From positions 3,472,001 through 3,536,000 of the forward strand of contig JAGUCH010000004.1 in assembly GCA_019096065.1 (NCBI GenBank): DNA of 64,000 nucleotides, given 5' to 3'. This DNA is from Paracyclopina nana. Its lineage: Eukaryota > Arthropoda > Copepoda > Cyclopoida > Cyclopettidae. The translations under genes were made by a program, and so were the position numbers. A model generated the notes under the pieces. That model was given only the letters and a program-made list of their open reading frames with translations, made no database searches and had not been told where the DNA came from. This document shows, piece by piece, positions 1 to 64,000 of the stretch. The number at the start of each line of letters is the position of its first letter. Positions within the stretch are counted from its first letter, which is position 1.

Positions 1-2
1 AT

Positions 3-2396
3 GAGGATGTCCGTCAACGCAATGAAAAAGCAATTCGCAAGTCTTTGAAAAGGAAACTTGAGGAGTTGGGTACTATAGATCCAAACGATACGACACCAGA
101 ATTCAGCGATGACGAAATCAACGCCGAGAATGTGCAAGCATCGAATGGCCAAGAACTCACTGAGCCGAGTCCATTTTTCGATGAGTTGCCTCAAATTGTG
201 AAAAGAAGAAGGCTTGAAAGTGAGTCGGAAGTTGTTGGCAGCCTTACTTTGGATGAGCCTCAAAGTGAAAACAACGAAACCGTAGATGTGTTGGCTGACA
301 TTAGCTTTGAAAGTAACAGCTCACTTCAATCTCAATTATTCGATCCTCGAAGACCAGTAATGGTCAATGGTGCCAGCTTGGATTTTGATGCGAATACTGA
401 GCGCTACAGAGAGGAGCTAAGAAACAACGACACTGAAAGTCAATCCAATGGTGAAGAAGAAGATGAGTTCTATGATTGTCAATCAGAAGTTGGTGAAGAG
501 AGTCAACGTATAGAGGATCCTAGGGAGGACAATGCAATTTTGATGCATGGAACAACCTTAAAGGATTTCCGTGATGCATTGGTCGAAGAGGAAGAGCTGG
601 AAAGTCAGAAAGATCGCAATTTCGCATTATATGCTCGCTTTTTCTACTTGACGTCCCTTCTGGCTGTTACGGATCGTGCAGCGAAAGTCTTTTGGAATTT
701 TGCAAGAGCCATGACTGACAGGAAACTTCTCTCATTCAAAGCGATAAAGAAAAGATTTGAAAAGAAAATACCAAAAGTGACTATGACTTATGAGTTTTTT
801 GATACCGTGGAGAAGAAGATAATGCATCATAATGGAAAGTCCTTTCCAAGGAAGAAATATCCCAGGCCGAGATACCTTCTATTGTCAGAGTGGTCAACTG
901 TTTCACTAGTGGAACTGTTCGAGTTCTTCAAGAGTGTACATCCACCAGGTTACAAATGCGAGTGGCATGGAAAGAAATATGTTGACTTATTCTTGGACGG
1001 AGTGCCGCTTTGCAAATCGTCTGATGCATCCATGAATGTGCTATGTGTTCGTTGTAATCCATGCCGCAAAGTATGGCCGCTAGCAGTGCACGTTTACAGA
1101 AAAGGCCACAGTACTGATATCGTTGATCTGACTTCTGATGTGCTTCAGCAATGTTACGACAATAACTTTATTGTCCGCAAATTTATCGGAGATAGCCCCA
1201 TGCGCGCACGAATGAAGTGTTTAAAGCAGCACAACGGCTATGGAAGCTGCGAAATGTGCAAGGTCCATGGAGAATGGCTCAAGGACTTCAACAAGATGGC
1301 CTTTCCCGCTGACACTATGCACTCTGAGAAGCGGACTCATGATGAGTGGAAAGCAATTGCCACAAAACTCAGCGCCAATCCAAGATCGGTCACTAAGGCA
1401 AAGCGCTTTGGAATTAAAGGATACAGTCCACTACTTGACCTCGACTACTTCAACATCATTGATGACTTCGTGCCTGATCCAATGCATAACATATCGTTAG
1501 GTGTTTGCAGGCTATTGCTTCAATGCATTTTGGAAACCAACGGTAAAGGCGTGACGTCATCTAGAGGAGTTTCGATTGCAAAAAAGTTTGACGAGAAATG
1601 GGTTAACTTAGACATTCCGAGAGAGTTCCCTAGGAGGCCAAGATCAATCAAGGACAATTTTGTCCACTTGAAAGCCTCAGAATTAATCGCCATTGTGTGC
1701 TGCGGCTTTACTTTGATGGGTGATGCACTACTGTCTTGGCCAAGTGGGCTTAGGAAGACATGGTACAGGTTCTCTTGGATTGTGCACGCTGCATTGATGC
1801 CCGACATTGTCTTCAACAAGATTATGGATGATGGGAAGGCAACCAGAAGCCAACTCAGGTTTTACGAGACTTTCCAGAACACATTTGGAGTCGACAAGTG
1901 CCACTTTAATATTCATACCTTCTCGCATTTGCTCCAAATAAGAAAAATTGGTCCCCTTTCCGACTTCAGTGCGATGCCATTTGAAAGTTTCTTCTCCTAC
2001 TTGAAGAAAATAATCAAACCTTATACTTTAAGTTTTGCGAAACAAGTCTTAGTCAAAACCTTCATCTGCAACATGAACAGACATCCGTGCGGCTACAAAG
2101 TCAGTTTGACAGCGAAAACGAAGAAAAGATGTGTAGACAATCTCATTGGGACTGTAGATGGTCTATTCTACTATGTGCATGACTTTAATGGTGATGTCTT
2201 GGAGTGCACTCAAGTAATGACGCAAGAGTTCTACACGCCTGATTGCCCCGAATTGAATTGGAGTGCCGTTATGGTCAAAGTGGTTGATCACGTTGATGAT
2301 GAAGTCGTTCAAGTTCCTCGAAGCAAAGCAATTTTCAAGGCAGTTATTGCGGATAATGTCATTATCTCCGTCCCAAACGACGTCTATTTCACTTAG
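3..2396 (+). CDS. CACTA/EnSpm-like transposase, 5' end beyond the window
   Basis: A single uninterrupted reading frame runs from the left edge, with no in-frame stop back to base 3, so the true start may lie outside. At least 797 residues are visible. The first ~150 residues are acidic and low complexity. After that comes a transposase-like body: WHGKKYVDLFLDGVPL near residue 325, a Cys-rich CVRCNPC and CEMCK pair, the motif DPMHNISLGV, and near the C-terminus MPFESFFSYLKK. In tnp2-type transposases the equivalents are a D-x-x-H-x-x-x-LGV motif and an F-P-F-E-x-x-L-x-x-LK motif. From the family one infers an RNase-H-like DDE cut-and-paste enzyme. The frame is intact, which suggests recent mobility or domestication. 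I could not identify the CACTA termini. PIF/Harbinger-like origin is a less likely alternative. Confidence 0.72.
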   Translation, partial: EDVRQRNEKAIRKSLKRKLEELGTIDPNDTTPEFSDDEINAENVQASNGQELTEPSPFFDELPQIVKRRRLESESEVVGSLTLDEPQSENNETVDVLADISFESNSSLQSQLFDPRRPVMVNGASLDFDANTERYREELRNNDTESQSNGEEEDEFYDCQSEVGEESQRIEDPREDNAILMHGTTLKDFRDALVEEEELESQKDRNFALYARFFYLTSLLAVTDRAAKVFWNFARAMTDRKLLSFKAIKKRFEKKIPKVTMTYEFFDTVEKKIMHHNGKSFPRKKYPRPRYLLLSEWSTVSLVELFEFFKSVHPPGYKCEWHGKKYVDLFLDGVPLCKSSDASMNVLCVRCNPCRKVWPLAVHVYRKGHSTDIVDLTSDVLQQCYDNNFIVRKFIGDSPMRARMKCLKQHNGYGSCEMCKVHGEWLKDFNKMAFPADTMHSEKRTHDEWKAIATKLSANPRSVTKAKRFGIKGYSPLLDLDYFNIIDDFVPDPMHNISLGVCRLLLQCILETNGKGVTSSRGVSIAKKFDEKWVNLDIPREFPRRPRSIKDNFVHLKASELIAIVCCGFTLMGDALLSWPSGLRKTWYRFSWIVHAALMPDIVFNKIMDDGKATRSQLRFYETFQNTFGVDKCHFNIHTFSHLLQIRKIGPLSDFSAMPFESFFSYLKKIIKPYTLSFAKQVLVKTFICNMNRHPCGYKVSLTAKTKKRCVDNLIGTVDGLFYYVHDFNGDVLECTQVMTQEFYTPDCPELNWSAVMVKVVDHVDDEVVQVPRSKAIFKAVIADNVIISVPNDVYFT

Positions 2397-3299
2397 GAAG
2401 TCAAGTATGATATGTCCATTTTGTGTAGCGTTCCTGTAAAAGTCAAAATTTAAGAAATAAACAATTCCAATTTGCTTTTGAAACATATTTGACATCACAT
2501 ATGAAAATTTCAGGAATTTCATTCTAAACGGCAATTCCTAAATTTTAGCGAAAAAATTACAAGTCCCAACTTTTTCCCGGCTTTGACAAAAGTACTTCCT
2601 AAGAAGTCGCAAAAAAGTCATCGTTTTTTCAAATTTTGCGTGCAACTTTTTTGTGGCTTTGAGAAAGTAATTTCGAGCTACTTCTAAGTAACTATGAAAA
2701 AAGGGGTTTTTTAGAACCCAAAAAAAAGGACTTTTTTTTAACATCTAAACAACTTTGAAATTCAGCTGACGCAAAGTCAAAAAAAAGTTAAAAAAAAGCA
2801 CTTCTGCCCCTATACCAAATTCCGAAAAGGGTTCGCTGGGACGGAAAGCATGATAAATTAATAATGACAACAGTGGTCCGCGGCCAACTACACAATATAC
2901 GTATAGAATTACAATAACAACAAATATTCAATGAAACCATGATTTTTAGTAAAAAAAATGACAGAAATAAATATTGTTCAAGTGACCCTATAATTATAAT
3001 AAAATTTCATTTTTAGATCTTGTATTCAAAGTCTGTTTAACAAAGTTATTGGGAACCTTAAAGTTAATCTTTGATTGATAAACCAAGTGCTTCTGACAAA
3101 AATACATGTAATATTTTTTATCCAAAATAATTTTAAATACCTCACATTGAGATGGGTGCCTTTTACAAGGTCAAGTGCCAAATAATATGGTGCCTTTTCA
3201 AAATGGGCCACATGCATATGTCTAGCTTACGAAAATCACGATTATTTTTTGTAGAATTATTTTTGAACAATGGTCCCCAGCTCATTTACAAACTTTCGG

Positions 3300-4400
3300 T
3301 GACTTTTTGTCCGACCATTCCCAAGACACACCATTACTTTTTGTCCCACCTTAAATTTGGTTCCACCATGAATTTTCAGTGACAATCATTTGTCTCATCA
3401 TGTTTAGTGTCCCACCATGACAATGTGCCCCACCATATCTATTTGTCCCACCATGAATTTTCAGTGACCACCAAATCATTTGTCTCACCATGCTTAGTGT
3501 CTCACCATGACAATGGGCCCCACCATTTCTATTTGTCCCACATTTAATTTGGTGCCACCATAATTTTTCACTGACCATCAAATTATTTGTCTCACCATAT
3601 TTAATGTCTCACCCTGACAATCGACCGTACCATTTCTATTTGTCCCACCTTCAATTTGGTCCCACCCATGTCCCATTTTCAGTGACTTTGTTCCACAAAG
3701 TTATGTGTCTCACCATATTTTGTGTCCCACCATGACAATGGTCCCCACCATTGCTATCTGTCCTACCTTCAATTTGGTCCCACCATGAATTTTCAGCGAC
3801 TTTGTTGCACCAAATTATTTGTCTCACCATATTTTGTGTAGGTGGGACAAAAAAGCAAGGTGAAATCCTGGTGGGTCCAAATTTTTGGTGAGACACTAAG
3901 TAAGTCGGGACATTAAGTCCAGGAGAAATCATGCAAATTTCACAAGTTCATGGGTGGGCAAAAATTCTTATTGAGACAAAAAGTATTGGTGGAATTATAG
4001 GTGGGGCACAAAGTAAGGTGGGACAAAAAATCATGGTCGGGCAAACATTCATGATGGGACAAAAATTCAAGGTGAGACATTCAAAAAAAGGTAGGATGAA
4101 ATATCATGATGCACAAAGCAAGGAGGGACAAAACAATCAAGTTAAAATCATGGTGGGACACAAGTACAGGTGGGACAATAAGTCAAGTAGATTTCATACT
4201 GTTAGTAAAAAATTCATGGTCTGACCGGTCTGACAAAATTTCATGGTTAGACATTCAATTAAGGTTAGCAGAAAACTCATGGTGGTACAACATACCATGG
4301 TGGGACGAAAAGTCATTTTGGAACAGAAGTCATAATGGGACAGAAGCCATGGTGGGCCAAATAGTCTTAATGAGACAAAGATTCATTAATCAAGTCACAT
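3300..4400. repeat. Degenerate GTGGGACA-type repeats in two opposed halves
   Basis: From about 3300 to 3838 the plus strand repeatedly reads variants of TTTGTCCCACCAT. From about 3841 to 4400 it reads the complement, variants of ATGGTGGGACAAAA, for example at 3841, 4017 and 4152. The switch of strand occurs once, close to 3838-3842, so the block is an imperfect giant inverted repeat built from a 20-60 bp degenerate unit. Copies differ by several substitutions and spacing is uneven, which argues against a young satellite. It could be the paired ends of a fold-back element. Confidence 0.7.
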
Positions 4401-4973
4401 GCATGTGGCCTCAAAATGTGCCTTTTACCAGTATACCCTCTTTTTTGTTAAGTGCGGTTTTTTTGTGTGTGTTGCGCTGTATTAGTATGCGGTTTTTAGT
4501 ATTTTTCAGTCGCCCAAATTGTGTAGGTCATAGTGCAAATGTTCCAAATGTAAAGGACATTTTGCAACATATGATTTAAATGTGTCGGGACAAAATGATG
4601 CCAAATCAGCTGATACGGACCATACGGTTGAAAGAGGAAAAAGCCACTACTCCTTTCCGAGTTTTGCACCCACATTTAACAAAATTACCCAAAAACTGAC
4701 CGAAATAGCTTTAACTTTAAGTCAAGTATTGCAATCCCAAAGGAATTCATTAATTGTGAATTAGCCTTTTTTTCTTGGGAATAACAAATGGAGTAAGCTT
4801 ACCAATTTATGTTGTCAAACTTTTACAAGCTTTTCTAAATTTGGTTAAAGTTTTTTCAAGCTTTTTGTATATGTAGCACAAGATGAGTCTGGAGTAGACT
4901 GAGTGGGAGGGTGCGTCTGGTGTGCCCACAGTAGTATGATGAATATTGTGACGTAGCATTTAAGATGCGCAGC

Positions 4974-4979
4974 TTTATT
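4974..4979 (-). terminator. Poly(A) signal of MED6
   Basis: AATAAA on the minus strand, 17 bp after the MED6 stop codon. It is the only canonical hexamer in the near downstream region. Confidence 0.6.
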
Positions 4980-4995
4980 GGTACGTAAGACAATA

Positions 4996-5901
4996 TCATG
5001 AAAGTTTCATTTTTTTAGATTGATCCATTCCAGAAGGAGGTCGACTGGAACCACTTGGGTTTTCACGTTTGATGCCTCTATTATTAAGAGAGCCATCTTG
5101 ACCTTCGCCCATACCTTTTTCTGTCTTAATGTCTTTTTCAGACTTTATTTCATCCCCTGCATTGCTCTTGTTGTCGCCGCTTGGAGTTGGTACGGGAACT
5201 GTTCGTTTGATTTGAGGTGGGGGGAATTTGTCAGTGAGCAATTGTAGCAAGGCGTCCACTTGCACTCTTTGAAATACAGAGCTTGGCTCATCTTTGGTAG
5301 CGTCTGCCTCCTTCCTTTTCTTCTTCTTCTTCTTTTCAGCATCACTATTGCTGCTATCACTTGGAGGCAATATCCTTTTGGCTCCATATGGAGCATTGTT
5401 GGAGTTTTGCTGGAAGTCCCACCAATAGCCCTTGGTGGGGTGATATTTGGCGTAGCTTCTGGCCTCTTCGAAGGCCCCTTGGAGATGGCTAACAGCAGAC
5501 AAGAGCCTCGAATTGACAACGGAGCAGAGGTCCGGCGCTTGGTAAATCGTGCCAGCAACGATGTAATAGTCGGAAATTGGCGTAACCTGCGCGGGCGAAT
5601 GCCTCTGCTGTTTTCTGATCACGTATAAGATGGGCTCTTGAACATAGAGCAAGCAGTACTCGACGCCTGTCATGTTGGACAATTGGTCCAACGAGGCCCT
5701 TTGCATTTTGAGTAGCTCGTTGTTGCTCTGGGGATCGTAAAAGGGATTTCTACGGTCAGAGAAATACTCCATGACGTTGTTCGCGTTGAGTATGGGCACC
5801 CAAGACGAGTCCACCCACGAAATGGTCAGCTTGTTATCCGTTTGGAGCTTGTTTGTGTCCAGCATTGAGGCCAGAGGCCCGCCCATACTTCCCATCATCA
5901 T
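4996..5901 (-). CDS. MED6: Mediator complex subunit 6
   Basis: Single-exon gene of 301 residues. MED6 is a head-module subunit of Mediator, the nuclear coactivator that links transcription factors to RNA polymerase II. The N-terminal ~150 residues carry the Med6 domain, recognisable by [27 protein letters not shown] and [17 protein letters not shown], followed by [15 protein letters not shown]. The C-terminal half is a low-complexity Lys/Glu-rich tail with an eight-residue KKKKKKRK run that may act in nuclear import. Two further ATGs follow the first immediately (ATGATGATG), so the exact start is uncertain by a few codons. A hAT element sits 42 bp upstream of the start. Confidence 0.96.
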
Positions 5902-5935
5902 TTTCGCGAGATATCTTTGCTTAAAAATCTTCTAA

Positions 5936-5943
5936 CTTTGTTT
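5936..5943 (+). repeat. Left target-site duplication of hAT element (8 bp)
   Basis: CTTTGTTT directly abuts the left terminal inverted repeat and recurs exactly at 6721-6728 beyond the right one. Eight-base duplications are the hallmark of hAT transposition. Confidence 0.85.
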
Positions 5944-6720
5944 TAGTGATGGAACGAGTTTCAGCTTGGCTTGAAAGCTTGAAGCTAAAACCCAGCTTGA
6001 GCTACATAAGCAAAAAGCTTGGGATCGCTCGAACCAAATTTTGAAAAGCTTGAAAAAGCTTGAACCCAAAAAATGCAAAGCTTGAAAAAGCTTGACACCA
6101 AAAATTTCAAAACTTTATCCATTTTTAATCAAAACAAAAAAGGGCGGATTTCAAAATTAGCAAATACTTGAGGGAGTGAAGTACTTAATCAAAGTTAAAG
6201 CTAGTTCTATCATTATTTGCGCTTTTTGGGTAATTTTGTCAAATCTGGTGACTAATCGCCATTTTTTATGTCAAAATACTAAAAAAGTGACAAGCTTGAA
6301 AAAAGCTTGAAATGTGAAATTTTGAGCTTGAAAAAGCTTGATTATAATTTTCAAAAGCTTCCCAACCAGAAATTTTTCCAAGTTTTCTGAAAGTTATTGT
6401 AACGTGTCAGCACTCCTTCGTTTTACCCAGGTTGAGTTTATGTCGTTATGTAACATTAACTTCCATACCACCTATGTAAAAAAATTGAGAAAAATCGAAT
6501 GTGTCACAGAAAATTTGTTTTTTTGATTTTACCTAGGTGTCAAGGCAATTAATGTTACATAATGACTTGAACTCTATGTTGATAAAACGTACAAGTTTCA
6601 CTGAGGGTTTTTTTGCCGTATGAGGGCTCAGAATTTCTGGTTGGGTTGGGATCGCTCGAACACATTTCTAAAAGCTTGAAGCTTGATCAAGCTGAAAATT
6701 TCCGGCTCGTTCCATCACTA
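5944..6720. mobile_element. Non-autonomous hAT element (MITE-like), 777 bp
   Basis: The ends are perfect 15-bp inverted repeats, TAGTGATGGAACGAG at 5944-5958 and its complement at 6706-6720. Immediate flanks are an identical 8-bp duplication, CTTTGTTT. Both the YA-G-G-type terminus and the 8-bp duplication fit the hAT superfamily. The interior has no transposase frame and is packed with AAGCTTGA-type repeats. A direct repeat, TTGGGATCGCTCGAAC, occurs at 6019-6034 and 6646-6661. A second, unrelated hairpin lies inside it. The insertion is 42 bp upstream of the MED6 start codon, so it either lies in the MED6 5' UTR or has displaced the promoter. Confidence 0.88.
6434..6574. repeat. Hairpin nested in the hAT element
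   Basis: Bases 6434-6459 pair with 6549-6574 with four mismatches in 26 positions. An inner segment pair around 6478-6490 and 6525-6537 extends the stem, leaving a loop of roughly 35 bases. The stem sequence is unrelated to the surrounding AAGCTTGA repeats, suggesting a small palindromic element inserted into the hAT element, or part of its parent. Confidence 0.65.
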
Positions 6721-6728
6721 CTTTGTTT
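6721..6728 (+). repeat. Right target-site duplication of hAT element (8 bp)
   Basis: CTTTGTTT, identical to the copy at 5936-5943. Sequence beyond it (from 6729) is the former continuation of the MED6 upstream region. Confidence 0.85.
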
Positions 6729-6945
6729 ACGTGTTCTCGGCTTCTCGCTCACCACCGAGTTGCTAGTTCCATTTTACCGGAAAATAAACTCACACCAAAG
6801 ATTGTCAAAAACGCCACAATAATAATAAGAGTGACAGTCTATTACTTTAATAACTGAAATAGTGTATTTCATGAACGTAGAGCTATTCAAAAAAGTTATT
6901 CTTGCATTAATGCATAAATCACAAGTGCGCAGTTTCACGATTGGT

Positions 6946-8726
6946 TCAATTTCTCAACCGCTGACAACAGAATCTGGTCTCGCACTCCAAATTATTACAA
7001 CCATTGGCCGAGTCTTGATAAGGGCCATCTTCTATGTCGTTGCAGTAGGCCAATTTCTCGGGCTTCAGCCTTGGACACTGCTGAACAAAGAGAGACAATG
7101 TTTCACCGTCAACCTTGTAGCAGCCACTGAGGTCAAGATCCTTCAGTGACAAACTATGCACGGACAGGAAGGGCAAACATGCAGACGTGAGACTTCTGCA
7201 ACCAGAGAGAATCAACCTCTTCAGCTTAGATCGAGTGGCGGGACGTTTCTTGTTATGGGCGTAACATCGGCTTAGATAGAGGAACAAGTTGTCACCGATC
7301 CTAGAGCAACCGCTCAAGTTAAGCTCCTCGAGTTTTGTCAGCGCACCATAAGTTGAGAGCTCGTTGAAAGCCTCTGAAGTTATGAGCGTGTAGGAGAGAT
7401 TGACGCATCTAACATTGGGCACTTGCCTCAGAAACAATTTTGCCATTTCATCAGTTAGCGATTGGCTAGCTGATAGCAGCAGTGTTGAAACACTTGAGCC
7501 AACCTTTGGTAGGAGGAATAGGCCAATCCCTGCGTAAATCCTCTCATCCTCCTCTTTGATGGCTGCAAGTTCTTTGATAGCATCTGACACACCGTTCAGA
7601 TTTTCAGATAACTCGTTGCAGTCATCCGATAGCAATGACTCAACAGATGAAGCTAGCGACGAGGAAGCAGATGGCAAGTCAGCAAAACAAACGAGGTCAT
7701 CATCGTTGGCTTCTTGACGATCGAATGACCATTGACCTCGGGCCCATTGAGTAGGATAGAGGGCACGCCAAAATACTGCCGTGTACACTATTGCTCTCCA
7801 ACGTCGGTTGACAGCTCCACAAGCTAGAAGAGATTTTGGGCCCAAGTGGCTGAAAATGTGAACGATCACTTCCTCCGGTAAATCGTCGATTCCGCATCGC
7901 AGCTGGCCGTCTTTTTCAGTTAGCTTGCTTTTCTTGGCTGCAGCTTCGCCATCAGCTTTTGATACGATGGTAGAGCAACATGCAGTATCTTCGCCAGACA
8001 GTTTGCGGGCTTTTGCTTCCTTCTGCTCATTGACTTCTTGACAATAGCTCTTTTTGAATCGAAGGTCCTCCATAGTAAATCCCAGATCGCTTGAATTGTC
8101 GTCTTGAGGCCTCTTCCTTTTAAGAGCCTTGAGGGACTTTTCAGTCTTGACTTTTTCTCTGAAGAACGTATGCTGCTTTTCAACCGTGTCTTTCATATCC
8201 TTGAGCTCTTTAGAGTCAAAGTTTTCCAGGAGAAGTGGCTGGAAAACAGCCTCCTCTTCGGCCATATGATGCAGGAATTCGCTCAAAAAGCTCTTGATCT
8301 CCTTCTGCAACCTTCGGCCATACTTGACTCTCTCCCTCTGAGTGTCAGCCTCGTACACCTTCTCCACTAGGGCAATCACTCTCAATAGCTTAGAATCCTC
8401 ATGGCAATTGCAGACGAGCTCGTTATATACCTATGAACAAGATAGCATTGATACACGGTGGCAGGTGTCACTGCAGTCACCATTTATTGTACCTGCCGAG
8501 AATGAAGCCTTTGTTTGAGACGGTCCATAATGAAATGGTTCTCGATGTACTCGTGCGTCTTGAGCTCCCACATGGCCTCGTATATGGCTTGAAGACACGG
8601 CTCCAGGTCATGCACATCAGACACTTTGGCAGCCTCGGTGAGAGGCCACGAGACCAACTCTTTCATCCGATTGTGGGGATCGGTGAAGAGATTCACGGAG
8701 GCCTCTTCTTCGTCTTTTTGATCCAT
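6946..8726 (-). CDS. FBXL5: F-box/LRR protein 5, iron-sensing SCF subunit
   Basis: Exons 8726-8493 and 8430-6946 give 572 residues, with one 62-bp intron. FBXL5 is the substrate receptor of an SCF ubiquitin ligase that targets iron regulatory protein when iron and oxygen are sufficient. Residues 1-175 form the hemerythrin-like domain: FTDPHNRMK near 15, the HEYIENHFI helix, and HHMAEEEAVFQPLL carry the His/Glu iron ligands. The F-box spans about 261-305 (DLPEEVIVHIFSHLG). Leucine-rich repeats fill about 410-530. The C-terminal tail keeps Cys541, Cys556, Cys566 and Cys567, matching the four cysteines that hold the [2Fe-2S] cluster in the human protein, plus Cys561. It is shorter than the human protein (691) because of a shorter linker between LRRs. 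Confidence 0.95.
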
Positions 8727-9280
8727 GACACCAGCAAATATCGATTACACAAGGCCTACGGCTAACAGGCACAAAATCTGCAACATTTTTTCCTTCTTGT
8801 AATGAAAAACTGGTCGAAAAAAAACCCACGTCAATATTCTTCAGCCTACTCATCTGAAGCGATCTTGTCTCCGTTGATTACAACTTTTAGTGTTGCAATT
8901 TGGCGCAATTTTTAAGAGACTAAACGAAGCATCGATGAATTGATGCCCTAAACCACCTGTTTTCGCGACATTTTATTTTAATCTTGCAGTTATTGCCCCT
9001 AATCAAGTTGCTCGCATTGTACAAAACCGAGAGGAGTTTTTTGAGCTCAAACCCAGCTCAAACCTATTTTAAATAGATGGATATCAGCAAGAAAGCAGCA
9101 TTCAACAACTTTTCTGTCTTTTTCTTTGAAGCAGGCCTTAAAATATGAAATTCTAGATTTGATATCATTGTTGGAAGAAAAAAGTTAAATTTTGTGTTTT
9201 GTGCAAAATTGTTTGCTTGTGTCTAAATCGAGCCGATTGTGAACAAAATTTCAAGCAACAAAAACATTAGCGTAAATAGC
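8727..9280. promoter_or_regulatory. Divergent promoter region of FBXL5 and POLR3D
   Basis: The 554 bp between the two start codons must hold both promoters. AT-rich; I see no convincing TATA box and no coding sequence. The POLR3D frame stays open upstream to 9239 but only through a GTG, so the 9281 ATG is the better start. Confidence 0.5.
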
Positions 9281-10435
9281 ATGAGTGGTGGACGACTACC
9301 CTCCTTTCGAGGGCCTCGGGACCTGACCCTTGGGGCTGGAGGCCGCTCCAACACGAGTCTCCGAGGAGGTCGTGCGTTGCCCTCTCTTGCAAAGGGCAAA
9401 CTTGGCGATGCGGACAAAAAGCCAAAGTTCGTGCCAAATCTCAACGTGCAGAGGAAAGAGGCAAAAGCTAGCTCAGACAAACCGGCTGATGCAACTGCCT
9501 CCTCATCGTCTACTGGGGGCTGGAAAAAAGGCCCCAAAGCCAATGGAAAGGGATTCAAGAAGGCTGAACTCATTCAAACTTCGGGCACGGTGTTTGCTGA
9601 AGGTATGGGCAGTGCTGCAGATGCTCGTAGACCGTATGGAGGTCGTAGTGGTGGGGGTGGGGGTGAAAGTAGAGCGACCATAGAAAGGCCCAAAATGAAC
9701 CTCAATGCAAAATACGACAAGGCGGAAGAAGAGAAAAAGTTGAAAGATTTGCTCCGTGATGATTTCATCGATGACTTGAAATCTGGCCATCTTGTGCCCA
9801 TCCAGTTGCCTATGGTTGATACTGGCAAATGCTTCAAAGAAGAACACACATCCACTGTGGTTAAAACAGAGCCCCTGGACCCAGACGAAGTCAAAGGCGC
9901 GGCTGCAAAAATGAAGAGGAACAAAATCCTCGACAGTGATGATGACGAAGATGAAGTGGCTGTGGAGTCCAAGAAGCCAGACTTGGCAAGCATAGCGCGA
10001 AAAGATCCTACTCTGAGTGAACTGATCCACGATCAAAAGGGTGAACTGCTTTTTTTCCAGTTACCTGATCACCTGCCCGGTGTGCCAGACATGGTGAAAA
10101 TGGAAGATGGAAGGTCTTCATTGAAAACTGTCCTGCAGGACTTACCAGAAGGGTACTTGGGCAAGATCCAGGTTAGGAAGTCTGGCAAGGCACAGTTGTG
10201 GATAAGCAACATGGTTTTCGACCTGGACATTGGCACACAAGTGGGCTTCTTGCAAGAGCTTTATTCAATAAGTGATTTACCAGAAGTGCCTAACTCAGAA
10301 GCAAAAGGCAACATGACTAATTTGGGTCGAGTGCGTAATCGCGTCATAGCTTTGCCAGCCATGTCAGAGTTGTTTAGTGTTGCTAATTTCGATGAAGATG
10401 ATTCAAGCTCAGACGAGGACGACGAAGGCTCTTGA
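9281..10435 (+). CDS. POLR3D: RNA polymerase III subunit RPC4
   Basis: Single-exon gene of 384 residues. RPC4 pairs with RPC5 in a TFIIF-like subcomplex that helps RNA polymerase III start, terminate and re-initiate on tRNA and 5S genes. The N-terminal part is Gly/Arg/Lys-rich and disordered. A TVFAEGMG segment resembles the conserved mid-protein motif. The C-terminal ~130 residues hold the conserved region: FFQLPDHLP, then MVFDLDIGTQVGFLQELYSI and GRVRNRVIALPAMSELF. The protein ends in an acidic tail. A poly(A) signal lies 15 bp after the stop. Confidence 0.93.
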   Translation: MSGGRLPSFRGPRDLTLGAGGRSNTSLRGGRALPSLAKGKLGDADKKPKFVPNLNVQRKEAKASSDKPADATASSSSTGGWKKGPKANGKGFKKAELIQTSGTVFAEGMGSAADARRPYGGRSGGGGGESRATIERPKMNLNAKYDKAEEEKKLKDLLRDDFIDDLKSGHLVPIQLPMVDTGKCFKEEHTSTVVKTEPLDPDEVKGAAAKMKRNKILDSDDDEDEVAVESKKPDLASIARKDPTLSELIHDQKGELLFFQLPDHLPGVPDMVKMEDGRSSLKTVLQDLPEGYLGKIQVRKSGKAQLWISNMVFDLDIGTQVGFLQELYSISDLPEVPNSEAKGNMTNLGRVRNRVIALPAMSELFSVANFDEDDSSSDEDDEGS

Positions 10436-10450
10436 ATCGTAGCAGAGAAA

Positions 10451-10456
10451 AATAAA
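10451..10456 (+). terminator. Poly(A) signal of POLR3D
   Basis: AATAAA 15 bp downstream of the POLR3D stop codon. Confidence 0.65.
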
Positions 10457-10559
10457 CTTTATGCTATTATTGCTAAATACGTACATTCTTTCATTCCGTT
10501 TTTATAATAACCTATTTAGTAAAACGGGCAAATTGCTGTAAATTTGTATGAGCTGTGAT

Positions 10560-12740
10560 ATTAAATGCGCGAATTTTTAGGGGCATGGGTAAAGCGATAA
10601 AATGATAAATTGACAAATCGCAAAATATTCGCACCTATGCTATGAGTGAATTTTTGCGTTTTATTTTCTCGGCCAATTTCTCGTTTTACTTTGGGGTAAA
10701 ACGATAAAATGATCACACTGCACTGCACACTGCACTTGAAAAGTATAAGCATAATTTTTTATCTGAGCTCATTTCCAATGCTTTTGAGATTGTCCACTGC
10801 ACTGCTTCTGAGGAGTTTTGCAAATAAAATAGGACTAGTTTAAAGGCTCATAACTCCAGAACCAAAAATATTTTAGCTTAATTTTTATTGCTGAAAAGCT
10901 AAGTGTATTTAGCTATCCAAATTGTTACTGAGCTTGTCTTTATGTCATCTGTCTTCAGAGTCACTGAGCAAAATAGCTATAATTGAGCTCAATCCCTGAT
11001 TTTTGATTTTTTTCAACTTTTTAAACAAGCCTATTGTCATATTAAGTATATTTTGTAATTGAACATTGACTTGAAGAAGGTCCTTACCCAAACTCTTTAC
11101 AACACCCAAAAAATATACATTTTCTGAAAGCTTATGTTCTTAGGGTTCATTTGGTAGTAATTTAAAAATTCTGGCCTATGGCTTCCCATAACATAAAATT
11201 TTCTATAACGTCTAGCACCTACAGTTAATTATTTTTTGAGATTATGCAGTCTGTCGCGGAGATTTCTGTACACTTTGAAATCAAAAGTTTGTGTTAAAAC
11301 TTCTGGAAATACTAGACAAAATGGATACCGTTGGAAAGCTTGAAACCATCTTTTTTAGTTTGAGATTTTTAAAAAGTATTAATTCAAATTTTAATTTAGA
11401 ACACAAAATTGATAGTTACTCAAAATTCAAGCCCATTTTCCCTGATTTTATTTGATGAAAGGTCACTTTCACCAAAAAATTAATTTTTCAATTTCAATTA
11501 AAATTGGCTAATTATTTGATCTTCATAATTAAAAATCCTTAAAATGTGTTGTAAAAATCAGTAATTTTGAAACTTTTTTTAGTAGGCAGTGGCCTCATTG
11601 TCTTATTTTGTTTTTACTGAAAAATATCCTTTCCAACCATCCACCTCTCTGATGAGGCAGCATAGTGCTGCAAGATTTTTTTTCATGAAAAAATGTCAAA
11701 AATAGCCGGGATTGGCGTAGCTGAAAATGTGGTCAAAAATAGCCGGTTTTGTCAAATTTGCTTTTTTGGGGAAAAAATTAAGGGTGCCTCAGGAAAATTA
11801 AGTTTTCTCATTTTTTTACTTTTAATTTCTTTTATCCATTAAATCAAAAAAAAGATGGCCAAAGATTCAAGCATTCCAATGATATCCATTGTGTCTCATT
11901 TTTCCTGAATTTGTAACACAAACTTTTTATTTCTAAGTGTGCAGAAATCTCCGGGACAGTCTGTATATAGCAATGACCCCCTATGAAAAAGAAGATCAAA
12001 CTTTTTAATTTCCTAAGCAAGTATGTAAAATGCACTCAGATTGCTATATTTGCTGCCAAAGTTATTATGCAAAATTAATCAAGTTGGCAGTAATCAACTT
12101 TAAGCATAGCTATATCTCCATTTCTGTTCATCCTAGCGATTTTACTATCAAGTAAATCAAGTTTTATTTTTGAATGTTAGTGGGTGTCATTGAAGCTAGC
12201 TATTTCCAAAAAATGAGCCGTTTTTGCACTAAACGTTTTAAAACAATTTATGTTATTGGAAGCGATAGGCCAGGATTTTTATTTTATCACCAACTGAACA
12301 CTTGCGACATAGAAAATAAATAATTCTTGGGTGTTGTAAGTAGTTTGGGTAAGGTCCTTTGCTAAATACATTGCCATTAGCTTAAAAAACTTTATATCAT
12401 CATCATCATATAGATAAAAAATTTTTCTTTCTTGAGCTTTGATTTGTTGCTTTTTGCTGCATTACCGAAAAAATTGCCTCTTGCCACCATGCCTTTTCCC
12501 AGAATCTGGGGCATTTAAAGAGTAGCAATAGAGTTATACTATGATGTAGGAAAGTGAGCCTTTTTAAAAATTGCAAAACTAATTTCAATTTGTAGTGTTG
12601 TAAGAATAATTCCATTATATGATTGGCTGCAAAAACAAAGCGCAAAATTTCACTCCTAAGCGTGAATATTTATCGTTTTCTCGATTTATCTCTTTAGCCA
12701 TACCGAATTTTTAGAGAATTGGCAAATTGCTGTCATTTAT
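10560..12740. mobile_element. Fold-back element with long imperfect inverted repeats
   Basis: The 2.6 kb between POLR3D and the MYND gene holds no gene. Much of it is a long imperfect palindrome. Bases 11077-11109 pair with 12327-12359 with three mismatches in 33. Bases 11246-11295 pair with 11915-11964 at roughly 85 percent. Bases about 11170-11220 pair with about 12223-12276. Outer segments near 10575-10690 and 12640-12715 also match in inverse orientation. The central ~600 bp carry two direct copies of TCAAAAATAGCCGG (about 11697 and 11732). No transposase frame remains, so this is a non-autonomous fold-back element or two inverted copies of one repeat. Outer limits are approximate. Confidence 0.7.
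10630..10712 (+). repeat. Dispersed repeat, copy 1
   Basis: This stretch, within the left arm of the fold-back element, matches 40635-40716 in the ATP2C1 intron in the same orientation. Shared blocks include GTGAATTTTTGCGTTTTATT and GGTAAAACGATAAA. A third diverged copy in the opposite orientation lies near 12640-12715. Confidence 0.7.
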
Positions 12741-13033
12741 CATATGCGTCGCGATATTTTAAAGTGCGAAGAAGCGCGAATTTTTGCACCTTGTCAAGCA
12801 ATAAAGGATTTTTCTCTTAGATTCTAGATGTGTATACCAGATTCTGAGGTTCGAAAAAGCAGTGCGCATTTTACTTCAGCGGCGGCGGAGGAATTTTCCA
12901 GACTGTTCAAGAAGAGAAAGCAAGTCTTGTGTTCCACATGTTGTGCTTGTCTTAGTAGATGCGAAAGCACCACATGTGAAACCTAGCCCCAGGTCTGAAA
13001 TTAGAATTTTGTGAAGCGCTACTTAGAGCAGAA

Positions 13034-14907
13034 ATGGCAGCAATGAACTTTGAGGGTTTCCGAGACCTGATCCAGAGGGTCGCCATACAATGGTACTCTG
13101 GAGCGAAAAAGGAGATTGCAGATATGGATGCAGTTGATGCCTACTTGGCAATCAACCCTTTCACAGCGGAGCAAACTTCGGACAATGAGGAAGCTTACGA
13201 GAGATTGATGGATGTTCGGTGCAAGCTTTACGTGAGTGTTCGTGGTTGTTCAATTAACAAGGAATTATAAGATCAATGCGCTATGCAGGATATAAGCTTG
13301 GAAATTGACAGGAATCACGACGCTTACATGGAGTTTATGGAGCAAACTTTGGATAAGCCCGATCTTTTGGCCCAAGTAACGCAAGGGCTGAAACTGCAGG
13401 AGAAGCACTTGGTTTACTTGGAGCTCATGATTATGGAGCAAGTGGCTGATTGGGAGATAGGAACTGGGCGCATGCAAGAGTCTGTTGGCTGGGACAAACC
13501 TACTCGCTTGGTAGTTGTATTCTAACAGAAAAGTCGAATAGGTTCAAGTCTCTGCTCTGGTAGGTAGTCACCTTGCCTGATGGGACGACCAAGACCATAG
13601 GGATTTCCCAAGGGGCTCAAAAACGCTACTGGTTTGGCATCTGCCCAGTCTCGTCCAAAATTGGCAACCTGAAGATGTGTGGAGGCTGCAAAATGGTGGG
13701 GTACATAGGCAAAGAGGAGCAAAAGGAGGACTGGCCCAAGCACAAACTCCTGTGCAAGCATCTGAAAACTTTGCGAGAGGAGAACAAGACTGGAGACGCC
13801 GCGGTGAGTTTTCTGCAATCCAAGCTCGGTCGAGCATTGACCCAATACGAGATGGATATTGCAAATCATCCTCGTGTGTGCGCTGTGTGCAATTCTGCCA
13901 ACCCTCCGGATGAGCTGAAAAACTGCCGTCAGTGCTTCTGCGTGGCCTTTTGCCCCGACCATTTGGAGCATGGCAAGGCTCAGCACGAAAAATGGTGCAG
14001 AGCTTTGCGGACTTCAGCGGAAGATTACAAAAATGAGCAGACGATTGGACATCAAGTAAGAATTCCTCAAAAGGAGTGTTGACAATTAATTCACTGCGTC
14101 TCTTTTTAGGTTCACACATTCGTGCCAACTTCAAGGACAAAATACAACGAGTTGGTTGAGGGCATAGAGAAGTTTTTCGTGGCTGACGTCCAAAGGTTGG
14201 TGTCTAACAAGGTCCCTGGTTTTAGAGAGTACGAGCTGAGATATTTGACGTTCCTGTACACTTGCCCACTGACTACCTTGTTCGGCATGCAAATGGCAGG
14301 AATGCCCAACAGGTCTCACATCAAGGACGCTCAATCCATCACCATTCATTTGGTGGGCGTTCGTTTGGCCGAGTTCCGAAATGTCGTGGGCTGGGAGCTC
14401 ATTGCACACGAACTACCGAACCTCAAGCATATGACGATCGTCTTCGTCGGGGATGAAGTCCCATTGGCAGATTTGCCACGAGACTTCACCTATAAGAGCA
14501 AAGAAATCCAAACGAAGCGAAAAGCGGACGAGCTCCGATTCAGATATGTCCTCGTGAACAAGTTGTACCAAGACTACGCTGCCAGCTCTGCCTACATAGA
14601 GCCCGACTTCATAGTGGCTCTTGATTGTGGGTTCAAGTTCTATCCCTCGTGGAGGAAAGCCCTGCCCAAAATGGTCCCCAAAGGAGGAGCCGCTCTCATC
14701 TTTACCGAGTTCAACCTCAAGGATTGCGAGGACAATCTCGATATAGTTAAGAAGGAGGTGGACGACTTGAACGTCGTCATGCCACCCCAGAGAAATCCCT
14801 ACATGAGTTTGAGGCCAGTGAGATGCAGTGATAAGACGGGCAATTACGAGCCGCATTCTGTCGTGTACACAAATGACTTTATATGCGTCGTCAGATCGAC
14901 CAAGTGA
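13034..14907 (+). CDS. MYND-type zinc-finger protein, MSS51/ZMYND-like C-terminus
   Basis: Exons 13034-13231, 13289-13510, 13564-14055 and 14110-14907 give 569 residues; all introns are 53-57 bp and phase 0. The N-terminal ~140 residues are helical. Two tandem MYND-like fingers follow. The first (about 167-205) keeps CGGC and the final H-x-x-x-C but has Ile for Cys after the aromatic and Glu for the next Cys, so it probably binds at most one zinc. The second (about 246-285) is fuller: CAVC, CRQC, FC and a terminal H-x-x-x-C. The C-terminal 270 residues contain ITIHLVGVRLAEF and HMTIVFVGDE, resembling the conserved C-terminal domain of MSS51-type and related arthropod MYND proteins. Molecular role is unknown. 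Poly(A) signal at 14915. Confidence 0.8.
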
Positions 14908-14914
14908 AAGTTGC

Positions 14915-14920
14915 AATAAA
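14915..14920 (+). terminator. Poly(A) signal of the MYND gene
   Basis: AATAAA 8 bp after the stop codon; the opposing MCM6 coding sequence ends at 14959, so the two 3' ends nearly touch. Confidence 0.6.
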
Positions 14921-14958
14921 AAAATTGAACATACTTTATAAAAGAGAGCTTGTAGTTG

Positions 14959-17489
14959 TTACTCGTCCTCCACGTAATTAGGGTGAACTATGAGGATTGG
15001 GTTGTCGTCGCCTGCGCCATCCTCATCACCCGTCGAGGCCTTTAAACCGGTTTTGCTCAACGGCACCAGCACATTGTCCTGATACGCCAGCCTATCTAAT
15101 ACTTTTTCCACGATTTGCTTCTTCTCCACAACTTCCTCCTACGAAACAAGGTCAGTGAAAAAATGTCCCTTACAGTGGTAAAAAGTGCACTTACTTGACT
15201 CTCAGAGTCGCCACTCAAGGTTTCCTCAATGTACCAGCCAACGACGTCCTTTTTGCGAACGTCTTCATTCTCCTTCTTGCGCAAGTAGTGGACAATCACA
15301 TTTGCCATGGTTCGGTACTCTTCGTAAGAGAGCCTCAGCTGCTTCTTGGAAGGCTGCGACGGTGGCACAATAGAGCTTGGATCAGGACTGGCAACACTTT
15401 CTTCCACTTCCATGTCATCGTCCATGGCTGCAACAGCCGCAGCATCCTCGTCCTCAAAATGAATGTCCGGCTGGTCCACTCTGATGATGGACTTGTTCAA
15501 AAGGCGGTAGGACTCCTTGACATGTTTGGGCAGAACCTGGTCGGAGCAAGACATTCGGGCCATGGCCTCGGAGAGACGGATCATGGACTCGAGCTGGCGG
15601 ACAGTGATCCTCCAGCTGGACTTGAAACCGCCGCCAGTGTCTCGCTGCCTCAAGTGGCGATACTGGTCGACCAAAAAGTCCATACTCTCCTCCGTGATTC
15701 TGGGCTTGAAAAGGCGTGCAAAGCTAATGTAGCGGGCAATATCGGCGGGCTCGTACACTCTCTCCACAGACTCTTCAGCACGCGTGTGCAAATCGACAAT
15801 CCGCCTGGCAATAGCATAATCTGTCACCTCATTGCAGTCATCCACGAGAATGAAAAACAGATCAAAGCGCGACATGATGGGAGCCGTCATTTGGATGTTT
15901 TGCTTGAGCGACTTGGTCCTGTCATATCGGCCCGAGACTGGGTTGGCAGCCGCCAAAATCGAGGTTCTGGCATTCAGCGTGGCCTTCACGCCGGCTTTGG
16001 TGATGGAAATGGTCTGCTGCTCCATGGCTTCATGAATGGCTACTTGGTCGTGCGGGTCCATCTTGTCGAACTCATCGATGCAGCAAACGCCGTTATCGGC
16101 CAACATGAGCGCTCCCGCCTCAATGACGAATTCCGAGCTTTCCTCGTCACGGACCACGGCCGCAGTCAAACCAGCAGCGGAGGACGCTTTTCCGCTCGTG
16201 TACACAGCCCGAGGACTGAAATCGGCCACCTGCTTCAGCAACTGTGACTTGGCCGTCGAGGGATCGCCCACGATGCAAATGTTGATGTCGCCCCTCAATT
16301 TGGTCATATCGTGAGTGGTTTTGCCAACGCCCCCGAAAAGCATCAGAAGCACTCCACGTTTCACCTCCTCGTTGCCATGAATGGTGGGGAAAAGACTGTT
16401 GATCAGGTTTTGGTACAAGTTTTTGTCCTGGCTCATTTTGTAAATGGTGTTCCATTCCGCGGGAGACATGCGCTCCTTGATCATTTGGGGTGACGCCTCT
16501 TCGCTGCTGTCAGCCGCCTGATCGCCGAGCCGCTTCAAATTTCCAGACAGAACATTGCAGGCCAAAAAGGCCATACGGTGATGCAGGTCGCGCACACCCA
16601 AACTTTTGAGGCCCTTCACGCCCTCAGACTCATCTCCCTTGTGTCGAGCCGAGGACTCGGCGCGAGCTCCGGGCATTTGGATGGAGCCAACGTCAGGGAC
16701 AACAATGAGGGTGCCAATGAAGTCACAACGGTCTCCGGGCTGGGCCGTCTCAACAGCCTCGGCTCTGAGAATAATCTCCAGGCTTCGAGGGATGCTTCCC
16801 CTGGGCAATTCACTTTGAACTTCTTGAATTCGCACTTTTTGGAAGTCGACGAAACGCGACTTGCTTACATCCAGGGTGAACCTCGAGCGGTTGTTGCAGA
16901 CAGGATTGCGGCAGATGGAGGGCTGCGTGTACTTGAACTGTTGCTCCACGTCGGGAATGGAAGTTTGGCAATCGGCACAGATGAAAGTGCCCAGCACAAG
17001 TTCAGGGTGAACAGGGTGAGTACGCACAACTTGTCCCGTGATACGGACCATTGAACCAATGCGTCCACTAGAGAAAAAAATATGACAGAACTGAAAAACA
17101 CTAAGCAAGATGACGGCTTACCTTGTCAAGTCTCGGACCTTGAGCTGAGCGTCAACATCGGAAAATGCGACAAAGTACTCCTTCTCCATGGTCATGTCAG
17201 CGCGGTCAGTGACATAGTTCTTGAGGGCAGTGCACAGGTACGGGTACAACCGATAATACTCATCCTGGATAGATTGAGCCAAACCTGGGTTGTACCGCTC
17301 GATGTCCTTCATGGAAACCACGAGAGTGTTCCGCTCAGGCTTCACCAAATCCCGAGCGGCCTTTAAGTATTTGAGTTCTTCGCCATCCTGCCATTCCTCT
17401 AGGAAGTCTTGGAAAAGCTTTTGGCACCTGCTTCCAACGGGGTCGACCACAATGTTGGCTTGAGTTGCATTGGCAACACCCACATCCAT
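14959..17489 (-). CDS. MCM6: DNA replication licensing helicase subunit MCM6
   Basis: Exons 17489-17122, 17067-15195 and 15138-14959 give 806 residues (human 821). MCM6 is one of six AAA+ subunits of the MCM2-7 ring, loaded on origins in G1 and active as the replicative helicase in the nucleus. The N-terminal domain has [20 protein letters not shown]. The zinc finger uses Cys153, 156, 175 and 180. Subtype-specific [14 protein letters not shown] and [13 protein letters not shown] identify MCM6. Walker [10 protein letters not shown] lies at 390-398, Walker B CIDEFD at 452-457 and the arginine finger SRFD at 522. The short last exon adds the winged-helix end, finishing [14 protein letters not shown]. 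All parts needed for activity are present. Confidence 0.97.
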
Positions 17490-18083
17490 ATTTGCAAGAA
17501 TTTCTTCAACCTCAACTCGGAATTCAGAACTCTTTCTTGCTCCCGCAAAATTTTGCTGTGCTTCTCAGTTCCCGCTGTTTTTAATGCTACTTATTGATCA
17601 GCTTCAAGTCAAGCTCACTTTAAAGTGAAAGGAATTGGGCATCCATCTTCCCACTACTTATAATTTCTATTCACATTTCTTTTTAAAAGTATTTATGTTT
17701 TGTGAATTGTTCACTTTCATTTTACATTTCACATTCATTTTTCCGATTCTCTCATACTTTTTCTTTACACTCTGTGTCAAAAATGCCTACAAATAGATGG
17801 CTCGTTTCACTAGTTTTGCCCTTTAAATATATTTGGCGGTAAATTTTTTGGCCGACAAGAAAAAAATTTAAATAATTCCATTTTCCCGCAGGAATAATCA
17901 TAGTGTTACATAAACTTATATTGAGTAATAATATTTTCTTGACAATCGATTCTTATTTTTTTTTCTGCCAATCTTAATGACGCGGTTCGCCGCTTTGCAT
18001 CAGCTGCACTGAGTTCTCAACTTTTCCCGTACCACGTTGTTTACTTTTTTCTTTTGTACAAGTTTTCCTGGCAATCTTTGAAA
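17490..18083. promoter_or_regulatory. Divergent promoter region of MCM6 and DRG1
   Basis: 594 bp between start codons, AT-rich in the middle. No coding sequence. It must drive two growth-related genes in opposite directions; I could not place core elements. Confidence 0.5.
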
Positions 18084-19367
18084 ATGTCGACAATTCTGGA
18101 GAAGATTGCCGACATCGAGGCCGAAATGGCCCGCACCCAAAAGAACAAGGCCACAGCGGGCCATTTGGGAATGTTGAAGGCCAAATTGGCCAAACTTCGC
18201 CGCGAATTGATCACACCAAAATCCCAAGGAGGTGCAACTCAAGAAGGTTTTGAGGTGGCCAAGGTAAGTCGTGGCTGAATAATTGCGATTCAATGAGATT
18301 CTAAGAGCCATTTGCTTACAGACTGGAGATGCAAGGATAGGGTTCATAGGTTTTCCGTCAGTTGGCAAATCAACGTTACTGTCAAATTTGGCAGGAGTTT
18401 ACTCAGAGGTGGCGGCCTATGAATTCACCACATTGACAACAGTTCCTGGCTGCATCAAATACAAAGGCGCCAAAATTCAGCTATTGGATCTTCCAGGTAT
18501 CATTGAAGGTGCCAAAGACGGCAAAGGTCGTGGTAGACAGGTAAGTTATCTCTAAATCTTGCCATGGCCTCCTAATCATAATTATGGCAATTGTATATGT
18601 AGGTTATTGCTGTTGCTAGAACTGCCAACCTCATTTTCATTGTCCTGGATGTCTTGAAGCCACTGCAGCACAAAAGGCTCATTGAAAAGGAATTGGAAGG
18701 ATTTGGTATCCGCTTGAACAAAGACCCACCCAACATTTACTTTAAGAAGAAGGAGAAGGGTGGAATCAATTTGCAAGCTATGGTTCCTCAATCCGAGCTA
18801 GATGCTGACCTTGTCAAGACAATTCTTTCTGAATATCGCATCCACAATGCTGACATAATCCTGAGAGTTGATGCAACTGCTGATGACTTGATTGACATAG
18901 TCGAGGGCAATCGCAGTTATATCCCCTGCATCTACCTGCTGAACAAAATCGATCAGGTATTTTTAGCAATTAGCACCTTGCTGCCAACTTGCTAGCTTCT
19001 CAAAATTGGCTTCTAGATTTCTGTGGAGGAATTGGACATCATTTGTGAAATTCCCCACTGTGTGCCCATCTCCGCTCATCACAAATGGAACTATGATAGC
19101 TTATTGGAGAAAATGTGGGACTACTTGAAGCTGATTCGAATCTACACTAAGCCAAAAGGCCAGTTGCCCGATTACGAGTCCCCCGTTGTGTTGCAGTCGA
19201 CAAGGTGCAGCGTGGAGGACTTTTGCAACAAAATTCATCGATCCATCCTGAAGGAAATGAAGTACGCGCTCGTGTGGGGCTCCTCTGTCAAGCATCAGCC
19301 CCAAAAAGTGGGCAAGGATCATGTCTTGCACGACGAGGATGTCGTTCAAATTGTGAAGAAAGTTTAA
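18084..19367 (+). CDS. DRG1: Developmentally regulated GTP-binding protein 1
   Basis: Exons 18084-18263, 18322-18540, 18603-18956 and 19017-19367 give 367 residues, the same length as the human protein. DRG1 is a potassium-stimulated GTPase of the OBG/TRAFAC class that associates with ribosomes and a DFRP partner. The N-terminus [20 protein letters not shown] is nearly invariant in the family. Switch and nucleotide motifs are intact: G1 GFPSVGKS at 70-77, G3 DLPG near 119, G4 NKID near 247. A helical S5D2L-like insertion lies between G3 and G4. The C-terminal 75 residues form the TGS domain ([17 protein letters not shown]). Its stop is 51 bp from the opposing UBL7 stop. Confidence 0.98.
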
Positions 19368-19418
19368 GCATATGTGAGGCCTTTTGATATTTTTTGGATG
19401 TCCAAAAATACATTTTGT

Positions 19419-20701
19419 CTAATTGGCCGAGTCATCGTCTCCTTTCCACCCACTGTAGATAAGATCGATCGCAGCTTGAACATCTCCACTCATGATTGAT
19501 AAAGCCCTTATGGCTAATTGAGTGTCAGTGATCCCTATTTCTCTCATGGTTGCAAGCTGCGAATCATAGTTCGGTGATGGCTCAGGCTGACCTGCACGAG
19601 GTGGTGGAAAAGTTCCGCCGCAAGCGAGAGCGAGAGCAGCAGCCAATTGATCTTGGGTGATGCCTCCGGCTCTGGATGTGGATGCATGTTGGGCGCTCAT
19701 GAAACTTGATGTTGAAGGCATGGTCAAGTTGTGCGAAGGCGTAGATGACGCGGCAGAAGTGGGAGGTCTGTGACTTGTTAGACCAGTCATGCCTCCCATT
19801 CCAGATGGGACACCTAGAGCAGTTTGAGCAGCAGCAATTGCAGAGGCCAGTTGATCTGCAGTAATAGGAGCGGCTCCCTGAAGCCTGCGACCAACCCGAT
19901 GAGCCCGATTGGGCTCTCCTGTCTCCATGTCATCTCCATCGTCTTCCTCATCGCTCATTTCATCTAAAGATAACATGCAGTTCCAATTCAGAAGAGTCAA
20001 AAGTACAGTTAAGCAATTATACCTAGGTTGTATGCAAATGGAGCAGATGGCACCTCTGGGTCTTGCTGGGGACCTGCTTTGGAAGTTGAGGGCTTCTCCT
20101 CGTGAACAGCAGCCACCAATTGGTAGGCTGCTTCACAAAGGCTAGGATGTCTTTCATGCACATACTTTAGGGTCTCGATGTCAAGAAGCGAGTACAGTAG
20201 CTCTGGCTTTGCAAGAAATGCTCTTGCGATAGGATCCTGAAATAAAGAATTGTTATGGTAGCCCCCAACAAATTATTGTAGTCACACTACCTTGGAAAGG
20301 TCAGGACAAGTGACAGCAATGTTTTCCAAGTTTTCTCGTTGGCCGAGACGCTGAGCAACTTTGTGAAATTGTGGGTTACGAATGGCCAGCCCAAAAGCAA
20401 TGATGAATTGTTCCAGCTCTTCGTCAGTGGGAGGAGGCTTCTTCTCGGCAGGCCCCTCGTTCATCGGTGTGATTGTTTCAAGAACGTGAATTGTGGAGTT
20501 AGGGTTCATCTTGTAATGGGTAATGGGATGGGGGGAATCTTCGCTGATAAGGCGGCCATGAAATAGCAGCCGAAAATGGCTGACCCCGAACAACTTAGCC
20601 ACTTTGTCCCTCAAAGAGACTACAGCCTCATTAGGATCAACCTGGATTTTAGCATGTTTGCTTTCCCCGTTGCTTCGCGGCACGAATTTAACGATCACCA
20701 T
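19419..20701 (-). CDS. UBL7: Ubiquitin-like protein 7
   Basis: Exons 20701-20291, 20236-20023 and 19963-19419 give 389 residues (human 380). The start at 20701 is the first ATG; the frame is open further up only from a TTG. Residues 1-75 form a ubiquitin-like domain ending STIHVLETI. The middle has an acidic segment (DEMSDEEDDGDD) and the paired motifs ITADQLASAIAAAQ and ITQDQLAAALALA typical of UBL7. The last ~45 residues are a UBA domain (LATMREIGITDTQLAIRALS, GDVQAAIDLIYSG) that should bind ubiquitin. The family is thought to act as a ubiquitin shuttle or adaptor; its precise role is poorly defined. Confidence 0.92.
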
Positions 20702-21417
20702 TTTGACAGAAAATCTAACGTTACTATGCAATTTCCTATTTGTTTACTTGTTTCTCGCTGTAGTTCCCAGAAAATCAGGGTTACACATATTACTGCTATG
20801 GAGGATTTTTATTAAGTGCCACTTTAACGTAAAATGGGTCATCAAGCTTTTGCATTTCTTTCAAATGTTTGGCGCATGCATCATGAAAGCGGACTATGGC
20901 TCGCTTTTGCAACCAACAGCAGGAGAAGACATGTGATACATTTGTGCATCGATGAGAACAAAGGCTGTCGTCGCATATATGGCTATAGGAGAGCATATTA
21001 TTTGCCATGTATTCTCCCCGAAGAAAGGAGATTGGTTGGCCGTGCACGCAGATGGTCGTAAGTGCAACCAGATGGTCCCCCGATCTCAACCTACTCTTGA
21101 TTAGCTCTCGCCCAACCAAGGAGGAGGCTAAAGGAAAGGCCTTGCTATTGTAGCCCACCAGCTTTCGACCGTTCCCCATTTTGGGCATTTTTGGAAGTTG
21201 CCTCTGGTAGCGCTGTCTGCTCTCTTTCTCCAGCCATTGCCGTGAGCTGATATCAAAATCGCAGACGTTGCCATCAAGGAAAAGCTTGGATTGCCAAGGT
21301 AAGCTCCTCCGCTGCGGACACTGAGCTTGAACAGAGACTGATGTACGAATTTTCTCTAGCCATGGCTCACGGCGACGACAAGTCAAGTTTGAGAAAGCTT
21401 CAGATCAATTTTAAAGT
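20702..21417. other. 716-bp spacer between UBL7 and TBC1D22
   Basis: Holds both divergent promoters. A minus-strand open frame (20796-21362) and a short plus-strand upstream ORF ending on the TBC1D22 start are listed separately. No RNA gene seen. Confidence 0.5.
20796..21189 (-). CDS. Uncertain open frame between UBL7 and TBC1D22
   Basis: An open minus-strand frame continues far upstream but its first ATG is near 21189, giving about 130 residues that begin MPKMGNGRKLVG. It is Cys-rich in the middle (HICDDSLCSHRC, then FSCCW) and ends in a Lys-rich tail. I recognise no family. Codons are less biased than in neighbours and there is no clear start context. It could be UBL7 5' leader, a spliced small gene, or chance. 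Confidence 0.2.
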
Positions 21418-21421
21418 ATGA
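21362..21421 (+). promoter_or_regulatory. Upstream ORF overlapping the TBC1D22 start (ATGA)
   Basis: A 19-codon frame begins at 21362 in an optimal context (GCCATGG) and ends with TGA at 21419-21421. That stop shares two bases with the TBC1D22 ATG at 21418. A TTTTCTCTAG sequence ends two bases before the CC of the context, so a 5'-leader exon could begin there. If transcribed, ribosomes would finish the short frame exactly at the main start. Confidence 0.4.
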
Positions 21422-22785
21422 CAGCAGCCATGGCAGCCTCGTCGTCCACGTCAAAAGGTTTCTGGAAGAAGAGCTCCTCAGCCATTCCGGGGAGGCCGAA
21501 TCCGTCCTCGAGTAGCGTGCAGAGAAAGGCCAGCAACAACAGCTCGGAGGAAGCACCCGCAAACGCGGCCTCTTTCAAAGATTTCGAGAGGAGCGTGTCG
21601 GACGCTTGGGACATTCGCGACCTCGCGAGGCCGGCCTCTGAAATTGCTCACGTTGCGGAAATTACTTCATCGTCCTTGTCGCCATCGTCAAAGGTTGAGA
21701 CGCCCCCTGTCAACAAAGAGTCGGCTATCGCGGGAAGCCATAGCAAGCATGCCAAACTTGAGGCGCTAGTTGGCTCGGCCTCCATTGAACTAGAGGACTT
21801 GCGAAGGCTCTCGTGGCCAGGCCTTTCTCACAGGTCGAGGGCCAAAGCTTGGAAAATCCTCTGTGGCTATCTGCCTGGCAATGCCACTCGCCAGTCTGAG
21901 GTGATGCAGCGGAAGCAAGAGGAGTACCAGCGTTATGTTGATCAATACTTTGCCACCAAGGACCAGGATGTCCACCAAGACACTTACCGGCAAATCCACA
22001 TAGACATACCCCGCATGAGCCCTGTTGTCGGCCTTTTTCAACAGCACTGTGTGCAGGAGATCTTTGAGAGGATCCTGTACATTTGGGCCATTCGCCACCC
22101 AGCCTCTGGCTATGTTCAAGGCATCAATGACCTCGTCACGCCATTCTTCCTCGTGTTCCTCCGGGATGGACTCGATCAGCTCGGCCAGCTCAAGGAGAGT
22201 TGCAACGAGGAGAATAGCAACAACTTTGTGCCACCTGACACCCAAGTGGAATCCTTACCCCTTGAGTTACGCAACTCGATCGAGGCTGACTCTTTCTGGT
22301 GCCTCACCGTTGTGCTGGATGGAATCCAAGATAATTACACATTCGCCCAGCCGGGGATTCAGGTCAAGGTGAAGCAATTGGAGGATTTGATCGAGAGGAT
22401 CGATGGCGAGTTGCATTCGCACCTGATTGGGCACGACGTCTCGTACCTGCAGTTCAGCTTCCGGTGGATGAACAATCTCCTGATGAGGGAATTGCCTGTC
22501 AAGGCCTCCATCCGGCTGTGGGACACGTACCTGGCTCAAGCCAACGGCTTCTCCCATTTCCACCTGTATGTGTGCGCAGCCTTTCTGGTGCACTGGAAAT
22601 CGGAGCTCCTCAAGAAGAACGACTTTCATACCCTGCTGATGTTTTTGCAAAACCTGCCCACTGCCAAATGGGGTGACAAGGAGGTGAACCTGCTCGTGGC
22701 TGAGGCCTACCGCTTAAGCTACCTCTTTGCAGACGCCCCGAGTCATTTGGGTCATAGCAAATCAGCCTCTTCATCATCATCTTGA
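21418..22785 (+). CDS. TBC1D22: TBC1 domain family member 22, Rab GTPase-activating protein
   Basis: Single-exon gene of 455 residues. The N-terminal ~110 residues are Ser/Ala-rich but keep the family opening GFWKKSS and the FKDFERSVSDAWD motif. The TBC domain runs from about 124 to 420: LEDLRRLSWPGL, the arginine-finger motif RQIHIDIPR, the glutamine-finger motif YVQGINDLVTPFF, IQDNYTFAQPGIQ and GFSHFHLYVCAAFL. Both catalytic fingers are present, so GAP activity is expected. Human TBC1D22A/B are Golgi-linked and bind ACBD3; that is family knowledge. A second ATG five codons in has a better start context. Confidence 0.95.
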   Translation: MTAAMAASSSTSKGFWKKSSSAIPGRPNPSSSSVQRKASNNSSEEAPANAASFKDFERSVSDAWDIRDLARPASEIAHVAEITSSSLSPSSKVETPPVNKESAIAGSHSKHAKLEALVGSASIELEDLRRLSWPGLSHRSRAKAWKILCGYLPGNATRQSEVMQRKQEEYQRYVDQYFATKDQDVHQDTYRQIHIDIPRMSPVVGLFQQHCVQEIFERILYIWAIRHPASGYVQGINDLVTPFFLVFLRDGLDQLGQLKESCNEENSNNFVPPDTQVESLPLELRNSIEADSFWCLTVVLDGIQDNYTFAQPGIQVKVKQLEDLIERIDGELHSHLIGHDVSYLQFSFRWMNNLLMRELPVKASIRLWDTYLAQANGFSHFHLYVCAAFLVHWKSELLKKNDFHTLLMFLQNLPTAKWGDKEVNLLVAEAYRLSYLFADAPSHLGHSKSASSSSS

Positions 22786-23451
22786 TCTAGGGCTGTCCAT
22801 TACACTATGCTGCATGTTTTTCGGGTGATACTTCTAACACAACTTTTGCTATGATGCGGTGCATATGTATGCACGCAGAAAGTGTACAACGTTTTGTATT
22901 GAAACAACTACTTCTACAGAGAAAAATAGAGAGAAAAAAAGTGAAGACCAAATTGATTGGGCACCCTTGTTTTGATGCGCGTATGGTATATATACTCTAT
23001 CGGAAATCGATGGCACAGAAAGGCACCGCGTAATTTGATCATCACCGTCAATCACTTTTTTATCGGAAGATATTTTAGGGTAGCTGAGGCAATTTCTTAT
23101 TTTCACGAACGAACGCAGCTTTTTTATTTTTATAAGGTGATTATAAACCGCGTATATAGTGAATGTTGTTTTTATACCACTCTCCCAATCTACTACTTTC
23201 ACGCTCTTCGAGCGCCCACCTGAGCATCGATCCCTGTAACCCAATCAATTCACCACCATGGCTGGAGGCCGTGATTGAATTATCACCCATAGCCTCTGGC
23301 TGTCCTTGCATTTGCGCAAATCAGGCAATTGCAAGGGCTACAGAAAATCGTATGCTCTGACGAGTAATCAAGCATTATTCAACGGGAGTCGTCAATTGAT
23401 TTTTTCTCCCTCGCTCGCTCTCTCTCTCTCTCTCTGACTCTGAATTCGTAT
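22786..23451. other. Spacer between TBC1D22 and SERINC
   Basis: 666 bp that should include the TBC1D22 3' UTR and SERINC promoter and leader. A pure CT/GA dinucleotide run lies just before the SERINC start. No gene seen. Confidence 0.5.
23411..23436 (+). repeat. CT dinucleotide microsatellite
   Basis: A run of about nine CT units after two CTCG units, immediately upstream of the SERINC coding start, probably in its 5' leader or core promoter. GA/CT tracts bind GAGA-type factors in arthropods, but no role is shown here. Confidence 0.6.
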
Positions 23452-26400
23452 ATGCATATGGTTAATTGTAGGAAACCTTACTGGCTAAATCCCCTGAGTA
23501 TGGCGAGGACGAGCGAAGAGGCTGCTGCGACCCCTGGAAGCCAACTGCAGCAGCACAGATGTGCTGGACAGTTGAGCTGTTGCTGCGGCCCCAAGGCTTG
23601 CCGATTATGTTGCCAAGTTTGTCCAGCCACGCAAGAGTCAACCTCTACAAAATTCATATACTCGCTCATCTTGGTTGTGGCCGCAAGTCTCATGGGCGCT
23701 TTTCTTATTCCCTCGTAAGTAGTAATCTCTTCATAGCAAATTAGGACTGCTATATATTATGCTGCAAGGAAGCAGCGGGGAGCATTTGCGGGATAAACAG
23801 TTGAGGCTTATTTTCATTCCAAAAATCCTCGTAGTAGTATCTTGCAATAAACATGGAAAATCGCCTAATATTAGTTTTCTTCTAAAGTAAAATTAATGTG
23901 CTACTGAAAAAAAGTTGCATCCTACCTTATAGTGTATGGCTTGAAGGGCTTACATAGAATAAAGCTCGTGTGGTCGTGGCAGGCTCCCCATATTTTCCTT
24001 TCTTTGTTGAATTTACCAATATTTTCATCTATGTCGAGGGGAATTCAGCAATAACTTGTGCTTATGATATATTCTACATACATGTGTGACCTTTTGTTCC
24101 GAAGAAATTTTTTCCCCATCTTTATTTATTTATTGGTTAAATATGAGGCTGTTCATATCCAATCCTCGATTTTTCGTCAATATAACATAGGCTAATAGTT
24201 ATTTATTTTGAGCTGGGGCACGTGAAGTAGGGTCATTAAATAGCTGAGCAAGGATTTTAAAATGGAAAAACACGAGTGCCACTTTATAAGCACGAACGAA
24301 GTGAGTGCGTTAAAGAAACGAGTGCATTAAATTACTTAAAATCCATAAAAATTTAATCCCAGGGCCAGGGTAACTTCATTTTAAAAAACTCTCAAAAATC
24401 GTATTACAGAATATAAAATTGTATATTTGAATGCAGGGTGCAACAACAACTCCAATTTGTGTTTCGGGACTTCAACGCGACCTGCATCGATTTGAAAATC
24501 GGGAGTAATTGCATGAAGATGACCGGCTACATTGCCATCTACAAGGTGTCATTCTCCATCACAATTTTCTTTCTGGCCATGTTTTGCATCACGATTGGCG
24601 TCACCACGAGCAAAGGCGTACGAGCGTGCATTCACAATGGTTTCTGGCTCATTAAGGTACTGTATTCATCAACGCGCATTTTTGATCACATATCTAGATT
24701 ATGAGTGCAAACGAGTGTGGCTCTTTTCAGGTGCTCGTGATAGCCATCGTGATCGTTGCTGCATTTGTCATACCTATCTCCCACTTGAATCAGTTGCACA
24801 GTGGTTGGATTTATGCCACTCTCGTAGGAAACTGCCTGTTCATTGTGTTGCAAATGATTTGTCTGATTGATGGCACGGGCTCGGTGTGCACAAGCTTGGA
24901 CAAGATTGTGGCACGAAGTCGTTGGTGGAGGTTTATAGAGGTATGTATAGTAATTCAAGCCCCACTAAATCATTGGGTGGTTTTTGCTCACAAATGCATT
25001 TGTGTATAGGCCTTTCTGGCCATTTTCGTCATGTCTCTCTGGATGGCCATGGCGATTGTCATTTTCATCACTCACGGCAGGCAAGAGTATTGCCTTACCA
25101 AGCATCTGGTGATCATTTTCAACACTGGCTTCTGCATCACTCTCGTTTTGGCGTCGTTGACACCCTGTGCACGGAGGCCAGGAGTGGGTAGCAGCCAAGA
25201 TCATGGTCGTTTTGGTGGTCGGTTGTTCCAAGCCGGCTCAGTGATCGTCTACATCACCTATTGGACCTGGTCAGCCATGCAGAGCTCCCCAGAAAGACCT
25301 GGCATTGTGGAGCTGTCAACTTTTCTCATGGATGAGGACGACCTCACTTGCCAAGTGCACAATACCGTTGTGGCGGAGAATGGCCTTCTTGGCGCAGCCT
25401 CATTCATGATGTTCATCACTATAGCATATGTGGGCTCGGATTTGGGCGGCGTGAGGCAAAAGCGGAGCAGTAGTGGTGGGCAGGATAATAATGCTCCTAA
25501 CAAGCCCAATAATGCGACGACGATCCCTGTGAGCTTTCCTAGTAGCGAGTCATGTGTGACGTACACCACCAGAGGCCAGTACTTGGGCTCGCTCGAGAGG
25601 AACGATGAGCCGCGATTTTGCGTTTGCCTTCAGCAAATGCCAGAGCCTACCACATCTCCTGATTGGTTTGACATGCAGCCAACACGAGAGCTGAGTGGGG
25701 GTCAGGTATTACATTTATTGTATATGTTCTCTTTGACCGCACATCATAATCCGCGCTCCCTATTTTCAGAGTGTCATTCGTAACGATATTTGGTACACTT
25801 CTTACAGCTACCCATTTTTCCACATGTCTATGGCGTTGGGTACGATGTTCATCACCACTCAATTAACCCGGTGGTTTGCACCTATGGTACTTTTATTTTT
25901 TTGCTAACAATTTCCGCGAAAAATCTGATATGCACTGCAAAGAATTTGCCAGCCACGGTCTGCCATCAAAGGGCTGTCTCGCATAATTTATGCATGCCAT
26001 ACATGCTGTTATTATGGGCCTTTTGTCCAATGGGCTATTTGCGAGACATGTTTTATTACGCGAGCTGATATAGTATAAAGCTTTTTCTCCCTAGCTTTTT
26101 GTGGCCAAATGTAATTTCTCCTCCACATGTAGGAATACCAAATTGTGGACTTTGACAAATCTTGGGCCACTGTCGGGCTGAAATTGGCTTGCGCATGGAG
26201 TTGTGGCCTGATGTATTTGCTGTATCTTCTTTTCCCTGACCGCTGGAGGTGCTGGAGGTTATCCGAGGCTGACAGAGTTTTCATGGCGAGGTCAGGTCAA
26301 GATTATTACGATGGCGACCTTCGAAGTGAAGCCACTCTGATGACACCGGCGGCTGCGGCTGTCACCACGGCTACACCGAGTGTATCCACTTCTGCCTCAA

Positions 26401-26483
26401 TTTCCGCTGATCACGCAATTCGGACATTGCCCACCTCAACCAACGCAACAACAACTCACCAACAAAGTTTTTCTCACATGTAA
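23452..26483 (+). CDS. SERINC: Serine incorporator (TDE1 family) membrane protein
   Basis: Exons 23452-23714, 24437-24656, 24731-24940, 25010-25705, 25770-25886 and 26133-26483 give 618 residues from the first ATG; ATGs at 23458 and 23500 are alternatives. SERINCs are 9-11-pass membrane proteins implicated in lipid scrambling and serine incorporation into membrane lipids. Diagnostic features: the Cys cluster CCCGPKACRLCCQVCP, the first helix after STSTKFIYS, ACIHNGFWLIK, NTGFCITLVLASL, and the last helices around YPFFHMSMALGTMFITTQLT and DKSWATVGLKLACAWSCGL. The cytoplasmic loop around 400-450 and a Thr/Ser/Ala-rich C-terminal tail of about 75 residues are longer than usual. The first intron is 722 bp, unlike the ~60-75 bp of the others. 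Confidence 0.94.
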
Positions 26484-28221
26484 ACTTTCCCCATATCAGA
26501 GTACCACCTTCCTTCTTCCCTTGGTATATACTAGTATGATGGGAAAACTGGCTTTCTTCTGGTAAAAAATGTCAACTCGCGCACATTCTTTTGTCCATCA
26601 CCATGCAACTATTTTGTTAGAGTGCAATTTTTGCTGGGACAATGGAGAAATCTATATTGTACATGATGTGGGGTTATACCAGCCACTTTTATGTGAGGGC
26701 AAGCAAGCTAGGGATTGGTTTCAATGTTGAGAAACACACGCGGATCTACTATATTGCTCTAGGGCTCACACTCTCTAGCCACTCGACTTTCATAAATGTC
26801 AACCTTAAGAGACAAACGACGCAAAGGAGCATTATTGCTTCCACTACAAAGTATACCATATACCAGCCAACTAACTTCTTTGTAAAGAACTTACCACCGC
26901 TACAACAGAGTAAATAGATATAGCTTTTTCCGCGCCTCCTTTTTTGCTCGCACTTCCCTTAATTGTCAAATGATGTTGGTGTTATTGGAATTACTACAAT
27001 ACATCGTAGACCAACAATTTGTGTACTAGATCTCATATCAAGTGAACAATAAAAAGTCAGCCGTACAGTTATGATTTGCACTTTTTATGGCAGGAATTCC
27101 TTCAGCATATTGCTCATTGCACATATGAAGAGAAGCGTAAGAAAATTCTCAATTCGGACTCAATGGCCTGAAAATCTCATTCCATGCTACACAATCATCA
27201 TCACCATCCCTCAGCGCGCGCGTCTCACTATATATGTGGAGCCATAAAAAAGAGCCATAGTTGAAACACGAAATCTTGGCCAGATTGGAGGTTCTTTTCA
27301 CTCCTATACCATATGGTGCATGCCTCCACCAGGATAATGTACCCCATGAAGCTCAAGTTTAAAATTCAGCATAGTATATAATGTAATGTAGTTGAAACAG
27401 TCTGGTGCGGGTAATTTTAGTTTTAGCTAAGCAAATCCTTATTATAATGCAGGAAAGAGCACGAGTGTTTTCTCAATCATGATCACCGCGTAGCATTTGC
27501 CTGAATCAACATTGCATGCCATGATGCAAATGATGTAAAAATATTTGTCCGAACGGACACTGTTGTAGTATTAGTATAGAGTCGATGAATGAGGTTTAGG
27601 GGTGTTGAAATGATTGACCGTCATTCCTCATATTTCCAAATGTCTCCTCCAAACAAGATGAGGAAGAAGTGGAAGCTGCTTGAGCTCTTTGAAGATCAAA
27701 GGGCGACAGGAAAAAGTAGGTAAGACAACGTCTAAAGGGGGTAAATACTTTATTTCATTCGAAAAGCGCAAATCTAATAATACACATGTAGTATATAGTA
27801 TATGTATACGCACAAACACACACATAGAATAATGTGGAACACGAAATAGTTGTATATTGTAGTAGTAGTAATAATAATAATGGCACATAGAAGAGCATTG
27901 ATTTTTTAAAACGACGTCTTACAGCTCGATGTCTTGACAAGATTGTTTCTCTCTAATAGCATCTTGATCTTGGATATGTACACGATAGCGCATCTCATCT
28001 TGATCGGGGTGTCGCATTAAAAAAGCCCTGCTGGGCCACATTGAGTTCACTCGCTTCAATTACGTAAAGCGACCTCTACAAATTCCGTCTCAGCTTGGAA
28101 CTGCTGAAGCATCGTGAAATTCTAGAGGGCGCTGCTCAACGAAGTGATCGATTGGGGCAGACCCAACACGGACGATTAAAGGTGACGACCCCCGCACGTG
28201 CGATCTTTGATGATTGATGAT
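26484..28221. other. Spacer between SERINC and netrin 3' ends
   Basis: 1.7 kb between convergent genes. The first part is likely SERINC 3' UTR, up to an AATAAA at 27048. Nothing coding is convincing; short open frames lack codon bias. Confidence 0.5.
27048..27053 (+). terminator. Candidate poly(A) signal of SERINC
   Basis: First canonical AATAAA downstream of the SERINC stop on the same strand, which would give a 3' UTR of about 570 bp. Confidence 0.4.
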
Positions 28222-31200
28222 TTAAGCGCCGCGGCCGCAGTATTTGCGCGATCTCTTCTTGAACCGTTTCATTCTCCGCCTCCAGTCCTTCCTCCACTCA
28301 ATGACCACGGTCTTCTTGTCGATGGTGAGTCCCTCCTTGGCCGCGGCTCTGGAGGATCGCCGTCGGCCCTTGTCATCGTCTTCGAGCTCATCAAGCACGA
28401 GATAGGACTGCCCCTGCTTGATTTGTGGGCAGCCGCAGGCCAATTGGCGGGTAGGCACCCACAGGGATGTCATCTGGCCGCCCCGCAGTCGCACAAACCG
28501 GCTGGCCTTTTTGGACTTGGGGGGCTTCTTGTAGGGCTTGTCCACCTCCACGCGGAACTGGGACCACTCTGGGTCGGCCGACCTTTCGCGGCCCTTGATG
28601 GTGACCAAGTAGACATAGTCGGTGGAGCAGTACTTCCTCATGGTCACTCGTTTGGTGGCTGTGTGGCAGTCTGCGCACGAGTCGGCCTCTTGGGCCGCAT
28701 GCCTATCCCGGTAGTCGGTATTGTAGGAGGGCGGCCCCAAAATGGAGGGAGCCTGAGGGACCTTGATGCAAGGTGCAATGGGAGAGCCACTCTGCTGGTA
28801 GCCTCGTGCGCAGCGGTTGCACTCGCGCCCCGTCACCCCGTCCTTGCATGGGCATTGGCCACTCGTCTGGTTGCAGATTTTGCCCGAGGCGCCCACAGGG
28901 TGGCAGTTGCAGGCCTCGCAAGATTTGTGGTGCGTGATGGGCTTGCGCGAGTTGCGGAAGTAGCCCTCCTTGCAGTAGTGGCAATGGCGGCCCGCGGTGT
29001 TGTGCTTGCACTTGAGGCACACGCCCCCGGACACGCCCCCGGACAGCTGGAACAGCTCCATGTTGAAGCGGCACCTGCGGGCGTGGTTGTTGCAGTTGCA
29101 GGCCACGCACTCGTTGGCAGAGGAGGAGGTGGCCCTACCCCAAGGCCGATCAAAGTGGAAAGATTTGCACTTTTCGCACTCCTTGCCGGCCGTGTTGTGC
29201 TTGCAGTTGCAAATCATCTCTCCGGAACGGTCCACGCTGAAATTCGGATAGTTAATTAGGCGTGTTGAGAAAATAAATACGACATCTTCCTAAATAAGCA
29301 GTGCGAGTGAGAGAGAGTAGGACAAAATATGCCCACATAAAGACCCCTCAGATAATCTCGGCCAAGCAAATAAAGCAAGGCCTTTATTAAGCCCCTTGGA
29401 GAACTCTTTATTGCCTTTTTATCTCTCAAATCTACATTTCATTAGATGAACCTCTTGAGTTTTTGAGCTCAGTCTTTCACAGCAGAATCAGAAAGAGAGA
29501 GCTCACACATCAAAGAAACTATGCGACTCAATGCTTGGCCCAAAGGTCATTGAGGATGCTGTGCAGTGGTATTTCCTGCCAAATAGGTTTGCTCGGAGTT
29601 TGATCAAAGCCTCTTTGGTTAGGTTAGTTAGGTGTTGGTTTCTAGGAAGCCAATCTCTCACCAATTTTCAGTTTTTTAACTTTTCTACTTTTGCACAGTG
29701 GCTCAAAATGCCTTCTAGACGCGCATGGGAAAAAACTCGCGAAATCGTAGGAGTTAATTTTCATAGGGCCGTAAGCTAAAAGCTAACATTCAGGGCTCCT
29801 AAGTCCGCAAATTTCCGCAGCCAATTTTGATGAATAATCATTAAATGGGGTCTGATTGACCTCTCAGTCATAAAAGAATAATTCAATTCGAATCCAATTA
29901 GAAGTTATGGATGCCCAAAAAAGAAATAAAATTGGCCACTCTACCATTTTTCTCGTTGAACACTGTTTCAGGCAACGTTTGATTTTGAAGTCAAATTTGA
30001 ATATGTATCTGTCAATTCTAACCATTTTTGGCTCTTTTCATTGCCCAAAAGTCATCCCAATTAGAAGTTGTAAATTGGTGATTAAATGAGAATTCGGGCG
30101 ATTTGGCGAATTTTCTCGTGCGCGTGAAAATGGCTTTTTGGCCCACTGTGTTTTGGTTATTAAAAAGAGCAAAAATTCCATTAAAGAAATGCCCGATCAA
30201 TTTTGTTGCATGATTAAGTACTGAAACTCTAAATATTTACTTATGAAAATTACCATCATGCCCATGACCATCGCTTTAGTCGACCCTGATAATTTCAGTC
30301 TTGTTTCTCAGTCGCGCTTTTAGCGGTGTTCCGAGGTTCAGCTCAGTAAAAAAGCTATCAGCTGATTCAGCTCTCGCAGCTCAGCATCCAGAGCCAGTGA
30401 GTGCTTAAGAAAAGTTCAAACGAATTGCGAAGATTTTTTTTACAAATAAATGAGGAACTTTAAAATCTCCGCAGGATCCAGGTAGGCTTTTTTGAGCATT
30501 CGCTTTCAAAAGAAGTCCCCAAAACCCAAATACCGTAAAATTGTTGTTGGTAAATTGTCGACGAATTAATTTACTTGCTCGTCAAATGTAATGTTGTTGC
30601 TTTTCTTGTTGGCTATTTTTTCCTGTCACTCAATCTTTTTTTCGAATATTATAATATAAAGTTTTAGTTTGACGGGGCCACTATATCTAATTTAACCTAT
30701 TGAGATTTGACAGAAATTCGGAAAGCTTATTTTTGCCTCGTGATTATTTAGAATAGTATTTAGAGTTAGTCATTAAGCCTGCATGCAAAGTGCTTCAATG
30801 CCCGATTAATTCAATAGGCCGCTAATGAGAGCCCCTTGAAATTAAGCAGTGACAGCAATAAATGGCTACTCTTAAAAGGGGCACGCATGTAAATGACCTG
30901 CCCCAACATTCATTTATTACAGTTTCTCGCCTTCCTTGAGAGCTGTTCAAGGCAGCAAAAAAGCGAGTGCCATATCCCTATATCAATTGTAAAATTGAAT
31001 TTTTGGCACGTTTGTCGTGGAAACATGTCCGAGTTTCTAGTTTGTCTAGAGGCGAATACAGAAACTGTGCATTTGACCAAGTAGAAATTAGTAAATGTTT
31101 CCCACCTTAGCTGAATTAGCATATCGGTACATAGCTGTTGGCAAAATTATTCACCCTCACACTTGCTCTGATTACTTCACGTGTGGCTGCAAAGCCCGAT

Positions 31201-32512
31201 TACCTATTTTCTAACGTAAGACGGGAAAAATTTCAATTTCCGCTAATGCGAATCTCTCAAGAAATGCAAACCACCGCACACTCAAGTTGAACATGCCAAG
31301 GTTTTTTTGTACTATTTGCTGAAGTGAATTGCGTTGCGGCACGGCAACAGCCTTCGCAAGGAGGCAAAAAGTAATTTGGGGTGAGTGATTTTTTTGCTTA
31401 ACTTACATGCATTCAGAGGCGTGGCCGTTACACTTGCAGCGGCCTCCGATGGCCAAATCCGACACGCCCACCCACATCAGCTCCTCCTTGTCTTCCTGGG
31501 CCAATAACCCATCTTCTTGCTTTGCTGTCACCAACATATTTGTCGCTTGAGTGACCGCAGGGGCGTCGATGGCATCATCACTGGCGAAATCTCCGCTAAA
31601 TCCCAAGTCATCCTCGGTGTCATCCTCGCTGCTGTCATCGTCCTCCAAGTCGTCGTTGCTGCCGTTAATATCATCCTCCGTGGCAAAGTAGTTGGTGGAG
31701 TTTCTGGCCTTGGCAATCAGCTTTTCGCTGCGGATGAGGTCGAGCCGTGGCAGCCGGATGTCCTTCTGCTTGACAATGGTGGAAGCTGGGAAGACGATGC
31801 GGATGTCGGTGGCCGTGACCCAATCCTGGAGAACGGGGCTGTTTTCAAAGTCCTCCGCGCTCGGGCGCTCGGCGAGCGTGGAGAAGGCGATCCTGGTGCT
31901 GCCGTCGTCCTCCAGATGTGAGTTGACGCAGAGGGGCTCCTGCTCGTTGGCCCTCGTGATGGGCGTCTGGAGGTCGCGGCTGAAGACGGCCTTGCAGTCC
32001 GCGGAGTAGAACTGGAAGGGCTGCCAGGACTTGCCGTGGTCCATGCTCTTCAAGATGGCCATGGAGTGGGGCTTGGCGTGGCAGAAGTGGAGGCTGACGT
32101 AGGTGAGCTCGTACTTCTTCTTGAGCGAGACGGTGAGCGTGACGTTTTCCGACGCGTCGCGGTTGACGAAGTCGCTCTTCCAGCAGCTCACGTTGTTGGG
32201 GTTGTGCAGGTCGGTGAGGAAGTGGGGGCCGTTGGCCTCGCACTCCTCGGACTTGCACGTCGAGCTCGCCTCCACGTCCAGCCCGTAGGCCGCGTTCACA
32301 AAGTCCGGCACGCACGACTTGGCCTTCTTGAGCTTGGCGTCGAAGCAGGGGTCGTTGTCCTCGAAGCTGAGGGCCTTCTTCGGGCCGCCATCGAAGCCGG
32401 AGGTCCGGAGGAGGTTGAGGTTGGCCGAGGGGGCGAAGGCCTCGGCGGTGTTGGCCGCCGCGAGCACTGCCACGCTCACGGTGATGATGATGGGTAGACA
32501 CTTGGACGCCAT
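28222..32512 (-). CDS. NTN: Netrin, secreted axon-guidance cue
   Basis: Exons 32512-31407 and 29236-28222 give 706 residues with a 2170-bp intron. Netrins are secreted laminin-related ligands for DCC/frazzled and UNC5 receptors. The start is the only ATG before a clear signal peptide ([20 protein letters not shown]). Laminin N-terminal domain spans about 40-270, with DPCFD, THE-type core [16 protein letters not shown] and [20 protein letters not shown] strongly acidic insert (about 272-345) interrupts the segment before [18 protein letters not shown]. Three laminin-type EGF repeats follow ([50 protein letters not shown]). The basic NTR domain ends the protein. The insert makes it about 100 residues longer than human netrin-1. 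Confidence 0.97.
29237..31406 (-). other. NTN: Long netrin intron
   Basis: 2170 bp of AT-rich sequence between the laminin-N exon and the EGF/NTR exon. Donor CAT|GTAAGT and acceptor TTTCAG|C are clear. I see no nested gene or recognisable transposon. In a genome of ~57-bp introns, its size suggests regulatory content. Confidence 0.6.
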
Positions 32513-35500
32513 GGTCACTGCATAGCGAATGCCAGACTGTCTCTGATATCGGGAATTCCTTCGAGTTGCGGCAGCAGCAGGAAAGCCGCGCGTACTTCTC
32601 TTCTCCTTCTTCGCGTTTTGCGGCGGCGGCCGCGGCTCCTCAAGATTGCTACTATGATCGCTCCTCTGGATCGAGGAGCAGACCTTGTTGATCTTGCTTG
32701 TTTTTCCTACGCCTCCCACCGCACAAAGAATATGGTACGTTCGGTCTCACTGATCATCCAGCGTTGGCGATGATGATGAGGGTGGCAGCAGCGCGTTATT
32801 ACGACTGCGCTCCGGCGAGGGACAATGACAAATTCGATCCTTTGAACCGAGCTGGTTTGACCGTTGTTGGCCGAGCATGCTACTCTTGATCCCCGAGAGG
32901 CTTGCGAAGGCACGATCGGTTTATGACAAAAGCGTAGTGCTTTTCACATGATGATGGATGACTTTGAGCCGCGGACGTTCATAGCCGCTCCGCATTAGCA
33001 ACTTGGCAATCCGAACACTTGAAGAGCTCAACTCCCAATGCTTCTTAGCGTATACCTGCAACGGGCTTCGCCGCCCGAGCCATCGACGAGTTTCTTTCAA
33101 AGCTCCTCGCACTTTGTGCCCCGGGCGCCCCAAGACCGGCTCTTGTTTAAAAGGATCACCGCGGTGGTGGTGCATTTTGCCCCTTTTTTCGGCTTGTCTC
33201 TAATTCGCCATAGGTTAGCGCGTACATACTCGGCTGCACGAAGCCACGAACGAGTTGCGTGTTTGAAGCGCGTACGTATTCATGCTGGCTTATTTGGGTA
33301 TATCTCGGAAAAGGTGTCCGCATCTTGGGAGGCCCATATAATATTAGTAAATGCGCGAGACGACGTGATTGATGCGAGCGCAAATTGGAAAGAATGGGCT
33401 GGACGTGACAGACGGTTTCTCTAGGGACCTAATGGCCTCCGTGGAGGCCATTTCCATGCGATCTTCACAGCTTTGTTGTTGGCTCGCTCCGGGACGGGGA
33501 AAAATTAAGCTAAGCGATGCGCTTTTGTCATGATCACGTCGTGCCATTCTCATTTGCGTAAGCAGCTCTCAAATTCCTCCATTCATATATATAGTTTATC
33601 CTTTGTCAAAGGGGTGAGCTAATCCCGCGAGCTTGTCTGAAACTGACCCGCGATCTGCTGCCACGGCAATAGTGTGAAAAATCCACCATTCGGCGGTCGA
33701 AGGGCTCCTATAAATGGTGGCAATATACAGTATATATTGAATGGGCAGCGCCGCAAACTTTCCGTTTTCACAGGGTGGCTCTCTCTACCCATTATGCTGC
33801 AACACCCCGTTCGTTCTACAAAGGAATGCGCGCGATATTATTACGATTCGATCAAGACTCTTGCCACAAACATCTGCACGCATAAACACAGATCAATAAC
33901 TCAGATTAGCATATCCAGCAGTCCAAAAGTGGGACTTTTGACGATAATGCATAACTGCTTTTTTCACCTTGGCCAGTGGCTTTTGCGTGATTGACAAAAC
34001 AATCAGGCTGGAAAATTGCTCTTCTTGCCTTCGGGAAGAATTGAGGCATTTTAATTAAATTAGCATAGTAGCTTTGTTTCCAGGCCCCCTTGTATGATGC
34101 CACTTTTGAAGGCAGCATTACCATATAGACCACTATGGAAAATGGAAAGAAAACAGTAAATTGGGGATCTGCGCCTAAATCCTCTTTTAAAAAAAGCTGA
34201 AGAAGCAAAAACTATGCGCGCATATGCAGCTCGCACCTTTTTTGTGAATTGAATTCAAATTGAATTTGCAGATGGAGGAGAACGAGCTGCTTTTACTGCA
34301 TGGCCTAGATTTCTGCTACTGCTACTTCTTCCAAGCAATCTGGCTAAGTGGCTAGCTTACCTATTACACAGTTTACGTAGCGTCTTCACGCGGATTGGAC
34401 ATCTACTTAAACCGCCTACTCGAACAATATTGTTTGTATTGGAAACCTTTTGAAGTGAATTGCTGTTTTTCCACCAAAATAGCCATAGCCACACCGATCA
34501 AAGTTACATACAAAATATCACAAAGAGAATTCACTGCATCTGTTCATTGTATTGAATATATCCTGCCCGTTTACTATTCCTATATCTCTTTTGCTCAAGC
34601 TGGCTCAGAGACTTTAAAATAATTAATTATCTTAATGGGGCTGTACAATAAAAGTCGCGTATCACGGTGCAAAGCAGCGAGAATTATTTTGATGTGCGGT
34701 CAAAGCATTTCTGGTTTTTTTCCAAGCTACAAAAATTCCTGCCAGAAGAAAAGAGCTCATAAATGGGCGGAGCTGGGCCACATTTTCCTCTGCAAACTTT
34801 TTTTCAAAGTACCACTTTTGTTGGCTGTGGTTGACGGCTAAATGCAATACACCAAATTAGCCATTCCGAAAAAAGTTTCACACTCTATGTACTTTATGCT
34901 CGCTTTTGGCGAATTAATTCCATGAACTATGGTGCTATATATCCTCCGGCGATTTTGTTGCCTCACATTGTATATAGTATATAGAGCATACACAGCGAGG
35001 CATATACCACGCAGAACATAAAAAGGAAGGAGACCTCTATCGTCGTCTAGGTGGCGATGGCGGTGGGCAAATTCCCCTTGGGGGGATTTTATGCTGTCTC
35101 GTAAAACGCGAGCTAACTTCTTCCACCAGACCAGAAAAAAGGGTCTGTGCTGGCTTTGCGAGAGCTGCAACAAACAATGGCCACGTGTTGGGTGGTCAAC
35201 TAAGGCGAGAAAATTGAACACATCATCATGAACATTTTTCTTGATGATCAGCCAGTGCAACGCCCTTTGATGTTGTATATATATAGTGCTACTTTTTCCC
35301 CTTCATCCCAGTAAAAAATAAATCTTGTATTTCGCTTAGTACATAAAGGTGGTTTTATTGAATTGATAGCTTTTTGGGGTGCCATAGAGCTGATGATGTT
35401 AATTTTGATTAATTCTCTGGCGCTCGTGGACCACCATGAAGGAGGTGTGAGGAGTGAGTTAGAGAATTCCATTTGGCTGCTGTAATTACATTTGCTGCTG

Positions 35501-36078
35501 CTGCTGCGAGCTAGATGATGGGGCCACACCTCGCCATAGCTGTAGTGTCAGTCGACAACCGTGGCAAATTTGGAGCGAGCTGGAATAGTGGTCAGCTCTA
35601 TGGCAGCTTGGAAAAGAATCCGGTTGTTCTGATTGGAAGCCATTTGTTAGTGTCGGATTATGGTGTTTATCAGTGCGGCCCATCGCAAATCAATACCCGC
35701 ATTTATCACCCATTCAAACAGGCATTTGCAAAAGAACCACGGATTTTTTTGCAGTTTGACCTGAGTTGACCCCTCCATGTAATGTTAGATAAAATGGGCG
35801 CGTCACAGCGTCGGGATAAATGTCAATTAAGGCTATTGTGTTTTCTGGTAGCTTCAATTCAAAGTCATTTAGGGTGGCCACATTTGACATACAAAAAACA
35901 ACAATGGGGAAAATACTGTGTACACATCCTTTTTCCACCTATGCTTTGTCGTAAAAAACAATAAAATAAAATAATATGTGAAGATATATACTAATAATTA
36001 ATGCTGATAACACATAATTGGTATGTATATTAATTCAACAACACCCTGCACAAATAAGCTAACAACGAGAGATCGATC
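32513..36078. other. 3.5-kb spacer upstream of netrin
   Basis: The longest gene-free stretch here besides transposon blocks. It lies 5' of netrin and 3' of the KIAA0930 homologue, so it should hold the netrin promoter, leader and enhancers. GC falls from about 55 percent near netrin to below 40 percent further away. Short TATA-like stretches (33585, 33733, 34970, 35275) recur without an obvious gene. Confidence 0.5.
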
Positions 36079-37951
36079 TTAGAAGGTGAGGAGAGGCTGC
36101 TGCTGCTGATCGAGGACGGCCTTGATGATTGACCACCAGGGTAGCATGACATAGGTGCAAGCACTGCCAAGTGGCACGCTTTGGCACCGCTTCGACTCGC
36201 GCCACGAGTGGAAGATTTGCGTGTAGCCTTTCATCGTCCACAATGGGTTGTATTTGGCCTCCTCGAACTCGTCGAGGAGGTCGCCAGCATAAATCTCGCA
36301 GTGGGCGTCCCCGAAGGAATCGAGGCCGTCGCTCTCGGAGCCTCCGAACAGCCTACTTCCGAATTGACTCGCTGACTGAGGAGGCTGTCCAGATTTCGCT
36401 CCTGGATCCACCATGCCCATTCTCATAAAGTCGTGAATGGTACTGCTGGGATCACTCAGCCTCCGCTGATGGCCTCGTTTCATGCCCACAATATCCTCGG
36501 GCTTCCTCTTTGCGTTGTACGGAGATTGGACGAAGCCTCTGTGGTCGACCAGCTCGTCGTCCGAGTCGCCCCAGAGGTCCAGGAGGTCAGTGCCTGGCTC
36601 GGAGCAGGGCGTTTCGCAGCCACCCGCGGTCGTTTTGGCCACTGCCAGCTCGGCATGGCCATTAACGGCAGTGCCACCCAACAGCCGGACGTATTCAACG
36701 CGAGGCCCGGCCTGCTTCCCGGAAAACAGGGAAAAGAGGCTGGCCTGTGACAGCCTCTTCCGCACGGTCTGCGAGGCTCTCGCGTCGTGCACTCGTCTCA
36801 CAGTCTCGTATGGAACACATGCGGTGAAGAGGACCGTATTGATGGAGGCTTTGGAAGCCGAGGCCGTGAGCTCGATGCCCACGCTCTCGCCGTCCCTCAC
36901 GATCACGTCCTCGAACGTGTCCTCGAAGTTGTCAACGGTGAAACACACGTGAGGGTAGGTGATTTCCTCCCCCTCTCCCTTGCCATCCATTTTTCGTCTG
37001 CTGGGAGACGCGTACACTTTCTGAGTGTGCCGTTTCAAAACCTGCAAAGATCATTTCGCATCTTGTCAAACTACTTCTTCTACCTTATACTATATTATAC
37101 CCTCCGCTGAGCGTGGCTAAATATGGCCTAATCGTGACTTAACGCCCTTTTACCTTCTTTATCTGAAATTCATGCTAATTATCCCGCAAAAAGTTGAGCA
37201 GCCATCATATATAGCATTTTTGCCAAACTTTCCTTACACTTTTACCATATCAAGAAGTTGAGCCATTTGGCGAAGAAAAATAAGTGGTTTGCGAACACGG
37301 CATGCTCGGCTCTTTGTAAAACCCATGATTGCACATGGTTCACTATAAAGGCATACAGGCCATTATATCAAGTAACGAAATCTAAAAAAAGATGGATGCA
37401 CTTATCAAATTTTGATCGACGTTCCACTCGGGGCTAAATGGATGCAATAGAGCTGAAATACCTGAAGATCTTTGGGGGAAGTGCGAGAGCAAATGGCCAG
37501 CGTGATGGTGTACTCTAGCTGATGGACGATCAAGTTGAGGTAAATGGTTTCTTCCCAATCCACGTCAGGGTCGCCGATGGTCAACTTGCGGCTGTCATGC
37601 CTGAATACCTGAGTTAATACGTAATTAGATGAAAGATCACAGACGTCTAGACGCTTATACCTCAACCGTCGTGTGCTGCTTGTTATGCCTACTTAGGGAG
37701 CTTGAGCCAGCTCCCGCATTGTTGCCACCTTTTCTGATGAAGAACAGCAAGTCGTCCCTGTCAGCCTCGTAATCAGACTGGAACAGAAAGTGGCGGACAA
37801 ACAGGTCAGTCCAGTAGGTAGTGTTTTGGTTGGAAGAGTAGCCTCTGGATCCCAAGGGCTCTCCAAAGGCTCCAGTGGTGCGGAGCTCCTTTCTGCGTCT
37901 GAAGGTGATCTCCTCGATGAGTTGCTCCAACGTGGTGTGCATGCTAGCCAT
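36079..37951 (-). CDS. KIAA0930: KIAA0930-family protein
   Basis: Exons 37951-37661, 37608-37462 and 37041-36079 give 466 residues (human 404). Function of the family is unknown; members are conserved cytosolic proteins. Matching landmarks are TYWTDLFVRHFLFQS followed by DDLLFFIRKGG, VEVFRHDSRKL, GDPDVDWEETIYLNLIVHQL, QKVYASPSRRKMDGKGE, ITYPHVCFTVDNFEDTF, GTAVNGHAELAVAKT, and a C-terminal CTYVMLPWWSIIKAVLDQ. The region from about 280 to 420 is Asp/Ser-rich and lineage specific. The start codon lies 9 bp beyond the SCHIP1 stop, in the same frame. The bases before it, GCTGTCAG|A, could also serve as a 3' splice site. The second intron is 420 bp. Confidence 0.88.
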
Positions 37952-37960
37952 TCTGACAGC

Positions 37961-39021
37961 TCAAAAGGGCGATACGTCGTGGCCTTGTATGCATTTAGTG
38001 ATGTCCTCAATGTCAGTGAGCAGCGAGTCTTGTTCTATGGCCAGCTCATCCCTGGCGATCAGGTATTGAACGAGATTCTCATTGAGTGTTTCAATTTGAG
38101 TCAGCAGGTAGTTGAGGATCACTTGCAGTTGGCTCACGTTCATGGGCGTCAAAATCCGGCGGTTGAGCTTGCTGCTGCCAGGCTGGTGTTTCAAGTATCG
38201 CAGGGATTCTGGGGAGCTCAGGAGCAATTTAGCTATATCGTCTCTAATCTGGCGCTCGCACCTCTCATCCTCCACTGTCTTGACAGCCAAAGATTTGGCC
38301 TCCTTCAATTGACGTCTCGTCTCAGACTGCATAAGATAGTAGCAATTAAATTCAAAGCTAAATGAGCAGAGGACGAAGTACCTGAATGTTGGCCAGTTGC
38401 TGAAAGAATGAGGTTTCTAAATGCAATCCGTTGCTTTCTCCTCCATTAACGCGAGGATCAGCTAGAGGTTTCTGGCTAATTAGTTGGCCATTAGTTGACT
38501 CCTCCGAGTAACGAAGGGGAATGATAACGTGTCCTTGTTTCCGTGATATGTTTCCTTCGACGCGTTCGAACCTGGCAGGAGTTCCTGGCACGGAGGGATT
38601 CCTTGACAAGCTATTGTCAGTGGCAGATGAGTCGTCGCTATCCCAGCCTTCGTGGTTGGCCAAGCAAGCAAGAGGATGATTGGCAGGAATTCGTGCGGAC
38701 TTGCTTCGTGCTAGATCCACATCCTCATCCGAGTCCTCAGCTTCCGAAGGAGTCTCGTTGAGGAAGCAAAGCAGCAAGTTGTTTCCACTCAACCCTGGAT
38801 CTTCTTCATCATCCCCCTCAGCCAGTTGCCTCCTTATGGTTTCTCTCTTGGAAGAAAAATCCTCCTTTTCTAATTCTACTGAAACAGAATGCTTGCATTC
38901 AACATTGGCTATAAGAAAAAGCAGTGTGCTGTTTACCTTTCTCGGCCTCAGTGATGTGCAACCTGTTTGCAGGGATCTCGATCAAATGATGGGTAAGGTC
39001 CTCTGAGGTCGTACCAGACAT
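37961..39021 (-). CDS. SCHIP1: Schwannomin-interacting protein 1
   Basis: Exons 39021-38937, 38878-38382 and 38326-37961 give 315 residues. SCHIP1 is a coiled-coil adaptor that binds merlin/schwannomin and, in flies, links to Hippo signalling at the membrane. The protein keeps KRETIRRQLAEGDDEEDPGL and NNLLLCFLNETPSEAEDSDED, equivalent to the vertebrate RESIRQKLALGS and LQICFVND regions. The C-terminal coiled coil (about 200-310) has MNVSQLQVILNYLLTQIETL, LVQYLIARDELAIEQDSLL and DIEDITK. It ends seven residues later at a TGA. The stop is followed in frame by three codons and the start of the KIAA0930-family gene, so the two may share a transcript. Confidence 0.9.
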
Positions 39022-39483
39022 GCTCTACATTTCACTCGAACCTTGGAGGCTGCAGCCCATGGAGGCTCATACCGCTTGCAACAAGACAGATCAAACTGTT
39101 ATGCTTTTTTATGCTCTATGTTTAGCCTCTTGCTTCTTCTGCAACCAATCGATAGAGCAGCTGCCCAGCCGCATGACTCTCTCAGCTGTGGCCTCGGTGG
39201 TACGTACGCGCGAGGCTTTCTACCGAGCACAGAGATTAATGTGGCACAACCATATAAGTATAACCACCGATAGCGTTCTCTTTATTATTATGGTAATTAT
39301 TAGTAAAACGGTACTTTGTTCGCGAAAAATTAACAACAACAAGAATAGTGGTAGCAATAGTGGTAGTAAAGTCCGATGATATTGTAATAATGTAGTATAA
39401 AGTTAATTCGCTTTGTAGTAGTAGTATCACACCCTCGTCAGTAAATAGAACAACTACGTTAGTGACTAGAGGCCTGCTTATTT
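39022..39483. other. Spacer between ATP2C1 and SCHIP1
   Basis: 462 bp between two minus-strand genes, so ATP2C1 3' UTR plus SCHIP1 promoter. A low-complexity AAC/GTA-rich stretch lies at about 39325-39425. TTTATT at about 39277 gives AATAAA on the minus strand, a possible ATP2C1 poly(A) site. Confidence 0.45.
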
Positions 39484-42400
39484 TTATACTATGTGTCCGG
39501 GATTTTTTTGGGCTCTAAACATGCCACTGGTGGGCGAAACTGACTTCCCCGCTGATGGCAGCCACGACGAAAGTGGACTGGAGGCTCCTCCGTTGCCATT
39601 GAAGTAGTGCCGTTGCAGCAGCTTTTTGGCCTCGCAAATGATGAATACCGATGATGACAGTCCAGCCAGCAACAAAAGGTCCTCCAAGGCGAGGGCCTCG
39701 GTTTGAAAAACGTACTGAAGTGGGGGGAAATAGATCACAGCTAGTTGGCCTAGGATTGATAGGGCGACTGCCACACAAAATACGCGATTGCTGAAGAATC
39801 CAATTTCAGAAATCAGCTTTTCTTGAGATCTCGAGCTGAAAGTTTAAGGGATTAGGCTCACGATGGTGATATTTGAATAATCGTGGCTCACCTCAATGCA
39901 TTGAACATATCAAAGAAAACGAAGCAAGTGAAGGTCATCGTTGTGTCACGCGCTGTCATCCGACCATCTTCCATTGTCATTTTAAATACCCATAACGTTC
40001 CACAAATGATAATAAAGGCAGATAATAAGATGTTCACCATGAGGCCCTTGGTTAAGATTTGTTCGCTCACTCTCCTTGGTGGCTTTTTAAGCACATCTCT
40101 ATCAACGGGTTCCAAGCCAAGGCTTTGAGCTGGAAAGTTATATTGAGAATTTTATAGTAAAAATTGCCCCTTTTTGTTGGTGGCCAGATATTGCGCGAGG
40201 AAGTTTGCTACTTTCAGCCCCTTGTTAAACTGAGTCACTTGAATATTTTAAAAATAGGGCCGGTGCAGTAAACAGTCTTCACTTAGGTGAGTTTTTTGGT
40301 TTTTGTATTGGTGGCATCTGGGGGATACTTCTTCAATTAATGCTTTTCGATTTTTGGAAAAAAATGGTTATGGCAGTAAAGGTAATAGACTGTAAATGCC
40401 TTAGCTGAAAATGAAATTTATTATTAATACGGGGTATGAAGAGCAACTTTTCTTTTTGTCGTAATAAGGTATTTTCAATTTTAGGGGGATTTATTTGACA
40501 AAAATCAATGATAAACCTACCCCCAAAGAGTATCAAACAACATCGTGGCAAAAGTAAAAGTTTCTGATTTTACAACATAAAGTTAAAATTTCATTTTCAG
40601 CGGGCAAGCGTTAAGACGATAAATCGTAAAAAATCGCACCTGTAGCTGTTGGTGAATTTTTGCGTTTTATTTTCGCGGTCAATGACTCGTTAACTTTGTG
40701 GTAAAACGATAAATTGAATTTCAGATTTTGAGAGGGCTCTCGCGTTGACGCTGAACTGCCATTTGAAAAATCTTGGGAATATTTGAGATTGCTAGCATAA
40801 AAACTATAACATTAATAATGTAGCGGCAAAATTATACACATTTTTGCATCCCATTTTTAAATATGAGATCAGCTATTCAACGGCCATGTTTTACGTCCTC
40901 AGCTCGGTAATAGAAGAATTTCTATATACGTTAAGGTCGTTGTCTCGAGTGCGAAACCCAGCGAGATGATGAAGTTTGGATACAGTAGCTCTTAACAAGA
41001 CTAAAACTATCATTCTACAACCACTCGCTATAACTTTAATATAGAAAGTCACACTTTTACTGAATTTTGTTGTTATTAATGGTAAATAATAACTACTTAT
41101 AAGCTTATCTAACTCTAACTAAGCTTCTTTCATTTTCAAAAAATATTTATATATTAATTTTCAACAAACCTTTGCTATGTCAGTTTAGACCAAATTACGC
41201 GATTTTAAACAAAATTATTTGATTTTCCCTAAGGTTCTTCGATTTTCCCTAAGGTTCTGTGATTATCAATAACATTACTTTTCTATAGCAAGCAAGACAA
41301 ATGAGCTTTATTAGGGACTCAAAATTCCGCAAGGTGGCGACACAGTATTTTAGGGGGTGAACTTTTATGTTAGAAAGTCAATTCATTTTGACTTAGACAC
41401 GCCAAGTTACTTTAGGTTAGACAACGTCTATGCTTTAGTTTAGACACCTTTTGGCATTATAGCATTTTGTTATTAAGTCAAGATACTTTAATTTAGACAC
41501 CTTTGACACCTTTAGGCATAGCACTTTTAGCATAGACACATTTTAGTGACTGGTATACTTTATGTTAGACACCTTTTGGCACAGTACTCTTTGAGTAGAC
41601 ACAAATTAGAGACTGGTGCGTTTAATGTGAGACACCATTTGGCATAGAACTTTTAGCTTAGACACATTAAGATATATTAGGTTAGACACCTTTTTTAGAC
41701 ACACCAAGACGTTTTAGGTTAGACACCTTTTGGTACAGTGCTTTTAGCTTAGACACATCAAGACATTTTAGGTAAGACACCTTTTGGCATAGTACTATTA
41801 GCTTACACATGTCAAGACATCCCACTAGAAAAGTCCTTGATAAATCTGGTACGAAAACCATCATAAAACCAAAGGTTGTTCAAATTTTTTTTTAAGTTAT
41901 GGGAACCCATAGGACAGTATTTTAAACTTAACACCATGTGAGTCCCCGTAAATAAGCTTTCAGAATATGTATAACTTTTGGGTGGTTGAGCGAGTTTGGG
42001 TCTACCCTTAATAAGATATGTCTAGCCTTTAAGTACTATGCTAGGGCTAGGTCTGGGGGCAGATTACTCGCTGATGTGTTCGCGAAATTTTGTTCAGTGT
42101 GGTATACGGTGAAAATTGAAGAAAAAACATCATTTTTCGCATTCAAAATCAGTGTATGGAAAAGAATATCTGAATCAGGCCATAAAAATCAATTGCTTTT
42201 CAATAGCATATTAATTAATGAATTTTGAGCCAAATAAGCCCCCCTGACCACTAGCGGCACCAAAAAGCTCTCGTGTCAGTTTACCGAACTACATTTGCCT
42301 TGCTTGCAATAAGCTTACTTGATTTTAAATAAAATTATTTGATTTCAAGTAATTCCACGTGAAAGGAGTACTGTAGTAGTGGCTTTAATAATTAAACAAC

Positions 42401-45400
42401 GTAATTCTGAAATTTGAAGCGTGAAAATATCAAAATATCAATGTGATTTCAGAGCCTCATAACCGTTAAAAATGAATAAAAAACTAGTTTGATCGCTATC
42501 ACTAGATGAGCTCATAAAACTATTTCTATGCTTGCCATGTTATATACAAGTTGGCAATTGTTTGTTTGGAGAAATATGCCAAGTTTTTACTTTGCCCAAG
42601 GGGAAATATGTATCGCAAGGATATCTCACCAAAAAAGGGGATAATTACAAGGAAAGCCATTCGTTTCTCGACCATGTATAGGGAGCTGTTTTTAGCTATG
42701 TAACCACAAAAACAGGCCACACAGAGTGCTTAACTTTGAAGGCTAACTCGGAAAAGTTACCAATTCGACGAAGCCCAAATTGAGACCTCGTATGACATTT
42801 TTTGGAAGCTTTAAAAGTTCATGCTCATAAGCAAAGCATCCAAATTCACAGATTTTAAAAGTAGTAAAAATACGCCTAATTTTGCTTAACATTGTTGAAT
42901 AATTGCTTTTAGCCTCATGAATCTATCACAGAGCAATACAGGACAATATGTTGACAACTATTTTTCTAGCGAAAATTGCTAAGGATTTGAAATGACTGAG
43001 GTATTTTGCACCGTGCTATTGATCGAGTCAAGTTATTATGCTGCGCAACAAAGTTTCGCATTTCAATCCAATTGAAAGTGCCTTCTTCACAAAATTGCAT
43101 TGCAGGCGCCGTGTCACATTGGCAACAATTTCTTTTGTTCGCTGCAGATCAAAAACTTTTTGTTGGCTACTTCTCAAAGCCTTTGTAAAGGATTTTTAAA
43201 TTCCACAAGGAGTCAAAGAAGAAAAGCGTAAACAAGTCAGCTTTACAGTGTTGAAACATAAAACATTGGCTTTTTTTTCTAAAAAAAAGCCTCTCAAGTT
43301 CTTCAGCCATAAAGCAGAGAGCACTAAAAAGCGAATGCATGGACGAAAGAGAAATAGTCTAATATTTACCAGGTGGTCCATCCATAATGACGTTGATCCA
43401 CAATATCTGCATGGGGTTGAGAGGATTGGGCTTGTCGAGGATGGTAGAGAGCGAGATGAGCATCAGAGCCGCAATGCTCGTGCTCAATTGAAAGCGAACA
43501 AAGTTCCTGATGTTGTAGAAAATGCACTTGCCCTCTTCAATGGCACTCAAGATGGTGGAGAAGTTGTCATCAAGGAGAATCACGTCAGCCGCCTCTTTGC
43601 ACACATCGGTACCCGAGGCCCCCATGGAAATGCCCACGTCTGCAGACTTGACAGCGACGCCGTCATTCACACCATCGCCAGTCATGGCAACCACGTGGCC
43701 ATTGCTTTTGAGAGCGTTCACTATGCGCCTTTTGTGCATAGGATTGGCACGATAGTAGCAGGAGACCTGGTGCAAAATATGGCCACTCAACAATTGATTA
43801 CTTTAGGCTTTTTGCAACAGTAGTTACCTGGTCAGCCACGCGTCTTAGCTCGCTGTCATCCATGCGATCCACTTCGGCTCCACTGAGCAGGACTTTGCCT
43901 TCATAGTGCATGCCAAGCATGGTTGCTATGGACGCTGCAGTCTCCTTTCCATCTCCGGTGATCATGCTTAATTTCACGCCCGAGTTTTGCAGCAGCTTAA
44001 TGGAAACGTCCACTCCAGGACGTGGCGGATCGTGAAGGCCAATAAGGCCAACAAAGTCAAGATCCATCAGAGTGCGGCCCTTGGCAAACGTTATTACTCT
44101 GAGGCCACGGCTGGCCATAGTGCTCGCTGCTTGCTCTACCAAGTAATGATGCTGCTGCTCAAATGGGTACGACCGTCCCAAAGCAATAAACTGCTTGCAC
44201 CTTGGCAATATTTCTTCGACGGCGCCCTTTACGTATTGCAAAGATATCGCCTCAGATGATGGAGTGCGGGCCTTCCGTCGGCATTGGACGGACATAAATT
44301 TCCTATCCGAGCTGAAGGGCACTTCAGTCAGCCGATCATGGTCCCGAGCCAAGTCGCCATAGCCCCTTTTTAATGCGTGCTTCAAGAGTGCCCTTTCTGT
44401 TGAAGACGAGCCCACCACTTCATTTGTTTCGTCCACCACGGCATTGTTACAGAGCACAGCAATCTCCATTAGACACCTGGTGTTCATCTCATCATTAACC
44501 CCACCATTATTGGTGCTGTGATGATCCACAAGTGGAGCAACTGTGTCTCTGAGAATCTCATGCGATGTCCTGTCACAATAGACGGTCATGTCATTTGTTG
44601 TCAGCGTTCCTGTTTTGTCCGAACATATGAAGTCGACGCAGCCTAGAGCTTCCACAGTTGGCAAGCGTTTGACAATAGCTTGTTTCTTCGCCATACGCAT
44701 GACCCCTGATAAATCGAACTATTATTGAAGCACATTTTCATTGCATGATTTTCCTACCGAAAGCCAAAGTGACTGTCACGACAATAGGTAGACCCTCTGG
44801 AATAGCTGCCACTGCCAGGCTGACACCGACGTTGAACATTTCAAGGACAGGCCTGCCTTGCCAACAGCCAATGGCCATAATCATGAAAATGACCCCAATC
44901 GAGTAAATGGAGAGCTGCTTGCCTAGGGTGTCCATGCTCTTTTGCAGAGGAGTCCGTGGTGTTTCCTCCTCTCGCATCATCCGGAAAAGCTCGCCGAATT
45001 GTGATCGTTCACCAGTGGAAATGACTATGCCTACGCCTTTGCCGCTGGTGACCAGAGTGCCTTGAAATGCCACATTGCTCATCTCGCATATTTGGAGTTT
45101 CTCGTGCCCATGAGCGTTGACACGAGCCACATGTTTCAGTTTGTGAACAGGCTCTCCAGTGAAGCTGCTCTCGTCCACGGCCAGTTCATTGACCTCGACG
45201 AGACGGGCATCGGCTGGAACGCGGTCCCCGACCTCAAGGCTGATAATGTCACCAGGCACAAGGTAGCGCGCTAGCACTTGGCTCATATGCCCATCCCGTA
45301 GAACCCTACAAGTTGGTGGTAGCAAGGCACCCATTCTCTCAAGTGTTTTTTCCGACCTGAAATCATCATTGTACAATCATGAATAGAATTTTGAAAGAGC

Positions 45401-45946
45401 ATTGTAGAGGTCAGTAGAATGTGCTAGGTTTGGTTGCGCACTTGTTCAGATTACCATCAGAGAGAGCAGGCAAGCACAGAATGATGTAGGTCGCTTTTTT
45501 AGCGCGAGTGCAACGCAAAAAATCAAGATGAATTAAATCAATACATACCTGTATTCTTGAACAAAACCCACTGTTACGACAATGACAATGGCCACGGCAA
45601 TCGAGACAGCATCGTCAAATTGTTTCATGAGGACACTACAATGAAAAGGCCAATTAAGCTTGCACATTTTTTGAGATTTATATGTATACCTTATCGCAGC
45701 CGATGCAAGAAGCAGCAGAATGAACGGGTTGTTGAATTGATCCAAATATTTTCTCCATAACGGCTCATTTTCTTTGCCGGTGACTTCATTGAACCCGTGG
45801 TAGTCTCTTCTTCTCGAGGCCTCGACAGAGGTCAGTCCTTGGTCAACCGAGACTCCGAGGACAGAGGCAATTTCCGTGGCCTCTGTTACGGCTGCAGTGT
45901 CACAGCTCAGCCGCATCTTGTCGACAGAACAATTGATATCTTCCAT
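39484..45946 (-). CDS. ATP2C1: Secretory-pathway Ca2+/Mn2+ pump (SPCA P-type ATPase)
   Basis: Exons 45946-45690, 45635-45549, 45356-44758, 44705-43828, 43766-43370, 40129-39892 and 39835-39484 give 935 residues (human SPCA1 919). It pumps calcium and manganese into the Golgi using ATP. Landmarks: [12 protein letters not shown] and FDDAVSI in M1-M2; [20 protein letters not shown] and SSFTGEP in the actuator; AAIPEGLP in M4; [12 protein letters not shown] with phosphorylated Asp344; [18 protein letters not shown] in the hinge; [15 protein letters not shown] in M5; [14 protein letters not shown] in M6, the SPCA-type cation site; [19 protein letters not shown] in M8. The intron between the M6 and M7 exons is 3240 bp and repeat-filled; the others are mostly 52-65 bp, with one of 192 bp. 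Confidence 0.97.
40635..40716 (+). repeat. Dispersed repeat, copy 2
   Basis: Shares GTGAATTTTTGCGTTTTATT, a following TTTTCxCGG block and GGTAAAACGATAAA with 10630-10712. Overall similarity by eye is roughly 80 percent. Confidence 0.7.
41390..41835. repeat. ATP2C1: Degenerate tandem array in ATP2C1 intron
   Basis: A unit of about 50-60 bp built from TTAGACACCTTTTGGCA, then TAGTACTTTTAGCTTAGACA, then CATCAAGACATTTTAGG recurs about seven to eight times with variable truncation. It is minisatellite-like; identity rises toward the 41640-41800 end. Confidence 0.75.
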
Positions 45947-46394
45947 GCCGTTGAGATCAGGTTTTCCTATGTTTACGAAACGAAGTCAAAACGCTCGCCG
46001 TGAAGTTAAGAAAATCAACTTACACATGAAAGGTGACACGTTGAACTCAAGTACCATCAAAAGTCATATTTCGAGAGCTGATCACAAAAATATACCACGG
46101 CTCACGACCACAGCTGCTACGTGCTACCAGAACAGTCACACTTTGCGCCGAAACTGGCTCTTTCTCAGCTGAGTGGACTCTTATCGAAGTGCAGCCGGCC
46201 AATCATGATGGTTTAGTTGTGCACGTTAGGCAAAAGAGAACGCATCTGGTAAGAATAGCATTTTTGCAAATATCGCGAAATTGAAGCGTGATTCAACATT
46301 ATAATACACAGCGGAGCGGCGGACGAACGTGTGTAAATATTGCTTTTGACAGAAATTCCGCGAATCCCGAGAAATACGCCGATTTCAAGACACA
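45947..46394. promoter_or_regulatory. Divergent promoter region of ATP2C1 and FAF1
   Basis: 448 bp between start codons. No coding sequence. Core elements not identified. Confidence 0.5.
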
Positions 46395-49300
46395 ATGGCC
46401 AGCAGGGAGGAAATCCTAGCCAATTTTCAGGTCAGTTTTGTCTCATGGAGGCGTCAAGAAAGCATCAGTTTGACGCGGCTCAAAAAGTGCTTAATAATGG
46501 CTAACAACAGCTGATGAGACAAAGGCTATTATCGGTCTTCTTTTTGTTGTAGGCTTGTACTGGAATCGAGGATCTCGAAGTGGCCATTTTACAGCTTGAG
46601 GAGGCCGATTGGAATCTCACTGTGAGTAGCATTTTTATTCCGGCCATTTTTATTTGAACTTCTAGAAAATTTATTATTTAGGATGCTGTGAACAAGGCAA
46701 TTCCAGGAGCCCCGGCGGGGCCTCCTGAAGTCCCCTTGGCATCTACGGCCTCTACTCCAGATGATCCAGTTGCCCTTTTCAATCCATTTAGGAGAACCGA
46801 CAGCTCAGAACAGCGCTCATCGTCTCCGCCTCCAGTTTTTGTTGACAACTCGTCAACGCCACCCTTGCCGTCTAGGATTGGTAATTTTGGGAGCGAAATA
46901 TACCACATCTGTGCTAATTGAATTTTTTTTTTTGCAGGTGGTATTTCGGTTGCAAACGATTTTTTAGCCGGTCCCTCCAGTTATCACACAAGAACGCGAA
47001 TGCTCGAGTTCAACATCCAACACAACAACAGAATGATCCATTTAAAGGTTCCCGACAGCGAAGACCTGAAAACTTTAAAGATGCTCTTGCAAAGTGAAAC
47101 GGGCTTTCCGCCTTGCCAACAAGAGTTGCGGGGCCTCAAGGTGAATGTGTTTCCTATGTCGGACCATAGGAAACTGTCAGAGTTGAGCCTGCCCAAGGAA
47201 AACTTTCTGTACCTGGTGACACCCACGAATGGTGTCGCAGATGAGGGAGCTGCTGCTGTTACCAACGGAGATCCTGACAATCCTGGCGGAGCGGAAGACG
47301 CAGACTTTGTATTATTAGTTACTGATGAGGCCCAGCAACGGGAGTACTCACTCAACTTTAGGCGTAAGCTTCTATTTTTTTATTTGCTCAAAATTCGTGT
47401 GTTGTTAGCTTAACTCTTCCTTATTAGCTACAAAGACTGTGTTGGACATCAAAATTGACATCAGCATGCTCACCAACATTCCTGTCTCGAAGCAAGTTTG
47501 GACTGGCTGGCCGGATGCAATTGCAGATGAGCTCAGTTTGGCACAAATCGGGATTGAAAAACGACATCGGCTTTCTGTGAAACCAAAGGACGAGGCTTCT
47601 AGAGATGTACACGTAACAGTTGCTACTCATTTTCCGGATATGTTTGACCAACGTTCTATTCGATAGATGCCCTTCTTGGGACCCTCGCAGTCAACATCAG
47701 GTTTGGGGGCTAATGCAGCTGCCGCCTCAAGTGGGGCATCATCATCCGGAGCTGCTGCTCTTCAGGTTGACAGTGATGACGAATTTGAGGACTCCAACGA
47801 CTTGATGGACGACGATGACAACATTTTCCTGCCCGAGAAGCTCAGTTCTAAGCGGATACAGCCCCTACTGCCCGATGATTTTGGCTCTGATGACGCTATC
47901 GGTGCTATCAAGTTTTCAGAAGAATTTGCCAACAGATATGGCTCACCTCATCCTCTATTTTTCCCCGGCTCTCTAGACGATGCTATTCGTGAAAGTTGCA
48001 ATCAACCAGCTAAAGATGTAAGCCCGTTTTCAGCCATAAGCCTTCAAGACAAAATTTCAATAGAATTCTGTGGATTTCACTTCCAAAAATTTCCATAACC
48101 AGCCTTAAATTATCAAAAAGTGCCCAAATTGCATACTTTTTTAAAAAAGACAGAACTTATCTAGGAGCTCTGTTGAAGACGCGTGAGATTAGCCTGCTTG
48201 CCTCCATGACTGACACGTCACTTGAGCTCACGCGCTATGTAGTAAGAACTACTAGCGCCACCTAGGCTAAGACAAACAGATTTGGTGATTTTAGCATGCA
48301 AAACTTGCGTCAAGAACTCACTTACGAGACCCCCCTGCCATAAGCTATGATTTTAGTGTAGTATTTCTCCAATTTCAGAGAAAAATGTTGGCCGTCTACT
48401 TACACCACGATAGCTCAGTGCTCACCAACGTATTTTGCACACAGGCATTGTGCTCCGAGTCGGTTTGCAGTTTTCTCAACGAAAACTTTGTCGTCTTTGG
48501 ATGGGACTTGACGTTCTCATCGAACAAGAATAGGGCTGTGAATATGATCACGAAACACTTTGGAAGCGTCGCGTCGTCTACGCTAAAGAATATGGATGTC
48601 GAGCGACTGCCAGTTCTAGTCTTAATATACAAACTTAGGGGATCTCTGGAGATATTCCAGGTAAGGACCCGACAACTTTTAATCACCCTAAAAATCGACA
48701 GCCGTTCCTCAATCTCGATCATCACCAATATCAGATTGATTTTAGCGCAAGTCGGAGATCAGCATGCAACTGCCTTCACTCGAGAGGAAGTCATTGTCCA
48801 TTGGCCCTGCTCGATTTTGCTCATTTGTACATTTCTTCCAGATGCTCCATGGCAATGTGATGCTAGACGAATTAATGTCTCGGCTCCTGTCAGCGCATGA
48901 CCAATATGCCTCTCAGTTGGCGGTTGAAATCCACGAGGAGGAAGAACGTGCAGCAAGGGATGCTGTCAAGCGAGAGCAGGATTTGGCCTTTGAGATGTCA
49001 TTGGTGGTAATGAAGACTCAACTTTATTTACTCCACATGAACTAGTACTTACCTTTTCATTTTTTGTGAATTATGTAGGCTGATCGTGAGAAGCAGGCAG
49101 CAAAGGAAAAAGAGGAAGCTGATCGAATCGCTAAAGAAGAGTCGGAAAGACTGGCGAAGGAAAAGGCCGAGAAAATTCGAGAGGCCCGTGTACGAAAATT
49201 GTCAGCAAGGCTGCCTCCAGAGCCAAAAGATGAAAAGGCTGAGGGGCGGCCTGTGAGCCAGCTAAGGTTCAGAATACCGGCAACTCTAACGAGAGATGAC

Positions 49301-49676
49301 GAGGGTGGGGCAGTAAGCAGTGAAGAAGTTTCCAAAGGTGATGATAATATATCCATTTTTAAAAAAAGTTGAATGTATGCCTAAAATATTTTCTTTGCAG
49401 ATGGAAGTGGTGGCAAGCAAAGTATCGAGAGGAGGTTCTACGCCACAGATACCTTACAAACCGTCTTGGATTACCTGACAATCGAGGGGTTTCATCATGA
49501 GGAATATAAAGTGTTGTCCAGTTGGCCAAGGAGAGACGTAAGCAGATCTCCTCATTGACTTTCTATAGATATCGCTATTAATATTTTTCTAGCTTACGGC
49601 ACTGGATCCATCACAAACCCTGGAGAACTTGAAGCTGTATCCTCAGGAGACGCTCACACTCGAAGAGAAGCATTAA
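46395..49676 (+). CDS. FAF1: FAS-associated factor 1, UBX adaptor of p97/VCP
   Basis: Eleven exons: 46395-46430, 46553-46621, 46682-46880, 46938-47363, 47428-47606, 47667-48017, 48379-48660, 48842-49006, 49079-49337, 49401-49537, 49593-49676. They give 728 residues (human 650). FAF1 brings ubiquitylated cargo to the AAA ATPase p97. Domains in order: UBA at about 3-42 (ILANFQACTGIEDLEVAILQ, EADWNLTDAVN); ubiquitin-like segments at about 115-205 and 240-305; an acidic linker; the thioredoxin-like UAS domain (about 390-550, SEEFANRYGSPHPLFFPGSL, FLNENFVVFGWDL); a charged coiled coil (about 560-620); and a C-terminal UBX domain (about 650-727). The p97-contact loop reads SWPRRD where the usual form is FPRRD. 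Confidence 0.95.
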
Positions 49677-50315
49677 TGGTTATGATCGTTATTATAAAAG
49701 TGAGTCTTTCTTCACTACACGAGTGTGACTTTTGTATTTCAAGTAAAATGCTCATGATGATGTATGGTGAAATATATGAAGGAACGCTTGGCAGTATATA
49801 CCATAATTAGTCGTGTGCATTTTTTTTATTTTTGCTATGATCTATTTCCTGCTGTATCTTTTCCGTTAGCTATTGTGCTATGGAGCGCATAATTTCTTTT
49901 TCCTCTACATTTAGTAGGGACTATAACTAGCTATAGCAGTAGTAGGCTAACTACGATCCTCTAACAGGTGAATTTCCAACAGCAGCAGTAGCAGAGCGGA
50001 CTACGCACACTGCGATGCGTGGTAGACTAGCTGCAGCATAGTTGAAATACAGGGCCGTTGATTCAAAAACGCTAAGTTTCGCTATTGTGTGAAATTTCCC
50101 TACCGTGCAACCGAGTGAAAGGTTGCAACTTTACTTTAGCACCTGGCTGTAATTGGCCTTTTATGCCTACGCCAACTACCTGAATTTCGCCACAGTTAAA
50201 GCTGCGGCCGCGCCTTCAATAACTCGGTGAACTACGGAAATTCCCTGACAGCTATGAAAGTGCCAAGAAAACAGCCAAGTACCGCTAGATCACCACCAGC
50301 TCCGACTATGAAGGA
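49677..50315. other. Spacer between FAF1 and Wntless
   Basis: 639 bp containing FAF1 3' UTR and the Wntless promoter. No gene, repeat or clear signal seen. Confidence 0.45.
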
Positions 50316-52767
50316 ATGAAACGAAAGGCTAATTATGACATTGCCGCCATGAACCCTTCGTTCAGTACAGCCTTGCAGTCATGGTCGAGGTGCAAGTTGA
50401 TTGCCATTGTGGCTACCCTGTTGTTAATCCACGCTGGTGTATTCCTCATTGGAGCCTTCGTGACGCCCACAATGTTCCACGAATCTCACATTCCAGGAAC
50501 GGTTTGTGTGCTCCAGCAAGAAGACTCAGTGGCTACTTGGTACAAAGATAGCGCATCTGAAGGCCAAAGTTGCGTACCTGCTGCTGAATCAAAGGTCGAC
50601 AGCTTGGAAACGTCGTTGCTGGCCTTCCGGTTCCCCACTGAAAATAGCAAGGTCTGTGCATGATTGCATTAATGTCTATTAGCATATTTTAATAGTGAAA
50701 CTTACAGCCTTCATCGTATACGAGATGGAATTGGAGATTATTGGGGAGCCTCTACATGCGGCTGTCATTCAGCAACAAAGATGCCCAGTTATCCCAAGGT
50801 GCAAATTTCACCACCTTCTACTCGGTTGATGGGCAGAGTGTGGACGTTTCGATGGAAGCCAAGCTGGATGCGTCCAACCAATATGTGACAGATCCGACAC
50901 CCAATGAGCATTTTCGTCTCTTTGATTGGGTCAGGCAGTCAGAAATCGTAGCTGACCGAAAGCTGCAATGTTCCATCATATCCTCACAATCAGGTAACCA
51001 TAATTGCACCACTACCATAAAGTAACTCGATATCATCATTTCTCCTCCTCGCAGAGAACACAGTTGACTACAGCTGCACCTTAACTCCACTCCTCACCAT
51101 CGAACTTCTTGCCAATCAATCCTACATTCTGCAATTGCAATTCTTCCCACCCACCAATGCGAGCGAGTCCTTTTCAATAGCCAACCAGCCGGTGTCAGTG
51201 AAGGAGCTGTCACTTATTTTGGTGGTGGAAGACGAGACCTTCCACGCAGCTTTGTTCTACCTCAAATGCTTGTGCATGCCCTTTGTGCTGGGTGCTCTAG
51301 TTATGTTCTCCATTCGTCTGTACTTGAACGATCTCTACGTGTCAATTCCGGACCGACTTCTCGTTACGTGTGCTCTCGCGCAAACCCTTCACAACGTCCC
51401 CGTCGAGGCCCTCATTGCCGAGGGCAACCTCTGGGAAGCATCTGCCTATCTCAAGCTTCTGGATGATATTAGCAGATATACGCTTATCTCGAGTCTCTTC
51501 CTCTTCTGGCTGGTTTATACCAAAGATAAGGTAATTCATCTAAAACAAGTGTATACAACATAATTAAATTCCAATTATATTCCTGTTAGATTAGTACCAA
51601 AGAGCCATGGGAGCGCAATACAAGGTACTATTGGCGTCAGATCACTGCTGTCATCCTCGGGGGCCTCATAGCCGCAATGTGGGCCTTGTATGGGCGAGGG
51701 CCTTCTTTTCAAAACGCTTTCAAGAACCATTGGCTAGTCGAGACGCCAACAGTGATTGTCTCTTTGGGATTGATCTTCTCCATTGCAGCGCTGGCCATGG
51801 CTTATCAAACCTACTTGTCGGTGCTCTTTTTCAAGGCCTTGTGCGACATTAGCGTGGCTCACTATCGACAGCACTATTGCTCGTCGTCTGGCCGCAGCTA
51901 CATTCCGAGACGAGTCTGCAGAATCAAGATGGTGCTGCTCTACTCGTTTGCTGTATCAGTATTGACCATTGGAGGCCTCGTACTGCAACTTGCTATGGAG
52001 CTTTGCTTGCATTGGAACCCTCAGTTCTATCTAAATGCGATTCCCTTCCATTTGACATTCGCTGCATCTTACTTTTTGGGCCTCAACGGTGAGTGTTGCA
52101 TCACATACCATGTGTATATATACCAGCTTTACGTAATGGAATCAATGCTAATTTAATACCTATTCATTGGCATATCGAACGACCTGCCTGTAGTATAGAG
52201 ATATAATTATGTTACGGGGCAGCAAGGCATGGCCAATCGAATTATTTGATCCAATTTTCAGGCCTGTGGAATGTGTACATAATTGCGCTGCTCGGTATGC
52301 TCGCCAGAAGCACGGATGTCAAGGAGCACGACGACGGCTATATTAGACCAGTCTCTTATCACGACAATAATGAAAGCAGCATACCCAAGCGACAGCGCGA
52401 GGACCTCGAAGACAGTGACGAGTGCGTTCTGCAGTCATTAACCTCGGATCAGCCTTATTTAAGACGAAGGCAAAGCAGTGAGGACTTTCTGGATATGCGA
52501 GCTGCTCGTGAGGCTGACAGTGCCCTCTATGGCAGGCACAATCATCATTGTCTGGATGACGTTTGTTGTGATCCTGATTTGTCATCGTCGCCAGATCCCT
52601 TCGAAGCTATGGTGGATGATGATGATCCTCTGGAACTTGCCAAGCAAGAATCGATGCACATGTGGGAGCATGGGATAGGCAGATGCGATTCTCTTGTGGC
52701 TCACACCAGCCAGCTTGCGTCTGCCTCTGGAAGCTCTTCAGAAAATGTGTATAGCTGTCGAGCATAA
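50316..52767 (+). CDS. WLS: Wntless (evenness interrupted), Wnt cargo receptor
   Basis: Exons 50316-50651, 50708-50993, 51055-51530, 51590-52088 and 52262-52767 give 700 residues (human 541). Wntless carries lipid-modified Wnt from ER/Golgi to the cell surface. The first helix (about 25-47) follows a short cytosolic N-terminus; a luminal Wnt-binding region of about 200 residues comes next. Landmarks in the seven-helix part are NVPVEALIAEGNLWEA, RYYWRQITAVILGGLIAAMW and NGLWNVYIIALLGMLA in the last helix. Sequence identity to other Wntless proteins is low in the luminal part. The cytosolic tail is about 165 residues, much longer than usual, and Asp/Ser-rich. The first donor (AAG|GTCTGT) is weak, so exon 1 could end elsewhere. 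Confidence 0.85.
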
Positions 52768-52824
52768 CTGACCTTATTACTACTATTGTGTGAAGAAGCA
52801 CTACTTTATGTATTGTAGCAAATG

Positions 52825-52830
52825 AATAAA
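52825..52830 (+). terminator. WLS: Poly(A) signal of Wntless
   Basis: AATAAA 58 bp after the Wntless stop and only 22 bp before the opposing gene's last codon, so the cleavage site probably falls inside that gene's 3' coding region. Confidence 0.6.
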
Positions 52831-52851
52831 TACGACACATCAGCATAAACG

Positions 52852-54143
52852 CTACACGTGATCATATGAGCCTTTCAAGAGAAGTCCTCGAGGAAAAGGA
52901 GGGATTTCAGGAGTCCTATCATCATCATGATCTTCTTTTGCGGCAACAAGAAAGCTTTCGTTTGGAAATAACAAATTACTTTAACGCAAAAAATATCCAA
53001 TTTATAGGCTTACTTTTGTTGAGTGAGACGACACTGTGACTCTTTGTGGTAGCACCCAGTCAGCAGTGATTTCTCCTCAAGGATCCCTGGCAATTTGCCA
53101 CCACATTTGAAGCAATTGGGTCGAAATCCATTCGACTCGCATAACCTAGAAAGCTTGAAAGATTAGGAAACCTATCAAGAATGCTATTTTCTCCGCTTCA
53201 CCAGTAATCTTTGTTGACAAGTGAAGGGGAATCAGAAGATTCAGTGGAGGAGTAGGTGTAATTCTTCCAAGGACCCAACAACATAGCTTTGTTGGTCTGG
53301 ATAGAGCATTCAGTGGATGGAGTAGACGAGATAGCTTCTTCCTTGTTCCAGATTGAGCCAGCAGCTTGACCTCGTTCTAAAGAATTAACTGAAAAGGTCA
53401 TTATCAGAGCATTAGTAAAAGCGATTTGACTGCTGGATTACACAATATTGCATCGTTAGATATGCGCATTTACTCATTTGTGCTTGGCCCACCACTTTTT
53501 CTGCTCAATGTGTACGTTGGTAGCATAATACACATGAGTCAGCACCTTCGTACATGGAACACTTTCCGAAATGTAGCTTAATGCTTTTGTTGGGCTAATA
53601 TTCAATTTTTAAGTTTACGTACTTTGAGTAGACACATCTTTGCTTGGGACACCAAAATGACCACATGGAAGAAGCCTTGGCTTGCCAATACTGTTGGCAG
53701 CATCGGGCCTTTTTGTGCTGCGGCAGCATGAAGCCATAAAAGTCGTCGACCGTTGAGGATTTACATCATCAAATTCATCTTGAGAGTTTTCACTACCTGA
53801 GTTGTCATCCCCATCTTCCAAGTCAGATTCTTCATCATCTCCTGAAGTCTCACCTCCATTTGGATGATAATCATCATCATCACTTTTATCCTCATCTAAA
53901 CCCAGCTATGACGGTGAAGATATGAAAAATGGGCCATCAAATAAAAGTTGGTCTTACCTTGTAACTGTAGTAGTGGTAGCAAGCGGAGCAAAATGCTGGA
54001 ATCAAAATGATGAATATGACTAGAGCCACAATTAGACCGGTTAGCCAGGGTGCCAAGGTCCAAGGCTCATGCCTTGAATAAGGCAAAGGTGTGATAGGGC
54101 CGAAGCCTTGGTCGGCCTCGTAAATATCATCACTCATGTACAT
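52852..54143 (-). CDS. Unrecognised single-pass membrane protein
   Basis: Exons 54143-53958, 53905-53623, 53388-53202, 53145-53014 and 52954-52852 give 296 residues; every junction keeps frame with GT-AG sites. Residues 1-32 are short and extracellular or luminal (ITPLPYSRHEPWTLAPW); one helix at about 33-53 ends in a Cys-rich border (FCSACYHYY). The following tail has an Asp/Glu/Ser cluster (about 65-110), a Cys pair, and a C-terminal segment with CESNGFRPNCFKCGG, a possible zinc knuckle. No signal peptide precedes the helix, but the frame stays open upstream, so a 5' exon may be missing. I do not recognise the family. It converges on Wntless with 84 bp between stops. Confidence 0.65.
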
Positions 54144-54632
54144 GTGCGGACGTTGTGTAGCTTTAAAAGCCTTTTTGTGAATGGTTCATGTAGAGGGAAA
54201 CCGAGAGTGACTGGATGTACAGCAGAAGAGCGCTTTTCATCACATGGAGAGCGGAAATGTGAGCGCCAAGAGCTTTTTTTCCACGGCTTGACGACCGATC
54301 TTCAGATACATATAATGCTTGAATCGTAATCTGTGTGCTGAAATGAGAAAACCAAGCTTATTTAAATTGTAAAAAGCATTCCAAAGGATTCCAAAAAACC
54401 CAATTATTAGGAATCAAAAAGCAATTTTTTATCTACATGGTATATACAATTAGCATTTGTTATCCTCTCTCGTGATTTTTTTGGGCTTATTTGCACCATG
54501 CATTGACAGTCCAGATCAAACATTTGTCCCATCATCAATAAAGTGCCTTTTCTTACAACTCAATTGGACACTTGTAATGTACGTACAACGAGCTTGTGAA
54601 AATCCACATGTTCAGTCTGTGTCCACAACATC
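54144..54632. promoter_or_regulatory. Divergent spacer before the xylosyltransferase-like gene
   Basis: 489 bp between two divergent starts. An additional 5' exon of the minus-strand membrane protein could lie here. Nothing else seen. Confidence 0.4.
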
Positions 54633-57600
54633 ATGAGTCTGCACTTGGCAATTCAATTGCTGATTGCCAACGCCGCAATAGCACAGGGCTTTCACGATAA
54701 CAAAATTGGCAACAAGACGTATCCAGGATGGCACGAATTTCGTTACTTTTCTCCGGCCGCACTACAAAATAATTCGTTTGTAAGAACTCACGTCCTGACT
54801 GAGTTCTCGCCCAAAAGCTTTCTCATGTGTCCCAAGGGACATGTGATTGAAAAAATTCGCGCATCCTTCTTCAGACACGATGATGAGTTGACTGAAGGCC
54901 ACGAATGGACGCCTGCAATCATCTATGCAATTCCAGACACCGATCCTGCAGCAGAGCATTCATCAAAAGAAGGCTGCATTTCTTTGAAGGAATGCTTAGG
55001 ATTTCAAGCATGTGTCTTCACCTTTGGAAATGAGTTTTGCAAGTAAGATACTAAGTTGGAGCAACTCAATTTGCACGGATCAAACTTTTCTTACTCCTAT
55101 TTTGCATATTGTAGATGCGACTCAAATCCAGGCCAAAGAAAAGTACTGATGGCGAACATCAGTTGCACGAGCGAGGAATGGCTGTTAAGGAGCTTTTCCT
55201 CGTTAGCAACCTTCTTTGAAAAGAGATTTGACAGAGTGGCACATCTCACCTATGACTCGAAATTGAACCAATTGGGTGTCGAGCCATCGTCAATCGCTCT
55301 GAATGAGACGAAAATTGAAGTTCAACTCAGACAAGAAGAAAAGGTTTTTGCGGCAACTTGCCCCCAAGATCCTTACAAAAGTGGATACAAAGGGGAATGC
55401 AGGCCTCTGTTGAACAAGACCTCAGAAGAAATTTCTGAGGGTGTTTGGCATATCATGAGCAGAATCGAAAGTGAAACGTGTCAAAATCGACTAATGGAAG
55501 TGCATTGTGCTTTCCTGTACAACTCCAAGGGACTTTGTATTCCTCCAGGCTTTCTAAATGGCTCGGGGGCGAATTCCATGCTTGGAACTGAGCTTTATCC
55601 TTTGCGAGGAGCAAGGCCGACCCCAGTCCCAAATTTGGAGCAACATGTAAAAGGCCGAAAATCTTTATTTGAATACTTATTACAAAAAAAGGTTCCATTA
55701 TAGGAACTTATTCCAGCCGTGATGGGATTCTCTTTGTTGGTTCATTCAGGCAGCCTGTCAGTGATGCAATTGCTAGAGTCGATCTACAGGCCCCAAAACT
55801 ATTACGTCATCCACGTGGACCAGCGAAAAGATCATATCCGATATGAAATTGTTGATTTGATCAGAGAGAGATTTGGCTCAGCTTTGAACGTGAGAGTGCT
55901 TCCAAAGCATAGATCTTTCGTAACTTCGTGGGGATCGTTTGGGCTGGTGCGAGCGCAGCTGGAAACGTATGAAGAGCTATGCAGATTAGGCATTTGGGAC
56001 TTTGCCATCAACCTCAGTGGGGCAGATCTTCCTCTCCGTTCTTTGACTGATCTCAGCTATGCTTTAGCCCCTCACAGGTAACATTTCATAAAATAAATAT
56101 CTTTTGAAAAAATGTGGAAAAATTGGGAGAAGTCATTAAGGCCTAAAATAGGGGTAGGTTTTAGGATCTAAAATCATGGAGGGTTTTAAAGCCTACACTT
56201 TTTTTTTTAAAAAAATTGAAGTAATTTTTGTTTTGTTTTTGCAGAAATGAGTCTTTCATTTCTTACCATGGGATTGGGTACAAAAATGCTCCATTCCAAA
56301 TGGATGAGCATGCCATGAAAGGATTGCTGTTGGACTCTTACTACACTTGCAATGGGTTCACGTTTAATGTCACTAGGAATGGCGGAGTGCCGCAAATGGC
56401 CGATATTAAAATGGCCTCGGCCTCTCAATGGTCAGTGCTAGCTCGACAACTCGTTGAAGACTTGTTGGACCAAGAAAAACACTCTCCAGCCTGGAAAAAG
56501 CACAACTTTTGGATGGCAACAACCTGCATCCCAGATGAATCTTACATACCCACCTTTGCCATCAACTCCGGCCATAAAATTCACAACCTGGGCCTGCATT
56601 TTCTCAAATCATTCAATGATCATGATGCTTACCAGCTTTGCCGTCATTTGAGTGACGCAGATTTTTGTGGCCAAGGTCCAGGTTTCCTGGATGATGGAGA
56701 TTTACAAAACTTGATCGATTACTCACACTTGTTCTTCTTTGCGAGGAAGTTCAAAACTGATGATGACGCTCTTGAGTCAGTGCCAAGGCCTCAAGTTCTG
56801 GATTTAGGCATGCATAGTTGACTTTCTGTAATAAAAAGATGGCAGCAAAAAAGAGGCCTTACCTTGCAGGCATTGGAGGACGCTATTACACAAATCTTCG
56901 GAGGTTTTTGCCCGAGTCTCTATTGCAACAGCTCATGATGGAGGCCATAGGGAAAAAGTACGGAAACGGGGCCAACTTGAGCTTCACACTCAATCAGCTG
57001 CGAATTGTGCCGAGACTTCAACCGCGCGACCCTTGCTGTCAATACCCTTTTGACAGAAGGTTTCACAGTGTGCAAGAGTATCAGTACATTTTTGAATTTG
57101 AAGCATTCTCAGAAGTCAATGGCTCGGTACTGGGAGCATTCAGAGCCAAGTTTTCGTACAGGGCTCCTTTCAAATGTTACAAATTCGGACATTTACGAGT
57201 GCTCAGGGTGACTGCATTGAGTCGAGAACATCACCATGAGGACTCAATGGTCCGTTCTCCTGTGCCTCTTAACATGCCCTTTAATTTCTTTCCCTCGGGA
57301 GTACCAACAGGTGAGACATGCCTAAGTGGCTCAGACTTTTTCGCATCTTTTCTCTTGTAGTTTATGTAGAAGTTTGGCTGAATACCTATAATGAACTACT
57401 GAAAACTCATGGTGGGAGCATTTGAGTATGATACTCAATATAATGCTGAAAATATTGATACTTTTGTGACAACCGTATTTTTGTTTCGCAAAAGTTGCAG
57501 AAAAAGTTGCGCGAAGGTGACAATTTTTTATATTTGGATAGGTGACAGGGTGTGAAATTAGAAGGAAAATTAGGCGCCAGCGTGGGAAAAAAGTAGTTAT

Positions 57601-59214
57601 AGCACAAACAGCGAATAATCGAATTTTCTGACCTGAATTGCTGACAGCAGAAGATTTTTGATGAAGAATAACCACTCATTACCCGCTTCACCGAGTAGTA
57701 AGTGCACCGCATAGTCTGAGCTTGCCAATCAATTTTGGAATCTTGTTGACACTTGAAAAAAGACAAGAACTCACGACTAATCGGATCTTCCGATCTTGTT
57801 TGAGTTGTTTCAAGTGAAATCCGAAAAAATCGGAAATACTCATCAATCAGCACAGCTCGTCTGCTTCTAAAGCTGAGATTTCGTTAGAGCTGAGAGTCTC
57901 AGTCCATTAAACTGCCTTTCCTGATTTTTAAACCACCGTATCAGAGCTGTCAGAGGACTTTTTCCAAAACCCTTAAAAATTTCCAGAAAACAGCCAGTTT
58001 GTCGTGATCATATTTGACAAAACCACAAAGTACAATCTCTTTCTTAGCCGGCCTTTTTAAGCTACTTTTTTAAAAAGTTACTTATAAAACTGTTGCTCAC
58101 AATTTCTCTGTTTAGTGTTTACCGAGCCAATTTGGCCGAAACCCTCTGTATCTGGTAGCACTGTTACCGGTTTAAAAAAGAGATTAAGATTGCTCAGTTT
58201 ACAGAGTGCGTCAGTGCAGTGCGAGCGAGCGACAGAGGAGTGCGGACACCGGACAGAGTAAAAAAGCTGTTAAAGCGAGTAGTGATTATTTTTTGCCTAT
58301 TTGTGTATGCCCAAGATGGTTAAGGCGGTTAATCTCTCATGAGTCATGTCTCAACTCTCAGCTGACTGCTCCCACCATGACAACTTTTGAGGCTGCCAAA
58401 ATCCGAGCAAATCGAACCATGAAGATGAGCACATGGTCTTCATTGACCAGTTGAGGCCGTTCAACTCTTCGGAGCCTCGCTACTTGAATGCTGGCTCTTC
58501 AATGTTGATAAGGGCCGACCTAATCGATCCCATGGGAAATATTAGAGCCAGCGGAGACAAATTAATTGAGTGGAACAATGAGACCGTAAAGCACTTTTTT
58601 GACCCAAGAGATGGAAGAAATAGAAGTTTTCATGGAGAACTTGCCCACACTTTTACGCTGAACACTGGATCAACGGAACCCGGAATTTGGACTGTGAGGG
58701 TCTACAAAGCTCAGGGCACAAAGCCTTTTATCTACGAAATTCCCTTGCTGTTTTTGCCACCAAGGGCAATCATTGACTCGACCGAGGAGAACCTGTTATT
58801 GGTAAGAAGCTTTTTTTCAGTTTTTTAAAGTTGGGCACCTCTTGAAGTTTTCATTAGGGTTTCTGGAATGTTGAGTCCGTCACAAATGTTAATAGTGTGA
58901 AGTCGTTTACAACTCAAAATGTTGCTTTTGCTACCGCCCAAGAAGCTAAACATGGCTGTGATGTTGACTGCCAAAGTTGCAGTGGAAAAGGTTACAACCC
59001 TACAACGATTATGTACATTAATGAGTGGTTGTTTTGTGGAGGAGGCCTGGTGACCCTCATCACCTGCTTTTACTTTACACTTTCTTCATTTAATGGATTG
59101 ACAGCTCGGTCGTCGATCAATCGGCGATCTTCAGCTTTTCGAACCCTGACCGTTGTCAGCCTGGCCATTTTGTTTCAAGCAATTATTTGCACCATTTCAG
59201 AGCTTTGTTTCTAA
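54633..59214 (+). CDS. Xylosyltransferase-like protein with lectin-like N-terminus and C-terminal membrane helices
   Basis: Exons 54633-55042, 55115-55646, 55704-56077, 56245-56816, 56870-57310, about 58392-58801 and 58858-59214 give about 1031 residues. Residues 1-18 look like a signal peptide. Residues about 60-160 resemble a SUEL/galactose-binding lectin (FLMCPKGHVIEKIRASFF, EGCISLKEC, QACVF, GNEFCK). Residues about 310-640 are a GT14 catalytic domain nearest peptide O-xylosyltransferase: PQNYYVIHVDQRKD, VTSWGSFGLV, INLSGADLPLRS, PDESYIPTFAINSGH with the catalytic-type Glu, and FFFARKF. A Xylo_C-like domain follows (GIWTVRVYKAQG). Two helices lie at about 970-989 and 1009-1027. Canonical xylosyltransferases are type II with an N-terminal anchor. 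Donor of exon 4 is weak (A|GTTGAC; a GC donor at 56807 is possible) and the exon 6 acceptor is uncertain (58392 or 58425). Confidence 0.82.
57311..58391 (+). other. 1.1-kb intron of the xylosyltransferase-like gene
   Basis: AT-rich, no repeat or nested gene recognised. The donor (ACAG|GTGAGA) is strong. An extra small exon cannot be excluded, since the Xylo_C region here is shorter than in vertebrate enzymes. Confidence 0.55.
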
Positions 59215-59239
59215 ACATACAAGAACCAAAAATAGGCAT

Positions 59240-59245
59240 TTATTA
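59240..59245 (-). terminator. Poly(A) signal overlapping the doublecortin-gene stop codon
   Basis: The minus strand reads CCTAATAAATG, so AATAAA shares two bases with the TAA stop at 59245-59243. The 3' UTR would be only some 20 bp, reaching into the opposing gene. Confidence 0.6.
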
Positions 59246-61291
59246 GGATTTTAGTCCGAAAAAGTCCTCATCATCAATCACTAGAGTTTTTTGCAGATCG
59301 ATGGGGGTGTCCACTTTTGTGGCGGTGGAATCAAGTATTTCTTTAGCGTCTTCCTTTCCCTTTTTGGCTCTATAAAGCCCACTGCCATCTCGATCATAGT
59401 CCACTTCTATAGGTCTGCAAAGTGATCCATGCGTAATTTCTATAGAGGCTCAAAAGCATAATGAATATTCTTACTTTGACACGGGCCTTGTTGGAGAGTT
59501 GGAGGCGGTTTTGTAGCTGAAAATCGAGCCTCTGCTCGGTGGCGCATTGTTCTCAGCCCCAGCGCCTTCAGATTTAATTGACAATTTGTGCGATGCAGCG
59601 GAATTATCTCTGGAAAAGCTGTTGCCATAGCGTAGCGTCCGATGGCTGTGGTTATTCTTATCGTCGTCGTCGTCTCTGCCAATTCCGCTTTGAACGCTCC
59701 GTCTAGCTTTGCTCTGTATGCTCTGTCCGAGGCTTCTGTCAAACGAGGCTCGTGTGTAGGATAAGTTGCTGCCACTCGTGTGTATGCGTCTTGTGGATTT
59801 GACAGAGTTGCTTCTGGTCCTTCTGGAATCTGCAGAGCGAGTTGACCTGCTATGCGAAGAAGATTTTCGTGATCCTCCGTCATCATTGTTTGATCTGCTC
59901 GAATTTTGACTTGCACCAGACCTTGCTGACAGGATACTTGCTCGGGACTTTGACACTGATGACCGAATGGATCGACTGGAGCCTACACTGGGACTTCTTG
60001 ATCCATTGCTTGGGCTCCTTGATCCATTATTACTTGGGCTCCTTGACCCATTATTACTTGGGCTCCTTGACCCATTATTACTTGGGCTCCTTGACCCGTT
60101 ATTACTTGGGCTCCTTGACCCATTATTACTTGGGCTCCTTGATCCTTTGTTACTTGGGCTACGAGATCCTTTGTTACTTGGGCTACGAGATCCATGATTA
60201 CTTGGGCTCCTTGACCCATAACTACCCTCCGATCCCCCAGAGCCCGCACTTGATCTTCTAGACCTGTCACCACTTGGGCTTCTTGAACCCTCATTGCTCT
60301 GACTCCTGGATCTACCAGAGCCACTTTTACTGCCATGACTTGGACTCCTTGATCCTCTACTTCCATTTTCAGAGCCATCATGGCTGGGGCTTCTTGAATT
60401 GGATCCGTGCCTTGACCCCTCTTGGGAACTTCTTCCAGATGAGTGCCTTGAGGAATGCCCTGCTGAAGTCATGCCACTCTTTGCGCTCACATTCCGTGTT
60501 GAATGGCCACTGTGTATACCGACTGGCACCACTGGAGGCAAACGGGATGCCCTCACAAAGTTCCCTTTGATTGTCACATTGCTTTTTGCTGAATCTGATT
60601 TCGGTGCTTTCTTTTTAGGCTTGAATGAATTTACCGCAGCAACTTTGGACTTCAAATTGGCCTTTTTCTGATCAGGAGCAGCAGCAGAGGTAGCACTGGG
60701 AGGCTTTTTTATGCTAGTTGGATACAAAGGCTTCCTGGACACAACTGATGGCTTTTTGTATTTTTTCACTGGAGGCTTTTTCTCTCTAGTGATTGGCGGC
60801 AGTGGCTCTTCTTCATTGATGGACTTTCGAGCTTTTCGTGCAATTAAATCCTGGCGTTGCATAAGTGTCATTCTGCCGGTGACAACGCTGCTATTCTTGG
60901 ACGAAGATCCCTCAGAGATGCTGCTCATGCTACTCTTCTTTTTGCCATTCTTCCCATTCAGGAACTGGCTGAGGTGCTTGAATTTTTGGTTACCCAGTCC
61001 GGCGACATACTCCTTGTCTGCCTCGATTTGATCCAGACTTGTCACCTCGGTTCCACCTGCAGGTGTGAAAATCCGTCTCACTGGCCCAATGCCAGGTTGC
61101 AAGTATTGAGTGAGGTCCGTTTTTAGGTAGTCTACATCTTTGGTATGGTGATATCTCACCAGATGCCTTTTCTTGGTCATGTGAGTGCCATCGGTTTCAA
61201 TGACAGATATCCATTTGGTCAATGGCTGCGTTTGCAGTACTTTTTGGCGTTCATAGAGAACCCTTTTCATTTCTTTGTCCACAACAGCCAT
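59243..61291 (-). CDS. Doublecortin-domain protein with Gly-Ser-Arg-Ser-Pro repeats
   Basis: Exons 61291-59475 and 59414-59243 give 662 residues. One DCX domain lies at about 36-110: KKRHLVRYHHTKDVDYLKTD, then GPVRRIFTPAGGTEVTSLDQ and DKEYVAGLGNQKFKHL. DCX domains bind tubulin and microtubules. From about 130 the chain is basic and disordered, then Ser/Arg-rich (about 290-540). Its core is a near-perfect 8-residue repeat NNGSRSPS (about 357-435). The last exon encodes PIEVDYDRDGSGLYRAKKG and an acidic end, a conserved-looking tail that suggests a DCDC2-like cilium or axoneme protein. The long SR-like region may be phosphorylated. Assignment to a DCDC subfamily is uncertain. Confidence 0.82.
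59985..60220 (-). repeat. 24-bp coding minisatellite in the doublecortin gene
   Basis: About nine to ten tandem copies of a 24-bp unit; on the plus strand the common form contains ACTTGGGCTCCTTGACCCAT. Each encodes NNGSRSPS. Units in the centre (60040-60140) are almost identical; flanking units vary (NKGSRSPS, NHGSRSPS), as expected of slippage or unequal exchange. Confidence 0.9.
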
Positions 61292-62029
61292 CTTGGCTGT
61301 CTTCTGGACACTTCTTTACTAATGACGGACGTGTGCTTGGTCGCGAGGCACACGGTGGAATGCCATGACGACTGTAGCAGACAAAACTATGGGCATGCCT
61401 AAAGGAACATGGTGGCTTTCCATTCCCTAACCTGAAAAAAGTGGCCTAAGCAGGCATTTTTCCTTAATTGCTTCCCAAACACCAAACTATGGATTCTGCC
61501 ATCAATTTTTGAAATTGCTGGGTTTTTTCAATAATTACCTTGTGTGGCAGTAGAAACCGGAATGGCCATACAACGCATGTTTTTTCTCTAGTGAAAATTA
61601 ATAATGAACAGGAATCGAGCGTTTTGCGTTCACCCTATTTTAAGCAGAGCTTCATAAAAAATTGCATGCACAATGCATGAGCAATGTGATCTAGAATGTG
61701 CTTAATTTTTGTTGTCAAACGCACCCCACGTGCTTTATACTTCACTTGACTTGTTTGTGGACATTTCAATGTGTGCATGTGTCCGTCGTCCTGGTTTCAC
61801 CATGCCCGAAGCCAACAAATTACACTCAAGACGCAAAACCATTAAGGGAAGAGTTGTGTCTTATTATTGCATACTCTATTGACATTATTTAACCACAACA
61901 AACTAAAAAAGTATGCCAAGCATTGATTTCAGCCTTTTATGGCAAGAAAAGTAATTATCGCTAGGGTATTTCAGAGCAGTAAATTGAGTAAATTTATTGC
62001 CCTGGGGTATTTCTTTATTATAGTTGTTT
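61292..62029. other. Spacer between GIPC and the doublecortin gene
   Basis: 738 bp between two minus-strand genes: GIPC 3' UTR and doublecortin-gene promoter. No gene or repeat seen. Confidence 0.45.
62014..62019 (-). terminator. GIPC: Poly(A) signal of GIPC
   Basis: AATAAA on the minus strand 11 bp after the GIPC stop. Confidence 0.6.
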
Positions 62030-63342
62030 TCATCGGATGATAATGCGAAATAGCTTCTCATTGAAATCAGTGGGAAACCTGAACATTTCCAGATCTGACC
62101 CACTTATGCGTACTGACAGCTCTTGCAAATCTTTCGAGTCTTGAGCAATCTCAAGCAGATGTTGGGCTTTAAAGAAAAAAAACCGTGTTATCAGTGCAAT
62201 CTTAATGACTTTTGTCACTTACCTAGCTCGAGGTCGTCGATTCCAATGTACGCTTCTAATAGCTCGTTGACTTGCTGTATCAGCTCGGTTGTCTTTTCAT
62301 CGTCGATTTCAATGACAGCTTTTCCTGCAAATTGAATTTTTCCCATAAAGTACTGTTTACATGAACTGCGCCGTAATGCACATAAATTAATATCAATACT
62401 CTTACCATTGGACTTCAGTCTTAACGTTTCTTTCCCTTTGATATCTGTCTTTCTTGACTTCCCATGTCGCGAGCTCTTGGCAATGTTGACTGTAAATAAT
62501 GGCATGAAATTAGTTCGCATCTACCTTATTTGACTCTCTACTTACCGAATCCTAATTTGATGGGCTCATACAGGCTCAGGACAATGTTGCTGCCTTTTTG
62601 CTTTTCCTTTAGCATTTTAGCTACCTCATAGTGTCTACAGCCCACGACAGAGGTGCCATCTATGGAAGCTATGTGGTCTCCAACCTTGATTGAAAATGCC
62701 ATAGAAAGCTGACATGAAATCTGGTTATCATAAATACCATGAGATCAGTATATCTGCTCGCCACGCTTTCCGGCTTGACTCGTTTGATGAAGGCATATCC
62801 GGAACCATTATCTGTTATGGTCAAGCCTAACGCGTCCTCGGACTTGTGAATTGACAATTGCTTTTGCACTCCTTCAAAGATTGCATATGCACAGTTACGT
62901 TTGAGTGAAGGTAGATTAGAAGTCATGCTACTGACCTTTTAAATGGACAAAGATAAAGTCATTCAGGCCTAGCTTTCCCCCCAACAAATGGTCCATATCA
63001 ATTGTGTGAGTGTTGAGTGTGCAGAAGAGGATCTGAAAAGTTTAGTAGCATAATTAGCTGCAACTATTCAACTACTTTATGGCTGCAACTGCAATTCACT
63101 CGAACGCGTGGAATTACCTCACTTTGGTTCACGTTAAAGGCTCCTGCCAATCTCTGGTACAGCTCCTTGACAGTGCCAAAGTCAGCAATTTGCTGCGTGA
63201 TGCTCCCATCATGGGCAAGTTGAGCCTTGAAGAGTAATTTGGCCTCATCTTTGGAACTTTTGTGGTGCACTTTGCTGCCTGGTTTTTTCTGCTCTTCTTT
63301 GAGCTGCGCCTTGGTATTTTGCTGCTGCTGCTCTTCTTTCAT
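62030..63342 (-). CDS. GIPC: GIPC PDZ-domain adaptor protein
   Basis: Exons 63342-63118, 63032-62936, 62871-62738, 62684-62546, 62489-62406, 62324-62223 and 62166-62030 give 305 residues (human GIPC3 312). GIPC proteins couple membrane receptors to myosin VI and endocytic trafficking. The N-terminal GH1 region has [44 protein letters not shown] and [12 protein letters not shown]. The PDZ domain (about 108-195) has [20 protein letters not shown] and [14 protein letters not shown]. The C-terminal GH2 domain, which binds myosin VI, has [15 protein letters not shown] and ends in [11 protein letters not shown]. The GH2 part is the most diverged. The 63342 ATG is the first in frame; a Gln-rich leader follows. 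Confidence 0.93.
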
Positions 63343-64000
63343 GCTTCTTCCAGCAGACTTGCAGCTACAATGAAGTATATGCTGCAACCGAAGGTGCTTA
63401 GCGAAATGAACGCAAAGAAAATCCCGTCAGGTGTGACCAACGGCAGGGGTCCGAAGGCTTTATAGTCAAGTTAACCGTACGTACGTGCTACTGCTAATGA
63501 ACGTGAATGCTGACTGAGGAAAATATTCCTAAGCTGCAGGCTCCTACTACACATGACTACCTCTTTATCTGAAGCCTGATAAGGAATATTAATCTTTATA
63601 CTGCTGCGCGCTCTATTAGCTTCGATAATAATAGTGTTACGATTTTGATCGAGATAATGTTGACATTGGCGTTTTATCACTGCTATTTATGCGTGAACTT
63701 TATTGCTTGCCATTTGGAAAAGCAGATACTAGCCTAACTACATGATCGAGCCCATTTTTGGCATTTGAAGCCATATGGGCACTTTTTGAAATCTTCTTCG
63801 ATACGCAGGATAGGAAGTTTGTGGTCAGAGAGAAACCAGTCCTCTTTAGCGGTTTTCCATTTCGTGGACATTATGAAAAAGTCTCATTTTGTGTTTTTCT
63901 TATTTTGAGAGGATACTCATTAATTACATGATTACTTTAAAGGAAAATGAGCCGATTGGCTTTTATTGTAAATGTCTGGCGATTTTAATGCGCGCGCAGT
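63343..64000. other. Upstream region of GIPC to window end
   Basis: 658 bp, presumably GIPC promoter and leader. No coding sequence, tRNA or repeat recognised. Confidence 0.45.

Follow-up and report, generated by a model that had tools for sequence, protein, structure and literature searches.

Operons that rely on trans-splicing are known from several animal phyla. In the SL1-type operons of Caenorhabditis elegans the stop codon of one gene and the acceptor of the next nearly coincide, with no intercistronic DNA and no room for a separate 3' UTR. The VAChT/ChAT cholinergic locus is organised by nested cis-splicing, and its first gene lies wholly inside an intron. The operons of Ciona intestinalis are described as mostly two genes on the same strand, less than 100 bp apart and mostly abutted, and single-exon 5' genes are given for 60% of them (PMC2760879). 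Among copepods, spliced leader (SL) trans-splicing is described from calanoids and SL-like sequences from parasitic siphonostomatoids; the same study gives no significant SL matches for cyclopoid or harpacticoid data, and the word operon is absent from its main text (PMC4664967). For Drosophila, 159 dicistronic pairs are annotated, and a polycistronic transcript is given for about 2.5% of the protein-coding genes (PMC4528330).

The locus compared with these systems here lies in the copepod Paracyclopina nana, in a window (the whole stretch of DNA that was analysed, 64,000 nucleotides, C4:3472001-3536000) where a SCHIP1-family gene is followed on the minus strand by a DUF2045/KIAA0930-family gene (Table 1). 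From 37966 to 37940 the minus strand reads TTT TGA GCT GTC AGA ATG GCT AGC ATG. The TGA at 37963-37961 ends SCHIP1 and the ATG at 37951-37949 begins KIAA0930 in the same frame, 9 nt away, so that the first-pass annotation of this DNA, which had described exactly this spacing, is confirmed on the minus-strand sequence. A gene finder trained on the region returned the same starts, stops and 9-nt gap, with one additional exon of 9 nt in its KIAA0930 model.

Table 1. Features of the SCHIP1/KIAA0930 junction (positions in the window) and the tight same-strand pairs found in 304 kb
Feature	Position	Strand	Gap	Basis
SCHIP1-family gene, 3 CDS exons 39021-38937, 38878-38382, 38326-37961; 315 aa; TGA stop	37961..39021	minus		gene model + Pfam
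DUF2045/KIAA0930-family gene, 3 CDS exons 37951-37661, 37608-37462, 37041-36079; 466 aa	36079..37951	minus		gene model + Pfam
SCHIP1 exon 1 donor AAG/GTAAAC, score 6.3; a join with the acceptor that ends 8 nt ahead of the KIAA0930 ATG would be in frame	38926..38943	minus		PWM score, join test
Intercistronic gap GCTGTCAGA	37952..37960	minus	9 nt	sequence
Candidate 3' splice acceptor CGCCCTTTTGAG/CTG, overlaps SCHIP1 stop; exon from 37959	37960..37974	minus		sequence only
Second, weaker candidate acceptor CTTTTGAGCTGTCAG/A; exon from 37952	37953..37967	minus		sequence only
Pair SCHIP-1_C / DUF2045		minus	9 nt	gene finder + Pfam
Pair homocysteine S-methyltransferase HMT PF02574 / tRNA uracil methyltransferase tRNA_U5-meth_tr PF05958 (TRMT2A-like; weak RRM match)		same strand	22 nt	gene finder + Pfam
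Pair orphan 262 aa / PAP2 PF01569		same strand	26 nt	gene finder + Pfam
Pair DUF2340 PF10209 / PIG-L PF02585		same strand	3 nt (TGA AAA ATG G)	gene finder + Pfam

The first-pass annotation also took both proteins to be complete by family landmarks. Pfam SCHIP-1_C matches the SCHIP1 protein with an E-value of 9.3e-33, its best stretch covering residues 167-309 of 315 and profile positions 97-235 of 244, and DUF2045 matches the KIAA0930-family protein with an E-value of 8.9e-69 (residues 44-282, profile positions 2-230 of 231); by these coordinates the SCHIP1 domain stops six residues short of the stop codon and DUF2045 is whole. The 43 KIAA0930-family residues ahead of DUF2045 have the ATG as their one support. 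The context of that ATG is strong (A at -3, G at +4): 56 of the 73 predicted starts score equal or lower, and among internal ATGs just 3.7% come up to it. In a whole-genome profile search DUF2045 was found at this locus only, and SCHIP-1_C here (90 bits) and in a weaker above-cut-off match on C2 (43 bits) that is perhaps a FEZ-type relative. The names TRMT2A, C2orf76, KIAA0930 and FEZ-like are presumptive, and in part carried over from the first-pass annotation. A literature text search found no publication naming both SCHIP1 and KIAA0930, consistent with the earlier remark that the pairing is undescribed.

The acceptors at this junction are weak to moderate. The better candidate, CCCTTTTGAG/CTG, ends 8 nt before the KIAA0930 ATG and has a PWM score of 4.04, the 20th percentile of predicted acceptors. 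The AG that had originally been named as the 3' splice site (CTGTCAG/A, 1 nt before the ATG) turns out to be a poor one, at 2.26-2.54 and the 8.5th percentile of predicted acceptors.

Is this junction an oddity of one locus? It had been handled as unique, and it looks like a member of a class, with three sibling pairs in a sample of 304 kb of contiguous sequence. The sample was annotated with a simple gene finder self-trained there, which replaced a first automatic intron collection that was too noisy. The strict run retained 73 genes, and its 176 introns have ordinary splice signals. Its 26 same-strand neighbour gaps measure 9, 22, 201, 594 nt and up; convergent gaps go down to 51 nt, plus one predicted overlap, and the smallest of the 23 divergent gaps is 209 nt. 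A relaxed run gave 109 raw predictions and eight same-strand gaps below 200 nt, four of them accepted and four set aside. The result is four tight same-strand pairs, with gaps of 3, 9, 22 and 26 nt by gene finder and Pfam; after removal of the four doubtful short-gap calls, the same-strand gaps that follow in size measure 201 and 594 nt. Under an exponential null with a mean of 1865 nt, 0.39 gaps of at most 26 nt are expected among 28 and P(>=4) is 0.0007, in a post hoc test where two of the 28 gaps come from the relaxed run, the same run in which four others were set aside. The frames across the four gaps are 0, 0, 1 and 2, the 22- and 26-nt gaps being out of frame.

The geometry of these pairs resembles that of the Ciona operons, as these are described: gaps of 3, 9, 22 and 26 nt fall under the 100-bp same-strand spacing, and single-exon upstream genes, common there, make up two of the four here (HMT and the 262-aa orphan, against 21/73 genes overall). 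It differs in that the trans-spliced 5' ends of Ciona have been shown by ESTs, whereas here the genes are read from DNA alone and two of the four junctions are without a strong acceptor. The orphan protein has no significant match in family or structure searches, and the orphan/PAP2 pair therefore rests on coding score, the downstream PAP2 domain and the acceptor.

Several other short gaps were considered and rejected. At the 25-nt gap C4:3368028/3368054 the downstream frame continues upstream as coding, as judged by eye; the 54-nt gap at 3464058 separates two tiny calls, one of 59 aa with a score of 3.7 and one of 30 aa with a score of 0.5; at 3470984 the stricter run has a single gene across the 12-nt gap; and the calls around the 4-nt gap at 3536611 score 0.1 and 12.1. 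The class of tight pairs would be larger if any of these four were real. The strict run's 201-nt pair (C4:3396984/3397186), in which the 12-nt first exon is doubtful, was left out of the tight class. Within the window, a stop/ATG gap in a xylosyltransferase-like gene (56821/56839) was discarded, a 59-nt intron with a poor donor being able to join both parts in frame. The upstream part of that gene aligns to XYLT1 up to query residue 295, and a similarity search found no credible match for the downstream part, which may resemble the XylT C-terminal domain. A model-free scan for a stop and then an ATG between coding frames showed no clear ATG excess: seven hits within 30 nt and rank 10 of 61 codons, at 5.9 per 10,000 codon occurrences where the other sense codons average 3.6. 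Tight pairs are thus a minority feature, and because several scan hits are intron edges, gene models and Pfam are needed for each pair.

Two of the sibling gaps carry near-consensus 3' acceptors. The HMT/TRMT2A-like gap is TGCTATTTTCTCATTTCAG/ACG followed by ATG, with the acceptor ending 3 nt before the start codon, and the orphan/PAP2 gap is TGGATATTCTCTTATTTTCAG/CTGAA followed by ATG, with the acceptor ending 5 nt before it. With a scoring matrix whose training left out the four pairs, ATTTTCTCATTTCAG/ACG/ATG reaches 8.19 and ATTCTCTTATTTTCAG/CTGAA/ATG 9.02, the 91.5th and 98.2nd percentiles of held-out predicted acceptors. Acceptor scores of at least 8 occur at 0.05 per kb in random intergenic sequence, and within 26 nt after the stop at 2 of 68 gene ends, those of HMT and the 262-aa orphan only; as three of the 68 are tight-pair ends, the chance of both strong acceptors falling at tight pairs is about 0.001 (3/2278, by hand). 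The best acceptor at the DUF2340/PIG-L junction scores 1.46, the 3rd percentile. For ATGs in general there is no enrichment of strong acceptors just upstream: they occur at 4/64 and 5/64 genes in the first two 20-nt bins before the ATG, and in 5.1% of bins drawn at random from intergenic sequence. Leaders added near the ATG of many genes would pile up acceptors there, so this flat profile counts against a trans-splicing reading. Poly(A) signals do not discriminate: none of the four upstream genes of pairs has one, compared with 22/63 other genes within 150 nt and 19% at random.

Splicing to a strong acceptor that lies between stop and ATG requires a donor, which a leader added in trans would supply. 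Could a nearby cis 5' exon supply it? The 620 nt ahead of the first ATG, at HMT as at SCHIP1, hold no donor scoring at least 4, and no such exon is therefore obvious for these two genes. The HMT coding sequence holds no donor of at least 5, and the 209 nt between its start codon and that of the divergent neighbour hold two weak ones (3.5). Since 128 of 176 predicted donors reach 4, the shortage at HMT is suggestive and no proof. The orphan/PAP2 pair has two upstream donors of at least 4 (4.55 at -567 and 4.09 at -396) and the DUF2340/PIG-L pair three, so a cis 5' exon is possible at both.

The genome assembly comprises 91.95 Mb in 10 contigs, nine of them large (6.3-17.8 Mb). TTAGG is the arthropod telomere repeat, and CCTAA/TTAGG arrays stand at four of the 10 contig starts (C2, C5, C6 and C7); GGCCT repeats open C1, neither repeat is present at the starts of C3, C4 and C10, and C8 and C9 read N. 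LNR (Notch-type) domains give at least 38 above-cut-off matches, spread over all nine large contigs, with 150 of 437 candidates scored; 14 of the 38 start at profile position 11-12. A burst of LNR and shortened LNR-like domains has been called unique to the cyclopoid copepod Oithona nana (PMC8301441), and the spread seen here fits that description, with thresholds that differ between the two analyses; on these features the genome is probably that of an Oithona-like copepod. A search for insect odorant receptors matched nothing here or in the controls and carries no taxonomic weight.

Pattern searches of the genome against reversed controls did not recognisably find the calanoid, siphonostomatoid or amphipod leaders. 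The calanoid pattern with up to two mismatches gave five matches (control one), the siphonostomatoid pattern with up to three mismatches two (control five), and the amphipod pattern no inexact matches (control three). The short SL-like2 pattern had eight exact matches against none in the control, about 2.7 being expected from base count (by hand). Two of the eight lie 66 nt apart on C8, the spacers are varied, unlike the published ones, and no SL gene was obvious in the four loci inspected. The copepods for which trans-splicing is described belong to the same subclass of animals as this genome, but the calanoid and siphonostomatoid leaders are not recognisable in it.

The favoured explanation, to which we give a probability of roughly 0.45 from the sequence, is an operon-like unit in which SCHIP1 and KIAA0930 would be co-transcribed and the downstream 5' end made at the junction by splicing, probably in trans. 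Transcription of both genes would start from one promoter ahead of SCHIP1. The KIAA0930 message would gain its own 5' end at the candidate 3' splice site where stop and start meet, most likely through a putative short leader RNA added by trans-splicing, and the two proteins would be translated from separate or alternative mRNAs. Established observations are the close spacing, the domains that place both genes in their families, the class of such pairs and the near-consensus acceptors in two sibling gaps. Co-transcription with junction splicing is favoured because of the gap acceptors, the donor shortage at HMT, the leaders known from calanoid copepods and the Ciona geometry. The junction also recalls the SL1-type operons of C. 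elegans in the near-coincidence of stop and acceptor and the lack of space for a 3' UTR of its own; it differs from them in belonging to another phylum, and SL1 is known there.

A serious rival is dicistronic translation, in which both ORFs would lie on one mature mRNA and KIAA0930 would be reached by reinitiation or internal entry 9 nt past the SCHIP1 stop. The closeness of an ATG whose context so few internal ATGs match (3.7%) argues for it, and it suits the 3-nt DUF2340/PIG-L gap (TGA AAA ATG G), which is without a good acceptor. Reinitiation after an ORF of 315 codons is normally poor, and the near-consensus acceptors in two sibling gaps would be left unexplained; we consider this possible, though rather doubtful, at the SCHIP1/KIAA0930 junction. 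Drosophila dicistronic pairs are a precedent from an arthropod with two ORFs per transcript (putative here), but there it is the dicistronic mRNA itself that serves for translation of the second ORF, and an acceptor in the gap is not in that model (PMC4528330). Even with splicing at the 22-nt and 26-nt pairs, the 3-nt and 9-nt pairs may well be cases of dicistronic translation. The first-pass annotation had proposed a shared transcript with either dicistronic translation or splicing, and both survive, the splicing branch now backed by the sibling pairs; its further proposal of stop-codon readthrough fares worse. The frame is open across the SCHIP1 TGA and would give a fusion of 785 residues, and readthrough is described as apparently common in flies, at UGA most often (PMC4528330). 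With the 22- and 26-nt gaps putting two of the four pairs out of frame it cannot be a general device, and the SCHIP1 domain ends where the protein ends, making readthrough very improbable.

Nested cis-splicing as at VAChT/ChAT would start from a shared first exon, joined in some mRNAs to SCHIP1 and in others, past SCHIP1, to the junction acceptor, so that one alternatively cis-spliced exon could serve both genes. A join from SCHIP1 exon 1 (strong donor, 6.3) to the AG that ends 8 nt ahead of the ATG keeps the frame and would yield a 497-aa KIAA0930 with a 31-residue extension; the three remaining joins tested break the frame. Donors of 4.1-6.1 lie upstream of the first gene at orphan/PAP2 and DUF2340/PIG-L. 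An in-frame match has a one-in-three chance, however, and HMT/TRMT2A has two weak donors (3.5) in 209 nt and none of at least 4 within 620 nt; this route is unlikely. SCHIP1 has introns of its own, whereas in the cholinergic locus the first gene is wholly intronic. Separate promoters, with KIAA0930 started from inside SCHIP1 exon 3 and the SCHIP1 mRNA continuing into KIAA0930, have a parallel in the overlapping same-strand transcripts of compact genomes; a promoter in coding sequence would be required at all four pairs, in a sample where the tightest of the 23 divergent gaps still spans 209 nt, and the odds on this reading are poor. Assembly error, by which the genes would not be truly adjacent or a base error would create the stop, draws some credit from the frame break in the nearby xylosyltransferase-like gene, itself perhaps an odd intron or an error. 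Against it stand an assembly with nine contigs in the range 6.3-17.8 Mb plus a tenth of 0.27 Mb, a stop near the family's C-terminus and an identical layout at three further pairs, and it is barely credible.

Returning to junction splicing in an operon-like unit, the sequence of the four pairs is compatible with a copepod operon system like that of tunicates or nematodes, in which abutted pairs would be resolved by trans-splicing of a putative leader, an idea held tentatively and at somewhat less than even odds. Eight of about 75 sampled genes lie in tight pairs, and simple proportion gives about 1,200 pairs per 92-Mb genome, a figure reckoned by hand with a several-fold error either way. According to a 2021 methods paper, copepods and amphipods both have spliced leaders, yet reports of operons are lacking for either group (PMC7986045). 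No report of an arthropod operon system with trans-splicing was found in the literature searched, which was judged largely by titles and had subscription papers and preprints mostly outside its scope. If confirmed, the system would be of a known kind in a new phylum. It would be a warning to annotators, who may fuse such pairs in error or miss the second gene, and the question of when and why operons evolve would become directly testable in an ecologically important group with a compact arthropod genome.

The 22 nt that separate the homocysteine S-methyltransferase and TRMT2A-like genes, one of three tight pairs that lie on the same contig as the SCHIP1/KIAA0930-family pair, are occupied by a near-consensus 3' splice acceptor, and the gap between the orphan gene and the PAP2 phosphatase contains a very strong one (position weight matrix score 9.02). 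At the third pair, DUF2340 and PIG-L, the junction reads TGA AAA ATG. Across the whole genome, 47 5S rRNA copies were scored out of 2503 first-look candidates. The two matches to the short copepod spliced leader-like pattern are 66 nt apart, with an identical spacer in both.

Features in the P. nana assembly (G000; C1, C4 and C8 are contigs, L numbers are loci)
Feature	Location	Strand	Locus
Homocysteine S-methyltransferase/TRMT2A-like pair, 22-nt gap	C4:3254650-3254673	minus	L016
Orphan 262-aa gene/PAP2 phosphatase pair, 26-nt gap	C4:3287790-3287817	plus	L019
DUF2340 (C2orf76-like)/PIG-L pair	C4:3401391-3401397	plus	L030
5S rRNA tandem array, unit ~470 nt	G000:C1:913544-939931
Two exact matches to short copepod SL-like pattern	G000:C8:817637-817719	minus
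1599-aa single-exon ORF and downstream coding frames	C4:3367555-3373984	minus	L027, L028
Xylosyltransferase-like gene, frame interrupted by TGA	window 54600-58828	plus

A gap of 93 nt separates the 1599-aa ORF from a 248-aa open frame downstream of it; beyond that lie more short coding frames, and the reading frame apparently changes near 3368050. Two small proteins of this region gave no significant match when tested against Pfam. The ORF cluster is possibly a mobile element. By eye, a long plus-strand ORF at window positions 3-2396 looks transposon-protein-like.

The frame of the xylosyltransferase-like gene is broken by the TGA at 56819-56821, with an ATG 17 nt further on, at 56839, and an AATAAA between them. 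The part upstream of the TGA aligns with XYLT1; the downstream part may resemble the XYLT1 C-terminal domain, but a match search with it returned no credible match. A short intron of unusual form might account for the break, as might an error or the splitting of the gene in two.

Notch/LNR domains form a burst dispersed across the nine large contigs of the assembly, and 14 of the 38 matches do not include roughly the first ten profile positions. This burst resembles the one described for Oithona nana (PMC8301441).
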